DNA from: Corynebacterium mendelii
GTDB lineage: Bacteria; Actinomycetota; Actinomycetes; Mycobacteriales; Mycobacteriaceae
DNA length: 64,000 nucleotides
Direction of reading: 5' to 3'
Assembly (NCBI RefSeq): GCF_017307055.1
Contig: NZ_JAFLEQ010000016.1
Coordinates: 67,446 to 131,445 of the forward strand
The translations under genes were made by a program, and so were the position numbers. Below are positions 1 through 64,000 of this stretch, one piece after another. The notes beneath the pieces were generated by a model, which saw nothing but the letters and a program-made list of their open reading frames with translations, did not search any database and was not told where the DNA came from. The number at the start of each line of letters is the position of its first letter. Position 1 is the first letter of the stretch.

Positions 1-74
1 AAAGCGGCGCACCTTGGCCGGCGCCGCGGCCAGTCGCCACGGCTTTGCCCGGGCGATCTGGCATGGTGGTGTGG

Positions 75-2009
75 GTGAGCAAAAAGTCATCACCACAAGC
101 ACGTTTGGGGACGTCTTCCGCGCCCGCCGGGCGCCGCCGACCGGCGGCGGGCCGCGTTCGCCAGCGCCCGCAGCCGGTTCCTCCCGCCCCCGCGGCGGCC
201 CCGGCCCCGCCGCGGGGCGCCCTTGCCCGTCTGTGGCATGTGGCCCCCGCCTTCCTGGCACCGAATGTGATCCTTGTCTCACTGATACTGCTGGTGTCGC
301 TGGGACTGCTGTTATTTATGGAATCGGGGTTTGTCACCCTTCCCGCCACCGTCGGGCAGCTGTGGCTGGCCGCCAACCTGGCGCCGGTGGGCACCAGCCG
401 GATCACCTTGTCCGCGCTGCCGATGCTGCCGGCGGTGCTGGTGATTGCTCTGGTGGCCCGGCAGGTCCACAAAGTCATCAGGGTCCGGGCCGCCATCGCC
501 GATGTGGTGCTGCTGGTGGTGCTGGTACCGCTGGTGCCGTTGCTCCTGACCGGGGTGGCGCTGTTTATGGTCTGGGATGCCTCGCCGGTATTTCCGGTGA
601 CGGTGGCCTCTGTGCCGGGGGCTGTGGCCTCCACCGCCCTGGTGCACGGCACCGGTTTGGTGCTCGGCATGGGGCCACGGTTGTGGAAAGCGCTGTGTAC
701 CCGGGCCGGGGTGCCGGTGCATCTGGTGTCCGCAGCCACCGTGGCCGCCGACTTCCTGCGCTATCTGGCAGTGGCCGCAACAGCCGTGTTCGCCGTGTCA
801 CTGCTGTGGCATATCCCCCAGTTGGTGGAGCTTTCCGAACGCTTCAACGGGCCGTGGGCCGTGGTGGGCCTGGTGCTGCTGAGCATCCTGTACCTGCCGA
901 ATGCGGTGGTGGCAACCGCCGCTGTACTGCTCGGGTCCGGGGTCGGTATCGGCGGGGCGGAAGTGTCGTTGTTCGATGTGGTGCTGGTGCCGCTTCCCCC
1001 GCTGCCGCTTCTGGCGGCCCTGCCCGCTGAAGCGCCCGTCTGGTTCCAGCTGCTGCTGCTGATTCCCGCGGTGTGCGCGGGAGCCGCGGTGTTCAAACAT
1101 CTGCGGGCCACACAGGGCGATGTGTCCGGGCTGTATGTCTCCGGGGTGTTCGCCGGACTCTTTGCTCTGGTGGCCGTCACCATGAGCCGCGGGGTGCTGG
1201 GTGTCTACGGCACCGCGGGGCCGCTGTTGTGGCTGTCCGCAGGGCTGGCCCTGGTGTGGATGGCCGCCGTGAGCTGGACGGTCATCGGTGTGGGCCGGGC
1301 GGCCTGGGCGCTGCACCGCAGAAACAACCCCGATGAGGCGGCCGACCTGGCAGAGCCCGCCCCCGAAGAAGCGGCACACCGGCAAGCCACGGAAGAAGAC
1401 GCCGTCATCGCCGATGACGACGGTGACGGTGAGTCCGCCGGCACCGACGGTGATGACGGTTCCGCCGGTACCGACGGCGACGACGAATCCGCAAACGCCG
1501 AGGGTGACGATCAGTCCGTCACTACCGACGCTGACGTTTCTGCCGGCGGTGAATCCGCCGGCCCCAGCGGCGGGGACCCTGCGGGCACTGACGAAGAACC
1601 TGCGGGCACTGACGAAGAACCTGCGGGCACTGACGAAGAACCGGCCGGCAGCGACCACATGCCTGCCGACGGTGAACCCGCCAACGGTGAGCCTGCCGGT
1701 GATGGCGGTGATCCTGCCGGGGGCGCCGGTAATGCCGCCGCGGAGCGGACAGAAGACACCGGTGCGGCAGACGGTGACGGCAATCCCGCCGACAGCCCGG
1801 CAACCGCCACCGATAGCGACAGTGTCACCACCGTCCCGGACAACGCCGACAGTGCAGATGACCACCGCACCGCTGATCCGGCAGATGGCAACACCCGCCC
1901 GGAGGCCGAAAGCCACCCGGCCACCGGGACCGCTGCCGCACACACGGACGGTGACAGCGCTGCCCCCGAGGGGACCACCCGGGAATACCCGGGTAAGCCG
2001 CGCGGCTGA
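75..2009 (+). CDS. perM: PerM-like polytopic membrane protein (DUF6350) with long acidic tail
   Basis: A 644-residue protein whose first ~410 residues hold eight or nine hydrophobic segments separated by short loops, including the stretch LTGVALFMVWDAS typical of the DUF6350/PerM family. In mycobacteria PerM supports the divisome (FtsB stability), and the gene there also precedes purN-purH, so the context agrees. The final ~230 residues are a low-complexity Asp/Glu/Ser/Gly/Thr-rich tail with short tandem repeats, probably disordered and cytosolic. I chose GTG at 75 because the protein then begins VSKKSS, and a CATGGT hexamer ends 7 nt upstream; ATG 63 and TTG 45 are in frame alternatives. The tail is longer than I expect for the family. 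Function is inferred from family and position. Confidence 0.8.
   Translation: MSKKSSPQARLGTSSAPAGRRRPAAGRVRQRPQPVPPAPAAAPAPPRGALARLWHVAPAFLAPNVILVSLILLVSLGLLLFMESGFVTLPATVGQLWLAANLAPVGTSRITLSALPMLPAVLVIALVARQVHKVIRVRAAIADVVLLVVLVPLVPLLLTGVALFMVWDASPVFPVTVASVPGAVASTALVHGTGLVLGMGPRLWKALCTRAGVPVHLVSAATVAADFLRYLAVAATAVFAVSLLWHIPQLVELSERFNGPWAVVGLVLLSILYLPNAVVATAAVLLGSGVGIGGAEVSLFDVVLVPLPPLPLLAALPAEAPVWFQLLLLIPAVCAGAAVFKHLRATQGDVSGLYVSGVFAGLFALVAVTMSRGVLGVYGTAGPLLWLSAGLALVWMAAVSWTVIGVGRAAWALHRRNNPDEAADLAEPAPEEAAHRQATEEDAVIADDDGDGESAGTDGDDGSAGTDGDDESANAEGDDQSVTTDADVSAGGESAGPSGGDPAGTDEEPAGTDEEPAGTDEEPAGSDHMPADGEPANGEPAGDGGDPAGGAGNAAAERTEDTGAADGDGNPADSPATATDSDSVTTVPDNADSADDHRTADPADGNTRPEAESHPATGTAAAHTDGDSAAPEGTTREYPGKPRG
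1578..1640 (+). repeat. Three exact 21-bp tandem repeats in perM
   Basis: Three perfect consecutive 21-bp units encode the heptad PAGTDEE. They lie inside the acidic tail of the PerM-like protein and keep the reading frame, so copy-number change would lengthen or shorten the tail by seven residues. Confidence 0.9.
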
Positions 2010-2079
2010 CACAGCCGACTGGCCGGGGCCGGTGGAAGGGCCGGAAACGGTTGTTCCCGTGCGCGAGGGCCAACCCATA

Positions 2080-2085
2080 TAGGAT
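2080..2085 (+). promoter_or_regulatory. -10 element of purN (TAGGAT)
   Basis: TAGGAT ends 7 nt before GTG 2093, and no ribosome-binding site is present, consistent with a leaderless purN transcript. Confidence 0.6.
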
Positions 2086-2092
2086 GTGGGCC

Positions 2093-2704
2093 GTGAACAC
2101 CACCGAGTTAGCCACCACCCCCGACACACGGGCAAGAACAATCGTCGTCCTGGCCAGCGGCCAGGGCAGTCTGCTCAAAGCCATTGCCGCCGGGGCAGGT
2201 GACAGCTACACCGTCGGTGCAGTGGTGTGTGACAGACACTGCCCGGCCGCCGACTGGGCCGCCGGGCAGGGACTGCCCTGCTTTGTGGTGGGGCTTGCCC
2301 CCGGGGCGGACCGCGCCGAGTGGAACCGTCGCCTCGCCGAAACCGTGGCGGCGGTGGAACCCGACCTGGTGGTCAGTGCCGGGTTCATGAAAATTCTGGG
2401 TCCGGAATTCATCGACAGATTCCACGGGTCGATCCTCAACACCCATCCGGCGCTGCTGCCGTCTTTTCCCGGCGCACACGCGGTCGCCGACGCCCTGGCC
2501 TACGGGGTGACCGTCACCGGCTGCACTGTCCATGAAATCGACGAAGGTGTCGACACCGGCCGGATCGTCGCCCAGGTGGCTGTACCGGTGCTGCCGGGTG
2601 ATAGCCAAGAGGTACTCCACGAGCGGATCAAAGTGGAAGAACGCGCCCTGATCGTGACGGTGCTCCAAGCCGCAGACCCGATGCACCCGACCATCACCGG
2701 TTAG
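2093..2704 (+). CDS. purN: Phosphoribosylglycinamide formyltransferase (GART)
   Basis: Transfers a formyl group from 10-formyltetrahydrofolate to GAR, the third step of purine synthesis, in the cytosol. The 203-residue length is normal. The N-terminus carries VVLASGQGSLLKA (phosphate-binding loop), the middle NTHPALLPSFPGAHAV contains the catalytic Asn and His, and HEIDEGVDTGRIV supplies the catalytic Asp. GTG 2093 is preferred because a TAGGAT -10 hexamer lies directly upstream with the spacing of a leaderless start; ATG 2084 overlaps that hexamer. purH follows after ~290 bp with its own promoter-like element, so the two may not be strictly co-transcribed. Confidence 0.95.
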   Translation: MNTTELATTPDTRARTIVVLASGQGSLLKAIAAGAGDSYTVGAVVCDRHCPAADWAAGQGLPCFVVGLAPGADRAEWNRRLAETVAAVEPDLVVSAGFMKILGPEFIDRFHGSILNTHPALLPSFPGAHAVADALAYGVTVTGCTVHEIDEGVDTGRIVAQVAVPVLPGDSQEVLHERIKVEERALIVTVLQAADPMHPTITG

Positions 2705-2995
2705 GGGAGCCGGAACCCACCGGCCCCGGGCCGTGCGGTACCCCGGCCCGCAGGACACACCGCCTGCGATGGTCTCCCTGCGGGGGCAGTGGCCGCGAAC
2801 CGGTGCGGCGGGGGCCGTGAAAAATGGGCGCCAATGGTCAATACTTGGTGTTTCGTGGGCCGGTGATTGACCGGCGCATGAAAAGAAAAAAGAACACACC
2901 TGCCAGCTGTGCCGCCCGCCGCTGCGGCACGATGACAGCCGAAGGATTGTCCTTTGGCGTCTCCAATTAAGTGAAAGGCGATTACGCTAACAACC
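2705..2995. other. purN-purH intergenic region
   Basis: Non-coding stretch of about 290 bp. I see a GC-rich first half and a more AT-rich end carrying the purH -10 element, but no clear terminator or riboswitch. No convincing gene. Confidence 0.6.
2983..2988 (+). promoter_or_regulatory. -10 element of purH (TACGCT)
   Basis: TACGCT ends 7 nt before ATG 2996, giving a probable leaderless start. Confidence 0.6.
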
Positions 2996-4555
2996 ATGAG
3001 TGACGATACGAAGGCAATCAAAAGGGCACTGATCAGTGTCTACGACAAAACCGGCCTGGAAGAATTGGCGCAGGGGCTTGCCCGCGCCGGGGTGGAAATC
3101 GTCTCCACCGGATCGACCGCGGCGACAATCCGGCAGGCAGGTGTCGATGTCACCCCCGTGGAAGAGCTGACCGGATTCCCGGAATGCCTGGACGGGCGGG
3201 TGAAAACCCTGCACCCGAAGGTGCACGCCGGAATCCTGGCCGACACCCGTCGCCCCGAACACACCGAACAGCTGGCCGAGCTGGGGGTGGATGCTTTCCA
3301 GCTGGTGGTGGTCAACCTGTACCCGTTCTCGGACACCGTGGCCTCGGGTGCCGACTTCGATGACTGTGTCGAACAGATCGATATCGGCGGCCCGTCGATG
3401 GTGCGCGCCGCAGCGAAAAACCACCCGTCGGTGGCAGTGGTCGTCGACCCGGCCCGCTACCCCTCGGTGGTCAGCGCCGCCGCCGAAGGCGGCTTCAGCC
3501 TGACTGAACGCCGGGAGCTTGCCGCCGAGGCCTTCCGCCACACCGCCGCCTACGATGTGGCGGTGGCCGGCTGGATGACCGGGCAGCTGGCCGACACCGA
3601 CACAGTTCTGCCGGACTGGATGGGGCAGGTCTGGTCGAAATCGCATGATCTGCGCTACGGCGAAAACCCGCACCAGGCCGCGGCCCTGTACCTGGATCCG
3701 GCTGAAGCGGGCCTGGCCCAGGCAGAGCAGCTGCACGGCAAAGAGATGAGCTACAACAACTACACCGACTCCGATGCGGCCTGGCGCAGCGCCTGGGACC
3801 ACGACAAGCCGTGTGTCGCGGTGATCAAACACGCCAACCCCTGCGGTATCGCCGTCAGTGACGTCTCCATCGCCGACGCCCACAACAAGGCCCACGCCTG
3901 TGATCCGGTCAGTGCCTTCGGCGGGGTGATCGCCGCCAACAGGGAAGTCACCGTCGAGATGGCCGAACAGGTCGCCGACATCTTCACCGAAGTGATCATC
4001 GCCCCCTCCTACGAAGACGGCGCGGTGGAGATCCTGTCGAAGAAGAAAAACATCCGCATCCTCATCGCCGAGGAACCCAACCGCACCGGGCTGGACACCA
4101 AACAAATCTCCGGCGGGCTGCTGGTAATGGAACGCGACGCCATCGACGCCGACGGCGATGACCCCAGCGAATGGGAACTGGTGGCCGGCAAACCCGCCGA
4201 CGGCAAAACACTCGCCGACCTGAAATTCGCCTGGCGCACCGTGCGCGCGGTGAAATCGAATGCCATTTTGCTGGCCAAAGACGGCGCCACCGTTGGTGTC
4301 GGCATGGGCCAGGTCAACCGGGTTGATTCGGCACGTCTGGCCGTCCAGCGCGCCGGCGAGGAACGCGCCGCAGGTTCTGTGGCCGCCTCCGATGCATTCT
4401 TCCCCTTCGCCGACGGTTTCGAGGTTCTGGCCGAAGCAGGGGTCACTGCCGTGGTCCAGCCCGGTGGTTCCATCCGCGATGAAGAAGTCATCGAAGCCGC
4501 CAAGAAAGCCGGTGTGACCATGTATCTGACCGGCGCCCGCCACTTCTACCACTAG
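2996..4555 (+). CDS. purH: Bifunctional AICAR formyltransferase/IMP cyclohydrolase
   Basis: Catalyses the last two steps to IMP. The 519-residue protein starts with an MGS-like cyclohydrolase domain ([45 protein letters not shown]) and continues with the AICAR transformylase domain (LRYGENPHQ near residue 220, KHANPCGIA near 280, and the C-terminal FFPFADG and PGGSIRD motifs). Length and motif order are standard. ATG 2996 is the start, with a -10 hexamer immediately upstream and no ribosome-binding site. A strong intrinsic terminator follows. It lies downstream of purN, as in other actinobacteria. Confidence 0.97.
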
Positions 4556-4567
4556 AAGACGAAACAT

Positions 4568-4612
4568 CACCTTCCGGCCGGAAAAAGAAACAACCGGCCG
4601 GAAGGTGTCTGC
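4568..4612 (+). terminator. Intrinsic terminator of purH
   Basis: A perfect 14-bp stem (4568-4581 pairing with 4594-4607) built on CACCTTCCGGCCGG with a 12-nt A-rich loop, followed by a T-containing tail. Confidence 0.8.
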
Positions 4613-4632
4613 TCTTCCGGCCCCCGCACACC

Positions 4633-4690
4633 GCAAAGCCCCAGGCACTCCTGACAGGGCCACCGGCAGGCGGGGGCTTTGCCGTCTTTT
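4633..4690. terminator. Second hairpin after purH, possible bidirectional terminator
   Basis: GCAAAGCCCC at 4633-4642 pairs with GGGGCTTTGC at 4673-4682 across a 30-nt loop, and CGTCTTTT follows. Confidence 0.5.
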
Positions 4691-4836
4691 AACGGCTACT
4701 GCCGGAAAAAACTTTCGCCTTGGGGCGTCGCCGCCGCCACCGGCCGACCGGCAGACAGGACTCAGGGAAACCGGGACAGGTCAGATGCGGGGGATTTTTT
4801 AACTCCTTTCCGCCCCGCACCCGCGGTCACCGCAGC

Positions 4837-4842
4837 TAGAGT
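4837..4842 (+). promoter_or_regulatory. -10 element upstream of citE (TAGAGT)
   Basis: TAGAGT in an AT-richer stretch about 75 bp before the preferred citE start; it would give a leader of roughly 70 nt. Confidence 0.45.
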
Positions 4843-4917
4843 TGAACGAAACGAAAAGGCTGCGGCACAGACTGAGTGGCAGCAGAACAATACAAGCCAG
4901 GAGTTTATAAAAAAGCC

Positions 4918-5775
4918 GTGACAACCACCCGCCCCGGACCATCCCTGCCACCCGGACCCGCCTGGCTGTTCGCCCCGGTCAACCGGCCCGAACGCATCCC
5001 CAAAGCAGTAGAACGCGCCGACAGCGTGATCCTGGATCTGGAAGACGGGGCGGGAAACCTGGACCGCGATGTTGCCCGCCAGACCATCATCGACTCGAAA
5101 CTGGATCCGGAAAAAACCATTGTCCGGGTCATCGGCCCGCATGATCCCGGGTTTGCCGGGGATGTCGCCGCTGTCAGACAAACCGACTACCGCTATGTCA
5201 TTGTTCCGAAACTGCGCCACGAAATCCCCCGCGAGGTGGAGGGGCTGAAGATCATCGCCCTGATCGAAACCCCGGAAGCGGTGCTTGCGGCCGAAACATT
5301 CGCCGCCCACCCCGATGTGGTGGCCCTCTACTTCGGGGCGGAGGATCTGATCGGATTCCTCGGCGGAACAGTCTCGCGAATCCAGCCCGATGAAGGCTGG
5401 GACAAACCCCGTCCAGGTCCCTACCGGCCGGTGGTGGCCTGGTCGCGAACCATGATGCACCTGGCCGCCGGGGCCCACGGCAAAGCATCCATTGATGCGG
5501 CGAAAGCCGAATTCGATGACTGGCAGGGCAACTTCGATGAAGCAGCCGATGCCGGCAGAAGCGGGTTTTACGCCACCTGTGTCATCCACCCCAACCAGGT
5601 GCCGGTCGTCCGGCAGGCCTACATGCCGGATGCAAAAACACTCGACTGGGCACGGCGGGTGGTCGCCGAAACCAAACACCACCCGGGTGCTTTCAAACTC
5701 GACGGCGACATGGTGGACGCCCCGCTGATCGCCCATGCTTTCCGCATCGTCGACAGAGCCGATCGTCTCAGCTGA
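4918..5775 (+). CDS. citE: CitE-like HpcH/HpaI aldolase family lyase (citrate lyase beta subunit-like)
   Basis: A 285-residue TIM-barrel protein of the CitE-like family, whose members cleave acyl-CoA substrates such as citramalyl-CoA or malyl-CoA with a divalent metal. Family signatures are WLFAPVNRPERIPKA near the N-terminus, the metal-site region DSVILDLEDG, IALIETPEAVLAA mid-protein, YFGAEDLIGFLGG, and the C-terminal GFYATCVIHPNQV. No citrate lyase alpha or gamma genes are adjacent, so a true citrate lyase complex is unlikely. GTG 4918 begins just before the conserved region and has AGGAG about 15 nt upstream; GTG 4876 is an in-frame alternative adding 14 poorly conserved residues. The substrate cannot be told from the sequence. 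Confidence 0.85.
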   Translation: MTTTRPGPSLPPGPAWLFAPVNRPERIPKAVERADSVILDLEDGAGNLDRDVARQTIIDSKLDPEKTIVRVIGPHDPGFAGDVAAVRQTDYRYVIVPKLRHEIPREVEGLKIIALIETPEAVLAAETFAAHPDVVALYFGAEDLIGFLGGTVSRIQPDEGWDKPRPGPYRPVVAWSRTMMHLAAGAHGKASIDAAKAEFDDWQGNFDEAADAGRSGFYATCVIHPNQVPVVRQAYMPDAKTLDWARRVVAETKHHPGAFKLDGDMVDAPLIAHAFRIVDRADRLS

Positions 5776-5785
5776 CAGCTTCATT

Positions 5786-5822
5786 GGGCGGCGGAGTCAC
5801 CGCCGCCCGGGAGGTTTCTTTT
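5786..5822. terminator. Terminator between convergent citE and lipoprotein gene
   Basis: A 9-bp perfect stem, GGGCGGCGG with CCGCCGCCC and a 5-nt loop, followed by a T-rich stretch; placed between two convergent genes. Confidence 0.6.
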
Positions 5823-5832
5823 CGGAATCAGC

Positions 5833-6498
5833 TCAGCTGTAGTTGCCGCTGGTGGCCAGGACGGTGAACTGTCCGTTCCCGTAGGCGAATTCCGCCATGT
5901 AATCGCCGGTGGGGCAGCAGGCCGGATCCTGTGAGGTGATGGCTCCGCCGGTGACCCGGATGGTGCCGGCGCCGGTGATCTCCAGTCCTGTTTGCGGGCC
6001 ACGGGCAGGGTTGATGCCCGCGCTATGGACGTCAAGCAACCCCAACGGTTCATTGTCGCTGTAGGCCACGATCTGGTTGGGCCAGCTGACACCACCGGCA
6101 TTGCAGACGAACTGCACCACAATATCGTCCACCCCGTCGCCTGTGAAGTCTCCGATGGCATAGGGCACGGTTGTATCCAGCTGCTGCATTCCATGGCCCT
6201 CGGGGATGCCGAGCAGTTCCCCGTTGACCAGGGTCCCCGCCTCATGCATGCACATTGCCGGGACTTTCGCGTTGTAGATGTCTTCCAGCGTCATCGGGTG
6301 AGCCTGCGGCTCTTCGGTAACAGTGACAGTCTCCGGCTCCGGGGTGGTACCGGCATCATCCTGTCCGGTTTCCGCGTCAACCACTTCGGTGACGGTGACT
6401 GTGTTCCGGGCGGATACCCCCTCTTCGCGGCCGCAGCCGGCCAGGAGAACAGGAACAGCCACCACGGCCAGAACAGCTGCGGAAAACCTTTGACTCAT
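5833..6498 (-). CDS. Secreted lipoprotein of unknown function
   Basis: A 221-residue protein starting at ATG 6498, preceded by a good GGAGG ribosome-binding site. The N-terminus is a lipoprotein signal peptide (MSQRFSAAVLAVVAVPVLLAG then Cys at the LLAGC lipobox), so the mature protein should be anchored on the outer face of the membrane. A Thr/Val/Glu-rich linker follows, then a globular domain with PYAIGDFTGDGVDDIVVQFVC, which resembles an FG-GAP/VCBS-like calcium loop or the LpqJ-type lipoprotein fold. Two adjacent cysteines (ACCP) occur near the C-terminus. I do not recognise the family. It lies downstream of amtR on the same strand with a gap of about 250 bp. Confidence 0.75.
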   Translation of the reverse strand: MSQRFSAAVLAVVAVPVLLAGCGREEGVSARNTVTVTEVVDAETGQDDAGTTPEPETVTVTEEPQAHPMTLEDIYNAKVPAMCMHEAGTLVNGELLGIPEGHGMQQLDTTVPYAIGDFTGDGVDDIVVQFVCNAGGVSWPNQIVAYSDNEPLGLLDVHSAGINPARGPQTGLEITGAGTIRVTGGAITSQDPACCPTGDYMAEFAYGNGQFTVLATSGNYS

Positions 6499-6747
6499 CG
6501 GGAAAATCCTCCGGGAGATACACTGCAAACCAACACCTGCAACACTACCCGCCCACAGCTCGTGCGGCGCCGGTGTTTTTTCAACCATGAACACCTGTCC
6601 GGCAAAGGGAAGAACCTGTTTTCTGCCAGGGGATCTTTTCAATTGGCCGCGACGAAAAAACCGGGCTGTGGCACCGTGTGGTCCAAATCCCGGTTATGGG
6701 GGGACGAAGAAAAACAATCTGGGTGTCTGCGGAAAAAACAGTTGTGC

Positions 6748-7413
6748 TCAGGAGTCTTCCAGGCCGGAGAGAATATCGAGGGTTTTCGGCACCCGGTCTT
6801 TGGGCAGCTCGGCGTCGAGAACCTTCAGGGCCGCATCAGCCAGCACCACCGCGATCTCGGGGATCCCCTTGCCGGTGTAGGGGGCTTGCCCGTTGTTCGG
6901 GCGCATGTCGGTGACCGACTGGGCCAGGTGGAAGGGAAGATCCAGCCGTGGGTCGCCGTCGCCGACAATAATGGCGGCAAGATCACGGAAGGTCTGCGAC
7001 AAATCGTCGCGGGCTTCCCGGAAATCGGCGAATTCGGCACTGGCGGCAATCGGCAGCTGGTAGAGCCTGCCCACATTCCACCGGGTGGTGTACAACAGCC
7101 GGGACTCGGCGGCCACCAGGGCCCACAGCCTCTCCTGTGCGGAGGCATCCACCTCAGCCAGCCGTTCGGCCAGTTTGCGGGCGGGTTCGACCGTTCCCGA
7201 CAGAAGGGTCAGGAAAATCTCCGTCTTCGACGGGAAGTGGTAGTAGAGGGATGCCTGCCGGATACCGACGGCTTCCGCAATCTGGTGCGTGGAAGTGGTC
7301 GCGAATCCGCGTTTGGTGAAAAGCTCCGCTGCGGCGTCGAGAATTTCCTCGCGTGCGGTGTTGCCGCGGCGACGCGGGCTGTTCTTGCGGGGACGCCCCA
7401 CAGCTCCTGCCAT
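6748..7413 (-). CDS. amtR: AmtR, TetR-family master repressor of nitrogen control
   Basis: A 221-residue TetR-type regulator that closely follows the C. glutamicum AmtR sequence I remember: MAGAVGRPR start, EEILDA then AELFT, the DNA-binding helix-turn-helix GFATTSTHQIAEAVGIRQASLYY region (residues ~30-60), and WNVGRLYQLPI in the ligand/effector domain. AmtR represses ammonium assimilation genes and is released by adenylylated GlnK rather than by a small molecule. ATG 7413 matches the known N-terminus; GAAAGG lies about 11 nt upstream, and an upstream in-frame extension to 7527 has no family support. Its position a few kb after purH matches C. glutamicum as I remember it. Confidence 0.93.
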   Translation of the reverse strand: MAGAVGRPRKNSPRRRGNTAREEILDAAAELFTKRGFATTSTHQIAEAVGIRQASLYYHFPSKTEIFLTLLSGTVEPARKLAERLAEVDASAQERLWALVAAESRLLYTTRWNVGRLYQLPIAASAEFADFREARDDLSQTFRDLAAIIVGDGDPRLDLPFHLAQSVTDMRPNNGQAPYTGKGIPEIAVVLADAALKVLDAELPKDRVPKTLDILSGLEDS

Positions 7414-7596
7414 ACCTAGAAGGCCTTTCAATAGCACTAACCGGGTGGGGCCGCCCACGTGGCTGCAAGCAACCTGGAAGGTTCTTGGAAAAGGACGCGG
7501 CTCCGGCACCGGTATTCGGGTGGACACTCCTGCCGGATGAGCACAATCGCCCCGGTTCAGTGACGAAACGGAACGGCTACTGTGTCTCGGTAATAA

Positions 7597-7602
7597 ATTC
7601 TA
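7597..7602 (-). promoter_or_regulatory. Possible -10 element for amtR (TAGAAT on minus strand)
   Basis: TAGAAT read leftward about 185 bp before the amtR start, in the only AT-rich part of the intergenic region. Confidence 0.3.
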
Positions 7603-7647
7603 CCGCCTGACAGGAAATAAGGGGGTAACCGGTGGGATATTAAGGTG

Positions 7648-8577
7648 TCACCGGCTGTCGAGACGGGTCTGTACGGAAGCGATGACCTCCGACAGGCTGC
7701 GGCAGGCCGCCCCGTAGATGGAGCGCTGGACCTGCGGAACCATCTGGTAGTCCTGCGGCCCGTCATCCAGCCCCTCGAACCACCGCTCAAACACCAGTGA
7801 CAGGGCGGCAGCCCAGGCCTGGCGGAGATAATCGGTTTCATCGGCGGTGAGAACCCCGGCCGCCTGTGCCGCGGACAGCCGGTCCAGGGTGGGGGTGACC
7901 CCTGACCCGGCGGAAAAAGCAGCCCACCGGGCAAGATCGGCGACCGGTGTGATCAGATGGCCCCTGATATCGACCACTGAATCACGGGCCGGAAGACCGG
8001 CTGTTTTCTTCAGCATCGGCGGGCGGGTGGCCAGAACCTGCTCGAACAGGGGAGCACCGGTTTTATCCAGCTCCATCACCAACGGCGCCATCCAGTTTCC
8101 GGCGTCGACGAACCAGCCCATGGTTTTACCGTCGCGGGCAGACACCGACGATGTGATGCGCGCTTTCCAGGTTGTCCTGTCAGCCGGACCGTAGCCGTCA
8201 CTTTGATCACCGACGGTGTAGCCGGTGTCGGTGAATATGCCGGCGAGGGTGGTGTTGCCGGTTTTTACTGTCTGCAGGCCGGTGGCATCGTCGGTGACGG
8301 TGAACCAGTAAATGGGGGAGGTGGGAAGACCGTTGCCCCGGCCGAACGGTCCGGAAACAATCATCTGTGCCCCACCGGTCATCTCCCGGGCGGCCGGTGA
8401 ATGCAAAAGACCGGTGACCACACCGGCCAACCATTGCGACAGTTCAGCCGGGGGCGCGGAATGGTCGATGGCGTTGCGCAGCAGTTCCTGCGCCTCGGCA
8501 GCCACCCCGGCGAGAGTAGCCTGCCGGTCACACCGCCGTGCCTGGTGGTGCAGCTCGTTGAGCGACTCGTGCAGCAT
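7648..8577 (-). CDS. DUF294-like protein (nucleotidyltransferase-like plus substrate-binding domain)
   Basis: A 309-residue protein. The C-terminal third (VVDIRGHLITPVADLARWAAF to RQAWAAALSLVFERWFEG) looks like the putative nucleotidyltransferase substrate-binding domain of DUF294 proteins. The middle contains MIVSGPFGRGNGLPTSPIYWF, which aligns by eye with the GS-x-GR-x-E-x(n)-D-x-D nucleotidyltransferase signature but has lost the acidic pair, so it may be catalytically inactive. There are no CBS or cNMP domains, unlike longer family members. ATG 8577 has GAAAGG 7 nt upstream. It sits upstream of amtR on the same strand, separated by ~230 bp with a promoter-like element, which invites but does not prove a nitrogen-signalling role. 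Confidence 0.65.
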   Translation of the reverse strand: MLHESLNELHHQARRCDRQATLAGVAAEAQELLRNAIDHSAPPAELSQWLAGVVTGLLHSPAAREMTGGAQMIVSGPFGRGNGLPTSPIYWFTVTDDATGLQTVKTGNTTLAGIFTDTGYTVGDQSDGYGPADRTTWKARITSSVSARDGKTMGWFVDAGNWMAPLVMELDKTGAPLFEQVLATRPPMLKKTAGLPARDSVVDIRGHLITPVADLARWAAFSAGSGVTPTLDRLSAAQAAGVLTADETDYLRQAWAAALSLVFERWFEGLDDGPQDYQMVPQVQRSIYGAACRSLSEVIASVQTRLDSR

Positions 8578-9272
8578 GGTCAAACCTTTCAGAAAAACTC
8601 AATGGTCGGAAGGTGCACTAAAAAATGAAAGCGAACCGGCATAGTTCTCGTCTGATGAAGAGAACAACTTTCCAAAATAATGCCACACCTGCACCGGTGA
8701 CGCTGTGCACACAGATGCGTCACGAGATCAATGAGGTCTTCGCAGCACCCACTGTTGTCTCCCACCGGGTGGTGCGACTCCGGGCAGCAGGGGGTGCAGT
8801 GGACAACAACGAAGGTGGCGTGTCAGTCCGAATCCGCCGGCACCGAGACACAACAACGACACCGCAGCCTGCCTGGCATCACGCCAACAACATCACAGAA
8901 GCTCAAAAAAGCGGGACTGTCTCCTAGGACGTGACCCAGGGCCGATACTTCCACCGGTGGAGACATAATCGAGCACCTGTTGTCGACGGCCCATCTTTGA
9001 TGTCAACGGTGGGGGATGGCCCATAAATGCCATAACACTGGAAACCCCGGTGATCCCCGCAGCAGGTGGGTTCAACGAGGGTGCCGATGGGTGTCCGTAT
9101 GGCGTTGTTGGAAGGACCTATGCCCGCTGGGCGCAGGGCGGTGCCCCGGCGCTCGCGCATCCCCGCACCGCCGGGACGGGACGGAGTGGACACCTTTTTC
9201 CAACCATGGCGACGAGCCTCCCCGCACAGGGATCGATGACGCCCTTTGAACGAATCCCACGGGGACAAATTC

Positions 9273-10077
9273 TTAGCCGTGCACGGCACCGACCGCTGCC
9301 TCGGCACTGATGGCCACTAGCATCAGGCCGATCGAGCCCAGCGTCCATCCGAGAGCACGCCCGTGCCCGCATGTGCCGAATCACCACCCTGATGCGGAGC
9401 ATGGACCCGGCCGTTTACAGACCACCGGCTACATCCTGGACGCGTTTGATCTTCCCGACGAGTGTCCCGCCGTTCAACTTCTCGGGCCGTGTCCGCGGGT
9501 GCAGTCTCCGGGTATTCAGGCTCTGTGCCGGGCGCAACCAGGACATCATCACCCGTTTTGATGAAGGACTGCTTCACGCGCTCACAGACCCCGGCTCACT
9601 GTCTTGTTGCGCCGTTTTTGGATCGATGGACCAAAAGCGCCTCTCGATGGCTTCGGTCAGCTGCTCGGCGCTGCCGCCCCACGCTCAATGATCCTTTCCC
9701 CAGCTGGTGAACCGGCATAAGAATCTCGGCCATTGCTCGCAGTGGCTGAATGATCACCGCCGCGGATTTCCTGAGTGCTTCGCCGTGACCTCCCACCCCT
9801 CGTGCTGCTTTTGGATGGCTGCCGCCAGCTGCGTGGCTCTCCCCTCCACCGCGTTGTTCATCGCTGGCCCGTCATCCTTCATCCCGGTGGTTGACACCCG
9901 TGAAGGCGCCGAACCGGTCCTCGAGGGGCGTTGAGCTGTTCGCATGGTTCGTGAGCTGCTCCTGAAGGTCGGCTGGTGTCTCCGATTGGCGCGCATCCAC
10001 TCGTTGAAATACCGGCTTGAATTCGTGGCATGGGCCGCCAGCTTCATTCTCACGCTGGTGTGATCGATCTTCGCCAT
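9273..10077 (-). pseudogene. Probable decayed gene, frameshifted, with C-terminal membrane segment
   Basis: Read leftward, protein-like segments appear in successive different frames: MAKIDHTSVRMKLAAHATNS from 10077, then DLQEQLTNHANSS and PLEDRFGAF, then MNNAVEGRATQLAAAIQKQH from 9861, later AEILMPVHQLGKG, and finally LGWTLGSIGLMLVAISAEAA (9301-9360), a clear membrane helix followed by a stop at 9273. No single frame is open throughout. The pattern suggests a gene of roughly 265 codons broken by several small indels. I cannot name the family. The Ala/Gln-rich helical character recalls small secreted or Type VII-related proteins, but that is a guess. Sequencing error is an unlikely explanation for so many shifts. 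Confidence 0.3.
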
Positions 10078-10523
10078 GTGTTGCTGGCCCGAGTGGGGAC
10101 ACAGCATGGTGGGGCAGCACTTCCAGCCCACAGTCCTCCACCACGGAGTCGTTGACCAGAAGCGCGGGGCAGACGCCACGAACGTGCCTCGGGGCACTGT
10201 CGGCAGCTACCCGGTCGTGGTTGGCAAAGACGAGAAAGAGCGGGGTCGCTATGCGTGACGACAACGACATTGAGTCTCTCGCATCCGGATGCACAACCCG
10301 GGGCAAGTATCGGCCGTGTCGGATATCCGGCCCCGTGACAGGCCAGCGGTGAAGGAAACAACAACTTAAGTCGGGTGCGGGAATTATGGCATGTGCGTGT
10401 GACAAGCCGCGTACGGCAAAGTGCGCAGGTTTTGTAACTTTGGTGACATAGTGCGGGGATGGGGCCAGCGTGATTGACCCAGCCGCCAGCAATACACAGT
10501 TGTGTGTCTGTCGCGGACACAGC

Positions 10524-10568
10524 AAAACGGCCCAGCCGGTGGAACATGTCCTGTGGCTGGGCCGTTTT
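10524..10568 (-). terminator. Terminator of the rpmB-rpmG-rpsN-rpsR operon
   Basis: A perfect 14-bp stem, AAAACGGCCCAGCC with GGCTGGGCCGTTTT, and a 17-nt loop. Both ends carry A/T tracts, so it could act in both directions; it lies ~140 bp after the rpsR stop. Confidence 0.85.
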
Positions 10569-10709
10569 ATGCTGTTTAGCAGCGTGGCTTGGTTTATGGG
10601 GGACCTTGTGTCAGGTACCCGCACCAGGCCTCAACGCTGACGTGCGTCGAGAGCACGCGGTGAAACCGTGTGCCGGCTCGCTGGTTAAAAAGACTGTGTG
10701 GTCTTTCGC

Positions 10710-10958
10710 TTAGCGGGCGGTGAACGGCAGGAGCGCCATTTCACGGGCGTTCTTGACCGCGGTGGCGACCTCGCGCTGCTGCTGCGGGGTCAGACCGGTG
10801 ACCCGACGGGAGCGGATCTTGTACCGGTCGGAGATGAACTGGCGAAGAGTTTCGGTGTCTTTGTAGTCGACCTTCTCGATGCCCTTCACCTTGAGGGGGT
10901 TCTTCTTCGGGCGGCGGGACTGTTCCATCCGCGCCTTGCGATTGGGGGTGCGCTTCAT
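10710..10958 (-). CDS. rpsR: 30S ribosomal protein bS18
   Basis: An 82-residue bS18 with the conserved [25 protein letters not shown] and [21 protein letters not shown]. It has no cysteines, so it is the zinc-independent form. Last gene of a four-gene leftward ribosomal protein operon (rpmB-rpmG-rpsN-rpsR); the gap to rpsN is 18 nt and a strong terminator follows the stop codon. Confidence 0.97.
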
Positions 10959-10976
10959 AATTGGAATACTCCTCGC

Positions 10977-11282
10977 TTACCAGCTGGACTTACGGACGCC
11001 GGGAAGCTCACCGCGGTGAGCCATCTCGCGGACGCGGACACGGGACAGACCGAACTTGCGCAGGTAGCCGCGCGGACGGCCGTCGTGGGCATCGCGGTTG
11101 CGGACACGCACCGGCGAAGCGTCACGGGGCTGACGGTTCAGTTCGTACTGGGCATCCAGACGATCCTCATCGGAGGTCTCCGGGTTTTTGATGATGCGCT
11201 TCAGTTCCTGACGGCGCTCAGCGTAGCGGGCGACGATTTCCTTGCGCTGCTCGTTCTTGGCGATTTTGGACTTCTTGGCCAT
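10977..11282 (-). CDS. rpsN: 30S ribosomal protein uS14 (zinc-independent long form)
   Basis: A 101-residue uS14 of the long type, without the CxxC pair of the short zinc-binding form. Signatures are [33 protein letters not shown]-like sequence in the middle and [21 protein letters not shown] at the C-terminus. It assembles near the decoding head of the 30S subunit. The stop of rpmG is 3 nt upstream of its start, so the genes are tightly coupled. Confidence 0.96.
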
Positions 11283-11285
11283 GAA

Positions 11286-11450
11286 TTAACGCTCCTCGCG
11301 GAATTCGACGTGCTTGCGGGCGACCGGATCGTACTTCTTCAGTGTGATGCGATCGGGGTTATTGCGCTTGTTCTTGCGGGTGACGTAGGTGTAGCCGGTT
11401 CCCGCAGTGGACTTCAGCTTGATGATGGGGCGAATGTCATTGCGTGCCAT
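11286..11450 (-). CDS. rpmG: 50S ribosomal protein bL33 (zinc-independent)
   Basis: A 54-residue bL33: [20 protein letters not shown], then [19 protein letters not shown] and a basic end. It has no cysteines where zinc-binding bL33 carries two CxxC motifs. Second gene of the leftward operon, 9 nt after rpmB and 3 nt before rpsN. Confidence 0.96.
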
Positions 11451-11459
11451 GTTATTTGG

Positions 11460-11696
11460 TTACACCTTCTCTCCGCGGGCGCGGATCCGAGCGACAACGG
11501 CTTCAATGCCGTCGCGGTCGATAACCTTCAGACCCTTGGTGGACACGTTCAAAGTGATGGTCCTTCCCTCCGAGGGGAGGTAGAACCGGCGGCGCTGAAT
11601 ATTGGGGTTCCAACGGCGGTTGGTGCGCCGGTGCGAGTGCGAGACGGACTTGCCGAAACTCGGCTTGCGTCCCGTGACCTGGCAAATAGCCGACAT
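11460..11696 (-). CDS. rpmB: 50S ribosomal protein bL28
   Basis: A 78-residue bL28 ([32 protein letters not shown], then a C-terminal [13 protein letters not shown]). Only one cysteine is present, so there is no CxxC zinc site. It starts at ATG 11696 with AAGGAG upstream and is the first gene of the leftward ribosomal protein operon. The longer in-frame ORF reaching 11933 has no family support. Confidence 0.96.
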
Positions 11697-12797
11697 AGGT
11701 TTACTTTCTCCTTGCCGCCCGTAACTCAACTGAAACTGCAAAACAAAAACCGCGGCATCCGACCATGTCTTCCGAAGAAGACTGGGGCGGTCACGCTTGA
11801 CGGGCGGACCTTGACACAAAAAGATCAACGCACCTGACAAGTGCGGATCAAAAATCTGGTCGGTGTGCTGCGATTGTTTAGCCAGCTGGTGGGGCGTATA
11901 CGAATGCTTTCGACAACAGCAAGTGGCCAGCATACCGGTTTTGGCGGCATTTGCATAATCGTGCGGTGGCCGAAACGGGTGGGGCGGGTATTTTCACGCC
12001 CGCCCAGGGTGGCCGGTGCCCCGGGCGAACAACTCTACCGGGGCTGGCATGCAAGGGGCGTGTCGGGCGGTCCCGGAGGTGATGGCAACCGGTGGGGGAG
12101 GGGATAATTTATAAGGACAAGATGTTTCTGGTGACTGCTGGTGTTGTCGGATGGTGCTGAAGTGGCCGGAAGTGGGGTGGATGGTGACCCCGCTTTGCTT
12201 TTTGGCCTCCCAAGTCCTAGGCTTGGACGGTCGAATCCGGAAGGCCGAGTGCCACCCGGCGCCTCGTGCGCTGTGTGCTGCCCGGCTTTTAGGTTTTCGG
12301 TTGTTGACGCTGTAGGATTCAGCGATGCAATGGTGTGGCCGCGCCCACCCCGGTTCATTGATACGTGCCGGAACTTGTACAGGCGGGCCGCGCGCACAAA
12401 GCTACGGATCCTCGTATGACCGCCGATGGGGAGATTATCTCTTCCCCGGTATCACCCCGGTTTGTTGAACCAGGGCGCCGGGACCCGGGCAGCGGACAAT
12501 GCCACAGCACCCGGTGGAGGAAAGATTCCGCCGACAGGTGTGACGCAGTACCGTAACAACCTTGTGGTCGGCAGTTTTTCGGACAAGCCGCAGCCCGTTG
12601 TTTTCTTCTAACGGGTGGCGGACGCGTGGGAAAAATTGCTGACACCGCAACGGTGGCTACGGTCCAGGCTGTCAGTCACGCACTGCCGGAGAAGTAATCT
12701 TTCCGCCCCTCCGGGCGCCGCTTGCAGCATATTGGGAATCCCCCAGCGCGCTAGCACGCCGAGAAACACACAAAGCACCTGATGAAAAGGGATGAAG
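11697..12797. other. 1.1-kb divergent intergenic region between rpmB and rpmE2
   Basis: Must hold promoters for both ribosomal groups. A TATGCT hexamer on the minus strand near 11930 could serve rpmB, and the rpmB leader contains a small GTCTTC/GGAAGA hairpin near 11768. I looked for a Zur-type inverted repeat and found none that was convincing. No gene with convincing codon usage. Confidence 0.5.
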
Positions 12798-13073
12798 ATG
12801 AAGAAGGATATCCACCCGGACTACCACCCCGTGGTCTTCCAGGACGCGGGCACGGGCCACAAATTCCTCACCCGTTCCACCGCCACCAGCCAGCGCACCG
12901 TGGAGTGGGAGGACGGAAATGAGTACCCGCTGATCGTCGTTGACGTCACCAGCGAGTCCCACCCGTTCTGGACCGGCGCCCAGCGTGTCATGGACACCGC
13001 CGGCCGCGTCGAGAAGTTCCAGCGCCGCTACGGCAACCGCGCCCGCCGCGCGAAGAAAGCCGCCGCCAACTAA
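12798..13073 (+). CDS. rpmE2: 50S ribosomal protein bL31 type B
   Basis: A 91-residue type B bL31 ([44 protein letters not shown] then FWTGAQR). It lacks the CxxC of the zinc-binding type A protein. ATG 12798 follows AAAGGG with 7-nt spacing and gives the usual MKKDIHP start; ATG 12792 is the alternative. rpmF follows 80 bp downstream on the same strand. Confidence 0.96.
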
Positions 13074-13153
13074 GCAGTCAGCTTGGTTTGACGGGCACAG
13101 TTTTCACCCGTGCCGTAACCGCCTACCCGCACCACTTTTAAAGGAGAAACCCC

Positions 13154-13327
13154 ATGGCAGTCCCGAAGCGCCGCATGTCGCGTGCGAATACGCATAGCCG
13201 CCGGTCCCAGTGGAAGGCTGACAACGTCGCCCTCCAGGAAGTCAAGATCGACGGTGTCAGCCACCGGATCCCCCGCCGCCTGGTCAAGGCCGCGCAGCTG
13301 GGTCTGGTTGACGTCGAGCAGTTCTAG
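13154..13327 (+). CDS. rpmF: 50S ribosomal protein bL32
   Basis: A 57-residue bL32 ([20 protein letters not shown], then [18 protein letters not shown]). No cysteines, so it is zinc-independent, like mycobacterial RpmF. Preceded by AAGGAG 7 nt before ATG 13154. Forms a rightward pair with rpmE2 and is followed by a hairpin terminator. Confidence 0.96.
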
Positions 13328-13480
13328 TCCACTGGCGCCTGCACGGCGCCACGGCTCGTCCGCGGAAACCACCTTTTTTTGCTCCGTTTTTCCCGTCGGC
13401 ACCGTCGCCTGAAATGGGACGGTCCCGACGGTCGGATACGCAGCTGGGTTGAGGCCGCGCACACTTTCATACACCAGCAC

Positions 13481-13522
13481 AACGCATCTGCGGCTGACAG
13501 ATATCAGCCGCGGATGCGTTTT
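13481..13522 (+). terminator. Terminator of rpmE2-rpmF
   Basis: A 17-bp stem with one mismatch (13481-13497 with 13504-13520, starting AACGCATC) and a 6-nt loop, ending in a T run. Confidence 0.8.
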
Positions 13523-13952
13523 GGTGTACCCGGAAGGCATTGTCCCGCTGTCTTTTTCTCCCCGCCGCCCCGGCCGTGTGCCGGCGCACCTGAGGCAGAC
13601 AAAGACCAAGGATCGATCCCATCCGGGTTTTTTTATCTGCTCTTTTCCCGGGCAGCACTCTTGTTTTCCGGACTGCCGCCACGGTGCCCGCGGCTCCAGC
13701 ACCGGGCTGGGGCAGACGCCACCTTTTGCCACCCCACGCTGGTGCCGGTGGCGATATGTGCGGCTAGATGTACTGCCCCGGGCAGGTTGGCCCGGACTGC
13801 GGTTTGTGCGCCCACAGCAAACACCGCGGATGTGGCGGTTGTGGGGAAGGTGTCGGAAAAACCCTTCTCAGGCTGGGTGGCCGGAAGGCTCCCGGCAGCG
13901 TTTTTTCATCGGCCCGCCGGTGAGTTCTCAGGAAATTGGCAGACTCGGCGTG

Positions 13953-13958
13953 CACAAT
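13953..13958 (+). promoter_or_regulatory. Possible -10 element of mprA (CACAAT)
   Basis: CACAAT, one base from the TAnnnT pattern, ends 6 nt before ATG 13965; no ribosome-binding site is visible. Confidence 0.4.
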
Positions 13959-13964
13959 GGGGGC

Positions 13965-14657
13965 ATGAAAATTCTTGTGGTAGATGACGAACAGGCTGTG
14001 CGTGAATCACTGCGCCGGTCGCTGAGCTTCAACGGCTACGACGTGGTCCTGGCCGAAGACGGCGAGCAGGCTCTTGATCTGATTGAAAAAGAACAGCCCG
14101 AACTGGTGATCCTCGACGTGATGATGCCGAAGATCGACGGGCTGGAGGTCTGCCGAACCTTGCGTTCCGGCGGCGATGACCGCCCGATTCTGGTGCTCAC
14201 CGCCCGTGACGGTGTCAGTGAACGCGTCGCCGGGCTGGATGCCGGCGCCGACGATTACCTGCCGAAGCCTTTCGCCCTGGAAGAGCTTCTTGCCCGCGTG
14301 CGGTCGCTGCTGCGGCGTGCCGCGGCCGAAGCCGTCAATTCCCAGTCCTCGGCGGAGCTGGTGTTCCAGGATCTCAAACTCAACCCCGACACCCGGGATG
14401 TCACCCGCGGTGAGCGGTCGATTTCGTTGACCAGGACCGAATTCGCCCTGCTGGAGCTGTTGATGGCCAATCCGCGGCGGGTGCTGTCGCGCTCGTCGAT
14501 TCTGGAAGAGGTGTGGGGCTACGATTTCCCGACTTCCGGCAACGCTCTGGAGGTCTACATCGGCTACCTGCGGCGCAAAACGGAAGCCGACGGTGAATCC
14601 CGTCTCATCCACACCGTCCGCGGTGTCGGTTACGTTCTCCGGGAGACCGCCCCGTGA
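13965..14657 (+). CDS. mprA: Response regulator MprA (OmpR family)
   Basis: A 230-residue two-component regulator. The receiver domain has acidic residues D8-D9, phospho-acceptor D51 (LVILDVMMP), T79 (LVLTARD) and K101 (YLPKPF). The C-terminal winged helix contains [20 protein letters not shown] and [20 protein letters not shown] followed by GVGYVLR. MprA-type regulators respond to envelope stress with kinase MprB, and the htrA-like protease gene downstream is a classical partner. The mprB start overlaps the mprA stop (GTGA), implying translational coupling. No ribosome-binding site before ATG 13965; a leaderless start is likely. Confidence 0.93.
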
Positions 14658-16150
14658 TTCTTCGCCGTCCCGCAAACGGTGCCGTCACCGGTGCCGCAGA
14701 CGGCGAAAAACACCCCGGTGCACGGCCGGAAAGCACCGGCCAGGAGATCAGACGCACCTCGCTGAGATGGCGGCTGGTGATGGTGACCGCCTGCATGGTG
14801 GCTGTCGCCGTTGTCATGATGACACTGGTCGCCTACTGGACTGTGTCCACATCGCTGTCGAAATCGGTGGATGACTCCCTCGATGAGAAAGCCACCTCGC
14901 TTCTGAGTACAACGACCGACCCGTCGTTCGTGTTCAACCCGGTGCAGCAGATTGAGTCATTCCGGGTCTACAACCCCGATATCCGGGTGGCCTATTTCCC
15001 GCCCGGATCGGTCACCCCGATCGGCGACAATATTCCGCTGCTGAAGGAAGTCACCGTGCTGCAGGGCCAGACGGTGACCACCACCAGAAACTCCGGGGAT
15101 GAGCGGATTTTGGCCAAACGCAACTCCGCTGACGCGGTGGTCATTTTGGCCCAGGACATGGCCGAGACCCACAAACTGATCCAGAACCTCGGACTGGTGC
15201 TTTTGGTGATGGGTCTCATCGGCGTGATGGTGGCCGTGGCCACCGGCCTGGTGGTGGCCACCACGGGGCTGCGGCCGGTCTCCCGGCTGCGGCAGGCCGT
15301 CGACTATGTTGCCCGCACCGATGAATTGAAACCGATCGAGGTGGTCGGAAACGACGAGCTGGCGCAGCTGGCCCGCTCCTTCAATGCCATGCTCGAGGCC
15401 CTGGCCGCCTCCCGGCGACGGCAAACCGAACTGGTGGCCGATGCCGGGCACGAGTTGAAAACACCGCTGACATCGCTGCGCACCAATATTGAGCTGTTGA
15501 TGATGGTCGCCGGGAAAGAAGGGGCCAATATTTCGGCCGAGGACCGGGCTGATCTGGAACGCGATGTGGTCGCCCAGATCGAGGAGTTGTCCCGGTTGAT
15601 CGGCGATCTGGTGGACCTGGCCCGGGAAGACGGCAAGCAGCGGGAAAACTTCGGCGAAGTGGACCTGGTGGAGGTACTGGAAAACGCCCTGGAGAAAGTC
15701 CGCCGCAGGCGCTCGGACGTGGAATTCACTTTCCGCAGCGAACCGTGGTTTCTGCTGGGAGACGATTTCGGCCTGGGCCGGGCGATGCTGAACCTGATGG
15801 ACAACGCCGCGAAATGGTCCCCGCCCAACGGGACCGTCAAAATAGAGATGACCCGCATCGCTTTGGACCAGATGGAGGTCACGGTCTCCGACGCCGGACC
15901 CGGTATCCCGAAAGAGGACCGGGAAAAAGTCTTCGAACGGTTCTACCGGTCCATCCAGGCCCGGTCCATGCCCGGCTCCGGCCTGGGATTGGCCATCGTC
16001 CACCAGGTTATTGTCCGCCACAACGGCACCATCACAGTCGGTGAGTCAGCCGACGGCGGCGCCATGATGGTGGTCACGTTGCCCGGCTGCCCCTGCATTC
16101 AGCAGCTCGAGCGGCCGCAACGCCGCGCCGGTGAGAACACCCGGGCCTGA
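14654..16150 (+). CDS. mprB: Sensor histidine kinase MprB
   Basis: A 498-residue membrane kinase. Two membrane helices (residues ~39-63 and ~178-205) flank an extracytoplasmic sensor domain of about 115 residues. A HAMP region follows ([15 protein letters not shown]), then the phospho-acceptor box [15 protein letters not shown] with H266, the N box [11 protein letters not shown], and G boxes [12 protein letters not shown] and [11 protein letters not shown]. It phosphorylates MprA; the periplasmic domain presumably senses envelope damage. The GTG start overlaps the mprA stop by 4 nt. The last ~25 residues are basic and outside the catalytic domain. Confidence 0.93.
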
Positions 16151-16273
16151 CAAAAAACCACACGCCACCGTCTGTCGAATCCACCGTCACCGGCCCGGCC
16201 CGGGAATTGCCATCCCGGCCGGCAGACGCTGTTTCTTCCCGCCCCATTGCTGGCCACGGCTTCAACCGGTGGG

Positions 16274-16279
16274 TAGACT
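16274..16279 (+). promoter_or_regulatory. Possible -10 element before the small secreted protein gene (TAGACT)
   Basis: TAGACT about 90 bp upstream of ATG 16371, in the gap after mprB. Confidence 0.4.
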
Positions 16280-16370
16280 GCCCGGAAAAGCACACCGCAC
16301 CGGGTGTGCCCGCTGGTCGGCTGGAGGATGCAACCGACCTTTACCCAGCATTGTCGAAGACGGGATGATC

Positions 16371-16589
16371 ATGAAGAAAACCCTTGTTGCCGCCGCTTTA
16401 AGCGTGTCGCTTTTTCTCGGGGGCACCGCCGCACCGGCTACCGCCCAACCGGCGGCCACGCCTGTCGCCCAGGTCGCCGTGGTCACTCTCTACGACATTC
16501 AGACCATGCTGAGCATGGTGGCCACCATCTTGACCATCGTCCAGGTCACCCGTTCCCTGCAGGGCGGCGACTCCTCGCAGAGCAGCTAG
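16371..16589 (+). CDS. Small secreted protein, short paralogue of the next gene
   Basis: A 72-residue protein consisting of a Sec signal peptide (MKKTLVAAALSVSLFLGGTA, predicted cleavage after APATA) and one ~30-residue hydrophobic or amphipathic helix around DIQTMLSMVATILTIVQV, ending SLQGGDSSQSS. The next gene encodes the same arrangement at its N-terminus: MKKTL, then DIQALLSTVATVLTI and ALKGG. The two are therefore paralogues, the short one lacking the repeat linker and C-terminal domain. Start chosen at ATG 16371 by this similarity; ATG 16365 is two codons upstream. Position between mprB and htrA suggests an envelope-stress role. No family recognised. Confidence 0.65.
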   Translation: MKKTLVAAALSVSLFLGGTAAPATAQPAATPVAQVAVVTLYDIQTMLSMVATILTIVQVTRSLQGGDSSQSS

Positions 16590-16888
16590 CAGGTCACCGA
16601 TATTGTTTTTTTAAACCGCGGCCCACAGCCGCACCCGGCAGGGTGCCCCGGGTGCGGGTCCAGCTGTGTGGTCCGTGGTGTGCAGGCCGTGTTGCCGGTG
16701 CGGTTGCCCCGGGGCCGGGGGAGTGTGTGTATTCTGCCTGCAATCGCCGCGGCTCTGGTTTTTTTTAAAAGCGGTGTGAGATTTTTTTGACCAACCCACA
16801 CCCCGGTGGCACATCCCCGGTGGCCGACCATGCCGCCGCCGGGGTGGAGCCACCGGCGTGACCGACGAAGGGATACCGGGGGATGAGA

Positions 16889-17671
16889 ATGAAAAAAACC
16901 CTGCTGGCAACAACTGTTGCGGTGTCGATGGGCCTGGGATCGGTTGTCCCGGCCACCGCCGAGCCGCTGCCGGCGACACCGAAGACTGCTGATGCTCCGG
17001 CGCAGGGCCGGCATGTCAATGCGGTGGTTGTCGGGCTGGGGGATATCCAGGCCCTGCTGAGCACGGTCGCCACGGTGCTGACCATTATTGCCACCATTCA
17101 GGCTCTTAAAGGCGGGACTGCCGGTGGGCAGGAAGGCGGCTCATCAGATGACCTGTCCAGCGGGGCAGGTTCCGGGCCAAAACAACACCTGCCCGTCACC
17201 ACACCCGGCGGTACCACCACGCCCGGCGGTACCACCAACCCCGGTGGTGCCACCACACCCGGCGGTACCACCAACCCCGGCGGTGCCACCACCGGTGTCT
17301 TTGATGCGGACAAGGTTGTGCTGCAGGTGATTGACGCGATGAACAACCGGCGCCACGCCGTTGGCCTTGACCTGCTCTACTCGATCGAAAACAAAAAAGA
17401 TGACGACAGTTTCGGTGCCCGCTATGTTCTCGCCCACCCGCCGGGAACACCCGTGAGACAGGATAAGGTGGCTTTGCCCGGCGCACCCTATCTGGAAACC
17501 GAAGAGCTGACCATCGTCGGCAACCGGGTGGGCACGGCTTTCGCCCGTATCGCCCAAAAAGACGCCCGATGGATGAAGCCCGACGTGAAACAGGTCGAAA
17601 TCGCCGCTGCCCGCACAGCCGACGGCTGGCGTGTCGTCGTGGTCTCCTACGGGGCGAGGACCGACAGCTGA
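16889..17671 (+). CDS. Secreted protein with DIQ helix, Pro-Gly-Thr repeat linker and CAP-like C-terminal domain
   Basis: A 260-residue exported protein. Residues 1-27 are a signal peptide ending near VPATAEP. Residues ~45-75 form the helix DIQALLSTVATVLTIIATIQ shared with the preceding small protein. A Gly/Ser-rich stretch leads to five TPGGTT/NPGGAT repeats (about residues 105-134). The last ~125 residues (VLQVIDAMNNRRHAVGLDLL to WRVVVVSYG) resemble by eye a divergent CAP/SCP domain, with the N-x2-R-x3-GL helix and a terminal beta strand. Start at ATG 16889 after GGGGGATGAG. Likely surface-exposed or cell-wall associated; target unknown. Confidence 0.7.
   Translation: MKKTLLATTVAVSMGLGSVVPATAEPLPATPKTADAPAQGRHVNAVVVGLGDIQALLSTVATVLTIIATIQALKGGTAGGQEGGSSDDLSSGAGSGPKQHLPVTTPGGTTTPGGTTNPGGATTPGGTTNPGGATTGVFDADKVVLQVIDAMNNRRHAVGLDLLYSIENKKDDDSFGARYVLAHPPGTPVRQDKVALPGAPYLETEELTIVGNRVGTAFARIAQKDARWMKPDVKQVEIAAARTADGWRVVVVSYGARTDS
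17201..17290 (+). repeat. Five 18-bp tandem repeats encoding TPGGTT/NPGGAT
   Basis: Five in-frame units of 18 bp, alternating two close variants, form the linker of the secreted protein. Slippage here would change linker length by six residues without breaking the frame. Confidence 0.9.
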
Positions 17672-17829
17672 ACAGACTGGCTGTTTTTTCACCGTTGCCG
17701 CCCGGAAGCCCCGGATCCGGGGTGTGCGCGGGGCAGATCAGCCGTTGACAGGAAACTGGCAGAAACACCCCAGAATCCCTTACGGTGGGGCGCAGTCCAT
17801 CCACACGGCACCCCGGCAGACTGTAGACC

Positions 17830-19662
17830 ATGACGAACACATTCGATTCCGACGACACCAACCGCCCGCACCCCGCATCCACCGGTGGTGGTGCGCCGCA
17901 GGGGGATGACCCGGCTACCGCCGGCAGCCCGCACGATTGCGCGTCCGGGCAGGATTATTTCGGCACTTCTCATCCGCAGCAGCCGCCGTATGAGGGTGAA
18001 CCACCGGCTGTCGAGAACGGACACGCCTCCGCCGGTTTCGGCCCCCGCTGGGATGACCGGGAGACCGTCGGCCCCTTTGATGACGGCCAGCAGGCAGGTG
18101 GCGGGCGGGATTATTCCCCCACCGCACACCACCAAGGCCGGGACAACGACAACGCCCTTCCGGTCAGTGGCGGTCCAGCCTACGGTGACAGTTCCTCCAC
18201 CGGCGACTGGTCAGCCCCGGCGGCCAGCCCAACCAGTGGTGGTTATCCGCGGCATCCGGCCGATGATCCGGCGGCCCCGGCTGGTGGTCTCCCGGCTGAC
18301 AGTAGTGATGATCCTGCTGCCGCCACCGCCGAATTCGGCCGGGTCACCGACCAGGCCACCCCACCTGCCGCACCGGCGGCCGGGGCGGCCTCCGCCACCC
18401 ACGCCTGGCGGCAGCCGGGTGAGGTTGCCGCAACGACGGTTGCGGCACCGCGGAAGAAAAACCGCGCCCAAGTGGGGTTGGGGACCGCCCTGGCACTGAT
18501 GCTGGTAGGGGCGGTGGCCGCAGGATCGGTCACCGGGGTGGCCGTGCACCGGTTGACCACACCGGATACTGCCGCGACAGCACACAGTTCGCTCAGCACC
18601 ACGGCTGCCGCCAGCCGGGACAAAGCGGTGATCACCGCCGGGGATGCCAATGCCGTGGAAACCGTGGCCGCCACCGTGCTGCCGTCGGTTGTCTCCATTC
18701 GGGTGGTCACCCCGCAGGGCATGGATGAAGGTTCCGGGTCGATCATTTCCTCCGACGGGATGGTGCTGACCAACAACCATGTCATCAGTGACGCCAAACG
18801 CGGCGGCACCATCACCGTGACCCTCAACGACGGAACCACCTTCGACGCGGATCTCATTGCCGGGGATGCGGAAACAGATATTGCGGTGATCAAACTGAAA
18901 GACGCCGCGAATCTTCCGGTGATCAAGTTCGGCAACTCCGATGAACTGGCGGTCGGCCAGCAGGTGGTGGCCATCGGCTCCCCGCTGGGTTTGTCGGCCA
19001 CGGTCACCACCGGAATTGTCTCGGCCCTGAACCGCCCGGTGCGGGCCGGAAGCTCCGGGGGACAGTCGTCGCTGATTGATGCCATCCAAACCGATGCGGC
19101 CATCAACCCCGGCAACTCCGGCGGGCCGCTGGTAGATATGGAAGGAAACCTCATCGGCATGAACTCGGTGATCGCCTCCAATGCGGCGGCCCGCGGGCAG
19201 GCGGGTTCGATCGGATTGGGTTTTGCCATCCCGTCGAACTATGCCCGGCGTATCGCCCAGCAACTCACCGACACCGGCGAAGTGGTGCAGCCGATGATCA
19301 AAGTGTCACTGGATCCGCGTTCCACTCTCCGCGGGGCACTGGTCGCCGACGCCGATCCCACCGGCCCGGCCGGGCGGGCCGGCATCACCAAAGGGGATTT
19401 GATCACCGGGGTCAACAACCGCCTGATCGATTCCACTGACGCCCTGATCGCGTCGATCCGCACCCACGAGTTCGGGGAAACCGTCACCCTGAAAGTCGTC
19501 AACCCCGATTCCGGGCAAACCCGGGACGTTGAGGTCACCTTGACCGACCGCGCTGAATCAGAGGCCGCCACCCAGCGTGAACCCGATCAAAGCCAGCTGG
19601 AGCAGCAGCAGAAACAGGAACTGCACCGCCGCCTGGAAGAAGAACTTCAGCGGCTGCGCTAG
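17830..19662 (+). CDS. htrA: HtrA/DegP-like membrane-anchored serine protease with PDZ domain
   Basis: A 610-residue protein. Residues 1-210 are a long cytosolic low-complexity region rich in Asp, Pro, Gly and Ala. A membrane helix spans about 215-239. The trypsin-like domain carries the triad H317 (LTNNHVIS), D350 (ETDIAVIKL) and S430 (NPGNSGGPLV). A PDZ domain covers roughly 500-590 (RAGITKGDLITGVNNRLI), and the end is a Gln/Glu/Leu/Arg-rich helix. It degrades or chaperones misfolded envelope proteins. It lies downstream of mprAB, which in mycobacteria controls related proteases. Start at ATG 17830; no strong ribosome-binding site. A good terminator follows. Confidence 0.92.
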   Translation: MTNTFDSDDTNRPHPASTGGGAPQGDDPATAGSPHDCASGQDYFGTSHPQQPPYEGEPPAVENGHASAGFGPRWDDRETVGPFDDGQQAGGGRDYSPTAHHQGRDNDNALPVSGGPAYGDSSSTGDWSAPAASPTSGGYPRHPADDPAAPAGGLPADSSDDPAAATAEFGRVTDQATPPAAPAAGAASATHAWRQPGEVAATTVAAPRKKNRAQVGLGTALALMLVGAVAAGSVTGVAVHRLTTPDTAATAHSSLSTTAAASRDKAVITAGDANAVETVAATVLPSVVSIRVVTPQGMDEGSGSIISSDGMVLTNNHVISDAKRGGTITVTLNDGTTFDADLIAGDAETDIAVIKLKDAANLPVIKFGNSDELAVGQQVVAIGSPLGLSATVTTGIVSALNRPVRAGSSGGQSSLIDAIQTDAAINPGNSGGPLVDMEGNLIGMNSVIASNAAARGQAGSIGLGFAIPSNYARRIAQQLTDTGEVVQPMIKVSLDPRSTLRGALVADADPTGPAGRAGITKGDLITGVNNRLIDSTDALIASIRTHEFGETVTLKVVNPDSGQTRDVEVTLTDRAESEAATQREPDQSQLEQQQKQELHRRLEEELQRLR

Positions 19663-20081
19663 AAACAACAGTGTCCCCGTTAAAAAACCCGGACCCCCGA
19701 CCCCGGCAACGCCCGGCAACGGGGGCCGGGTTTTTTCGACGCCCACAGCACCCAGGTGCGGGGGGAAGACGCTCACCACGTGTTCGCCTTTTTTTCATCC
19801 CCCATGCCGTGCCCGGATGACGGTGACCCACCCGGGCCGGAACCGGCGGGCAAAGCAATCCCCCTGATGCTGCGGGGACGACACATTTTCGGCTCTGCCG
19901 CCGGGTGGTGCAGCCGGTGGGCGGCCGCCGCAGGTGAACCACCGGTTGCGCACCGGTGTGTTTCCGGTGACGTTTCCGGCCAATGGGGTCCGCGGTGCCG
20001 GGATCATCTGTTACCGTTTTTTGGTGAGAACATTTTTATCCCCCGCGTCCCCGCCAGACGAAAGCACCGGTTAGATCCGCC
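19663..20081. other. htrA-mog intergenic region
   Basis: About 420 bp with the htrA terminator at its left end and a TTAGAT sequence 5 nt before the mog start. No gene seen in between. Confidence 0.6.
19682..19737 (+). terminator. Intrinsic terminator of htrA
   Basis: AAAAAACCCGG and CCCCCG pair with CGGGGG and CCGGGTTTTTT, giving a long GC-rich stem with flanking A and T runs, so possibly bidirectional. Confidence 0.85.
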
Positions 20082-20660
20082 ATGGACATTGACACAGCCA
20101 CCCACCAGCTGGGCCAGGATTTCGACGAACCAGATCCCGATTTCCTCAAAGCCCAGGAAAAAGCCCAGCAGTCCGCCAGAGGCTCCCGGGCGCTGCCGCG
20201 CCGGGCACTGGTGGTGCTGGTCGGCGACGGGGATCCGGATCCGGCCGATGACACCGACCGGCTGGTGACCGAGCTTCTCACCGAGGATCGTTTCACCGTG
20301 GATGCGGTGGTGCGGGTACCGACGAAAAAGCGGGAGATCCGCAAAGCCATTGAAACCGCTGTTGTCGGCGGGGCCGATCTGGTGATCACCGTCGGCGGCA
20401 CCGGGGTCGGCCCGCGGGATAAAACCCCGGACGCCACCCGGGCGGTCCTCGACAAGATTGTGCCCGGCATCGCCCAGGCGCTGCGGTCGTCCGGTCTGAA
20501 CTGCGGGGCGCTGGATGCCGGCACATCCCGCGGTATCGCCGGGGTATCCGGTTCGACGGTGGTGGTCAACCTGGCGTCATCCCGCCTGGCCATCCGTGAC
20601 GGCATGGCGGCCCTGACCCCGCTGGTCCACCATGTCATCGACCAGCTGCAGAGCTGGTAG
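20082..20660 (+). CDS. mog: MogA/MoaB-type molybdopterin adenylyltransferase
   Basis: A 192-residue MoCF-fold protein with the family signatures LVITVGGTGVGPRDKTPDAT and a C-terminal LNCGALDAGTSRGIAGVSG then VVNLASSRLAI. The family activates molybdopterin by adenylylation before metal insertion. An N-terminal extension of ~38 residues precedes the MoCF fold (ALVVLVGDGD). ATG 20082 follows TTAGATCCGCC with no ribosome-binding site, so it may be leaderless. Located after htrA, as I recall in C. glutamicum; the molybdenum gene glp lies 4 kb away. Confidence 0.85.
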   Translation: MDIDTATHQLGQDFDEPDPDFLKAQEKAQQSARGSRALPRRALVVLVGDGDPDPADDTDRLVTELLTEDRFTVDAVVRVPTKKREIRKAIETAVVGGADLVITVGGTGVGPRDKTPDATRAVLDKIVPGIAQALRSSGLNCGALDAGTSRGIAGVSGSTVVVNLASSRLAIRDGMAALTPLVHHVIDQLQSW

Positions 20661-20815
20661 ATCCATATCAACCGGTGGACACACCACCGCGGGGTGCGGG
20701 TGCTCGCTGTGACAAAAGCATTCCCCCGATACCCGGACATCCGGGCTGCCGGTGTGGTGTCCACGCTCGTTGTTGCCTTGTCGCCGTGTGTGTGAAGAAA
20801 GGTGTGGCGCAAACC

Positions 20816-21037
20816 GTGACCCACGACAATCCCGCCCCGCAGCCGGGGCACCGGCTGGGGCGGACCGGACGGCGCCGCCGGGTGGTGCGCGCCCCCGACT
20901 GCCCGGATTATGATCCCACCGCCGACCAGCCGGTGGCCTCTACCAGGCGCGATTCCGGCGGGGCGGACAACCGCGGTGGTTTCGACGAGGAATTCTGGAA
21001 ACAACAGCTGCCACCGCACTGGGGGACAGGGCTGTAG
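20816..21037 (+). CDS. Small conserved hypothetical protein
   Basis: A 73-residue hydrophilic, basic-then-acidic protein starting at GTG 20816, ending FDEEFWKQQLPPHWG, a motif I associate with small conserved actinobacterial proteins of unknown function. It has no signal peptide or membrane segment. A GAAAGG sequence lies 13 nt upstream, slightly far; GTG 20792 is an alternative. A terminator follows within 35 bp, supporting a real gene. No function can be offered. Confidence 0.6.
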   Translation: MTHDNPAPQPGHRLGRTGRRRRVVRAPDCPDYDPTADQPVASTRRDSGGADNRGGFDEEFWKQQLPPHWGTGL

Positions 21038-21069
21038 AGCCGGTCACGGCAGCATCGGGTTGTACCGGT

Positions 21070-21102
21070 CCCGCCGGGAGTTTTGTGCCCGGCGGGTTTT
21101 TT
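21070..21102 (+). terminator. Intrinsic terminator
   Basis: Perfect 9-bp stem CCCGCCGGG with CCCGGCGGG, 9-nt loop and TTTTTT; ends the small conserved gene and faces the convergent SAF-domain gene. Confidence 0.85.
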
Positions 21103-21121
21103 CAAGCTGGCTTATTTCCCG

Positions 21122-21823
21122 TCAGGGGGAGGCGGTCGCAGCCGGGGTGGCCCGGGCGCCGGTGATGACAAGCCCGACCGGGCCGTCGGCGGTGGCGGCT
21201 GCGATCTGCCGGGCGGTGTCGGTGTCACAGGCCACCAGCACACTGGCCCCGCCGCCGGAGACCTCACCGTCTGCGGCCACCACCGTCATCACCCGCACCC
21301 GCTGGGCAATCACTGCCCCGGGCCGCGGCGCCCCGGAGCCTGCCACCACAGTGACCGTATCGCCGTGGTGGACCAAAGAAGCAAGCCTGCTGTCAGCCAC
21401 CGACACCGGAACCAGCGCCGGGGATGCCCACGAGCTGTCACTGATCCCGGCCATGGCCTCCGGGCCGACCAGATGGTGGGCGGTCACTATTTCCCGGGGC
21501 GCAAGCGTGGTGGCGGCAATGCTTCCGGCCACCTGATCCACCGTGGTCAGCGCCCCGTCGGGCACCACCGATGACGGTACGGGGGTGAGCTTCAACCCAT
21601 CGGCGGGAATTGTGTGCCCGGGTGGTATCTGCCGGACGGCGGTCACCACCAGCGGATCGTGGGTGACAGCCGAACTGATCCCGGTGACAGCGGCAATGAC
21701 CAGCAGCAGCGCGGCCAGCGCGGAACGGATCCGGCGGCTGCGGACAATCCCCGGGGTGGTGGCGGCAATAATGAACCGGCCGAATGCGGTGTCCGGATCC
21801 GGATTCGACAACAACGACTTCAT
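21122..21823 (-). CDS. SAF-domain membrane protein (CpaB/RcpC-like)
   Basis: A 233-residue protein with one N-terminal membrane helix (ALAALLLVIAAVTGISSAV, residues ~35-55) followed by an extracytoplasmic SAF domain (LVVTAVRQIPPGHTIPADGLK, IVTAHHLVGPEAM). SAF domains occur in antifreeze-like and pilus-assembly CpaB proteins, but no other pilus genes are here. ATG 21823 has a weak ribosome-binding site. It lies leftward, downstream of fthC, separated by ~175 bp. The corynebacterial neighbourhood includes this gene near fthC as I recall. Function unknown. Confidence 0.75.
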   Translation of the reverse strand: MKSLLSNPDPDTAFGRFIIAATTPGIVRSRRIRSALAALLLVIAAVTGISSAVTHDPLVVTAVRQIPPGHTIPADGLKLTPVPSSVVPDGALTTVDQVAGSIAATTLAPREIVTAHHLVGPEAMAGISDSSWASPALVPVSVADSRLASLVHHGDTVTVVAGSGAPRPGAVIAQRVRVMTVVAADGEVSGGGASVLVACDTDTARQIAAATADGPVGLVITGARATPAATASP

Positions 21824-21999
21824 GATGGTCTTGGTCCACCGGTATCACCCGGCCGGTTCCCCGACCGGCTGCGGGCACCAGAAAACCCACCCGGTTAGGG
21901 GGACAGGCCATGGGGCCGGCACTGTTATCTTGTGCACACCACCGACCGTTTTTGCGGGGCGGGGCAGGCGTGAAAAAACACGCCACCCGCGGCGGGCTG

Positions 22000-22614
22000 T
22001 CAGGGGGCCGGATGCACTGGTGCGGTGACGGTGATGCCGCAGTCGGTGACAACCATATCCACCGGCTGGTCCAGCGGGCCTGCAGCAACAGCATCAACAA
22101 GTTCCCCGGGGCCGGTGACAGCCACCACAGTGATCCGGGAGCGGTTACGTCCCGCCAGCGCCCGGTCGTAGTAGCCGGCCCCGCGGCCCAGCCTGCTGCC
22201 GTCCCGGCCGCAGGCCAGCGCCGGGATGACCATGACCTGGATATCGGCGGACATGACTGCGGTGGACACGGTGTGCCCGGCAGGCTCCGGGATACCGAAA
22301 GCCCCCCTGGCAAGCTGCTCGACACCGGTGACAGTACCCCAGGTCAGTGAGTGTTTCGGGCCGCAGACCGGAAGCCACAGCCTGCCGCCCCGGCTGCGGG
22401 TGTAGTCCAGCACAGTATCAAGCAGGAAACCGGCGCCCGGTTCGCCGGGCAGCGGGGCGTAGGCCGCGATCCCGGTTGGCTGGAGCCGCGCCAGCACCAG
22501 GCCCAGCTGCCGGGCCACCGCCCGGTGGATGTGCGTGCAACCGGTTTTCTCCCGCTCGGCCCGGGCGGCCAGCACCATCCGGCGCAGCCGGTTTTTGTCC
22601 TGTTGGATATCCAC
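22000..22614 (-). CDS. fthC: 5-formyltetrahydrofolate cyclo-ligase
   Basis: A 204-residue enzyme converting 5-formyl-THF to 5,10-methenyl-THF with ATP. Signatures are the N-terminal KNRLRRMVLAAR, the mid-protein YAPLPGEPGAGFLL, and the ATP/Mg region VIPALACGRDGSRLGRGAGYYDRAL. GTG 22614 is preceded by TAGTCT 7 nt upstream on its strand, with no ribosome-binding site, so I prefer it over upstream starts to 22680. It diverges from galU with a 99-bp intergenic region, and both genes look leaderless. Confidence 0.9.
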   Translation of the reverse strand: MDIQQDKNRLRRMVLAARAEREKTGCTHIHRAVARQLGLVLARLQPTGIAAYAPLPGEPGAGFLLDTVLDYTRSRGGRLWLPVCGPKHSLTWGTVTGVEQLARGAFGIPEPAGHTVSTAVMSADIQVMVIPALACGRDGSRLGRGAGYYDRALAGRNRSRITVVAVTGPGELVDAVAAGPLDQPVDMVVTDCGITVTAPVHPAP

Positions 22615-22621
22615 AGCCCCC

Positions 22622-22627
22622 AGACTA
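22622..22627 (-). promoter_or_regulatory. -10 element of fthC (TAGTCT)
   Basis: TAGTCT on the minus strand ends 7 nt before GTG 22614. Confidence 0.65.
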
Positions 22628-22699
22628 GACGGGGCGGGCAGGAACCCGGCCGGTGACACGGCACGGCCCAGCTGCGGCAAATGCCGGCAGTCGGTTCGG

Positions 22700-22705
22700 T
22701 AGGCT
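22700..22705 (+). promoter_or_regulatory. -10 element of galU (TAGGCT)
   Basis: TAGGCT ends 8 nt before ATG 22714; no ribosome-binding site. Confidence 0.65.
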
Positions 22706-22713
22706 AACTAGCT

Positions 22714-23628
22714 ATGGCGAAACCCATCAACGAGCACACCCACAAGGTCAAAACAGTCATTGTCCCCGCGGCGGGACTGGGCACCCGGTTCCTTCCGGCA
22801 ACCAAAACCGTTCCCAAGGAACTGCTGCCGGTGGTCGACACCCCCGGGATTGAACTGATCGCCGAGGAAGCCGCCGCATTGGGGGCCTCCCGCCTGGCGG
22901 TGATCACCTCGCAGAGGAAAAAAGGGGTGCTCGGCTATTTCGCCGCGGACCGGCAGCTGGAAGAAAACCTGGAATCCAAAGGCAAAACCACGCTGCTGGA
23001 CAAAGTCCGCCACGCCCAGCATCTGATTGAGCCGGTGGAGGTTATCCAGGACGAGCCGCTGGGGCTGGGACATGCGGTTGGTCTGGCCGAACAGTGCCTC
23101 GACGACGACGAGGATGCGGTGGCGGTCATGCTGCCCGATGATCTGGTGCTGCCGGCCGGTGTGATGGAGAAAATGGCTGCCGTACGCAACCGTCTCGGCG
23201 GCAGCGTGCTGTGTGCTTTCGACGTTCCCCGCGATGAGGTCTCCAACTACGGGGTGTTCGATATCGCCGACTCCGACACCGGGGATCCGGCGGTGAAAAA
23301 AATCAGCGGCATGGTGGAAAAACCCGCCGCCGAGGATGCCCCGTCGACATTTGTGGCCGCCGGGCGTTACCTGCTCGACCGGCAGATTTTCACCGCGCTG
23401 AAACAGATCACCCCCGGCAAAGGCGGCGAGTTACAGCTCACCGATGCCATTGAGCTGCTGATTGAACAGGGCCACCCGGTGCATATCGTCATCCACGACG
23501 GCCGCCGCCATGATCTGGGCAACCCGGGCGGGTTCATCCGGGCCTGCGTTGATTTCGCGCTGGCACACCCCGCCTACGCCAAAGGCCTGCGCCGCTATCT
23601 CACCCAACGCCTGAAACAAGACGACTGA
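22714..23628 (+). CDS. galU: UTP-glucose-1-phosphate uridylyltransferase
   Basis: A 304-residue enzyme making UDP-glucose for trehalose, arabinogalactan and other envelope sugars. Signatures are VIVPAAGLGTRFLPATKTVPKE (nucleotide-binding loop), EPLGLGHAVGLAEQ, and KGGELQLTDAIELL near the C-terminus. Length is standard. ATG 22714 fits a leaderless transcript. First of a rightward run galU-glp-rimJ-glpR; glp has its own promoter and ribosome-binding site. Confidence 0.95.
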   Translation: MAKPINEHTHKVKTVIVPAAGLGTRFLPATKTVPKELLPVVDTPGIELIAEEAAALGASRLAVITSQRKKGVLGYFAADRQLEENLESKGKTTLLDKVRHAQHLIEPVEVIQDEPLGLGHAVGLAEQCLDDDEDAVAVMLPDDLVLPAGVMEKMAAVRNRLGGSVLCAFDVPRDEVSNYGVFDIADSDTGDPAVKKISGMVEKPAAEDAPSTFVAAGRYLLDRQIFTALKQITPGKGGELQLTDAIELLIEQGHPVHIVIHDGRRHDLGNPGGFIRACVDFALAHPAYAKGLRRYLTQRLKQDD

Positions 23629-23848
23629 GCCGGGACAGTCCGGCAGCAGCGGCTGCCCGGGGCCTGTGGCCCGCACCCCGGCCTGCCCGGTGGCTGACAC
23701 GTCAGCCTCCCCAAAGGCCACCCCGGGCTGTGCCGTTGCGGGCAACCGGTTGTGCCCGGGGCCGGTGCGCCGGACGGTGGTTGCCCCTGTCTGCGGCGGC
23801 TGTACGCGCCGGGGATGCGCAAGCGGGGTTTTACGGGTCCGCACCTTA

Positions 23849-23854
23849 TAGAAT
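23849..23854 (+). promoter_or_regulatory. -10 element of glp (TAGAAT within TATAGAAT)
   Basis: Good -10 sequence 70 bp before the glp start, predicting a leader of about 64 nt that contains the GAAAGAAGG ribosome-binding site. Confidence 0.6.
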
Positions 23855-23924
23855 GGATAAATCACCCCGGAGACAATCACGTGTGCCCCGGGTGGACGGG
23901 ACCGTAGGCAACTGAAAGAAGGCG

Positions 23925-25205
23925 ATGGCCCAACTTATGCGCAGTGTCGACAAGCAGATGGCTCTGGTGGGTCGGGCGGTGGTCACCCCCGGGCCGGTCA
24001 GGATTGCCATCACCGAAGCACTGGGACTGATGTGTGCCGAGGAAGTCTCCGCCGCCCGGCCCATGCCCGTGTTCACCCAGGCGGCCATTGACGGCTATGC
24101 GGTCAGAAGCGTTGATGTGGGCGGCAAACCGCCGCTGGGGCAGGGTCCTGAAGCGCAGCCGGTGGATCCGGCGACAGTGTCGCTGCCCGTTGTCGGACAG
24201 GTTGCCGCCGGGTCCCGGGAGCCGCTGCGCCTGCAGCCGAAACAGGCGGTCAGGGTGGCTACCGGCGCGCCGCTTCCCACCATGGCTGATGCGGTGCTGC
24301 CGCTGGAATGGTCGGATAAAGGTGCCGACCGGGTCACCCCGCTGCGGCCGGTGAAAACAGGCGAATTCATCCGCCGGATCGGCGATGACATCCAGCCCGG
24401 TGATGTGGCTGTCTCCCCGGGAAGCGTGCTCGGTGCCGCCCAGATCGGTCTGTTGGCCGCGGTCGGCAAATCAAAGGTGCTCGTCTACCCGAAACCCAGG
24501 GTGTCGATTGTCTCCGTGGGCCGGGAACTGATTGATATTGACCGCACCCCGGGGCTGGGGCAGGTGCTGGATGTCAACTCCTATTCGCTGGCTGCGGCCG
24601 CGAAAGAGGCGGGGGCTGAAGTACACCGGGTCGGGATCGCCGACGGGGAACCGCGAAAGCTCAAAGAAACCCTCGAAGCACAGGCGATGACCAGTGAAAT
24701 CATTGTGATCTCCGGGGCTGTCGGCGGATCCGGGTCCACCGAAATCCAGGGGGTGCTCAAACAACTCGGCGACATCGACACCACCCGTGTCGCCATGCAC
24801 CCGGGATCGGTGCAGGGCATCGGTTTGATCGGCACGGAACGGGTGCCGGTGTTTCTGCTGCCCAGTAACCCGGTGAGCTGCCTGGTCATTTTCGAGGTGT
24901 TCGTCCGCCCCATGATCCGCATGGCACTGGGCAAACGCAACGTCACCCGCCGTTGTGTGCGGGCACGCACGCTGACCCCGGTGACCAGCCGTCCCGGCCG
25001 CCGCGGTTATCTGCGGGCCAGGCTCATGCGGGATGCCGACACCCAGGACTATCTGGTGGAATCCCTCGGCGGGGTCAGTGGCGCCCCGGCGCATCTGCTG
25101 GCCGGCATGGGCGAGGCCAATGCTTTGATCCGCATCCCGGAGGACGTCACCTCGGTGCGGCCGGGCGATATTGTCGACGTCCTGTTTGCCAACCAGTCCG
25201 GCTGA
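23925..25205 (+). CDS. glp: Gephyrin-like molybdotransferase Glp (MoeA family)
   Basis: A 426-residue MoeA/gephyrin-fold protein: N-terminal domain (GYAVRSVDVGG, VGQVAAGSREPLRLQP, RVATGAPLPTMADAVLPLEW), MoCF domain (VSIVSVGRELIDIDRTPGLG) and C-terminal domain IV. In classical MoeA the MoCF domain carries TGGxSxGxxD; here the equivalent is SGAVGGSGSTE, so the enzymatic motif is altered. With glpR two genes downstream, this fits Glp, reported in C. glutamicum as an FtsZ-linked divisome component that recruits Wag31 through GlpR. ATG 23925 has a strong GAAAGAAGG site. A remaining molybdenum-cofactor role cannot be excluded. Confidence 0.85.
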   Translation: MAQLMRSVDKQMALVGRAVVTPGPVRIAITEALGLMCAEEVSAARPMPVFTQAAIDGYAVRSVDVGGKPPLGQGPEAQPVDPATVSLPVVGQVAAGSREPLRLQPKQAVRVATGAPLPTMADAVLPLEWSDKGADRVTPLRPVKTGEFIRRIGDDIQPGDVAVSPGSVLGAAQIGLLAAVGKSKVLVYPKPRVSIVSVGRELIDIDRTPGLGQVLDVNSYSLAAAAKEAGAEVHRVGIADGEPRKLKETLEAQAMTSEIIVISGAVGGSGSTEIQGVLKQLGDIDTTRVAMHPGSVQGIGLIGTERVPVFLLPSNPVSCLVIFEVFVRPMIRMALGKRNVTRRCVRARTLTPVTSRPGRRGYLRARLMRDADTQDYLVESLGGVSGAPAHLLAGMGEANALIRIPEDVTSVRPGDIVDVLFANQSG

Positions 25206-25385
25206 GCTTTCCCCCGGTCCCGCAGCCGGCCCGTGATGTCTTTTTCCCCGGTGCCCGGGGCAGCAGACGGCAGCCGCTGCCGGTGGGTGGACCCGTAGGG
25301 GCGCGGGCGTGTGCCCGGCACGGCAGTGTTGTTTTTTCCACCGTTGTTGTTTTTCAGCGAGGAGGTGACGGATTTTTCCGCTCCC

Positions 25386-26069
25386 ATGCCGTTTGTTTTC
25401 GACTCGATTTTTGCCCGCGGCCGGCGCCGCGACCACCCCGGCTGGCCGGAGACCGCAGGACCTGTCACCACCTGCCACAACGATGAGATTATGCTGCGGC
25501 CGATCACCGGTGATGACGGCGACTGGTGGCGGGCAACCAGAGTCAAACAGGAAGCCCGCCTGCGCCCGGTGGAACCCACCGTCCCGCAGGGCTGGCTCAG
25601 GGCCCACACCCCGGCGGCCTGGCGGGAGCACTGCCGTTTGCTGCGTGACAGCGCCCGCGACGGGGTGACGGTACCGTTTGTCATTGTCGTCAACGGTGAC
25701 CGGGCCGGTGAACTGACACTGGGTTCGATCAGCCACGGATCGATCAGCGAATGCTGGATCGGCTACTGGGTGGCCGCCGAATTCACCGGCCGGCATGTGG
25801 CCACTGTTGCCACCGCCCTGGGCACGGACCATGCTTTCACCCGTGTGGGGCTGCACCGGGTCACCGCCACCTATCTGCCGGACAATCCGGCCTCCGGGGC
25901 GGTGCTGCGCCGCAACGGCTTCCGCGAGGAAGGGTTTTTGCTCTCTGACATCAACATCAACGGCCGGTGGCGGGACCACCATCTCATGGCGTTGACCGAA
26001 GACGAACTGCACGGCGGCTGCGTGGGTTTTCTGGAGCAGGCCGGACTGATTGTGGACAGCGCACCGTAA
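25386..26069 (+). CDS. rimJ: GNAT acetyltransferase, RimJ-like
   Basis: A 227-residue GNAT protein of the RimJ/RimL type: an N-terminal FARGRRRDHPGWPE segment, IMLRPITGDDGDWWRATR, a CoA-binding region IGYWVAAEFTGRHVATVATA, and HRVTATYLPDNPASGAVLRRNGF followed by REEGFLL. Such enzymes acetylate protein N-termini. The position between glp and glpR is conserved in corynebacteria as I recall, without a known functional link. I chose ATG 25386; GAGGAGG sits about 21 nt upstream, so the start is uncertain, and the frame stays open upstream to 25311. Confidence 0.8.
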   Translation: MPFVFDSIFARGRRRDHPGWPETAGPVTTCHNDEIMLRPITGDDGDWWRATRVKQEARLRPVEPTVPQGWLRAHTPAAWREHCRLLRDSARDGVTVPFVIVVNGDRAGELTLGSISHGSISECWIGYWVAAEFTGRHVATVATALGTDHAFTRVGLHRVTATYLPDNPASGAVLRRNGFREEGFLLSDININGRWRDHHLMALTEDELHGGCVGFLEQAGLIVDSAP

Positions 26070-26147
26070 AAGTAAGAACAAAAACTGTCTGCCGAACCGG
26101 CGGCGCTCCCCGCGGCGCGCCTTACCCGGGCCACCGCCCTGGGCGAT

Positions 26148-26153
26148 TAGAGT
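26148..26153 (+). promoter_or_regulatory. -10 element upstream of glpR (TAGAGT)
   Basis: TAGAGT in the gap after rimJ; would give a ~175-nt leader for glpR. Confidence 0.45.
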
Positions 26154-26335
26154 TGGGGGGAAGATAACTGCCCGAAAAACTTTTCCCCCGCAGGTTTTTA
26201 CCGCCTGCTGACTGCGGCCGGACACGGCCACCGGGCCTTTCCGACGGCTCATCCGTTGCGGGGGAGCTGATTCCAGCAGGCGGGGGATACCACCTGCCGC
26301 ACTGTGTTTGCTTTCAAGAAAGGGTGCCCGCCACC

Positions 26336-27742
26336 ATGACCGGAACCGGAACGATCGTCGTCGGTCTCATTGTCGTTTTGTGGCTGTTCGTGCTCGCCCC
26401 GCTGGTGCTGCGCGGACACAAGCCGGTCAGTCGTGCCGGTGACGGATTGGACGACACCCGGGTGGTGCACCAGGGGGGAACCGCCCTGGCCACCACGCGC
26501 CGGAAACCGAAGTTTTCCGCCGGTGACGTCCACGTCCACTACGACGACGACCCGGACGCCGAATACGTCGACGCCGAACCCTACCTGGCCCACGCCGACA
26601 GCAGCGCCACCGCCACCGCGACGGTCACACAGACCGGTGACACCGCCACCGCCACCGATACCGCTGCCACCGGCGCTTTCGCCGGTGAATCATCCGACGA
26701 TACGGCAGCTGACACGGGTGCTGCCGCCACCGGCGGCGATGACACCACCGGCAGCGGCAACAGCGGCAGCGGGCACGAATCAGCGGGACGCAAAATCATG
26801 GGTCTTTTCACCCGCCTGTCCGGCCGGGACACGGCAAGCGGCCCCGGCAGCCCGCGCGATGATGCGGCCGATCCCGGGGCATCCGCAAACGACAGCAGTG
26901 ACGCCGATACCGGCAGCGCCGACGATGATGAGCAGGAAGACACCACCCCGCGGTTTACCGAGGCGGATTTCAACGAGGACGGCACCCGCTACCGCTACGA
27001 CGAATCGTTTTCCTCCCCGGCGGATCTTTTCCACCCGGAGGCCGACTACCAGCCGGCCGATGATGCTGTGCCTGCTGCCGCCGACGATGCCGCACACGAC
27101 AGCGACGACACCGACAGCCAGACCGGGGACGATGATGCTGATTCCCCGGCCGACACCGCCGGAACGGTGACCCATCTGTCGACCGAATTCGGTTTCAAAC
27201 CCACCGAGGTTGTGGTCACCGATGAGGACCGCGAATTCGCGGCCCGCCGGGCCGGCCGCGGCGGTTGGGATCCGGAAACGGACAAAAAACTTCAGCTGGC
27301 CCGCTACCGCAGGCGCAAAAACGTGCTGCTGGTCATCGCCTCGCTTTTCGCCGGCGGAGTGATCAGCGGATTCATGTTCGGCGGTACAGCCTGGATGATT
27401 CCTCTGGTCACCGGCGTGCTGATGGTGATCTACCTGCTGGCTCTCCGGCGGGTCGCCCGGGAGGAAAACTCCCGCCGCCAGCGCCGTATCCGGCAGCTGC
27501 GCCGGGCACGCCTGGGGGTGAAAAACTATTCCGATGCCGAGCTGGGCATCCCTCAGCGGCTGCGCCGGCCGGGGGCCATCGTGGTCGAAATCGATGATGA
27601 AAGCCCCGATTTCGCTTCCCTTCCCGTCGGGCGGATGCCCGCCCCCACCACCCGGCATGCCAGTCACGCACACGGCTCCGACACCGACCGCGACCGGGTC
27701 ATTGACCTGAAAAACTGGTCCCGCCCCCGCCGCGCCATGTAG
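26336..27742 (+). CDS. glpR: GlpR, membrane receptor of Glp
   Basis: A 468-residue protein with one N-terminal membrane helix (residues ~4-22), a ~300-residue Asp/Ala/Thr/Ser-rich acidic region likely disordered, then two closely spaced membrane helices (residues ~327-375: NVLLVIASLFAGGVISGFM and WMIPLVTGVLMVIYLLAL), a basic RRVAREENSRRQRRIRQLRR segment and a C-terminal tail containing PGAIVVEIDDESPDF. This architecture next to glp matches GlpR, the membrane partner that links Glp to division and polar growth. ATG 26336 has GAAAGGG 12 nt upstream. A hairpin terminator follows. Confidence 0.8.
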   Translation: MTGTGTIVVGLIVVLWLFVLAPLVLRGHKPVSRAGDGLDDTRVVHQGGTALATTRRKPKFSAGDVHVHYDDDPDAEYVDAEPYLAHADSSATATATVTQTGDTATATDTAATGAFAGESSDDTAADTGAAATGGDDTTGSGNSGSGHESAGRKIMGLFTRLSGRDTASGPGSPRDDAADPGASANDSSDADTGSADDDEQEDTTPRFTEADFNEDGTRYRYDESFSSPADLFHPEADYQPADDAVPAAADDAAHDSDDTDSQTGDDDADSPADTAGTVTHLSTEFGFKPTEVVVTDEDREFAARRAGRGGWDPETDKKLQLARYRRRKNVLLVIASLFAGGVISGFMFGGTAWMIPLVTGVLMVIYLLALRRVAREENSRRQRRIRQLRRARLGVKNYSDAELGIPQRLRRPGAIVVEIDDESPDFASLPVGRMPAPTTRHASHAHGSDTDRDRVIDLKNWSRPRRAM

Positions 27743-27764
27743 CGGCAGAAAAAACAACCGCCAC

Positions 27765-27802
27765 CGCCCGCCCCGGATCCCACCGCCGGGAGCGGGCGTT
27801 TT
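27765..27802 (+). terminator. Terminator of glpR
   Basis: CGCCCGC (27765-27771) pairs with GCGGGCG (27792-27798), followed by TTTTG. Confidence 0.6.
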
Positions 27803-27876
27803 GTTCATTGCCTGCCGCGGGAGTAACATGTACGGGGTTGCAGATGAGATTTCTGCGCCACAATCACATACCCCTT

Positions 27877-27952
27877 GGGGCTATAGCGCAGTTGGTAGCG
27901 CGCCTCGTTCGCATCGAGGAGGTCACGGGTTCGATTCCCGTTAGCTCCACCA
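27877..27952 (+). tRNA. tRNA-Ala(CGC)
   Basis: A 76-nt cloverleaf. Acceptor arms GGGGCTA and TAGCTCC pair, the D arm is GCGCAGTTGGTAGCGC, the anticodon stem CCTCG/CGAGG holds loop TTCGCAT with anticodon CGC (alanine, codon GCG), and the T arm is CGGGTTCGATTCCCG. The CCA end is encoded. A strong terminator follows 5 nt later. Confidence 0.97.
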
Positions 27953-27956
27953 GTCA

Positions 27957-27995
27957 AGCACCGAAGACAACGCGCATTGTCTTCGGTGCTTTTTG
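27957..27995 (+). terminator. Terminator of tRNA-Ala
   Basis: Perfect 14-bp stem AGCACCGAAGACAA with TTGTCTTCGGTGCT, 6-nt loop, then TTTTT-like tail. Confidence 0.9.
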
Positions 27996-28088
27996 ATTTC
28001 GTCAACCGGTATCGTGGATGGGCAACCGCACCAAAATGGTGGCCGTAACTGGGGTGGGTATCCGGCGGCGTGATGGCAAGGAGTAACC

Positions 28089-28733
28089 GTGCGTGACGAA
28101 GAGTTTCTGCGCCGCGTCCGTATTCATGCAGGTGAGCTGGAACTGGCTGCCTACACCCCGGCAGATGGGGATGACTACCTTTCCTTCATGTCGTCCCTGC
28201 AGTTGTGGGACGATCCCGATGTACCGTATTTTTTTCCGTGGTTTCGCGCCTTCGCCACTGATCCGGAAGGACAGGCGCACAAAAGCCTGGAACGGATCGC
28301 CTCGTGTGTTGACGAACTCAACCCGGATATCTGGGATGTACCGCTGCTTGTCCGCTACCGCGGGCACATCATCGGCAAGCAGGATATTCGCGCGCTGAAG
28401 TTCGCCCGGACGCGCACCATTTCAACCGCTTCCATGCTTGATCTGCGCTACCAGGGCCGGGGTTTCGGGAAACTGATGCGCCGGGCAGTGCTGATTGTCG
28501 CCTTCGATCACCTGGGGGCACAACGGGCCTATACCGGTGCGCACCAGGAAAACATGGCATCACGCGGGGTGTCCCTGGCATGCGGCTACCGGCCGGTCCC
28601 ACTGGGCGATCTGCCGCCGTTGGCTGAAGAAATAAGGCCTGTCGACCATGACTATTTTTGTGTCACGCCCCACAGTCTGAACAGGGCGGGAGTCGTAGTT
28701 GAGTTGTCGGGTTTACCATCACCCGCCAGCTGA
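28089..28733 (+). CDS. GNAT-fold acetyltransferase
   Basis: A 214-residue protein with a C-terminal GNAT core: STASMLDLRYQGRGFGKLMRRAV is the acetyl-CoA loop (Q/R-x-x-G-x-G/A), followed by FDHLGAQRAYTGAHQENMASRGVSLACGY. The N-terminal half (LAAYTPADGDDYLSFMSSLQ) starts the usual beta strand. GTG 28089 has a good AGGAG site 6 nt upstream. It stands alone between the tRNA and galE. The substrate cannot be inferred. Confidence 0.8.
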   Translation: MRDEEFLRRVRIHAGELELAAYTPADGDDYLSFMSSLQLWDDPDVPYFFPWFRAFATDPEGQAHKSLERIASCVDELNPDIWDVPLLVRYRGHIIGKQDIRALKFARTRTISTASMLDLRYQGRGFGKLMRRAVLIVAFDHLGAQRAYTGAHQENMASRGVSLACGYRPVPLGDLPPLAEEIRPVDHDYFCVTPHSLNRAGVVVELSGLPSPAS

Positions 28734-29216
28734 ACGGCATTTCTTTCTGGGGAGATGGTTCAGGTTGTGACACCGGCCAAACCGTGGTTCAGCAGTTTCG
28801 GCTGTCGGCGTGCCCCGGCATCCGGGCAACCCGTTGATTGTTGCCGCTACCGCAGATTCACGGGGTCGGGCAGGTTGCTCCGGGCTGGATCGCACACCGG
28901 GGGAGCTGTGGAACACCACTGTCCGGGGTGCAGCCATGGCGGCCATGAACCCAGTGAAAAGTCCCGGATGCGCTCTAGCGCGGCGGGCGGTATCCACCGG
29001 ATCACCCGCCCCGCTGAACCGGCACCGGCCACGGACAGGGATTGCGTCATCCAGACCGGAAATCCCCTGTTTCCGCCGCCACCGGGGTGTGTCCCGGCGA
29101 TTGTGCGCACCGTGCAGCTAGTCTGGATGGCGTCCGGAGTGACCGCGGCGATCGGTGTCACGCGGCATCGGCCCACGGTTTTTTTCTGAATTTTTGCTAC
29201 CGCCAAGGAGACGTTC
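28734..29216. other. Intergenic region before galE
   Basis: About 480 bp. I see the galE promoter and ribosome-binding site at the right end but no gene or terminator in the rest. Confidence 0.55.
29119..29124 (+). promoter_or_regulatory. -10 element of galE (TAGTCT)
   Basis: TAGTCT ~95 bp before the galE start; AAGGAGA ribosome-binding site precedes ATG 29217. Confidence 0.5.
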
Positions 29217-30245
29217 ATGCCCACCGAACCGAAGACTATTTTGATCACCGGCGGCGCCGGTTTCATCGGTTCCACCGTCGGATCGGCGTTGATTGACGCC
29301 GGCTACCAGGTGGTGGTGCTGGATAATCTGTCGACCGGACGGGAGGAATTCTGCACGGACCGGAAACTGTATGTGGGCGATATCGCCGACGGACAGCTAA
29401 TCGACCGCATTGTGGCCGACAACCCCGGTATTTCTGCGGTGGTGCACTGTGCCGCCTCCATTGTGGTGCCCGAGTCGGTGGCCGAACCCATCCGCTACTA
29501 CAACAACAATGTGGTCGGCACCCTGAAGCTGGTGGAGTCGCTGCTGCGCAACGGGATCACCCGCATGCTGTTTTCTTCCTCCGCGTCGATCTACGGGGTG
29601 GCCGAGGATTTCACCGTCGACGAGAATTCACCGATTGACCCCTCCAGCCCCTATGCCCGCACCAAAGCCCATGTGGAGGGCATGCTGGCCGATATCTGCG
29701 ACGGCACCGATCTGCGGCTTATTTCGTTGCGCTATTTCAACCCGATTGGCGCGGATCCGAAAATGCGCACCGGGCTGGCACTGGAAAAACCCTCCCACGC
29801 GCTGGGCATGATCCTCACCCGTGACGCGGAAGGGGAACCTTTCACCGTCACCGGCGACACCTGGCCCACCCGGGACGGTTCCGGGGTGCGGGACTACATT
29901 CACGTGTGGGATTTGGCTGCCGCGCATGTGGCCGCCATCGACAACTTCGACTCGGTTGTCACCGGACCCGACGGTGACTGCACCCACCGGGCGATCAACC
30001 TGGGAACCGGCACCGGAACCACCGTGTTCGAATTGGTCGAGGCCTACAACAGGGTGGTCGGCCACGAGATTGCGGTGGAAGTCGGCCCGCCGCGGCCGGG
30101 TGATGTGGCGGGCGCCTACGCCCAGACCGGCCGGGCGGAAAAAGAACTCGGCTGGCGGGCCACCCACAGTGTGGACGACGGCATCAGGGATACGCTGCGC
30201 TGGTTTGACCGCCGCGGCGACATCCTGCCCGATTTGGCCCGTTGA
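29217..30245 (+). CDS. galE: UDP-glucose 4-epimerase (GalE family)
   Basis: A 342-residue extended short-chain dehydrogenase. The Rossmann motif ILITGGAGFIGSTVG is near the N-terminus, the active-site Ser region is MLFSSSASIYG, and the catalytic Y-x3-K is Y146-ARTK150. RDYIHVWDLAAAHVAAI and the C-terminal GWRATHSVDDGI are typical of UDP-glucose 4-epimerases. It supplies UDP-galactose for cell-wall arabinogalactan. Strong ribosome-binding site before ATG 29217. Other UDP-sugar epimerase specificities are possible. Confidence 0.9.
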   Translation: MPTEPKTILITGGAGFIGSTVGSALIDAGYQVVVLDNLSTGREEFCTDRKLYVGDIADGQLIDRIVADNPGISAVVHCAASIVVPESVAEPIRYYNNNVVGTLKLVESLLRNGITRMLFSSSASIYGVAEDFTVDENSPIDPSSPYARTKAHVEGMLADICDGTDLRLISLRYFNPIGADPKMRTGLALEKPSHALGMILTRDAEGEPFTVTGDTWPTRDGSGVRDYIHVWDLAAAHVAAIDNFDSVVTGPDGDCTHRAINLGTGTGTTVFELVEAYNRVVGHEIAVEVGPPRPGDVAGAYAQTGRAEKELGWRATHSVDDGIRDTLRWFDRRGDILPDLAR

Positions 30246-30313
30246 GAACAAAACCCTCCCCCGTGTCACCTGCCCGGGCCACCGGCCGGTGGTTAGCCGG
30301 GGAGGGTGCCGGG

Positions 30314-30319
30314 TATGGT
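30314..30319 (+). promoter_or_regulatory. -10 element of the DoxX gene (TATGGT)
   Basis: TATGGT ends 7 nt before ATG 30327 with no ribosome-binding site. Confidence 0.6.
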
Positions 30320-30326
30320 TACCGGC

Positions 30327-30737
30327 ATGGACAAACCGGTCGTGCGTGACGGTGCGCTTTTTGTTTTCCGATGTGTCATCGGCTTTGTTTTCGCCGCACA
30401 CGGTTACCAGAAACTGTTTGTGGCGGGACCCGGGCAGACCACCGCTTATTTTCTTTCCCAGCAGATCCCGCAACCGGCGCTGGCCGCCTGGTTGACCGCC
30501 ATTTGTGAGCTGGTCGGCGGTATTTTGCTGATCATCGGTCTGGTGACCACCATTGCCGCCGGCGTGCTGGCGGTGATCATGGTGGGGGCTTTCTGGTTCG
30601 TGACCCGCAGCGGGGGACTGTTTGTGGCCACCGGCGGAAGTGAATACGTGGTGGTGCTGTGGGCGGCGTTGGTGACCATCGTTGTCTTCGGGCCGGGCCG
30701 GGCCAGTATCGACGGGGCGGTGGGACAGCGTGATTGA
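30327..30737 (+). CDS. DoxX-family membrane protein
   Basis: A 136-residue protein with four hydrophobic segments: FRCVIGFVFAAHGYQKLF, WLTAICELVGGILLIIGL, the IAAGVLAVIMVGAFWF stretch and YVVVLWAALVTIVVFGPG. The motif AHGYQKLF and CELVGGILLIIGL are typical of DoxX proteins, linked in mycobacteria to membrane redox defence. ATG 30327 fits a leaderless start. The next gene starts inside its last codons (8-nt overlap), so the two are translationally coupled. Confidence 0.85.
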   Translation: MDKPVVRDGALFVFRCVIGFVFAAHGYQKLFVAGPGQTTAYFLSQQIPQPALAAWLTAICELVGGILLIIGLVTTIAAGVLAVIMVGAFWFVTRSGGLFVATGGSEYVVVLWAALVTIVVFGPGRASIDGAVGQRD

Positions 30738-31458
30738 CTGCGTGGCGGTGCAAAAAGCACTCTCGGCACGGCTGGACGGGGAACAGACGGGCGTTGACGA
30801 TGATGTGGTCGACGCGCACGTGTCGGCCTGTGCCGACTGCCGCCGGTTCTATGACCGGGCGGCCGCCTTGAAAAGACAGCTGACTTTTTCCTCCGACCAG
30901 TCCACACAACAGCTTGTCGCCCCGCCGGATTTGTCGCAGGCGATTTTGGCCGGGCTGGAATCGCAGCAGCGCCGGTTGTCCTCCCGCCGGGCGCTGGCTT
31001 CCATGGTGTCCCGGGCGGCTCTGGTGGCCGCCGGTGTGCTGTGTGCCGTGTGGGCGGTGGTGCTGTTGAGCGGCACCACCGGGATTGTCGCCCCGCCGGG
31101 TGCGCCGGAATCCGGGCAGATAGTGCCTGACGGCAGCGGTGCCACTGGGTTCAGCTCCCCGCTGATGGTGGATGCGGCCGCTGTCCGCCTGGCATTGGCG
31201 GTGGGCATGTTTTTTGCCGCCTGGCAACCCCGGCTGGGGGCTGGCATGCTGCTGGTGATCGGGCCGTTTACGGCTTTCAGCATCGGTTTCACCGCCCGGG
31301 ACGTGGTTCTCGGGTTTGCCAGCGCAACCGATGTATTCGGGCTGCTGCTGTTGGTCAGCTGCTGTGTGCTGCTCGGCTGGGCGTGGCTGGCCGACGCCAA
31401 CGGACTGTCGGCGGTGCACCGTTTCTGGCGCGGTGCCACCGCCCGCCCCGCCCCGTGA
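30730..31458 (+). CDS. Membrane protein with N-terminal zf-HC2 (anti-sigma-type) zinc motif
   Basis: A 242-residue protein starting at GTG 30730 inside the DoxX gene. The N-terminus carries H30-x3-C34-x2-C37 (HVSACADC) with an extra Cys at position 4, the arrangement of ZAS anti-sigma factors. Four hydrophobic segments follow, the first AALVAAGVLCAVWAVVLLSG and the last VFGLLLLVSCCVLLGWAWL. No sigma-factor gene is adjacent, so if it is an anti-sigma its partner is elsewhere. Coupling to DoxX suggests redox or membrane-stress signalling, an inference only. Confidence 0.75.
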   Translation: MIDCVAVQKALSARLDGEQTGVDDDVVDAHVSACADCRRFYDRAAALKRQLTFSSDQSTQQLVAPPDLSQAILAGLESQQRRLSSRRALASMVSRAALVAAGVLCAVWAVVLLSGTTGIVAPPGAPESGQIVPDGSGATGFSSPLMVDAAAVRLALAVGMFFAAWQPRLGAGMLLVIGPFTAFSIGFTARDVVLGFASATDVFGLLLLVSCCVLLGWAWLADANGLSAVHRFWRGATARPAP

Positions 31459-31586
31459 AAAGTAACCCACCCACCGGTGCTGCAGTGCGTCCGGTGCGCG
31501 ACTTTTTTGCGCTGGTGGGCGGGCCACGATGGTGTACCGTGCCCGCGGGGCCGGCTGATCCGGTGCCGCCCCCGGCCGCGGCCGAC

Positions 31587-31592
31587 TAGACT
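31587..31592 (+). promoter_or_regulatory. -10 element upstream of the amylase gene (TAGACT)
   Basis: TAGACT about 150 bp before GTG 31739. Confidence 0.4.
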
Positions 31593-31738
31593 GTGGGGGA
31601 GAAAAAACCGGAGAAGGAAAAACCGCCTTCCCGCGGGGCGATTGCCGTCGCTGCCGCGGTGTCAGGGTGGCCTTCCGACGTATCCGACCCCAGTGGGGTA
31701 TCCCCAGAATTTGTTTCGAAAGGCGCGTGTTTTCAGCA

Positions 31739-32983
31739 GTGGCCAACACCCGCACACCCATCGGCTGGCAGATCTATCCCCTCGGGTTCACCGGGGCGCC
31801 GGTGCGCCCGGCCGATGAGACTGAACGTGAACTGTCCCACCGGCTGCGCCATATCGGCAACTGGCTGGACTACGTTGTCCGGCTGGGCGCCGACACCGTT
31901 GTGCTGGGGCCGATTTTCGCCTCCACGTCCCACGGCTATGACACCGTGGATTTTTTCACCATCGATCCCAGACTGGGCGATGACGGCGATTTCGATGCCC
32001 TGGTGTCCGGATGCCGGGACCGTGGCCTGGGGCTGATTCTGGACGGGGTGTTCAACCACGTCGGCAACCAGCACCCCCTGTTCCTGGAAGCTCTCGGGCA
32101 GGGGCCCGACGGTGACAACGCCGGGATGTTCGCCATCGATTTCGACCACGATCCACCGCAGCCGGCCAATTTCGAGGGCCATCCCGGACTGGTGGAATTC
32201 AACCACCAGAGCAAGGCCGTCGAAGACCTGGTGGTGGAGGTGATGTGCCACTGGCTGGATAAAGGAGCCACCGGCTGGCGGCTGGATGCCGTCTATTCGG
32301 TTCCCGCCGAGTTTTGGCCGCCGGTGGTCGAAAGGGTCCGCGCAGCCCACCCGGAGGCCATCATCTTCGGGGAGATGATCCACGGCGACTACGCCGGTTA
32401 CGTCAGCGCATCGGGCATTGATTCGGTCACCGAATACGAGCTGTGGAAAGCCGTCTGGTCGTCGCTGAAGGAAAACAACTTCTACGAGCTGCAGTGGACC
32501 CTGCAGCGGCACAACGGTTTCACCGAAGCTTTTACACCGGTCACCTTCATCGGCAACCACGACACCACCCGCATCGCGACTTTCGTGGGGCTGAAAAAAG
32601 CGGTGGTTGCCGCAGCGATCCTGTTCACGGTCTCCGGGCATCCGATCGTCTACTACGGGGACGAACTCGGCTGGGAGGCGGAAAAGGAAGAAAAACTCGG
32701 CGGCGATGATCAGGTGCGGCCGATGTATCCGGCCACCCCGGACGACATTGACCCGGGGCAGACATGGATGCTGGATATCTACCGGGAACTGATCGCCCTG
32801 CGCCGCAACCGGCCGTGGCTGACCGATGCAGTGGTCGCCGATGTCGACATCGACAACACCGTCTACACCTACACCTGCACCGGAAAAGACGATGGCCAGC
32901 AGATCACCGTCACTGTGCGCTCGGGCGACGCCCCGTCGGTGACGGTAAGCGAGAACGGCCACGAGATTTTCTCGTTCAGCTAG
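31739..32983 (+). CDS. Alpha-amylase family (GH13) glycoside hydrolase
   Basis: A 414-residue GH13 enzyme. The four conserved regions are visible: LILDGVFNHVG, GWRLDAVYSV with nucleophile D183, IFGEMI with general acid E212, and FIGNHDTTR with D275. GWQIYPLGF marks the start of the barrel. No signal peptide, so it is cytosolic and acts on intracellular alpha-glucans or oligosaccharides; specificity is unclear. GTG 31739 gives the usual family N-terminus; GAAAGG lies 15 nt upstream. A perfect 56-bp palindrome follows the gene and separates it from convergent pmt. Confidence 0.88.
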   Translation: MANTRTPIGWQIYPLGFTGAPVRPADETERELSHRLRHIGNWLDYVVRLGADTVVLGPIFASTSHGYDTVDFFTIDPRLGDDGDFDALVSGCRDRGLGLILDGVFNHVGNQHPLFLEALGQGPDGDNAGMFAIDFDHDPPQPANFEGHPGLVEFNHQSKAVEDLVVEVMCHWLDKGATGWRLDAVYSVPAEFWPPVVERVRAAHPEAIIFGEMIHGDYAGYVSASGIDSVTEYELWKAVWSSLKENNFYELQWTLQRHNGFTEAFTPVTFIGNHDTTRIATFVGLKKAVVAAAILFTVSGHPIVYYGDELGWEAEKEEKLGGDDQVRPMYPATPDDIDPGQTWMLDIYRELIALRRNRPWLTDAVVADVDIDNTVYTYTCTGKDDGQQITVTVRSGDAPSVTVSENGHEIFSFS

Positions 32984-33040
32984 GGCACCGCACCTTCCGG
33001 CCGGTAAATCAGGCCGCATCCTCTGCGGGCACCCTCAATG

Positions 33041-33100
33041 ACACCACGGGGGCCGTGTCTTCCACTCCGGAGTGGAAGACACGGCCCCCGTGGTGTTTTA
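33041..33100. terminator. Perfect 56-bp palindrome between amylase gene and pmt
   Basis: Two perfect 28-bp arms (33041-33068 and 33069-33096) with no loop, beginning ACACCACGGGGGCC, followed on the plus strand by TTTTAAAA. Acts most simply as a terminator for the convergent genes. Confidence 0.85.
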
Positions 33101-33135
33101 AAAGGGCCGGACTGTGGTGTGCAGCCGACTGCGGC

Positions 33136-34740
33136 TCAGTGCCAGGACGGCATCCACATCAGCCAGTTGTAGTGGGTGTCGGTGATCTGTATGCCGTAGA
33201 GAATCGGGGCGAAATAGACAAACATCCACACCACCAGCGACAGGTAGGCGATCACCGCCACACGCGGCACCGTCAGCTGGCGGGCGCCCGCACCCGGCCG
33301 GGGGGTGTCGGCGGCCAGCACCTGCAGGCACACCAGGGTGATCATGAGGATGGTGAACGGCACCATCGGCTCGGCGTAGAAGAAATACATCTGCCGGTCG
33401 TAGACAATCAGCCAGGGCAGGAAACTGGCCGCAAACCCGGCCAGCGGGATGAGGAACCGGTTGTCGTGGCGGATGATCACCGACCAGATGGCCCACAGCA
33501 CCACCGGTACCGTCACCCACCAGATGGCGGGCGTGCCGAACAGGTAGATCATGGTGCGGCATTTCTCGGTGCCGCAGTCAATGTCGGTGTGGGAGGAATA
33601 CAGCACCGGCCTGACAGAGGCCAGCCACGCCCACGGCTTGGAGTCCCACGGGTGGCTGTGCCCGGACGATGAGGTGATTGAGCCGTGGAACTTCAGCACA
33701 TCCGAGTGGTAGTCGATAAACGACGCCAGGCCCTCCGGCAGCATGCGCAGCCAGGAGTCCTCCGGGATTTTCCCGGTGGAAAAACTGTGCCGGTACACCG
33801 ATGTCTCCTGGGCGAACCAGGCGCGGAAGGACCAGAAGTACAGCAGCACCGGAACAATGACCAGGGCGGCAAAAGACGCGAATCCGTCTTTGATGACCGC
33901 ACCCACCAGCGGCCGGTCGATTCCGTGGCGGGCGCGGGCGGCGGCGTCGGCGGCGACGATGACGATGCCGAAGACCGCCATGTAGTACAGGCCGGACCAT
34001 TTCACCGACAGGGCAAGCCCCAGACACACCCCGGCGGCCAGCCGCCACCAGCGCACCCCCAGCCGCGGGCCGCCCGGCCCGTAGCAGTCGAGGATTCCGG
34101 CCATCTGCGCTTCCTGCAGCCGCTGGTTCACATCGTCACGGTCGACGAGCAGGAAATACACGGCGGCGGTGACGGCGACAACCAGGAAAATATCCAGCAT
34201 GCCGAACCGGCTGCCGACCAGCAGCACCCCGTCGCAGGTGGCGATGACACCGGCGATGACCATCCCGGCCGTGGAACCGGTCAGCCGCCGGGCGATGAGC
34301 ATGATCAGCACGATGGTCAGCGACCCCGCCACCGCGCAGGCTCCCCGCCATCCCAGGGGTGTGTAGCCGAAGATCAGCTCCGAATAGGCGATCAGCTGTT
34401 TGCCCAGCGGCGGATGCACCACCAGCCCGTAGCCGGGGTTGAGTTCGGTACCGCCGGTCACCGGGCCGATCCACGACTTGACCATGTTGTAGGCCTGCGG
34501 CACATAGTGCTTCTCGTCGAAGATGGGGGTGTGTTTGTCCGTGGTCCTGGCCAGGGCCACAAACCGGGTGGCCACCGCCAGGGCGGTGATGACGATAAAG
34601 GCCACCGCATCCCATCTGCTCCAGGCGGGTGGTGGCCCGGGCCGCCACAGCCAGTTGCGTGCCGGGCGCTTGAATCTGCCGCCGGTGGCGGTGGTGGCAC
34701 GGTCCGGGGCCGGGGGTGTTGTTGTTGCTGCGGCAGTCAC
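33136..34740 (-). CDS. pmt: Dolichyl/polyprenyl-phosphate-mannose protein mannosyltransferase
   Basis: A 534-residue GT39 membrane enzyme that O-mannosylates exported proteins using polyprenyl-phosphate-mannose. Signatures are the first-loop DE pair in FDEKHYVPQAYNMVKSW, GYGLVVHPPLGKQLIA, about ten membrane helices, and the large loop carrying HSFSTG and SHPWDSKPWAW. GTG 34740 is preferred because TAAACT lies 8 nt upstream on its strand; upstream in-frame codons to 34767 overlap that promoter. It diverges from rsmI with -10 elements that overlap head to head. Confidence 0.9.
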   Translation of the reverse strand: MTAAATTTPPAPDRATTATGGRFKRPARNWLWRPGPPPAWSRWDAVAFIVITALAVATRFVALARTTDKHTPIFDEKHYVPQAYNMVKSWIGPVTGGTELNPGYGLVVHPPLGKQLIAYSELIFGYTPLGWRGACAVAGSLTIVLIMLIARRLTGSTAGMVIAGVIATCDGVLLVGSRFGMLDIFLVVAVTAAVYFLLVDRDDVNQRLQEAQMAGILDCYGPGGPRLGVRWWRLAAGVCLGLALSVKWSGLYYMAVFGIVIVAADAAARARHGIDRPLVGAVIKDGFASFAALVIVPVLLYFWSFRAWFAQETSVYRHSFSTGKIPEDSWLRMLPEGLASFIDYHSDVLKFHGSITSSSGHSHPWDSKPWAWLASVRPVLYSSHTDIDCGTEKCRTMIYLFGTPAIWWVTVPVVLWAIWSVIIRHDNRFLIPLAGFAASFLPWLIVYDRQMYFFYAEPMVPFTILMITLVCLQVLAADTPRPGAGARQLTVPRVAVIAYLSLVVWMFVYFAPILYGIQITDTHYNWLMWMPSWH

Positions 34741-34748
34741 GCTAAAAG

Positions 34749-34754
34749 AGTTTA
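34749..34754 (-). promoter_or_regulatory. -10 element of pmt (TAAACT)
   Basis: TAAACT on the minus strand, 8 nt before GTG 34740; overlaps the rsmI -10 element. Confidence 0.55.
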
Positions 34755-34758
34755 GGGT
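34753..34758 (+). promoter_or_regulatory. -10 element of rsmI (TAGGGT)
   Basis: TAGGGT on the plus strand, 18 nt before ATG 34777, sharing two bases with the pmt element. Confidence 0.45.
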
Positions 34759-34776
34759 GTGTGCCACACTTTAAGC

Positions 34777-35766
34777 ATGGCACGCCCCGACACCACCCCA
34801 GAATCCAGTATCCCCGAGCAGACCGCCGGCCTTTCCGGGAACGATCCGGGGCACCCCGGTTCCCCGGATCCGGACTCCGCCGCGGAGAGCACCCATGGGC
34901 CGCTTTTTCCCCCGGCTGTTCTTGCCGCCTGTCCGCTTCCGGAGAGGGGAGTGGTGTTGGCGGGAACCCCGCTGGGCAATATCTGGGATGCCTCCCCGCG
35001 GCTGGCCGCGGCGCTGGCAAGAGCCGATGTCATTGCCGCCGAAGACACCAGACGCACCCGGCAGTTGGCCGAGCGGTTGCACGTGGAGATCACCGCCAGA
35101 GTGGTGTCCCATTTCGAACACAACGAAACCAGCCGGGCCGAGGAGCTGGTGGAGCAGGCCGCACACAGCCTGGTGCTGGTGGTCACCGACGCCGGGATGC
35201 CGGTGGTGGCCGATCCCGGCTTCCCGATCGTGAAACTGGCCCACAGTGTGGGTGTTCCGGTCACCGTGATCCCCGGTCCGTCGGCGGCAACAACGGCCCT
35301 GGCCGCCTGCGGAATTGCCGCCGGGGCGTTTACCTTCGCCGGTTTCGCGCCGCGCAAATCGGGGCAGCGGAAAACCTGGCTGAAAAACCTCGACTCCGAT
35401 ACGGCTGTGACCGTGTTATTCGACTCCCCGCACCGGATCGGGCAGACACTTGCCGATGCGGCCGAGGTCTTCGGCGCCGACCGGCAGGCGGCCGTGGCCC
35501 GGGAGATGACGAAAATCCACGAGGAAATCATTCGCGGCAGCCTGGGGGAGCTGGCCGATATCTGCGCCGACGGGCTGCGCGGGGAGATCACCCTGGTGAT
35601 CGCGCCCGGGCAGGCCGCCGAACCCGACCCGGGGGAGCTCATCGGTGAAGTTCGGCAACTGGTGGCCGCCGGGATGAAACTTAAAGCCGCCTGTGGGCAG
35701 GTGGCGGCGATGACCGGGGTGAAGAAAAACCGGCTGTACGCCGCCGTTATTGAGGCCAACAACTGA
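34777..35766 (+). CDS. rsmI: 16S rRNA 2'-O-methyltransferase RsmI (C1402)
   Basis: A 329-residue tetrapyrrole-methylase-fold enzyme: LAGTPLGNIWDASPRLAAAL, IAAEDTRRTRQLAERL, VSHFEHNE, VTDAGMPVVADPG, IPGPSAATTAL, FAGFAPRKSGQR. It methylates C1402 in the decoding centre. The first ~58 residues are a Pro/Ser/Asp-rich extension before the catalytic fold. An alternative start at GTG 34951, right at the fold and preceded by GGAGAGGGGA, would remove it. I kept ATG 34777 because it lies close to the promoter-like TAGGGT. Confidence 0.9.
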   Translation: MARPDTTPESSIPEQTAGLSGNDPGHPGSPDPDSAAESTHGPLFPPAVLAACPLPERGVVLAGTPLGNIWDASPRLAAALARADVIAAEDTRRTRQLAERLHVEITARVVSHFEHNETSRAEELVEQAAHSLVLVVTDAGMPVVADPGFPIVKLAHSVGVPVTVIPGPSAATTALAACGIAAGAFTFAGFAPRKSGQRKTWLKNLDSDTAVTVLFDSPHRIGQTLADAAEVFGADRQAAVAREMTKIHEEIIRGSLGELADICADGLRGEITLVIAPGQAAEPDPGELIGEVRQLVAAGMKLKAACGQVAAMTGVKKNRLYAAVIEANN

Positions 35767-35910
35767 ATCGTTATCAAGACGTGACCTAAGGGGTGTTCCT
35801 GCTGGCTGAGGGGTGGCTGCGCAACCGTATAAGGGTGCGATTGCCGTTTGCCCGCCCGCTTGGCGCCGGGCCAGGTTGCTTATGTGACTGTCTCAAAGGA
35901 TTTTTAGAGT

Positions 35911-37893
35911 ATGACCAATTCCGACAATATGAGACCAGATTCACCGCCCGGCGGTACCGGGGACGGGTTCGCCTCGGTCGCGGACGACCGTCTGTCCGAG
36001 GCTGACGAGAAGACCGTATCCCCCGATGCCGGCTACCAGGTGGCCATGGACGGCAGCGCCGAATCCACCCCACCGAACACCGATGATCCGGTGCATGTTT
36101 TCGAAAACCCCGACGTGACCGCCACCGAAACCCTGGCGACCATGCTGTCGAACCAGGATGTTGTCGCCGGCACCGCCGGCGGCGAGGAACCGATCGAACT
36201 GGTCGGTGAAAAATCCGACCTGCCGATCAGCTGGGGAGTCGTTGGCACGGCCATGGCTGTGGTCATCGCCATTGTGGTGTGGGGTCTTTTCGCCCCGGCC
36301 GATTTCTCTGACTTCGCCACCAACGCCCTGGGCAGCGTCATCGACAAGCTCGGCTGGGCGTTCACCTTCTTCGGCACCGCTTTCGTGTTCTTCATGCTGG
36401 CGGTCGCTTTCTCCCGTTTCGGCACCATCCGGCTGGGCCGCGACGATGAGGCCCCGGAGTTTTCCACCGTCAGCTGGTTCGCGATGATGTTCGCCGCCGG
36501 TATGGGCATCGGTTTGATGTTCTACGGTGTCTCCGAGCCGTTGAGCCACTTCCGTTCCGGTGTTCCCGGCATCGGCACCGAATCCGTTGGTGGCGCGATG
36601 GCCACCACCCTGTTCCACTGGACCCTGCACCCGTGGTGCATGTACGCCGTGGTTGGTCTGGGTATCGCCTACTCGACTTTCCGCATGGGCCGCAAACAGC
36701 TGCTGTCGAGCTGTTTCGTGCCGTTGATCGGTGAAAAAGGCGCCAACGGCGTGGTCGGCAAAATCATCGACGTGCTGGCAATTGTCGCCACCATCTTCGG
36801 TACCGCCTGCTCGCTGGGCATCGGTGCCACCCAGATCCGGGCCGGCCTGGCCAAGGTCGGCTGGATCGATCTGCAGGCCGACACTTTCGAGCCGGGCCTG
36901 TCGAACCCGAACAACCTGTGGCTTTTGGTGATCGTGTCCGTGCTGACGGTCTGCTTCGTCATCTCGGCCGTTACCGGCGTGTCCAAGGGCATCCAGTACA
37001 TCTCCAACCTGAACATGGTGCTGGCCGGTCTTTTGGCCGTGTTCGTCTTCGTGCTCGGGCCGTCGGTGTTCATCCTGAACATGGTGCCCACCGCGTTCGG
37101 CAACTACCTGTCTGATTTCTTCCAGATGACCGCCCGCACCGCCGACTCCAACAACGGCGAAGCCGCCGGCTGGCTGTCCGGCTGGACCATCTTCTACTGG
37201 GCCTGGTGGATTTCCTGGAGCCCCTTCGTCGGCATGTTCCTGGCGCGGATTTCCCGCGGCCGCACGATCCGTGAATTCGTCATCGCCATCGTGCTGGTTC
37301 CCTCCGCCGTGTCGCTGGTGTGGTTCTCGATCTTCGGCGGAACCGCCATCTACTTCGAGGAGATCGGCTCGTCGATCTACGGTGACGGCGACGCCAAGCG
37401 CCAGCTGTTCGACCTGCTCTACAAGCTGCCCGGTGGCGCTGCCGCGGCCGTGATCGCCATGATCCTTCTGGCCACCTTCTTCATCACCTCCGCCGACTCG
37501 GCGTCGACGGTGATGGGATCGATGGCCCAAAACGGTGCCTTGACCGCCAACCGTTTCATCACCGCCTCCTGGGGTGTCGGTACCGCCGCCATCGGCCTGG
37601 TGCTGCTGTTCACCGGTGGTGCATCCACCCTGTCGAACCTGCAGAACGTCACGATTATCGCCGCCAGCCCCTTCCTGTTCATTCTGGTGGTGCTCATGGT
37701 GGCAATCGTCAAGGATCTGTCCAACGACCCGCTGTATCTGGACCACAAGGCCCAGCAGCGTTTCGCCATGAAACTGGCCCGCGAGGCCCGTGTCCACCAG
37801 GAGCACGTCGCCCGCCAGCAGCAGATTGAGGGGCTGAAAAAAGGTCTGCACAAGCTGACCCACCCCGGCCACGGCCACCAGCTGAAGAAATAG
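35911..37893 (+). CDS. betP: Glycine betaine BCCT transporter BetP
   Basis: A 660-residue sodium-coupled betaine importer and osmosensor. It matches the C. glutamicum BetP sequence I recall through the core: glycine-rich [17 protein letters not shown] (residues ~195-210), the substrate Trp motif [15 protein letters not shown] (~429-443), twelve membrane helices, and a cytosolic C-terminal tail starting [17 protein letters not shown]. The N-terminal domain is about 105 residues and acidic, longer than the ~60 of C. glutamicum BetP; the tail ends in a His/Gly-rich [12 protein letters not shown] and is less basic. ATG 35911 has AAAGGA 11 nt upstream. Confidence 0.93.
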
Positions 37894-37969
37894 CCGGGAA
37901 ATAAATTCCGGCGCAAGCCCCAGGACAAGCCGCCCCGAACAAACACACCCGGGGTGGCACCGTCTTCTT

Positions 37970-38030
37970 CCCGCCCCCGCCCGCCCCGCCACAACGGGGC
38001 GGGGCGGGGGCGGGTTTTTTCTTTTTTAAA
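37970..38030 (+). terminator. Terminator of betP
   Basis: A long GC-rich stem, CCCGCCCCCGCCCGCCCCG pairing with its near-complement, followed by TTTTTTCTTTTTT. Confidence 0.9.
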
Positions 38031-38207
38031 GTCCCTGCCGCAGAAAAAAGCTCAGCCCGCCCCACTCGGCCGGCAGGCACAGATGGCGCGCAGGCAGCCG
38101 CGGCAAATGCGGCCGCCGGGCAGCGCCGCCGCACAGATCCGGCGGCGCCACCGCCGCGTGTGGTGGACACCCACTGGCCGGTGGACGCCGCCGGGACGGG
38201 GGACGTT

Positions 38208-38213
38208 TATGCT
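38208..38213 (+). promoter_or_regulatory. -10 element of metG (TATGCT)
   Basis: TATGCT ends 7 nt before ATG 38221. Confidence 0.65.
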
Positions 38214-38220
38214 TGAGGGC

Positions 38221-40056
38221 ATGTCAAAGAATGTGCTCACTGCCGTTGCCTGGCCCTATGCCAACGGACCCCGCCACATCGGACACGTGGCGGGTTTCGG
38301 TGTCCCCTCCGACGTGTTCGCCCGGTTCATGCGAATGCGCGGCGAGAATGTGCTGATGATCTCAGGCACCGATGAGCACGGCACCCCGCTTCTGGTGCAG
38401 GCCGAAAAAGAAGGCGTGAGCGTCCAGGAACTGGCCGACCGCTACAACCGGCAGATCGTCGAGGACCTGGCGGGACTGGGCCTGTCCTATGACCTGTTCA
38501 CCCGGACGACCACCCGCAACCACTACGCCACCGTCCAGGAACTGTTCCGCGGCCTCTACGACAACGGGTACATGAAAAAAGAAACCACGATGGGCGCCAT
38601 TTCGCCGTCGTCGGGCCGTACCCTTCCCGACCGCTACATTGAGGGCACCTGCCCGATCTGCAAAGCCGACGGGGCGCGCGGCGACCAATGCGACAACTGC
38701 GGCAACCAACTCGATCCGTCCGACCTGATCGACCCGGTATCCAAAATCAACGGCGAAACCCCGAAGTTCATCGAAACCGAGCATTTTCTGCTCGATCTTC
38801 CCGCGCTGGCCAACGCTTTGCAGCAGTGGCTGTCCACCCGCAGCGACTGGCGGCCGAATGTACTGAAGTTCTCCCTGAATCTTCTCAAGGACTTGCGTCC
38901 CCGGGCGATGACCCGTGACATCGACTGGGGTGTTCCGGTGCCGATCGAGGGCTGGGCCGACAATGACGCGAAAAAGCTCTACGTCTGGTTTGATGCGGTC
39001 GTGGGCTATTTGTCCTCCTCGATCGAGTGGGCGTGGCGCACCGGCAACCCGGATGCCTGGAAGGACTTCTGGACCGACCCGGAGGCTGTGTCCTACTACT
39101 TCATGGGCAAAGACAACATCACCTTCCACTCCCAGATTTGGCCGGCCGAACTGCTCGGCTACGCCGGGCGGGGTGACCGGGGCGGCAGTGAGGGCCAGTT
39201 CGGTTGCCTGCGGCTTCCCACCGAGGTGGTGTCCTCGGAATACCTGACCATGTCGGGTTCGAAGTTCTCCTCGTCGAAGGGGATCGTCATCTACGTCAAG
39301 GACTTCCTGAAAGAATTCGGACCCGATCCGCTGCGCTACTTCATCGCCGTGGCCGGGCCGGAAAACACCGATACCGACTTCACCTGGGACGAATTTGTCC
39401 GCCGCGTCAACAACGAGCTGGCCAACGGCTGGGGCAACCTGGTCAACCGGACCGTGTCGATGGCGTACAAAAACTTCGGTGAAGTACCCCAGCCCGGTGA
39501 GCTGGAAGCCGACGACGAAAAAATCCTGAAGCTCGCCGAAGACGCCTACGGCATTGTCGGCGAGAACCTGGCGCATTCACGGTTTAAAGCCGGTATCACC
39601 CATGCGATGCATGTGGTTGGTGAAGCCAACGCCTACATCGCCGCCCAGGAGCCGTGGAAGCTGGCCAAAGACGACTCCCAGCGGGAGCGGCTGGCCACCG
39701 TGTTGTGGACCGCCCTGCAGGTGGTCAGCGACTGCAACACGCTGTTGACCCCCTACCTGCCGCATATTGCGCAGAAAGTCCACGAGACTCTCGGCCGCGA
39801 CGGCATCTGGGCCGCCAGCCCGACGATCGTGGAAGTCACAGACGACATGCCGGTTGAACCGGTCGGCCACGGTCTGCCGGAGCAAGGCAGAAGCTACCCG
39901 GTGATCATGGGCGACTACGACAACCAGCAGGCCACCTGGCAGCGCACCCCGATGGTGCCCGGCACAGTCCTGACCAAACCGAAGCCGCTGATTGCGAAAC
40001 TGGATCCGGAACTGGCGGAAACCGGCCCCGAATGGGCGCCCGTGGTCCGCGACTGA
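38221..40056 (+). CDS. metG: Methionyl-tRNA synthetase
   Basis: A 611-residue class I synthetase. The HIGH motif is H19-IGH22, the zinc knuckle is [18 protein letters not shown], the KMSKS-type motif is KFSSSKG near residue 350, and the anticodon domain follows ([24 protein letters not shown]). No C-terminal EMAP domain. ATG 38221 fits a leaderless transcript; in-frame codons back to 37954 run through the betP terminator and are not coding. Confidence 0.96.
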
Positions 40057-40288
40057 CCATCATCCGGCAAAAAACCACCACCCTGTTGTCCCGACGGCCT
40101 TCCCGGCTCGGTCACACTGCGCCGGGAAGGCCTCAGCCATGCCACACCCCATGGCCTGTGTGGGGTGCACAAAAACACCGGCAACAAGTTTTGCCGACCC
40201 GGGCAGGCACACACCCTAAAAAAACAGAGACAACCGGCGCACAAGGAAGAAGGCCTTTTAAAAAAACCGCCGACGGACCATACGATGA

Positions 40289-40312
40289 CACCCCGGCGCT
40301 TGCGCCGGGGTG
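40289..40312. terminator. Hairpin between metG and the convergent TetR gene
   Basis: Perfect 11-bp stem CACCCCGGCGC with GCGCCGGGGTG and a 2-nt loop; no T run, so its terminator role is uncertain. Confidence 0.45.
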
Positions 40313-40342
40313 ATGCTGTGGGGGTAAGGAAAAGACGGGAAG

Positions 40343-40987
40343 TTACTTGTCGCCGGTCATGGCTTTCAGACCGGAGATGACGAACTCGATCTGCTCGTTC
40401 ATCATTTCCTCGTTTTTCGCCGGATCCAGGGTGGGAACCGTCTGCTCCGGGGAGGTAGCCAGTTTCGCCAGCTGCTGGGTTGCCTTGTCCATGGCGCGCT
40501 TGTCGGAGGCGGTTTCCTGCACCAGCCGGGAAACCAGGACAATTTTGCCGATCAGATCAATACCGAAATAGACGGCTTTCTCGTTGTGCGGCATCCCGGA
40601 TGCTTTCATCTTCCGGCTAAATTCCAGCAGGTAATCCTGGAAAACGACATGGCTTCCCGGAGACGCCAAAATAGCGCGGGCAATACCCGGAAACTCACCG
40701 GTGACTTTCCACAGCTGCTGGTGGTACCAGCGGATCATCTCCACCCAGTTCAGTGATGAATCGGGAAGGACCATGGTGGAAGCGGCGCGTTTGAAACACA
40801 GCATGAGAAGGTCATCGCGGGATTCGACGACCCGGTACACACTCGGTGGTTTCACGCCCAAGACCCGTGCCACGGAGGTGATGGAAAACTCCGCCACCCC
40901 CAGATCAATAGCCGCATTTATGACGTCTTCAAGGCTGAAAGCCGGTTTCGGGCCCGATTTGCGGGGGTGCATTCCTGGGGCTGTCAT
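40343..40987 (-). CDS. TetR-family transcriptional regulator
   Basis: A 214-residue regulator. The N-terminal helix-turn-helix (SLEDVINAAIDLGVAEFSITSVARVLGVKPPSVYRVV, residues ~15-50) is typical of TetR; the rest is an all-helical ligand domain. ATG 40987 is preceded 8 nt upstream by TAGAAT on its strand, suggesting a leaderless transcript; upstream codons to 41080 are not needed. The nearest divergent gene is tatD, 250 bp away, a possible but unproven target. The inducer is unknown. Confidence 0.85.
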   Translation of the reverse strand: MTAPGMHPRKSGPKPAFSLEDVINAAIDLGVAEFSITSVARVLGVKPPSVYRVVESRDDLLMLCFKRAASTMVLPDSSLNWVEMIRWYHQQLWKVTGEFPGIARAILASPGSHVVFQDYLLEFSRKMKASGMPHNEKAVYFGIDLIGKIVLVSRLVQETASDKRAMDKATQQLAKLATSPEQTVPTLDPAKNEEMMNEQIEFVISGLKAMTGDK

Positions 40988-40995
40988 AGTCGACC

Positions 40996-41001
40996 ATTCT
41001 A
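40996..41001 (-). promoter_or_regulatory. -10 element of the TetR gene (TAGAAT)
   Basis: TAGAAT on the minus strand, ending 8 nt before ATG 40987. Confidence 0.65.
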
Positions 41002-41224
41002 GCAACTGCCGGGTGCGGAAACATGGTGGACTGTGGTCCAGAATGGTTTTCGCCCGGCTGTTCTGCATAAACACCGCCACCGCGTATCAATTTTGATGCT
41101 GTTGGTCCGGGATGTGCCCCACATGCCGGTGACCGGCAAGCGGAAGGCGACAGGTCGCCAACCGGTCAGAACAGCCATCCGCCGGTGGGGGAGCGGGCCG
41201 GCAAAAGGGTCGGTGGCAACCCGT

Positions 41225-41230
41225 TAGGAT
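41225..41230 (+). promoter_or_regulatory. -10 element of tatD (TAGGAT)
   Basis: TAGGAT ends 7 nt before ATG 41238. The upstream ATG 41229 lies inside the element and cannot be the start of a leaderless mRNA. Confidence 0.65.
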
Positions 41231-41237
41231 GGGCGGC

Positions 41238-42086
41238 ATGTCCAAGAGCAAGAAAAACCGTCCGCAGCCTTGTCCCGCCGACCGGATTCCGGGACTGGTC
41301 GATGCCCACACCCACCTGGCGTCCTGTGGTGGATGGGAACCGGAGACTGCAGCCGGTTTCGTTGACCGGGCGGCCGATGCCGGAGTGGAAAAAATCTGCA
41401 CCGTCGGTGATGGACTGGACGAATGTGCCGCCGCCGTGGCGGTGGCCCGGGACAATCCGCGGGTCTATGCGGCTGTGGCGATTCACCCGACCCGCGCGGC
41501 AGAGCTGTCGCAAGAGACGAAAACACGCCTGGCCGCGCTGGCCGCCGATCCCCGGGTGGTGGCTATCGGGGAGACCGGGCTGGACACCTACTGGATCGGG
41601 AAATCAGACAGCTGTGCCCCGCTGGACATGCAGGAAGCCGCGCTGCGCTGGCATATTGATCTGGCGGTGGAAACCGGGAAAGCACTGATGATCCACAACC
41701 GGGAAGCAGACGCCGACCTGTTGCGGATTCTTGCTGATGCCCCGCAGCCGAAAGAGGTGATGCTGCACTGTTTTTCCTCGCCTGTCGAGGTGGCCCGTGA
41801 AGCCATCGACCGCGGCTACGTGCTCAGCTTCACCGGGAATGTGACCTTCAAAAACAACGGGCATCTCCGGCAGGCCGCAGCACTGGCCCCGGCAGGCCAG
41901 CTGCTGGTGGAAACTGATGCGCCCTACATGACCCCGGAGCCGTTCCGGGGGCGGAAAAACGAACCGTCGCTGATCGGTCATACCTACCTGTGCATCGCCG
42001 AAGCCAGGGGAATGAGGGTCGCGGATCTGGCCGATGAGGTCGGGGCCACCTTCGACCGGGTCTTCGGCCTGGCGGAACCTGCCTGA
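41238..42086 (+). CDS. tatD: TatD-family metal-dependent hydrolase
   Basis: A 282-residue TatD-type DNase. Metal ligands appear in LVDAHTHLASC (H-x-H), GETGLDTYW (Glu), MIHNREAD (His), HCFSS (His) and VETDAPYM (Asp). Members are Mg-dependent 3'-5' exonucleases active in DNA repair and quality control. ATG 41238 fits a leaderless start. In actinobacteria it commonly lies between metG and rpf/ksgA, as here. Confidence 0.92.
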   Translation: MSKSKKNRPQPCPADRIPGLVDAHTHLASCGGWEPETAAGFVDRAADAGVEKICTVGDGLDECAAAVAVARDNPRVYAAVAIHPTRAAELSQETKTRLAALAADPRVVAIGETGLDTYWIGKSDSCAPLDMQEAALRWHIDLAVETGKALMIHNREADADLLRILADAPQPKEVMLHCFSSPVEVAREAIDRGYVLSFTGNVTFKNNGHLRQAAALAPAGQLLVETDAPYMTPEPFRGRKNEPSLIGHTYLCIAEARGMRVADLADEVGATFDRVFGLAEPA

Positions 42087-42899
42087 CAGGTTTTCCGGCC
42101 GGTGGTGCCGGCCGGCCAAGCAAGGGCCGGGCGATACCGCCGGCCCCATAGCTCCGGTGTGGGGAAAATCATGCCGCCAGCTAACGATGATACCCTCTCG
42201 GAATTGGTGTCGCCCCTGTGGCTGCACCCCTCCTGGCGGCACTGGTTATACAGTGTGTGCAGCCAAAATATTCCCGTTGCGCCGGGCGGTGGGCGCGCCC
42301 GCCGGTGGGGGTGGGGCGGGGGTGGGGATCCTGACCGCCTGCAATAGGTGCCGTGGTGGGCGAAAAGTGCTTCCTATAAGGGGGTATGGGGATCGCTTTG
42401 GGTGGAGAAACAACCTTTCACCTGCCTTTTTGCACCCAAAACCTTCGACACTGCGGGTCCGGTCCCTTAGTATTTCAGTTGTTGGATCTGACGCCTCATA
42501 CCGTGCACCAGGGACGTGTGTTCTTGTTCACTGGTGCTGTGGGAGCTGCACCGGGTTGGCCTAGCGGATAAGCCGGACAACAGTGCTACCCTCCGTGTGC
42601 GCGGTGGGGGCGTCGGGCCGGGCAAGGGTCCGTGGTTTCACGTCGAAGGGCGGACCACGGATATCTCTGCCGGTACGAAAAAATGATCGATGACGCACGG
42701 ATCATGTGGGTGGCGTGGCGGATGTATTCCCCACGGTCTCCCCGGTCCGTTGGGGGGAGCTGGACGGCAGCTGTCCCTGAGTGCCGTGCCAATGCCAATG
42801 CCACACCCGATTTTTCAACCCCCGCACAGGCGGGTCGATCGGATGTAATGCGCAGGGCCAACCGGCCGCAGCGGACAGACAGCGTGTAAGGAGAAACCC
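42087..42899. other. 0.8-kb intergenic region before the Pro-Ala protein gene
   Basis: No gene with family features. It is AT-richer around 42360-42500. A TACCCT hexamer near 42587 might be a distant -10 element for the next gene. I saw no tRNA, terminator or strong repeat except a CCGGCCGG hairpin just after tatD. Confidence 0.5.
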
Positions 42900-43595
42900 G
42901 TGGGACGACACAGGATGGGCCGAAATGGCCGCATCAAAAAATCTATGCCGGTTCCGTTGAAAGCGGGCCTGGGGGCCGCCGCAGCAGCCGTGTTGGTTGC
43001 CGGTGGAATGTACTGGGGTACCCACAGTGCCACCGAAGCATCAGCCAGCATGGCTGCATCCGCCAGCTCTTCGTCGGTGACCACGGTGACCCAGGAAGTT
43101 GTCACCCACGTTCCCACCACTGTTTTTTCCACTCCGGCGGATACCACCGCCACCTCCACGCAACACTCGAGTGAACAGTCGAGCGTGTCGCAAGCCCCGG
43201 AACCGGCCCGCGCGGAACCATCTGCACCGGCACCGGCACCGGCACCGGCCCCCGCTCCTGCGCCGGCTCCCGCACCCGCTCCTGTCCCGGTGATTGAGAA
43301 ATCGACCACTGTCACCAAGGTGGTGTCGGTGACCGAGCAGGTTCCCGCCCCAGCGCCGGCGGCAAGGCAGGAACCGGTCCGCCAGGCACCTGCACCCGCG
43401 CCAGCTCCGGCACCTGCGCCTGCACCGGCACCGGCTCCTGCTCCGGCCCCGGTTGCTGTTCCGGCTGACTGTCACCGCGGACCGGCTTTCGCCTTCGCCC
43501 TGACACTGCCGGGGGCGGGCGGGAATGCCCAGCAGCAGGCCCAGCAGCAGGCACAGCAGGCCATGGCCGAATACAACGCCCGCTGCGGCAGGTAG
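42900..43595 (+). CDS. Membrane-anchored Pro-Ala-rich envelope protein
   Basis: A 231-residue protein. A basic N-terminus (VGRHRMGRNGRIKK) is followed by one membrane helix (residues ~22-40), then a Ser/Thr/Val region, an Ala-Pro dipeptide run of 20 residues, a TTVTKVVSVTEQV spacer, a second Ala-Pro run of 22 residues, and a ~40-residue end containing two cysteines (ADCHRG and ARCGR) around a Gln/Ala-rich helix. Ala-Pro runs act as rigid spacers in wall-spanning proteins and in some Rpf proteins. GTG 42900 has AAGGAG 7 nt upstream. It precedes rpf2. No family recognised. Confidence 0.75.
   Translation: MGRHRMGRNGRIKKSMPVPLKAGLGAAAAAVLVAGGMYWGTHSATEASASMAASASSSSVTTVTQEVVTHVPTTVFSTPADTTATSTQHSSEQSSVSQAPEPARAEPSAPAPAPAPAPAPAPAPAPAPVPVIEKSTTVTKVVSVTEQVPAPAPAARQEPVRQAPAPAPAPAPAPAPAPAPAPAPVAVPADCHRGPAFAFALTLPGAGGNAQQQAQQQAQQAMAEYNARCGR
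43224..43283 (+). repeat. Ala-Pro dipeptide repeat, first block
   Basis: Ten in-frame Ala-Pro units (60 bp) in the envelope protein gene. Confidence 0.9.
43386..43451 (+). repeat. Ala-Pro dipeptide repeat, second block
   Basis: Eleven in-frame Ala-Pro units (66 bp) in the same gene; codon usage varies between units, so it is an old repeat. Confidence 0.9.
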
Positions 43596-44020
43596 CCGGG
43601 ATAAAGGCGTTTCCGCGAACAAAGACGGATTCTTTTTTCCGGATCAGATAAAAAAGACCTTCACACGGTTTCGGCAACCATCACAGCCCTCTCCCAGGGT
43701 TGTGGTGGTTGTTGAAATTTCGGGCAAACCCCCGGGTGGTCAACCGGGTTTTTCTTTCCGTCATCTGCTCCCGCCCCCGGCTCGGCATGCGGTATCGGTT
43801 GCGTTTTGACCCCGCCACCTGCCGGGGGAGGATCTGTGCACCCGTAGGGTCGGCGAATCCTGTCCGGTCGTGCCCGAACTGCCGCGGCGGCAGGAAACAG
43901 GCCGAAAGATCACCTCCGGATGGGGTGAAAAAAATGAACCCGTGCTTCCTGCCGGTGTTGGTGTGTCGTGTGTGATTGCTGTGATGCAGTGTCGTATCGA
44001 CGTGCGGGGTGCGGCCGCTG

Positions 44021-44026
44021 TAGTCT
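44021..44026 (+). promoter_or_regulatory. -10 element of rpf2 (TAGTCT)
   Basis: TAGTCT about 180 bp before the rpf2 start, predicting a ~170-nt leader. Confidence 0.45.
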
Positions 44027-44080
44027 CAATTCGATAACGCCAACGACGCTACCGCCCGCGGTACCGGCGCAGCCCAATGA

Positions 44081-45340
<1,260 letters not shown>

Positions 45341-45492
45341 CCCGCCCGGAGGCTGAGCAAACCCGGACAAAGGCCCCGTATCCACCCCACTGAGTGTGGG
45401 GTTGGGTGTGCCCGGACCCCAACCGGGGACCGGGCGCCTGCCAGCCTGGGGCGCCCCACCGGTGCCGGGGCCACGGCAGCAGCGGTGCCCCT

Positions 45493-45500
45493 TATAGAAT
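45493..45500 (+). promoter_or_regulatory. -10 element upstream of ksgA (TATAGAAT)
   Basis: TATAGAAT about 135 bp before the ksgA start; predicts a ~130-nt leader. Confidence 0.5.
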
Positions 45501-45635
45501 GAACTGGCACCGGTCCGGTTGTTGGTTGTCTGTTGTTTTCACCTTCCCGCCGGTATGCCATGGATGCGGGCGCTGCCGTGTTTTTTTCTGTTGCGCCCCA
45601 CCGACCCAACCAGCGACGGGAACAACCGAGTTGTC

Positions 45636-46532
45636 ATGACCAAGCCTCAAGCGGAGTATCTGGGACCGAAAGAAATCCTGGCGATTTTAGCCGCCACCGG
45701 TGCCACCCCGACCAAGAAGTTCGGGCAGAATTTTCTCCACGACCCGAATACGGTGCGAAAAATTGTGGCCGCATCCGGGATCGGGGCCAGCGATGATGTT
45801 CTCGAGGTCGGACCCGGTCTGGGGTCGCTGACCCTTGGTCTTTTGGATACCGCCCGCAGCGTCACGGCCGTCGAAATTGACCCGTCGATGCTGGCGCTTC
45901 TTGAAACGACTATTGCCACCCACGCGGCGGGACTGGCAGAGAAACTGACCGTGTTCAACGCCGATGCGATGACTTTTGACCGTGACCGGCTCACCGCGGC
46001 CGGCTGCCCGCTGCCGCGGGCGCTGGTGGCCAATCTTCCCTACAATGTGGCGGTTCCGATCATCATCCACATGCTCACCGAATTCCCCAGCCTCACCCGG
46101 GTGCTGGTGATGGTGCAAAAGGAAGTGGCTGACCGGCTGGCTGCCGCACCGGGGTCGAAAGTCTATGGGGTTCCCAGTGTGAAAGCCTCGTTTTTCGGCT
46201 CTGTCAGCCGGGTGGGTCTGGTGCCGCGCACCGTTTTCCACCCGGTTCCCAATGTGGATTCGGCACTGGTGAAAATCGAGCGTTTCGCCCCCGGCAGCTG
46301 CCCGTGGCCGCAGGATGAGACGACCAGGCAACATGTCTTCCGCCTGGTTGATGCTGCTTTCGCGCAGCGCCGCAAAACCCTTCGGGCGGCCCTGAAACAG
46401 TTCTACGGCTCTGCTGCCGCTGCCGAAGAGGCTTTGGTCGGTGCCGGTATCTCGCCCTCCGCCCGGGGGGAGATACTGGCAGTGGACGATTTCGTCCGGC
46501 TGGCCCGCTATGACCGGCAGCAGGAGCAGTAA
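45636..46532 (+). CDS. ksgA: 16S rRNA (A1518/A1519) dimethyltransferase
   Basis: A 298-residue Rossmann methyltransferase: [35 protein letters not shown] (SAM motif I), [18 protein letters not shown] (motif IV), and a C-terminal [19 protein letters not shown]. It dimethylates two adenines in helix 45 of 16S rRNA. ATG 45636 gives the normal N-terminus; the frame is open upstream to 45519 but that part shows no family similarity. ispE follows after 65 bp. Confidence 0.96.
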
Positions 46533-46597
46533 AAACCATCCCACCCACCGCATCCCGGGTGGTGCGATACCACCGGGCGAAAGGATCGTGACAGTTC

Positions 46598-47614
46598 ATG
46601 GCCGAGTCGATGTTTCCCGGTGCCGGACGGTTTAGTGTCGTCGAGCTTGATGCCCACGCGAAAATCAATCTGCTGCTGGGCGTGGGCGCAGCCCGCAGTG
46701 ACGGCTACCACGAGCTGAACAGTGTTTTCCAGACCCTGGATTTATCCGACCGGGTCCGGGTCACCGCCCACGATCCGCGCGACCATCCCGCACCGGCTGA
46801 TCCGGCCACGGCCGTGCACAGCCTGTCGGTGACCGGTTTGGGAGCCCGCCATGTGCCCACCGACAGCACAAACCTGGCGTGGAAAGCCATTGATCTGGTG
46901 GTCGCGGAATACCGTCGCCGTGGGGTCACATCGTTTCCGGTGTTTGAAGTCTCGATCGTCAAAGGCATACCCACCGCCGGTGGCATGGCCGGTGGTTCCG
47001 CCGATGCCGCTGCCGCGGTCGCCGGTGCGGAAGCACTGCTGCGTGATCGCGGTGGCCCCCTGGATGAGGCGACGGTGCTGCGTATCTGTCTGGAACTTGG
47101 CAGCGACGTTCCTTTTTCCTATCTGGGTAAAACCCGGCTGGGAACCGGCCGCGGGGAGAAATTGACGCCCATGCTGTGCCGGGGCACCTACCACTGGGTG
47201 GTGGCCCTGCAGCGCACCGGTTTATCCACCCCGGAAGTCTTCGCCCGTTTCGATCAGCTGGTCGCCGAGGGCCGCGGACCATCCACACCGGCCGACCCGC
47301 AGGGTGTTGCCCGCGCTTTGGCCAGCGGCGATCCCCTGCAGCTGGCGGGTGTCCTGCGCAATGATCTTTCGGCTGCGGCACTGAGCCTCATGCCGAAACT
47401 GCACTCCACACTGGCGGCCGGCACCCGGGCGGGGGCGGTGGCGGGCATGGTGTCCGGATCGGGTCCGACATGCGTGTTTTTGTGCCGTAACGCCCAACAG
47501 GCCGAGGATGTCGCCGAAGAAATCATCGACTCGGGTAAAGCCTCGACCGCTGTCACAGCCACCGGCCCGGCCCCCGGGGTCATTGCCGTCAACAGCCCGC
47601 TGCCGGGGCGCTGA
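46598..47614 (+). CDS. ispE: 4-diphosphocytidyl-2-C-methyl-D-erythritol kinase
   Basis: A 338-residue GHMP kinase of the MEP isoprenoid pathway. Signatures are LDAHAKINLLLGVG, YHELNSVFQTLDL, the ATP loop PTAGGMAGGSADAAAAV, and GMVSGSGPTCVFLC near the C-terminus. The longer middle (FPVFEVSIVKGI, LGSDVPFSYLGKT) is typical. GAAAGGAT lies ~14 nt before ATG 46598. It sits after ksgA as in most actinobacteria. Confidence 0.95.
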   Translation: MAESMFPGAGRFSVVELDAHAKINLLLGVGAARSDGYHELNSVFQTLDLSDRVRVTAHDPRDHPAPADPATAVHSLSVTGLGARHVPTDSTNLAWKAIDLVVAEYRRRGVTSFPVFEVSIVKGIPTAGGMAGGSADAAAAVAGAEALLRDRGGPLDEATVLRICLELGSDVPFSYLGKTRLGTGRGEKLTPMLCRGTYHWVVALQRTGLSTPEVFARFDQLVAEGRGPSTPADPQGVARALASGDPLQLAGVLRNDLSAAALSLMPKLHSTLAAGTRAGAVAGMVSGSGPTCVFLCRNAQQAEDVAEEIIDSGKASTAVTATGPAPGVIAVNSPLPGR

Positions 47615-47746
47615 CCACTCCCACCGCATCCCCCGGCCGGTGGTGGCATCCACCGGGGGTGCAGGTGATGCGGGTTTTCCACCTGCCGGTGGTTTCCGTC
47701 TGCCGAAACCACGGGGCCGGGCTTGGGGCCCGGTGGGCACGGTTTC

Positions 47747-47752
47747 TAGGAT
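47747..47752 (+). promoter_or_regulatory. -10 element of the ABC-F gene (TAGGAT)
   Basis: TAGGAT ends 6 nt before GTG 47759. Confidence 0.6.
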
Positions 47753-47758
47753 GGTGGG

Positions 47759-49564
47759 GTGGCCAACCTCGTCAACCTGGAAAATGTCAGCAAAAGCTTC
47801 GGTTTGAAAACCCTGCTCGACCGGGTCAGCCTGGGCGTTCAGTCCGGTGACCGTATCGGTGTGGTGGGGCTGAACGGCGGCGGCAAAACAACGCTGCTGG
47901 AAGTACTCACCGGCATCGAACCACCCGATTCCGGCCGGGTGTCGCTCAACAGTGGGCTGCGCATGGCGGTGGTCACCCAGCGGGCGGAACTGAACCCGGA
48001 TGACACGGTCGCCGATGCGGTGATCGGACCGCTGGATCTGGAAATCTACCAGTGGGCCTCGAATGCGAAAGTCCGTGAAGTTCTCGGCGGGCTGGGCATT
48101 GTTGATCTGGGGCTGGAAACAAAGGTCGGTGAACTCTCCGGCGGGGAACGGCGACGAGTCAACCTGGCCGCCGCCCTGGTCAAAGAACTCGACCTGGTGG
48201 TTCTTGATGAGCCGACCAACCACCTGGATGTGGAAGGTGTGCGGTGGCTGGCCGACCATCTGCTCAACCGCAATCTGGCGGTGGTTGTCGTCACCCACGA
48301 CCGCTGGTTTCTTGACACAGTGGCCACCCACACCTGGGAAGTCCACGACGGCACAGTCGATGTGTACGAGGGCGGCTACAACGACTGGACATTCGCCCGC
48401 GCCGAACGTGCCCGCCAGGCCGATGCCGCCGAACAGCGGCGCCAAAACCTGGCCCGCAAAGAACTGGCCTGGCTGCGCCGCGGTGCCCCGGCCAGAACCA
48501 GTAAACCCCGCTACCGCATCGAAGCCGCGGAAGCACTCATCGGTGATGTGCCCCCGCCCCGGGACTCGGTCGAGCTGCTGGCTTTTTCGAAAAAACGTCA
48601 GGGCAAAGTGGTTGTTGAACTCGAAGACGCCACGATCTCCACACCCGACGGCCGGGTCCTGGTTGATGATTTGACCTGGCGGTTGGGTCCCGGGGAACGC
48701 ATCGGCCTGGTCGGTGTCAATGGTTCGGGAAAAACCACGCTGCTGCGGGCGATCGCCGGGGAAAAAGACCTGGATACCGGTAAACGCATTGAAGGGCGCA
48801 CCGTGCGTCTGGGGTGGCTGAAACAGGAACTCGACGATCTTGACCCCGACCAGCGGCTGCTGGACGCGGTCGAATCGGTGGCCACCTATGTGCAGCTGGG
48901 GAAGAAAGAAATCTCCGCCAGCCAGCTGGCTGAACGACTGGGTTTTTCCGCCAAACGGCAACGCACCCCGGTGGGGGATTTATCCGGTGGGGAGCGACGC
49001 CGGCTGCAGCTGACCCGGGTTCTGATGGCTGAACCGAACCTGCTGCTGCTTGATGAGCCGACAAACGATTTGGACATCGACACCCTGCAGGAACTGGAAT
49101 CGCTGCTCGACTCCTGGCCCGGCACCCTGGTGGTGATCTCCCACGACAGGTATCTCATCGAACGTATCTGTGACGTCACCTATGCGCTGTTCGGCGACGG
49201 AAAACTGACCAACCTGCCGCGCGGTATCGAGGAATACCTGGAAAGACGGCAGGCGGCCGGCGCCAACGACAACAGAAACGTCGATCTTTCCTCTGTCGGG
49301 GCCGAGAAGAAAACCCACGGCGCCGACCACGGCATGAGCCAGGCGGAAAAACGCAAACTCAGCAAGGAAATGGCGTCGCTGGAAAGAAAAATCGCCAAAC
49401 TGGACACCAGGGAGCGCACCATCCACCAACAGATGGTGGAAGCCAGCGAAAAAATGGACACCGGTGCACTGGCCGATTTGAACACCCAGCTCGCCGCGAT
49501 CGCCGACGAGCGCGGGGAGCTGGAAATGGAGTGGATGGAGTTGGGCGAAAAAATGGAGGGCTAA
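47759..49564 (+). CDS. ABC-F family ATPase, Uup-like
   Basis: A 601-residue protein with two ABC domains and no membrane segments. Walker A motifs are GLNGGGKTTLL and GVNGSGKTTLL; signature motifs are LSGGERRRVNL and LSGGERRRLQL; Walker B regions are LVVLDEPTNHLDVEG and LLLLDEPTNDLDIDT. The inter-domain linker (ERARQADAAEQRRQNLARKE) and a C-terminal coiled coil (KRKLSKEMASLERKIAKLDT) resemble Uup. ABC-F proteins act on the ribosome or in DNA precise excision. GTG 47759 fits a leaderless start. Its position after ispE is conserved in corynebacteria as I recall. Confidence 0.9.
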   Translation: MANLVNLENVSKSFGLKTLLDRVSLGVQSGDRIGVVGLNGGGKTTLLEVLTGIEPPDSGRVSLNSGLRMAVVTQRAELNPDDTVADAVIGPLDLEIYQWASNAKVREVLGGLGIVDLGLETKVGELSGGERRRVNLAAALVKELDLVVLDEPTNHLDVEGVRWLADHLLNRNLAVVVVTHDRWFLDTVATHTWEVHDGTVDVYEGGYNDWTFARAERARQADAAEQRRQNLARKELAWLRRGAPARTSKPRYRIEAAEALIGDVPPPRDSVELLAFSKKRQGKVVVELEDATISTPDGRVLVDDLTWRLGPGERIGLVGVNGSGKTTLLRAIAGEKDLDTGKRIEGRTVRLGWLKQELDDLDPDQRLLDAVESVATYVQLGKKEISASQLAERLGFSAKRQRTPVGDLSGGERRRLQLTRVLMAEPNLLLLDEPTNDLDIDTLQELESLLDSWPGTLVVISHDRYLIERICDVTYALFGDGKLTNLPRGIEEYLERRQAAGANDNRNVDLSSVGAEKKTHGADHGMSQAEKRKLSKEMASLERKIAKLDTRERTIHQQMVEASEKMDTGALADLNTQLAAIADERGELEMEWMELGEKMEG

Positions 49565-49994
49565 AACCCCTTCTGCTTCTTCCCCCCGCCACCCCGGCAC
49601 ACCTGTTGCTGGGGTGGTCGGATACGGCCTGTCCGGCGGGCATGTGCACCGCATGCGCCGGATAAGAACCAGCAGCCGTTTGTCACCGCACTCCGGGAGT
49701 CCGGGATACTGGTGATCCTCGGGTCCGCGGCTAAACCGGAAAAGTCCACGGCACCACGGCCCGCTGAAATTTCGATCGCCGGTTCATCTTCCCCATGGGA
49801 CTGCTGCCGACACTGTTCGGCGTGGCCGCCTTCTTTTCCTAACAGTGTTTTCTCCCCGCCGGCCCAGCGGTCAAGGGGCCACGGCTTTTAAAAAACCGGA
49901 ACCGTTCACTGGGGAAGAAGAGGGAAACAAAAAGTGGTGCACGCCCGGGTCGACTGCGTGCACCACGTGGTGGGTGGCGGTGGGAGGCCCTGCC
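49565..49994. other. Intergenic region between convergent ABC-F and membrane protein genes
   Basis: About 430 bp with a CCACCCC/GGGGTGG hairpin at 49589-49617 after the ABC-F gene and a leftward terminator at 49928-49966. No gene recognised. Confidence 0.55.
49928..49966 (-). terminator. Terminator of the small membrane protein gene
   Basis: Perfect 11-bp stem GTGGTGCACGC with GCGTGCACCAC, followed on the minus strand by TTTTTG. Confidence 0.8.
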
Positions 49995-50450
49995 TCAGGG
50001 GACGATCCAGCGTTGGGCTGCCCGAACAACAAGGAAAATCAGCACCAGGCCCAGCGCTGTGTCAGCCCCCATGTAGAACCAGTGCCAGATGGAACCGGTC
50101 TCCCCGGTACCGGCAATAACCGCATTGGTGCGGGCATTGAGAAATGGCCGGATGAGAATGGCTTTGAACACCAGCAGCCCGATGGCCGTGTACAGGCCCG
50201 TGCGGAAAGGCTTCGGGGCGGCGGCATTGCGGGCGGCGACAAACAGCAGTGCGGCAACGACGAACTCGACGATATTGAGTGCGGTAAACACCAGTCGGCC
50301 AATCCCCAGCCCCAGGGGAATGGTGATGCCGGGGGCGAGGAATTTCAGGGGCGCTTCAATGCCGGAAATCGCCACCAGAAGTCCCAGCCAGAAAACCGGC
50401 AGGATCAGACACAGGGCGGCGGGCAGGCGGGTTTTCTTTCTCTTGGCCAT
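49995..50450 (-). CDS. Four-helix membrane protein of unknown function
   Basis: A 151-residue protein with four hydrophobic segments: LCLILPVFWLGLLVAISGIE, IGRLVFTALNIVEFVVAALLF, GLYTAIGLLVFKAILIRPFL and MGADTALGLVLIFLVVRAAQ, beginning MAKRKKTRLP. I do not recognise the family. ATG 50450 follows TAGCAT by 7 nt on its strand, suggesting a leaderless start; ATG 50459 overlaps that element. A terminator follows the gene and a large hairpin separates it from the CAP-domain gene upstream, so it is probably monocistronic. Confidence 0.7.
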   Translation of the reverse strand: MAKRKKTRLPAALCLILPVFWLGLLVAISGIEAPLKFLAPGITIPLGLGIGRLVFTALNIVEFVVAALLFVAARNAAAPKPFRTGLYTAIGLLVFKAILIRPFLNARTNAVIAGTGETGSIWHWFYMGADTALGLVLIFLVVRAAQRWIVP

Positions 50451-50457
50451 AACGCTC

Positions 50458-50463
50458 ATGCTA
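50458..50463 (-). promoter_or_regulatory. -10 element of the small membrane protein gene (TAGCAT)
   Basis: TAGCAT on the minus strand ends 7 nt before ATG 50450. Confidence 0.6.
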
Positions 50464-50500
50464 GCCGGTGGAGGGCGGCAACTCTCGGCTGGCATAGCCG

Positions 50501-50553
50501 ACCGGCCCGGTGGTTGTCCCGCCTGACAGATGCGGGACAACCACCGGGCCGGT
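50501..50553. terminator. 22-bp perfect hairpin after the CAP-domain gene
   Basis: ACCGGCCCGGTGG begins a perfect 22-bp stem (50501-50522 with 50532-50553), 9-nt loop. No T run follows on the minus strand, so termination is inferred from position and stem strength. Confidence 0.6.
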
Positions 50554-50604
50554 GGCAAAAAGTGTGTGGGGGAAGAAAAACCGAAAGTCGGCCGCTGCCG
50601 CCGG

Positions 50605-51486
50605 TTAGCCGACGAAACGCTCGACGAAGAACCACTGGCCGGTGGAGGTGTCACGGTAGACACCGATACCGACGTATTTCATGTCCGGATCAAGCAGGTT
50701 GGCGGCTGCGGAATGATCCCGCACCCAGGCCTCGTTGGCTGCCATGGGCGCATTGGCGTTGTTGGACCACCAGATGTTTTCCGCCCCGGCATGTTTGCCC
50801 CGGCCCTGGTACCAGTCGGCCTGTTCAATCTCACCGGTATCCAGCCAGTCCCGCAGAATCGAGGTGTCGTAGGCCAGGTCGGCTTCTTTGTTCAGCTTCG
50901 CCTGGCGCACCGCATTGACGCCCTTGGCGGCAATGGCGCGGCCCAGGCGCTGCGCCCCACTGTCGGCGGACTGCTGCAGGTAGGGGTCGACCTGAAGCTC
51001 CGGAAGATTCTGGGTTGAGCGGTAGGTGTTGAGGGTGCGCAGCATGATTTCGCGTGCCCGATCCACCGACGGGCCTTCCAATCCCGCCACCGGAACGGCG
51101 TTGTCGGCGATGCCCGCGGCATCCCGGGACAGGTAGTCGTAGGGATTGGTGTCGGTGTCTTTACTGGCGGTAAGTGTCTGCTGCGGGGGCACCGGCTGAT
51201 TGTCGGCTGCGGCAGCCTGGTACTGCTCGGCGTGGTCGGCGATCACCGTGACAATGGCCGCGAAACCAACCACTGCGGCCACTGTGCCGATCAGACCCGG
51301 GTGGAGCGGATTGGCCTGCTCCGGGGGCTGGTGGTCAGTGGTGGTATGCAACGGGGCGGCCCCGGCGGAGCCGGTCGATGCCGCTGACATGCTCAACGCC
51401 ACAGCGGTCATGCTCGCGAGAGTGACTCTGACACGCGAGGTGGGACGCCTGTGCTTGTGCATGCTGACGAGCCGGTGCTTGCTCAT
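50605..51486 (-). CDS. Exported CAP/SCP-domain protein
   Basis: A 293-residue exported protein. A basic N-terminus (MSKHRLVSMHKHRRPTSRV) precedes a signal peptide that should be cleaved near SAGAAP. A second hydrophobic stretch (LIGTVAAVVGFAAIVTVIAD, residues ~70-90) may anchor it. The CAP domain covers ~150-293: REIMLRTLNTYRSTQNLPEL, DPYLQQSADSGAQRLG, HAGAENIWWS, AVRDHS-like NEAWVRDHSAAANLL, and KYVGIGVYRDTSTGQWFFVE. CAP proteins in bacteria include nucleases, proteases and stress factors. ATG 51486 lacks a strong ribosome-binding site; ATG 51462 is an alternative. Confidence 0.82.
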   Translation of the reverse strand: MSKHRLVSMHKHRRPTSRVRVTLASMTAVALSMSAASTGSAGAAPLHTTTDHQPPEQANPLHPGLIGTVAAVVGFAAIVTVIADHAEQYQAAAADNQPVPPQQTLTASKDTDTNPYDYLSRDAAGIADNAVPVAGLEGPSVDRAREIMLRTLNTYRSTQNLPELQVDPYLQQSADSGAQRLGRAIAAKGVNAVRQAKLNKEADLAYDTSILRDWLDTGEIEQADWYQGRGKHAGAENIWWSNNANAPMAANEAWVRDHSAAANLLDPDMKYVGIGVYRDTSTGQWFFVERFVG

Positions 51487-51909
51487 AATGGGTTGCCTGA
51501 AATCCTTCCACACATGTCCGCGCACGGCGGACTCGGCCATGGCCTGGCCGACACATCCCCGGCAGACGGGAGTGCCGACACCTCAAACAATAGCGCTTTC
51601 GCCCTTTAAATAACAGTTGCGCAGGGGTTTCCTGCTGAGCGTTGTCGAAGGTGACGGGTCTGCGACGAGGAGGAAACGCCGGAAGTCTTGGGGGCAATTA
51701 CGTGAGGCATGAGGGGTTTGGCTGTGAATCCGCCGCACGGTTGGGGCGTGGTCCAGGGGGTGTCCGCGGCGGGAAGGCGCAGGTGGCTTTCAGGTGGGGC
51801 GGCTGCAATGACTGTTCGACGTGAATTGATTGTGGGTTGGTGGTGTAGTCCGGGCATGGGCCGGGCCGGTAACTTTGGTGGTCACCTGCCTGAACCGGGA
51901 CGTGATCTG

Positions 51910-51925
51910 TGTGAGGGTGTTCACA
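51910..51925. promoter_or_regulatory. Perfect GlxR/CRP-type binding site
   Basis: TGTGA-GGGTGT-TCACA matches the TGTGA-N6-TCACA consensus of CRP-family regulators (GlxR in corynebacteria) without mismatch. It lies ~150 bp before the predicted ppk2 transcription start and ~425 bp before the CAP gene. Confidence 0.65.
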
Positions 51926-52064
51926 GAAAACGGGGATTCACTACCCTATTTCGGGGTGCAACTTAAGTGTCACGCGTCACAGGGTGGGTTGTTGTCTGCC
52001 CGCGCCGGGTCGCTTCCGGCTATCTGCGTCAGGCACAGGTGGTTTGTCCCGCCCGGCGGTTGGG

Positions 52065-52070
52065 TAGTGT
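52065..52070 (+). promoter_or_regulatory. -10 element of ppk2 (TAGTGT)
   Basis: TAGTGT ends 7 nt before ATG 52078. Confidence 0.6.
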
Positions 52071-52077
52071 TTTTTGC

Positions 52078-52998
52078 ATGGGAAAAAAGGACAATAAAGA
52101 CTCCAAAGTCACCAAGCCGCCGAAGCTGAACAAGAAGGCTTACGAGAAAGAGCTCAAACGCCTGCAGGCCGAGCTGGTTGACATGCAGCAGTGGGTGGTC
52201 GAAACCGGCGCCCGGCTGGTCATTGTCATGGAAGGCCGGGACGCGGCCGGCAAGGGGTCGGCGATCAAGCGCATCACCCAGTACATGAACCCCCGCACCT
52301 GCCGCATCGAGGCTCTTCCCGCCCCGAACTCCCGGGAACAGGGGCAGTGGTATTTCCAGCGCTACATCGAGCGGCTTCCCACCGCCGGTGAGATCGTCAT
52401 CTTCGACCGCTCCTGGTACAACCGGGCCGGGGTGGAGCGGGTGATGGGTTTTTGCACCTCGCAGGAGTACCGCCGTTTCCTCCACCAGGCCCCCATTTTC
52501 GAGCGCCTGCTGGTCGAGGACGGCATCATGCTGCGCAAGTACTGGTTCTCCGTCTCCGACGAGGAGCAGGTCAGAAGGTTCACCTCGCGGCGTGAGGATC
52601 CGCTGCGCCGGTGGAAACTTTCGCCGATGGATCTGCAGTCGATCACCCGGTGGGAGGACTACTCCCGGGCCAAAGACGAGATGTTCATCCACACCGACAT
52701 TCCCTCCGCCCCCTGGTACACGGTGGAAAGCGAGGACAAAAAGCGCTCGCGCATCAATGTCATCAGCCATCTGCTGTCGACGGTGCCCTACGAGAAAATC
52801 GACAAGCCGGTCCCCGAAATCCCGGCCCGCCCCGATTCCGTGGGCGATTATGAACGTCCCCCGCGCAGCGATTTCCGCTATGTGCCCGATGCTGCCGCCG
52901 AACTCGAACGCGACAAGGTCAAGCACCGCAGCAAGACCAAGAAGGACAAAAAACACAAAAAAGACCACAAGGGTCACAAGGAGCACAAAGACAGCTAG
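52078..52998 (+). CDS. ppk2: Polyphosphate kinase 2
   Basis: A 306-residue PPK2 that transfers phosphate between polyphosphate and nucleoside di/monophosphates. Walker A is GRDAAGKG (residues 53-60), Walker B region EIVIFDRSWYNRAGVERVMG, then the lid KYWFSVSDEEQVRRFTSR and SPMDLQSITRWEDYSRAKDE. Both ends are Lys-rich: MGKKDNKDSKVTKPPKLNKK at the N-terminus and, after residue ~280, a tail of Lys and His (HRSKTKKDKKHKKDHKG). ATG 52078 fits a leaderless start. Followed by a strong terminator. Confidence 0.93.
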   Translation: MGKKDNKDSKVTKPPKLNKKAYEKELKRLQAELVDMQQWVVETGARLVIVMEGRDAAGKGSAIKRITQYMNPRTCRIEALPAPNSREQGQWYFQRYIERLPTAGEIVIFDRSWYNRAGVERVMGFCTSQEYRRFLHQAPIFERLLVEDGIMLRKYWFSVSDEEQVRRFTSRREDPLRRWKLSPMDLQSITRWEDYSRAKDEMFIHTDIPSAPWYTVESEDKKRSRINVISHLLSTVPYEKIDKPVPEIPARPDSVGDYERPPRSDFRYVPDAAAELERDKVKHRSKTKKDKKHKKDHKGHKEHKDS

Positions 52999-53077
52999 TC
53001 CATACCCCGGCGGCCGTGGGGGCGGCCTGCCGGGGCCGCGACAAAAACATGTGACACTTTTTCCACACCGCCACCAC

Positions 53078-53130
53078 CCGCACCCGGCAGAAGTCCTGTC
53101 TGCCGGGTGCGGCTGTGTGCAGGGCTTTTT
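53078..53130 (+). terminator. Terminator downstream of ppk2
   Basis: Perfect 13-bp stem CCGCACCCGGCAG with CTGCCGGGTGCGG and a 9-nt loop; a TTTTT run follows 17 nt later. A second GC-rich hairpin (53005-53035) precedes it. Confidence 0.7.
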
Positions 53131-53287
53131 CACAGCTTTCCGGAGCAGCTGACAGCTTTGCCCGGCCGAAGTGAACACGGGGAAAAGCGGGAAAAGACAC
53201 CACGGGCGCAGTGAATGCGCCACGGGGGTGGGGGATGGTGTTTTACCGCTCCGGCACGGGGTCGTTTTGTGTGCCAGACTGGAAACC

Positions 53288-54337
53288 ATGACACACCGCG
53301 GAACCGAGAATCTTGTCTACGCCTTCGCCCGCAATTCGACGGGTGTGCTGGCATTGAACCGTCCGAAGGCGCTGAATTCGCTCAACCACGAGATGGTGGA
53401 GATCATCACCGGGGCACTGGAACAGTGGCGTGACGACGACTCGGTGCACCGGGTGGTCATCTACTCGACCTCCGGGAAAGCGTTTTGCGCCGGCGGGGAT
53501 GTGCGCATGTCGCGGGAGGCTGCTCTGGCGGGAAACCATGCCCCGGCGGATCAGTTTTTCACCGAAGAATACGAACTGAACGACCTTCTGGCGAACTTCC
53601 CGAAACCGGTGGTGGCTGTCATCGATGGGATTGTCATGGGTGGGGGACTGGGTATTTCCATGCACGGCTCCCACCGGGTGATCACCGAAAAAGCCCTGGC
53701 CGCCATGCCGGAGATGGCCATTGGTTTCTGCCCCGATGTCGGTGCCACCTGGATGTTTCCCCGCATGTCGTCCGAGCAGTCGGCACCGTCGAAAGCGCTG
53801 GCGCAATTTCTGTGCCTGACCGGCTACCGGATGAATGCCGCCGACATGCTCTACACCGGGCTTGCCACCGATTTCGTGGCCACCGGCGATGCCGAGGCTT
53901 TCACCGACATGCTCATTGCCGAATCCCTCGACGAGGCCCTGGAGTTCTATTCCGGGCCCCGGCCGACCGGAAGCCGGTTGAAGGCGATGCGTGACGACAT
54001 TGAGGCCTGTTTCGATTTCGACCACTTCGCCGACATCGAGGCAGCCCTGGCCGACCATCCCAACAGGGAGTTCTGCCAGATGGTCGCTGACCTTTTTGCA
54101 CCGGCCAACCCCACCTCCCTGGTGGCCACCGCCGAGTTGATTGCCGCCAACTGCACGGTGACAAGCATCCGCAAAGCCCTGGACAACGAATTCACCATGG
54201 GGGCCAGGCTGCGCCGTGACGCGAACTTTGTTGAGGGGGTGCGGGCCGTGCTGGTTGACAAAGACCGCTCGCCGCATTTCGATCCGGCCACCACCGGTGC
54301 CGTGGACGCTGCCGCCTACGCCGACCTGGTCGACTAA
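53288..54337 (+). CDS. 3-hydroxyisobutyryl-CoA hydrolase-like enoyl-CoA hydratase family protein
   Basis: A 349-residue crotonase-fold enzyme of the ECH_2 type. Signatures are LNRPKALNSLNHEMV, the oxyanion region KAFCAGGDVRMS, PVVAVIDGIVMGGGLGIS, MPEMAIGFCPDVGATWMFPR with the conserved Glu, and a long C-terminal helical part (TSIRKALDNEFTMGARLRRD). The family hydrolyses 3-hydroxyisobutyryl-CoA in valine breakdown. ATG 53288 follows CAGACT by 7 nt, near the leaderless pattern. Substrate assignment is by family only. Confidence 0.85.
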   Translation: MTHRGTENLVYAFARNSTGVLALNRPKALNSLNHEMVEIITGALEQWRDDDSVHRVVIYSTSGKAFCAGGDVRMSREAALAGNHAPADQFFTEEYELNDLLANFPKPVVAVIDGIVMGGGLGISMHGSHRVITEKALAAMPEMAIGFCPDVGATWMFPRMSSEQSAPSKALAQFLCLTGYRMNAADMLYTGLATDFVATGDAEAFTDMLIAESLDEALEFYSGPRPTGSRLKAMRDDIEACFDFDHFADIEAALADHPNREFCQMVADLFAPANPTSLVATAELIAANCTVTSIRKALDNEFTMGARLRRDANFVEGVRAVLVDKDRSPHFDPATTGAVDAAAYADLVD

Positions 54338-54722
54338 GCGGCGCGACGGCAGCGAAATCGTTGTCCCCTTCCCCCCCGCGCAGTGTTGCGCCCGAGGCCT
54401 TGACCCGCCTTCCGGCCCACATTCCGCGGGGGTTCGGTGTACGGGTGTAAAAAACACCCGGCCACACCCGCCACCGCCGGATGGATAAGCGGCAGGCGAC
54501 ATATGTGCCTGAGGGGCCGGGCTGCCCGCCGACGGCGGGTATGGGGGATATTTGCGCTGATCAACAAGTATCCGAAAGGGACTGCGCCACCACGGAACGG
54601 GCGGGATCACACCGCCGGGTATGTGACCGGTGGCACACCAATTTTACCCCTTGGGTTAGAACTTTCGTATCTGTTGGAGCCATTGTGCTACAGGGGATTG
54701 ATCACTGGGTTAGATTGAACCC
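54338..54722. other. Intergenic region before the AcuI-like gene
   Basis: About 385 bp. Contains two copies of GGGTTAGA (54653-54660 and 54707-54714), the second including the -10 element. An imperfect TGTGA-N6-GCACA sequence lies near 54622. No gene. Confidence 0.5.
54711..54716 (+). promoter_or_regulatory. -10 element of the AcuI-like gene (TAGATT)
   Basis: TAGATT ends 6 nt before ATG 54723. Confidence 0.6.
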
Positions 54723-55721
54723 ATGGGTAAAACACTGTCAGTCGAACGCACCGATGACGGCACCGTTAAGGCCGGCGTCATTGACACCCCTTCCGGCGGC
54801 TGGGGGGACAGCGGCATTCTGGTGGACTGCCGCTACTCCTCGCTGAACTACAAGGATGCCCTGGCGCTGTCCGGAAATCCCGGGGTGATGCGCCTGCCGC
54901 AGCTGGTTCCCGGCATTGATGTGGTCGGTCATGTCATCGATGATCCGACCGGAAGCTTTCAGCCCGGTCAACTGGTCACCGCCAATGGTGGCGGCCTGGG
55001 GGAGCGCCGCCACGGCGGCTACACCGACCGGGTGAGGGTTCCGCGGGAGGCAACTGTGGCTGTCCCCGAGCAGATCAGCGCCCACCGGGCCGCGGCCATC
55101 GGCACTGCCGGATACACCGCTTCGCTGTGTGTGAGATGGCTCCGCCACACCGGGGTGATTGCCCGCTGCCAGGACACCGGCCTGCCGGTGGCTGTCACCG
55201 GTGCCACCGGCGGCGTGGGGTCGGTGGCGGTTATGCTGCTGAAATCTTTGGGGGCAACGGTGACAGCCGTGACCTCCCGGCCGGAGGAGTTCAGCGACTA
55301 CCTGCACCGGCTCGGTGCGGCGACGGTCATCGATGCGGCAGAGTTGTCGCAGCCGGGCAAACCCTTGCAGAAAGCACGTTTTTCCGGGGCCGTTGACTGT
55401 GTCGGCTCCCACACGCTGGCCAATCTTTTGGCCCAGACAACCGAAGAGGGCACCGTGGCCGCCTGTGGGCTGGCGCAGGGGGCGGATCTTCCCGCCACCG
55501 TGATGCCGTTTATTTTGCGCGGGGTTATTTTGCGCGGCATCAACTCGGTGACCCAGGATTTGCGCTCCCGCAACAAATCGTGGGCGTTGATGGCAGAACA
55601 CCTGGACGGCGAGCTGCTCGATGAACTGACTGAAGACGTCGACCTCGACCACGTCGCTGACGCCGGCGCCGGTCTTCTCGCCGGACGCCGCCACGGCCGG
55701 ACCGTTGTTGCCACCGGTTAA
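54723..55721 (+). CDS. AcuI/YhdH-like acrylyl-CoA reductase (MDR family)
   Basis: A 332-residue medium-chain reductase without zinc ligands. Signatures are SSLNYKDALALSGNPGVMRLPQLVPGID, the NADPH loop VTGATGGVGSVAVMLL, LGAATVIDAAEL and DLPATVMPFILRGVILRGI, all typical of YhdH/AcuI, which reduce acryloyl-CoA to propionyl-CoA. ATG 54723 fits a leaderless start. The GntR regulator starts 47 bp downstream on the same strand and may be co-transcribed. Other quinone-reductase activities are possible. Confidence 0.87.
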   Translation: MGKTLSVERTDDGTVKAGVIDTPSGGWGDSGILVDCRYSSLNYKDALALSGNPGVMRLPQLVPGIDVVGHVIDDPTGSFQPGQLVTANGGGLGERRHGGYTDRVRVPREATVAVPEQISAHRAAAIGTAGYTASLCVRWLRHTGVIARCQDTGLPVAVTGATGGVGSVAVMLLKSLGATVTAVTSRPEEFSDYLHRLGAATVIDAAELSQPGKPLQKARFSGAVDCVGSHTLANLLAQTTEEGTVAACGLAQGADLPATVMPFILRGVILRGINSVTQDLRSRNKSWALMAEHLDGELLDELTEDVDLDHVADAGAGLLAGRRHGRTVVATG

Positions 55722-55768
55722 CCAGCCGACTTTTCCCACCCGAGCTGTGACAGGAGACATGTTCGATT

Positions 55769-56182
55769 ATGGCAGGCAAAAAACGCCCCGGAACCGAAAC
55801 CTTCATTGTCCCGGATATTGACCCGCTGGGCGATAAAGCCCTGTTTCTGCAGATCAGGGATTCCATAGTGCACCAGGTGGCGGCGGGTAATCTCGCCCCC
55901 GGTTCCCGGCTGCCGTCGGTGCGGATGCTCGCCGATGATCTGCGGATCAATCCGGCGACGGTGAAAAAGGCCTACAACATGCTGGTCGACGACGGGGTGG
56001 CTGTCACCCGGGACCGCAGCGGCACCCGGATCGCGGTGACAGCCACCGCCAAAGACACCGCGGAAAAAGATTTGGCCCGGGCCGTCACCGAAGCCGTGGC
56101 GTTTGCCCGCGCCCGGGGGCTGACCACCGCAAAAATCACCTCCGTGGTGAAAAAACAGCTCGACGCCATCGCCGCCGGATAG
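55769..56182 (+). CDS. GntR-family regulator, YtrA-like
   Basis: A 137-residue protein: winged helix-turn-helix (LFLQIRDSIVHQVAAGNLAPGSRLPSVRMLADDLRINPATVKKAYNML, residues ~25-75) and a short C-terminal helical part of about 45 residues, the compact layout of the YtrA subfamily. YtrA-type regulators usually control adjacent ABC transporters, but none is here. CAGGAG lies about 13 nt before ATG 55769. It may be co-transcribed with the AcuI-like gene. Confidence 0.85.
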   Translation: MAGKKRPGTETFIVPDIDPLGDKALFLQIRDSIVHQVAAGNLAPGSRLPSVRMLADDLRINPATVKKAYNMLVDDGVAVTRDRSGTRIAVTATAKDTAEKDLARAVTEAVAFARARGLTTAKITSVVKKQLDAIAAG

Positions 56183-56237
56183 CCGCGGAAACAAGAAAAA
56201 GACAAGAAAAACCAGGCGTCTTTGTCCCTTAACCTGC

Positions 56238-57422
56238 TCAGCGCTTGTCGTCCAGCTGCCGCATCCAGGTGTCAATGCCTGCCCTGGCGGTGGCCCCGGC
56301 CCCGGTGAGATAGTCGATGACCGGTTGATTGCCGTCGGCGACAGTGGCCCACAGTCCGGTCACTGTCGGCCACCAGTCGGCAACAGCAAGAACAAGACCC
56401 GCTGAGACCGCTGCACCAAAACCAGAGCCGCGGTGGGCCGGATCGACAATCAGACTGGTCAATTCCGCCGCCTGTGCTGTATCTGTGGCTTTGTGCGCCA
56501 CTGCGGCGGCCACCGGGCTGCCGGTGGAATCGACAATGACGGCAGTGGCAATTCCGATACCGGACTGTGCGGCCCGCCGGTCCGATTCAGCCAACCGGGA
56601 AGGAGTGCACGGCCCCGGAGTGCTGGGAAGCCCACCGTGCGGGGCATCGGCGGCGAAATGGTCGAAGAGACGGCACAATCCCTCAGTCACAGCCGTGTCG
56701 GACTGGTCCAGGGCATTGGCGAAACTGACCAACCGGTAGCCCGCCGGGAGCGCGGGAAGACTGCGGGCCGCCCTGCGGGCCGACTCCAGCGGCACCAGCC
56801 ACACCTTCTCCGACAAAGCCCGGGTGTATCCGCGCCGGGACAACCGTTCCCCGAGCCAGCGGTCACCCGGCGCCGGGGAAAGGGGAAGATACTCCGAACA
56901 GATGGCGGTGGTGCGCCCATTGACTTCCGCCAACCGTTCACCGGCAGCCACCAGGGCATCGGCGACAGCGGCAGTGGATCCGTCCACCGGACCCGGATCA
57001 CCGGGAAGCGGCAGATGATCGACATCAAGTTCCGGTGACAGGGTGGCCACACCGGTGTCATCGATGGCGGGAAAACACACCAGCACCCAGCCGTGGGTCC
57101 TGCCCCGGGGCACAACAGTGGCATCCCCGTGATCGGCTGCATCGGCGATCGGCCACCCCGTTGACGGGCACCGGCTGATCTGCGGATCACCGGGCGCATC
57201 CGTATCCGGGGTATCGGTCACACAGGCCAGCACAGCTTCTGATTCAGGACCCGGCACAAGCTGGTGGATGGTGGCCCGGCCGGTGGTGGAAGCCTGCATG
57301 CTGCCGGTGATCTGCTGGGACGCCAGATTGGACATGAACACATAGTCGGCCAGCGCCTCAGACGGCTGGTCCGACGGTAACGGCCGGGCAAAAAGCCACG
57401 GGTAAAAACGACACGATTCCAT
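56238..57422 (-). CDS. GNAT-family acetyltransferase with long N-terminal region
   Basis: A 394-residue protein. The last ~120 residues contain a GNAT core (TAVIVDSTGSPVAAAVAHKA, AAELTSLIVDPAHRGSGFGAAVSAGLVLAV with the CoA loop R-x-x-G-x-G/A, and a C-terminal LTGAGATARAGI). The first ~250 residues show no familiar domain, apart from DYVFMSNLASQQITGSMQAS near the start, and could be a second degenerate GNAT fold. I chose ATG 57422; GTG 57434 or 57437 just upstream would fit a leaderless start after TATCGAT. Substrate unknown. Confidence 0.7.
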   Translation of the reverse strand: MESCRFYPWLFARPLPSDQPSEALADYVFMSNLASQQITGSMQASTTGRATIHQLVPGPESEAVLACVTDTPDTDAPGDPQISRCPSTGWPIADAADHGDATVVPRGRTHGWVLVCFPAIDDTGVATLSPELDVDHLPLPGDPGPVDGSTAAVADALVAAGERLAEVNGRTTAICSEYLPLSPAPGDRWLGERLSRRGYTRALSEKVWLVPLESARRAARSLPALPAGYRLVSFANALDQSDTAVTEGLCRLFDHFAADAPHGGLPSTPGPCTPSRLAESDRRAAQSGIGIATAVIVDSTGSPVAAAVAHKATDTAQAAELTSLIVDPAHRGSGFGAAVSAGLVLAVADWWPTVTGLWATVADGNQPVIDYLTGAGATARAGIDTWMRQLDDKR

Positions 57423-57632
57423 CCGGGAGACCACCACACCAATCGATAGGGGTTGAACGAGATACCTTGAAAAACGACCGGACAGACAACCCGTTGCGGC
57501 CGCCGGGAACACCCGTCGGGCTGACAACCAGAGCGTCGTCCGTTAACTACCTGCCGTGCAAAGCCCCCACTATAGGGCACAGCCGGGTGGATGAGGGGAT
57601 GTGCTTTCCGGACACCCCGGGGTACCGGACCC

Positions 57633-57655
57633 GTCTGCCACCCGAGGTGGCAGAC
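57633..57655. repeat. 10-bp perfect hairpin upstream of gapX
   Basis: GTCTGCCACC, 3-nt loop, GGTGGCAGAC. It sits 13 bp left of the larger dyad and follows a CCCCGGGG-centred palindrome at about 57609-57629. Confidence 0.7.
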
Positions 57656-57668
57656 CAGTGGAGATAAC

Positions 57669-57724
57669 CCTCATTAAGGGGTGGCTACCTGTGGGGAAGG
57701 CTACATAAAACCCCCTTAATGAGG
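57669..57724. repeat. 13-bp perfect inverted repeat with 30-nt spacer upstream of gapX
   Basis: CCTCATTAAGGGG (57669-57681) and CCCCTTAATGAGG (57712-57724). The spacer contains GGCTAC twice. Too widely spaced for an ordinary terminator; looks like paired operator half-sites or a structured RNA. Confidence 0.75.
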
Positions 57725-57857
57725 ACGGTGAAAAAGATCGCATTAAAACCCTCAAAAAGCCGTCTGGGCAGCAAGAATGCCGGGATGTGATAGGGGGTTG
57801 GCCGTGAGGGGGGACGGGGGTGGAAACCATTCACATGTACAGGCGGCGTTGACCGGC

Positions 57858-57863
57858 TAGCGT
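57858..57863 (+). promoter_or_regulatory. Possible -10 element of gapX (TAGCGT)
   Basis: TAGCGT about 75 bp before GTG 57937; the leader carries AAGGAGA. Confidence 0.4.
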
Positions 57864-57936
57864 TAGTGAAGGGCGTAAATACTTCCATGTCCCCACCGTT
57901 GACCACCCATGCCCGCCACAAGGAGATTTCACACAA

Positions 57937-59385
57937 GTGACGACACTGACCAACCCGTCCGGAAACTTCAACGACAAGCTGGATCTCGCGGAGAAAATGC
58001 TCCCGCTGCTCGGGCGGCTGCACCGTGAAAAAAATGTCGTGACATCGATTTTCGGTCACCTGCTCGACAATGTCACCGCCATCGACATCATCAAATCCCA
58101 CCGGTTTGCCCGCCGGCTGCTCGACGAGCCGCTGCCGCTGTCGGAAACCTACCCCATCCTGGAGTGTCTGGTGGACATGGACATCTCCACCGTGTCCATC
58201 GACATCGCCCGACTGGCCCAGGACTTCCGGGACTATGACGGTGAACTCAAAGACTTCCTCAACGAACAGCTGGCCGATGTCATCGGCGCGGACGCCGACA
58301 CCACCTCCACCGATGTGGTGCTCTACGGATTCGGCCGGATCGGCCGGCTGCTGGCCCGTATTCTCATCGCCCGGGAAGGCCGCGGACTGGGAACCAAACT
58401 GCGGGCTGTGGTGGTCCGCAAAAAAGGCGACGACGACATCATCAAACGGGCCTCCCTGCTGCGCCGTGACTCGGTCCACGGCCAGTTCAACGGCACCATC
58501 ACCATCGACCACGACAATGACATCATCTGGGCCAACGGCACCCCGATCCAGATGATCTACTCCAATGATCCGGCCACAATCGACTACACCGAATACGGCA
58601 TCGACAATGCCATCGTCGTCGACAACACCGGCCGTTGGCGTGATGAGGAAGGCCTGTCCCAGCACCTGAAGTCCAAGGGTGTGGCCCGGGTGGTGCTCAC
58701 CGCCCCCGGCAAGGGCGATCTGCTCAATGTGGTCTACGGCATCAACCACAAAGACATCACCGACGACACCACAATCATCACCGCCGCCAGCTGCACCACC
58801 AACGCGATCACCCCGGTGCTCAAAGCCATGGATGACCGCTACGGGGTGAGTTACGGGCATGTGGAAACAGTCCACTCCTTCACCAACGACCAAAACCTCA
58901 TCGACAATTTCCACTCCGGTGACCGGCGGGGCCGGGCCGCCACACTGAACATGGTGCTCACCGAAACAGGTGCCGCCAAAGCGGTGTCGAAGGCGTTGCC
59001 CGAATTCGAAGGGAAACTGACCGGCAACGCCATCCGTGTGCCCACCCCCGATGTGTCGATGGCGGTTTTGAACCTCACCCTCGACAAGCCCGCTGAAGCC
59101 GAGGAAATCAACACCTATCTGCGCAATGTGTCCCTGCGCAGTGTGCTGCGCCAACAGGTCGGCTACATCCGCTCACCTGAGGCCGTGTCAACGGACTTTG
59201 TCGGCTCCACCCACGCCGGTGTGGTTGACGGCATGGGCACGATCACCCAGGGCAACCATGCGGTGGTCTATGTCTGGTACGACAACGAGTTCGGCTACTC
59301 CAACCAGGTGATCCGCATTGTGGAAGAAGTGGCCGGCTCCCGGCCCCGCGTCCGCCCCCACCGCCTGGAACTCGGTGAAGTTTAA
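57937..59385 (+). CDS. gapX: Glyceraldehyde-3-phosphate dehydrogenase, GapX/GapB type
   Basis: A 482-residue GAPDH with an N-terminal extension of about 125 residues, characteristic of the second corynebacterial GAPDH (GapX/GapB), which works in the gluconeogenic direction with NADP(H). The Rossmann motif is VVLYGFGRIGRLLARIL; the catalytic Cys is C286 in TAASCTTNAITPVL; substrate motifs include RRGRAATLNMVLTETGAAKAV and WYDNEFGYSNQVIR. GTG 57937 has AAGGAGA 11 nt upstream. Cofactor preference is inferred from the family. Confidence 0.93.
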   Translation: MTTLTNPSGNFNDKLDLAEKMLPLLGRLHREKNVVTSIFGHLLDNVTAIDIIKSHRFARRLLDEPLPLSETYPILECLVDMDISTVSIDIARLAQDFRDYDGELKDFLNEQLADVIGADADTTSTDVVLYGFGRIGRLLARILIAREGRGLGTKLRAVVVRKKGDDDIIKRASLLRRDSVHGQFNGTITIDHDNDIIWANGTPIQMIYSNDPATIDYTEYGIDNAIVVDNTGRWRDEEGLSQHLKSKGVARVVLTAPGKGDLLNVVYGINHKDITDDTTIITAASCTTNAITPVLKAMDDRYGVSYGHVETVHSFTNDQNLIDNFHSGDRRGRAATLNMVLTETGAAKAVSKALPEFEGKLTGNAIRVPTPDVSMAVLNLTLDKPAEAEEINTYLRNVSLRSVLRQQVGYIRSPEAVSTDFVGSTHAGVVDGMGTITQGNHAVVYVWYDNEFGYSNQVIRIVEEVAGSRPRVRPHRLELGEV

Positions 59386-59599
59386 AAAGGGCAAAAAGGT
59401 CGTGACATCCAAATAACGGCCACTACGGAACAACCGAATACCAAAACAATCGACACCACCCGGTGCGCCAGAGGCAGACGATCACTGTCCGGCACGCCGG
59501 GTGTCTGTTATGGGGGGAGCTGAAAGCCCTGTGACCGGCATCGACCAGGAGGAACGCGAAAGCCCCTTTAATGTTCGACATCAATCTCTGAGGTATACG

Positions 59600-59605
59600 C
59601 ATAAT
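59600..59605 (+). promoter_or_regulatory. Possible -10 element of the Type ISP gene (CATAAT)
   Basis: CATAAT, one base from TAnnnT, ends 7 nt before ATG 59613, in an AT-rich stretch. Confidence 0.4.
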
Positions 59606-59612
59606 GGTATGT

Positions 59613-62600
59613 ATGCCGACATTTCAGGATGCCCTTGCCGCTCTTCGTGACAATCAGCCGGAAGCCAAATACGGTCTTGCCTTTGAAAGACTGATGGTCA
59701 ACTATTTTCAGGCCGATCCGGTTTTGGCTGCCACCTACGACGAAGTGTGCCGGTGGGGGGATTGGCGCTACAACGGCGGGAAAACCGATACCGGCATCGA
59801 CATGGTGGCCCGCCGGATCGAAGACGGCCGCTGGGTTGCCATCCAGTGCAAGTTCTACAAAGAAACCGCCTTCCTGGACAAAGGGCACCTGGATTCCTTT
59901 TTCGAGGCTTCCGGAAGGAAAATAACCACCGAAAACGGCAAGGAAACCTTCGCCCAGCGGCTGATTATTTCCACCACCGACCGGTGGTCGACCAATGCTG
60001 AGGCGATGTTGGAAGACCAGTCGATTCCGGTCTCACGTATTGGCATGGCCAGTATTGCGGAATCCCCGGTCGACTGGGATGTGGTCTTCCCCGGCTCCGA
60101 GATGAAGATCAATCTCTCCCGCAGGGAAACCTTCCAGCCGCGGCCCCACCAGGCTGAAGCCATCGACAAGGTGCTGGAAGGATTTACAACCCACAACCGC
60201 GGCAAACTGATCATGGCCTGCGGTACAGGCAAAACCTTCACCTCCCTCCGCCTGGCGGAAAGGGTGGCTGAAGAAAGAGACGGAAAAGCCAACATCCTGT
60301 TTCTGGTGCCGTCGATCTCTTTGCTGTCGCAAACCCTGAAAGAATGGGTCGCCCAGTCGGAAGTCGAGCTGCGCCCGTTCGCCGTGTGCTCTGATGCGAA
60401 AGTCTCCCGGAAAGCAGAAGACATCGCCCCCTACGAGCTGCAGGTACCGGTGTCCACCACGGGTGCCGATATCGCCGAGCGTTACAGCCACGGCAAGCGT
60501 GCCAAGGGCCTGAATGTGGTGTTTTCCACCTACCAGTCACTTGATGCTGTCCACGACGCCCAGGGCAAAGGGCTAGACGAGTTTGATCTTGTGATCTGCG
60601 ATGAAGCGCACCGCACCACCGGTATTACCGCCCAGGGTGATGAGCCTTCCACCTTCACCAGAATCCACGACAAAAACTACATCGCAGCCGCCAAACGGCT
60701 GTACATGACAGCCACGCCGCGGTTATTCGATGACAACCTCAAAGACAAGGCGGAAGAAGTCTCCGCCGAGGTCGCGTCGATGGATGATGAAGCCATCTAC
60801 GGGCCGGAGTTCTACCGCATCGGCTTCGGGCAGGCTGTGGAGAAAGGACTGCTCACCGACTACAAGGTCGTTGTCATGACAGTCGATGAGGACGTCGCAG
60901 CCGAAGCGATGGCCCGGCAGGATGTCTTCCAGGGCTCCAATGCACTGAACCTGACCACGGCTGCGGCGATGATCGGTACCTGGAATGCACTGGCCAAACG
61001 CTCCGGGAAGCTGGCGGAATCGGCGGAAGGTTTTTCCACGGATGACTACTCGATGCGGCGTGCGGTGGCTTTCGCCAAAGACATCAAAACTTCCAAAGAG
61101 ATTGCCCGTGCTTTCCCGACACTGATCGGCAACTACCGGGAATCACTCGTTGACGCCTCGGCCCTCAATGATGTCAGCCTGCACCACATCGATCTTGACA
61201 TCGAAGCCGAACATGTCGACGGTTCCATGAATGCAATGGAACGCGAATCAAAGCTGTCGTGGTTGAAGGCCTCCGTGTCCGACAACGAAACAAGGATCCT
61301 CACCAACGCCCGTTGTTTGAGTGAAGGTGTGGATGTGCCGGCGCTGGACGCCGTTGTGTTCTTCAATGCCCGCAACTCGATGGTCGATGTGGTTCAGTCT
61401 GTGGGCCGGGTCATGAGGAAAGCCGCGGATAAAAACCTCGGCTACATCATTTTGCCGGTGGCTGTTTCTCCGGATGTTTCCCCGGAAGTGGCCCTCAACG
61501 ACAACCGCCGGTTCAAAGTCGTGTGGCAAATCCTCAACGCTCTGCGCGCCCACGACGACCGGTTCAACGCCAAGGTCAACTCGATCCAGCTGGATAAAGA
61601 CCAGGCCCCTGAATTGCCCCTGGAAATCGATAGGGTCGTAAAACCCAATGTGATCGAAGGTGACACACCGGGCGATGGGGAAGGGGACGCGGAAGCTTTC
61701 GGCGACTCGAAATCGGTGACCCAACTGGCGCTGTTCTCTCTTGAACAGTGGCAGGAAGCCATGAACGTCAAGCTGGTGAAAAAGGTCGGTTCCCGCGAAT
61801 ACTGGGACAACTGGGCCGAAGATGTGGCCGGCATTGCACAGGCACAGATCACCCGCATCAATGCTCTTCTGGACAATGCCAGCCCGAAAACGAAAAAAGA
61901 GTTTGACCGTTTCGTTGAGGGATTGCGCGGCAACCTCAACGATTCAATCACTGAGGAAGATGCAGTCAGCCTGCTCTCCCAGCATCTGATCACAGCCCCT
62001 GTGTTTGATGCGCTGTTCAAAGAGCACAGCTTCGCCGAGCATAACCCGGTGTCGAAAGTCATGCAGCGCATGGTTGACGTCCTGGCCGACAGCAAACTGG
62101 AATCTGAAACCGCCAGCCTGGACAAGTTCTACGAATCGGTGCGGGTCCGTGCCTCTGAGGTCACCAGTGCTTCCGGCAAACAGCAGGTCGTCAAGGAACT
62201 CTACGAACAGTTTTTCCGGAAGGCCTTCAAAAAACAGTCTGAGGCTCTCGGTATCGTCTACACCCCGGTCGAGATCGTCGACTTTATTCTGCGTGCCGCC
62301 GATGACCTGTCGAAGGAACACTTCGGCAAGGGCCTGACAGATGACGATGTGCACGTCTTGGATCCGTTCACCGGAACCGGAACTTTCATTGTCCGCCTGC
62401 TGCAGAGTGGTCTTATTGAACCGGAAGATTTGGCGCGCAAGTACGCCAACGAAATCCATGCCACAGAGATCATGCTGCTGGCCTACTATGTCGCAGCCGT
62501 CAACATCGAGTCCACCTTCAATGCCCTGCAGCTTGAGCGCGCTCTTCGTGAAGGTAAACCCGAACCCGATTACGTGCCCTTTGACGGCATTGCCTTGGGC

Positions 62601-64000
62601 GATACCTTCCAGACCTATGAAGACGGCGACGCCCTTGATTTCGAGGTATTCAAGGAAAACAACAAGGCTCTGGAGCGCCAGAAGTCTGCGCCCATCCACA
62701 TCATTGTCGGAAACCCGCCCTACTCTGCAGGACAAAAGACCGGCAACGACAACAACCAGAATCTGAAATACCCGTCGCTTGACCGGCGCATTACAGAGAC
62801 CTATGCAGCTCGGTCCTCTGCAACAAACAAAAATAGGCTTTACGATTCTTATCTTCGCGCTTACCGTTGGGCCACCGACCGCATTGGTGACCAAGGGATC
62901 GTGGCGTTTGTCTCCAACGGTGGATGGATTGATAGTAACTCTGCTGACGGTGTGCGCATTTCGTTAGAAAAAGATTTTTCCGAAATCTATGTCTTTAATT
63001 TAATGGGAAATATGCGCAATCCGGATTGGAAACGTGAAGGGGGGCAAATCTTCGGTTCTGGTTCACAGACGACTATCACTTTATTTTTGGGAGTGAAGGA
63101 ATCTGGGGTTTCGGGGTGTCGAATTCACTACCGAAGTGTTGGGGATTTTCTTTCTCGAGAAGAGAAACTAGAGATAGTTAAAAACTCTGAGTTATTGAGT
63201 CTTGAGTGGCGGGATATTGTCCCCAACAAAGAGGGTGATTGGCTTGATTGCCGATCGGAAGAGTTTGATAAGTGGCCAGTTTTGGCCGATAGGACGGGTG
63301 TAAAAAGGCAATATTTCAGAATTCAGTCAGGTGGTCTAAAAACTAATCGCGATGCGTGGTGCTACAACTTAAAAATTGATAATCTGAGGCGGTCAATCGA
63401 ACTCCTAATTAGCACCTTTGATCAGGCTAAAAGAGAATTTAACTCGGTGCGCACGTATGATTGTGCCAAAAAAGTTTCAGTTGTGGAGGCGGAGCAGTTT
63501 ATAAGCTCTCGACCGGACTTGAGAGATTCGACTCTCATTGCGTGGACGTTGGAGCTGCAGAATAAGCTTGCTGTGTTACAGGATATTTCCTATGATTCCT
63601 CTTCGGAGTTCTATAGCCTCTATCGGCCGTTCTTTAAAAGTCATTGTTACTTCAATAAGGATCTGAATACTGGTACATATCGTCTTCCCGCTCTCTTTCC
63701 GACAAAGCACCATGACAATGTTGGGATTTACGTCTTAGGTCTTGGTGCTAAGAAGCCCTTCTCGGTGTTCGGAACTTCCCTTATCCCAGATTTGAATCTC
63801 TATGGATCTGAAGGGGGAAAGTTTTTCGCCCGTTGGTCTTGGGAACCAATTTCGCCTACCGAGGGAGAGCTTGATCTATTCTCTGGTGCTGAGAATTCGG
63901 ATGCGTCAGTGGGAGAAGCTGGAGAGATCATTGACGGATACCGTCGAGTCGACAACATCACCGATGAGATTCGTGCTGAATACAAGAAGAAGCTCGGTCC
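59613..64000 (+). CDS. Type ISP restriction-modification enzyme, C-terminus beyond the window
   Basis: About 1,462 codons are visible without a stop. Order of parts: Mrr-like nuclease (D63 in TDTGIDMVARR, Q78-x-K80 in AIQCKFY); SF2 helicase (Walker A MACGTGKT at 201-208, DEAH 330-333, SAT-like TATPR, QSVGRVMR); a helical coupler; N6-adenine methyltransferase (motif I DPFTGTGTF at 917, NPPY at 1034-1037); then the target-recognition region. This is the LlaGI/LlaBIII layout, ~1,570-1,580 residues, so perhaps 110 are missing. Such single-chain enzymes methylate one strand and cleave after head-on translocation. GC falls from ~54% before NPPY to ~45% after it. ATG 59604 is an alternative start. 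I checked the GGGGGG tract at 59755-59760; the frame is intact. Confidence 0.9.
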   Translation, partial: MPTFQDALAALRDNQPEAKYGLAFERLMVNYFQADPVLAATYDEVCRWGDWRYNGGKTDTGIDMVARRIEDGRWVAIQCKFYKETAFLDKGHLDSFFEASGRKITTENGKETFAQRLIISTTDRWSTNAEAMLEDQSIPVSRIGMASIAESPVDWDVVFPGSEMKINLSRRETFQPRPHQAEAIDKVLEGFTTHNRGKLIMACGTGKTFTSLRLAERVAEERDGKANILFLVPSISLLSQTLKEWVAQSEVELRPFAVCSDAKVSRKAEDIAPYELQVPVSTTGADIAERYSHGKRAKGLNVVFSTYQSLDAVHDAQGKGLDEFDLVICDEAHRTTGITAQGDEPSTFTRIHDKNYIAAAKRLYMTATPRLFDDNLKDKAEEVSAEVASMDDEAIYGPEFYRIGFGQAVEKGLLTDYKVVVMTVDEDVAAEAMARQDVFQGSNALNLTTAAAMIGTWNALAKRSGKLAESAEGFSTDDYSMRRAVAFAKDIKTSKEIARAFPTLIGNYRESLVDASALNDVSLHHIDLDIEAEHVDGSMNAMERESKLSWLKASVSDNETRILTNARCLSEGVDVPALDAVVFFNARNSMVDVVQSVGRVMRKAADKNLGYIILPVAVSPDVSPEVALNDNRRFKVVWQILNALRAHDDRFNAKVNSIQLDKDQAPELPLEIDRVVKPNVIEGDTPGDGEGDAEAFGDSKSVTQLALFSLEQWQEAMNVKLVKKVGSREYWDNWAEDVAGIAQAQITRINALLDNASPKTKKEFDRFVEGLRGNLNDSITEEDAVSLLSQHLITAPVFDALFKEHSFAEHNPVSKVMQRMVDVLADSKLESETASLDKFYESVRVRASEVTSASGKQQVVKELYEQFFRKAFKKQSEALGIVYTPVEIVDFILRAADDLSKEHFGKGLTDDDVHVLDPFTGTGTFIVRLLQSGLIEPEDLARKYANEIHATEIMLLAYYVAAVNIESTFNALQLERALREGKPEPDYVPFDGIALGDTFQTYEDGDALDFEVFKENNKALERQKSAPIHIIVGNPPYSAGQKTGNDNNQNLKYPSLDRRITETYAARSSATNKNRLYDSYLRAYRWATDRIGDQGIVAFVSNGGWIDSNSADGVRISLEKDFSEIYVFNLMGNMRNPDWKREGGQIFGSGSQTTITLFLGVKESGVSGCRIHYRSVGDFLSREEKLEIVKNSELLSLEWRDIVPNKEGDWLDCRSEEFDKWPVLADRTGVKRQYFRIQSGGLKTNRDAWCYNLKIDNLRRSIELLISTFDQAKREFNSVRTYDCAKKVSVVEAEQFISSRPDLRDSTLIAWTLELQNKLAVLQDISYDSSSEFYSLYRPFFKSHCYFNKDLNTGTYRLPALFPTKHHDNVGIYVLGLGAKKPFSVFGTSLIPDLNLYGSEGGKFFARWSWEPISPTEGELDLFSGAENSDASVGEAGEIIDGYRRVDNITDEIRAEYKKKLG

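Follow-up and report, generated by a model that had tools for sequence, protein, structure and literature searches.

The window analysed here, a 64,000-nucleotide stretch of a Corynebacterium mendelii contig (NZ_JAFLEQ010000016.1), carries two adjacent open reading frames, whose products are termed P0001 and P0002, between the genes of an MprAB two-component system and htrA (Table 1). The neighboring genes were verified by the domains of their products, so that the placement given in the first-pass annotation of this DNA holds. Both frames look coding, start with MKKTL and share a helix that begins with D-I-Q and ends in (Q/K)GG, as that annotation had noted and as is seen in the alignment of the two proteins. 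An N-terminal hydrophobic segment resembling a signal peptide is recognizable by eye in each of them, and that of P0001 is likely, on the same kind of inspection, to be cut after ATA (16445). P0001 stops shortly past the helix, while P0002 continues beyond it with a Gly/Thr/Pro linker and a 126-residue domain. For P0002 the ATG at 16889 appears to be a better start than the one at 16883, given the GGGGG stretch. No Rfam family was recovered at the locus at gathering score, and the search for promoters and terminators yielded nothing above shuffles. Among the titles and abstracts of the open PMC papers listed, none deals with this pair.

Table 1. Features of the mprAB-htrA region of the window (positions are those of the window)
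Feature	Coordinates	Strand	Description or basis
MprA-type (OmpR-type) response regulator	13965..14657	+	context
MprB-type histidine kinase, HAMP/HisKA	14654..16150 (start approximate)	+	context
P0001	16371..16589	+	72 aa: signal peptide, short spacer, D-I-Q helix, QGG, Ser-rich tail
Shared helix of P0001, DIQTMLSMVATILTI...QGG	16494..16568	+	alignment
TTTTAAAAAA, one mismatch to the published MprA motif	16761..16770	-	upstream of P0002, within a T/A tract; of doubtful significance
P0002, alternative start	ATG 16883	+	262 aa
P0002	16889..17671	+	260 aa: signal peptide, spacer, D-I-Q helix, repeat linker, CAP-like domain
Shared helix of P0002, DIQALLSTVATVLTI...KGG	17042..17116	+	alignment
18-nt repeats coding the Gly/Thr/Pro linker of P0002 (~60 residues)	17197..17291	+	repeat analysis
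Putative degenerate CAP-like domain of P0002	17291..17668	+	landmarks, corynebacterial CAP profile
HtrA/PepD-type protease, Trypsin_2+PDZ	17830..19662	+	context

In the alignment of the two products the segment VVTLYDIQTMLSMVATILTI...QGG of P0001 is matched with VVGLGDIQALLSTVATVLTI...KGG of P0002, and the signal peptides align too. Alignment of the N-terminal parts gives a score of 129, where shuffles average 32, and that of the mature segments gives 83, where they average 25.7, with none of 2000 shuffles reaching the observed score in either comparison. As hydrophobic blocks inflate the scores obtained with plain shuffles, the mature segments were also compared with shuffles confined to ten-residue blocks, which gave a mean of 34.6 and again no case in 2000 that reached 83. 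The coding DNA of the two genes likewise aligns (28 versus a shuffle mean of 12.6; 0/500). The proposal made at the outset, a tandem duplication in which a domain was gained or lost, is upheld by these comparisons, with the linker and the additional domain being present in P0002 alone. The similarity that had also been claimed for the DNA upstream of both starts was not recovered: the alignment scores for 120, 60 and 200 nt were matched by 458, 287 and 324 of 500 shuffles respectively, and a common upstream regulation through similar DNA was accordingly rejected. In the signal-peptide block and the helix block alike dN is 0.37 and dS about 1.7 (dN/dS ~0.2). With dS near saturation and dN at this value, the two copies go back to an old duplication and have kept their amino-acid sequence. 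Judged by these sequence comparisons the paralogy is real, and the pair appears to be an old tandem duplicate maintained by selection. Given that P0001 consists of the shared N-terminal part alone and is seen in a single species, it might instead be a functionless remnant of a duplicate whose domain was lost. This is quite unlikely, as its frame is intact and its GC3 (0.81) is close to that of mprB (0.80); the near-saturated synonymous sites coupled with a preserved helix point in the same direction, though that signal is common to both copies and unassignable to P0001.

The immediate surroundings of the pair belong to the MprAB-PepD/HtrA envelope stress locus. A search of the 242 genus genomes at E<=1e-60 recovered HtrA in 238, and the DNA upstream of htrA was taken from 40 chosen genomes, most of them with high HtrA scores. 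An mprB match lies upstream of htrA in 36 of these 40 loci, and by both ORF listing and tblastn the pair is absent from the mprB-htrA gap of all 36 (one gap in the ORF listing, that of L042, is a frame artefact). With the present window as a working control, tblastn over the 40 loci gave just two matches (E 0.04-0.05), both outside the gaps. In a second set of 80 loci, 38 were from the Corynebacterium side and were examined, the other 42 being mostly from Mycobacterium. In 36 of these 38 htrA lies downstream, at 432-1251 nt from the mprB match to the protease domain of HtrA versus about 2550 nt here, and the best match to P0002 has an E-value of just 0.057. Across the 241 other genomes of the genus neither protein has a convincing homolog: P0002 was matched by nothing below E 0.002 (five genomes have a match at E<=0.01) and the best match to P0001 reached E 0.00125, with weak matches at E<=0.1 in 33 genomes; this search combined a loose first pass with a short helix, and could have missed diverged relatives. 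Among the species searched the pair occurs in this one alone, and its position between mprAB and htrA is not shared by the relatives examined. Since the mprB-htrA gaps examined in the relatives hold no copy, MprAB and HtrA do without the pair. The conserved presence between mprB and htrA that would typify a core MprAB-HtrA component was not seen in the loci examined, and on the available sequences the genes are best read as having been inserted into a conserved stretch running from mprAB to htrA. An origin from a mobile element was considered and rejected: searches with P0002 came back empty from contig collections (genome and viral) as well as from plasmids and phages, the GC content is 0.637 versus 0.629 for the window, and there are no noteworthy flanking repeats.

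These observations bear directly on the role that the first-pass annotation had envisaged for the pair, namely that of an envelope-stress sensor or a modulator of MprB. The adjacency to mprAB and htrA and the likely export of both products would suit proteins that sense envelope stress and act on MprB or HtrA. However, the synteny check revealed no co-occurrence with mprAB in the relatives searched, the pair not being found in examined relatives that share the same mprAB-htrA block, and the conservation of partner residues cannot be assessed for a pair from a single species. As no other species searched has the pair, a stress-sensing or MprB-modulating role lacks support and is very improbable.

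The first-pass annotation had further described a repeat linker and a CAP-like domain in P0002. The former is evident from the 18-nt repeats, whereas the latter stood in part, the profile match being weak and a Pfam match lacking. No Pfam family matched P0002 at E<=1, nor at E<=0.1 in a second run; six of the seven rows of alignment A4 match Pfam CAP at E<=0.1 in a run where P0002 matched none. Searches of NCBIfam, PHROGs and PDB sequences with P0002 returned nothing credible. A profile of 44 corynebacterial CAP rows, from which P0002 itself was excluded, scores the domain at 7.5 bits, a value that none of 5000 shuffles reaches and that one of 2745 windows of other real proteins ties, with 24 of the 44 rows having come from a search whose seven-row profile included P0002. 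This profile includes L101, a wrong-frame read (-0.2 bits); the re-fetched loci L095-L099 and L120 were left out of it, and L090 out of both CAP profiles. With the smaller first profile 1 of 1000 shuffles outscored P0002. Comparison of the domain with CAP by hhalign gave an E-value of 0.008, yet a probability of 5%, and with the whole of P0002 the signal peptide alone was aligned. BLASTP matched P0002 across most of its length to L088, a corynebacterial protein combining a helix with a CAP domain, at E 0.006, and to L092 at E 0.42. In the CAP alignment the start of the domain (N..R...GL) and its end, DGWRVVVVSYG (ADGWRVVVVSYG), are in register. The CAP superfamily (PF00188) is characterized by conserved His/Glu site residues, and in alignment with CAP rows this set is incomplete in P0002: the second His, the H of SPGHR, is absent (QKDAR), while the other positions have an HPP and a Glu close by.

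Structure prediction adds to this picture within narrow bounds. The unaided single-sequence model of P0002 is worthless (pLDDT 35), and the helix that it places at 52-76 is of correspondingly low confidence. A model of the domain built with CAP rows, and hence biased by that alignment, attains a pLDDT of 72.5; its best Foldseek match to CAP chains has an E-value of 0.0059, with none at 0.001 or better, and its VIA Z is 12.8 to 4h0a_A, with unrelated rows from near Z 3.3. The absent Pfam match, the low hhalign probability in spite of the E-value, the shuffle that exceeded P0002 with the smaller profile and the real window that tied with it under the larger one would all be expected if the domain were not CAP and rather unrelated or new. 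Set against this are the failure of all 5000 shuffles with the larger profile, itself partly built from a P0002-containing search, and the two end landmarks in register with the CAP alignment, making a non-CAP domain unlikely. The domain at the C-terminus of P0002 has probably degenerated from a CAP domain, and is named CAP-like here rather than being counted as a CAP member.

P0002 resembles the secreted corynebacterial CAP proteins (PF00188, e.g. Cg0793) in that a CAP or CAP-like domain comes after a signal peptide, but differs from Cg0793 in its extra helix and repeat linker, in the absence of a Pfam match and in the loss of CAP residues. A closer architectural parallel is provided by a subset of the CAP proteins from this genome and nine relatives. 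Of 27 CAP matches (8 + 19), 21 were analysed, leaving aside L056 (several CAP copies), L059, L087, L093 and L094 (weak or without a clear ORF) and L091; alignment A2 comprises 18 of the 21. Five of the 21 have a clear second helix between the signal peptide and the CAP domain (L057, L079, L085, L088 and L092), and L113 from a further genome, G178, adds one, while a weak peak of 1.29 after the signal peptide of L052 was not scored as a helix. The layout of signal peptide, helix, linker and CAP domain recurs in corynebacteria. Like P0002, these six proteins display a signal peptide, a spacer, a helix and a low-complexity linker; unlike it, the first five match Pfam CAP and L113 matches the corynebacterial CAP profile, and none was found beside mprAB. 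One of them, L057, lies in the same window (~50608-51540, minus strand) and codes for 311 aa with a signal peptide, helix and CAP domain scoring above the Pfam cut-off; its layout resembles that of L085 in genome G029. Another of them, from G044, is among the weak genus matches of P0002 (E 0.0028). In L090 (G011), another CAP protein, a hydrophobic helix is C-terminal instead of behind the signal peptide.

A wider kinship of the helix itself, with L004, L003b, L085 and others, appeared strong under plain shuffles and mostly faded under block shuffles. Against P0002 the score was reached in 1 of 2000 block shuffles for L003b, 6 for L085, 11 for L079, 39 for L004, 151 for L006, 180 for L092 and 236 for L088; against P0001 it was reached in at least 238 for all seven spacer-helix proteins and in at least 290 for the four helix-CAP proteins among them, so that homology between the helix of these four and the DIQ helix is not clear. 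L066 and L070, considered as candidates for a wider DIQ-helix family, are small proteins with a signal peptide and a hydrophobic segment that lack DIQ, and no small ORF of this kind was present at L065, L067 and L071, where one strand was read. The similarity to other spacer-helix proteins thus appears to be mostly one of architecture, with the DIQ helix having no proven relative beyond the pair. In sum, the pair is a variant, particular to this lineage, of the secreted CAP-like proteins that bear a helix, and its location is noteworthy.

The proposal that both products are likely to be exported and share a hydrophobic helix agrees with their signal-peptide-like starts and aligned helices. The interpretation that we tentatively favor is that they are lineage-specific, Sec-exported envelope proteins with helices that lie in the mycomembrane or pair with one another, P0002 displaying its CAP-like domain; the location and pairing of the helices are what we infer in this proposal. 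Export of both proteins by Sec would be its safest step. The helix, which is moderately hydrophobic and contains polar D, Q, S and T residues, might then escape Sec stop-transfer, and lodge in the mycomembrane or pack with its copy through an S..AT..T face. P0002 would present a degenerate CAP domain functioning in binding rather than cutting, and P0001 would act as a helix-only partner or filler subunit. If the C-terminal domain of P0002 is outside, the second helix must have let transfer proceed across the plasma membrane; the moderate hydrophobicity, polar residues, linker and CAP-like domain would be in keeping with a helix whose final place is the mycomembrane or a bundle.

By default, a hydrophobic helix behind a signal peptide is an inner-membrane stop-transfer segment, which speaks against a mycomembrane location. 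The 19-residue hydrophobic peaks past the signal peptide (1.56 in P0001 and 1.96 in P0002) would also be in keeping with an ordinary inner-membrane segment, such that the proteins reside in the plasma membrane with the C-terminal domain of P0002 in the cytosol. We regard this as rather improbable: the mean Eisenberg hydrophobicity of the shared helix is just moderate (0.43 in P0001 and 0.55 in P0002), and P0002 bears a Gly/Thr/Pro-rich linker and a CAP-like domain, both of which are typical of exported regions.

The assembly envisaged under the favored interpretation, of exported proteins with helices in the mycomembrane or paired, would work in the manner of PS2, with its helix anchor, and of the small helical proteins of the mycomembrane. 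PorA and PorH are described in one study as a predicted hetero-oligomer in the mycomembrane (PMC12632848), and the present pair would be comparable in consisting of two small helical partners encoded together. Unlike PorH, for which the absence of a signal peptide is predicted (PMC8854784), P0001 and P0002 each carry a signal-type N-terminal segment as judged by eye, and neither is a small helical protein devoid of a signal peptide in the manner of PorA/PorH. The Ser-rich tails are the sole feature bearing on a PorA/PorH-type mycomembrane location and O-mycoloylation. PS2 is reported to be exported and anchored in the mycomembrane by a C-terminal helix, with the helices forming a coiled coil (PMC12337289); the likeness lies in the proposed helix anchoring, the PS2 anchor being C-terminal and its other domains different. 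Whether insertion into the mycomembrane needs specific machinery is stated to be unknown in PMC12632848. If the helix truly carries Sec-exported domains to the mycomembrane, the pair would offer a small testable model for the choice that corynebacteria make between stop-transfer at the inner membrane and insertion into the outer one. One could go further and envisage a hetero-oligomeric mycomembrane assembly of P0001 and P0002 built on one helix, set by MprAB and displaying the CAP-like domain, with the free helix subunit adjusting how many domains are displayed, i.e. a lineage-specific surface module inserted in an envelope-stress locus; this is a long shot.

A link between MprAB and secreted CAP proteins is indicated by work on C. 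glutamicum, in which MprA is reported to bind at mprA and htrA, and at cg0793 with high affinity (PMC12113857; correction PMC13414042). Cg0793 is there described as a secreted CAP protein that is MprA-repressed and a direct target, with the change in cg0793 expression printed as 3.45 when mprA is deleted and -4.15 when it is overexpressed (Table 1 of PMC12113857), and the MprA motif as TKTTAAGAAM. The published cg0793 sites were located upstream of an ORF in L080 that consists of a signal peptide and a CAP domain, and Cg0793 can therefore be said to have no helix. In the present window a T/A-tract match to the motif with one mismatch occurs upstream of P0002; none of 100 shuffles is as good, this being one of four regions tested. 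The regions upstream of the window's own mprA, htrA and P0001 yield matches with three mismatches, which 77, 64 and 81 of 100 shuffles equal, and the window is not enriched in the motif (57 versus 49.8 expected). Upstream of mprA in the relatives a match with two mismatches or fewer is found in 12 of the 17 readable cases (of 40 loci). It is possible, if on the less likely side, that the pair is an output of the MprAB regulon, an envelope-remodeling product like Cg0793 that exerts no feedback on MprB. The binding of MprA to the cg0793 promoter, the published sites before the ORF of L080 and the match upstream of P0002 argue for this, while the T/A-tract nature of that match, the chance level of the other three regions, the missing enrichment and the lack of a helix and linker in Cg0793 argue against it. 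Such regulation is compatible with the favored interpretation of exported envelope proteins and concerns regulation only. A CAP-like gene beside mprAB, along with the control of Cg0793 by MprA, raises the question of whether secreted CAP proteins are a recurring MprAB output.

Further genes coding for small exported or CAP proteins were observed elsewhere in the C. mendelii genome. In L003 (554-2429; contig C8 near 351.7 kb) three small proteins are encoded on the same strand; each of them begins like a signal peptide and has a single hydrophobic helix, and no CAP domain was seen. L004 (1546-1854, minus strand; C12 near 553.6 kb) codes for a small protein with a signal peptide and a helix; this gene and L006 of G029 both adjoin a transaldolase-like gene, their helices differ, and they perhaps represent a fast-changing class at a fixed locus. 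Finally, L053 and L054 (C17, 680 and 684 kb), along with L055, include near-duplicate CAP genes about 4 kb apart, and the signal peptides of L053 and L054 are almost identical.
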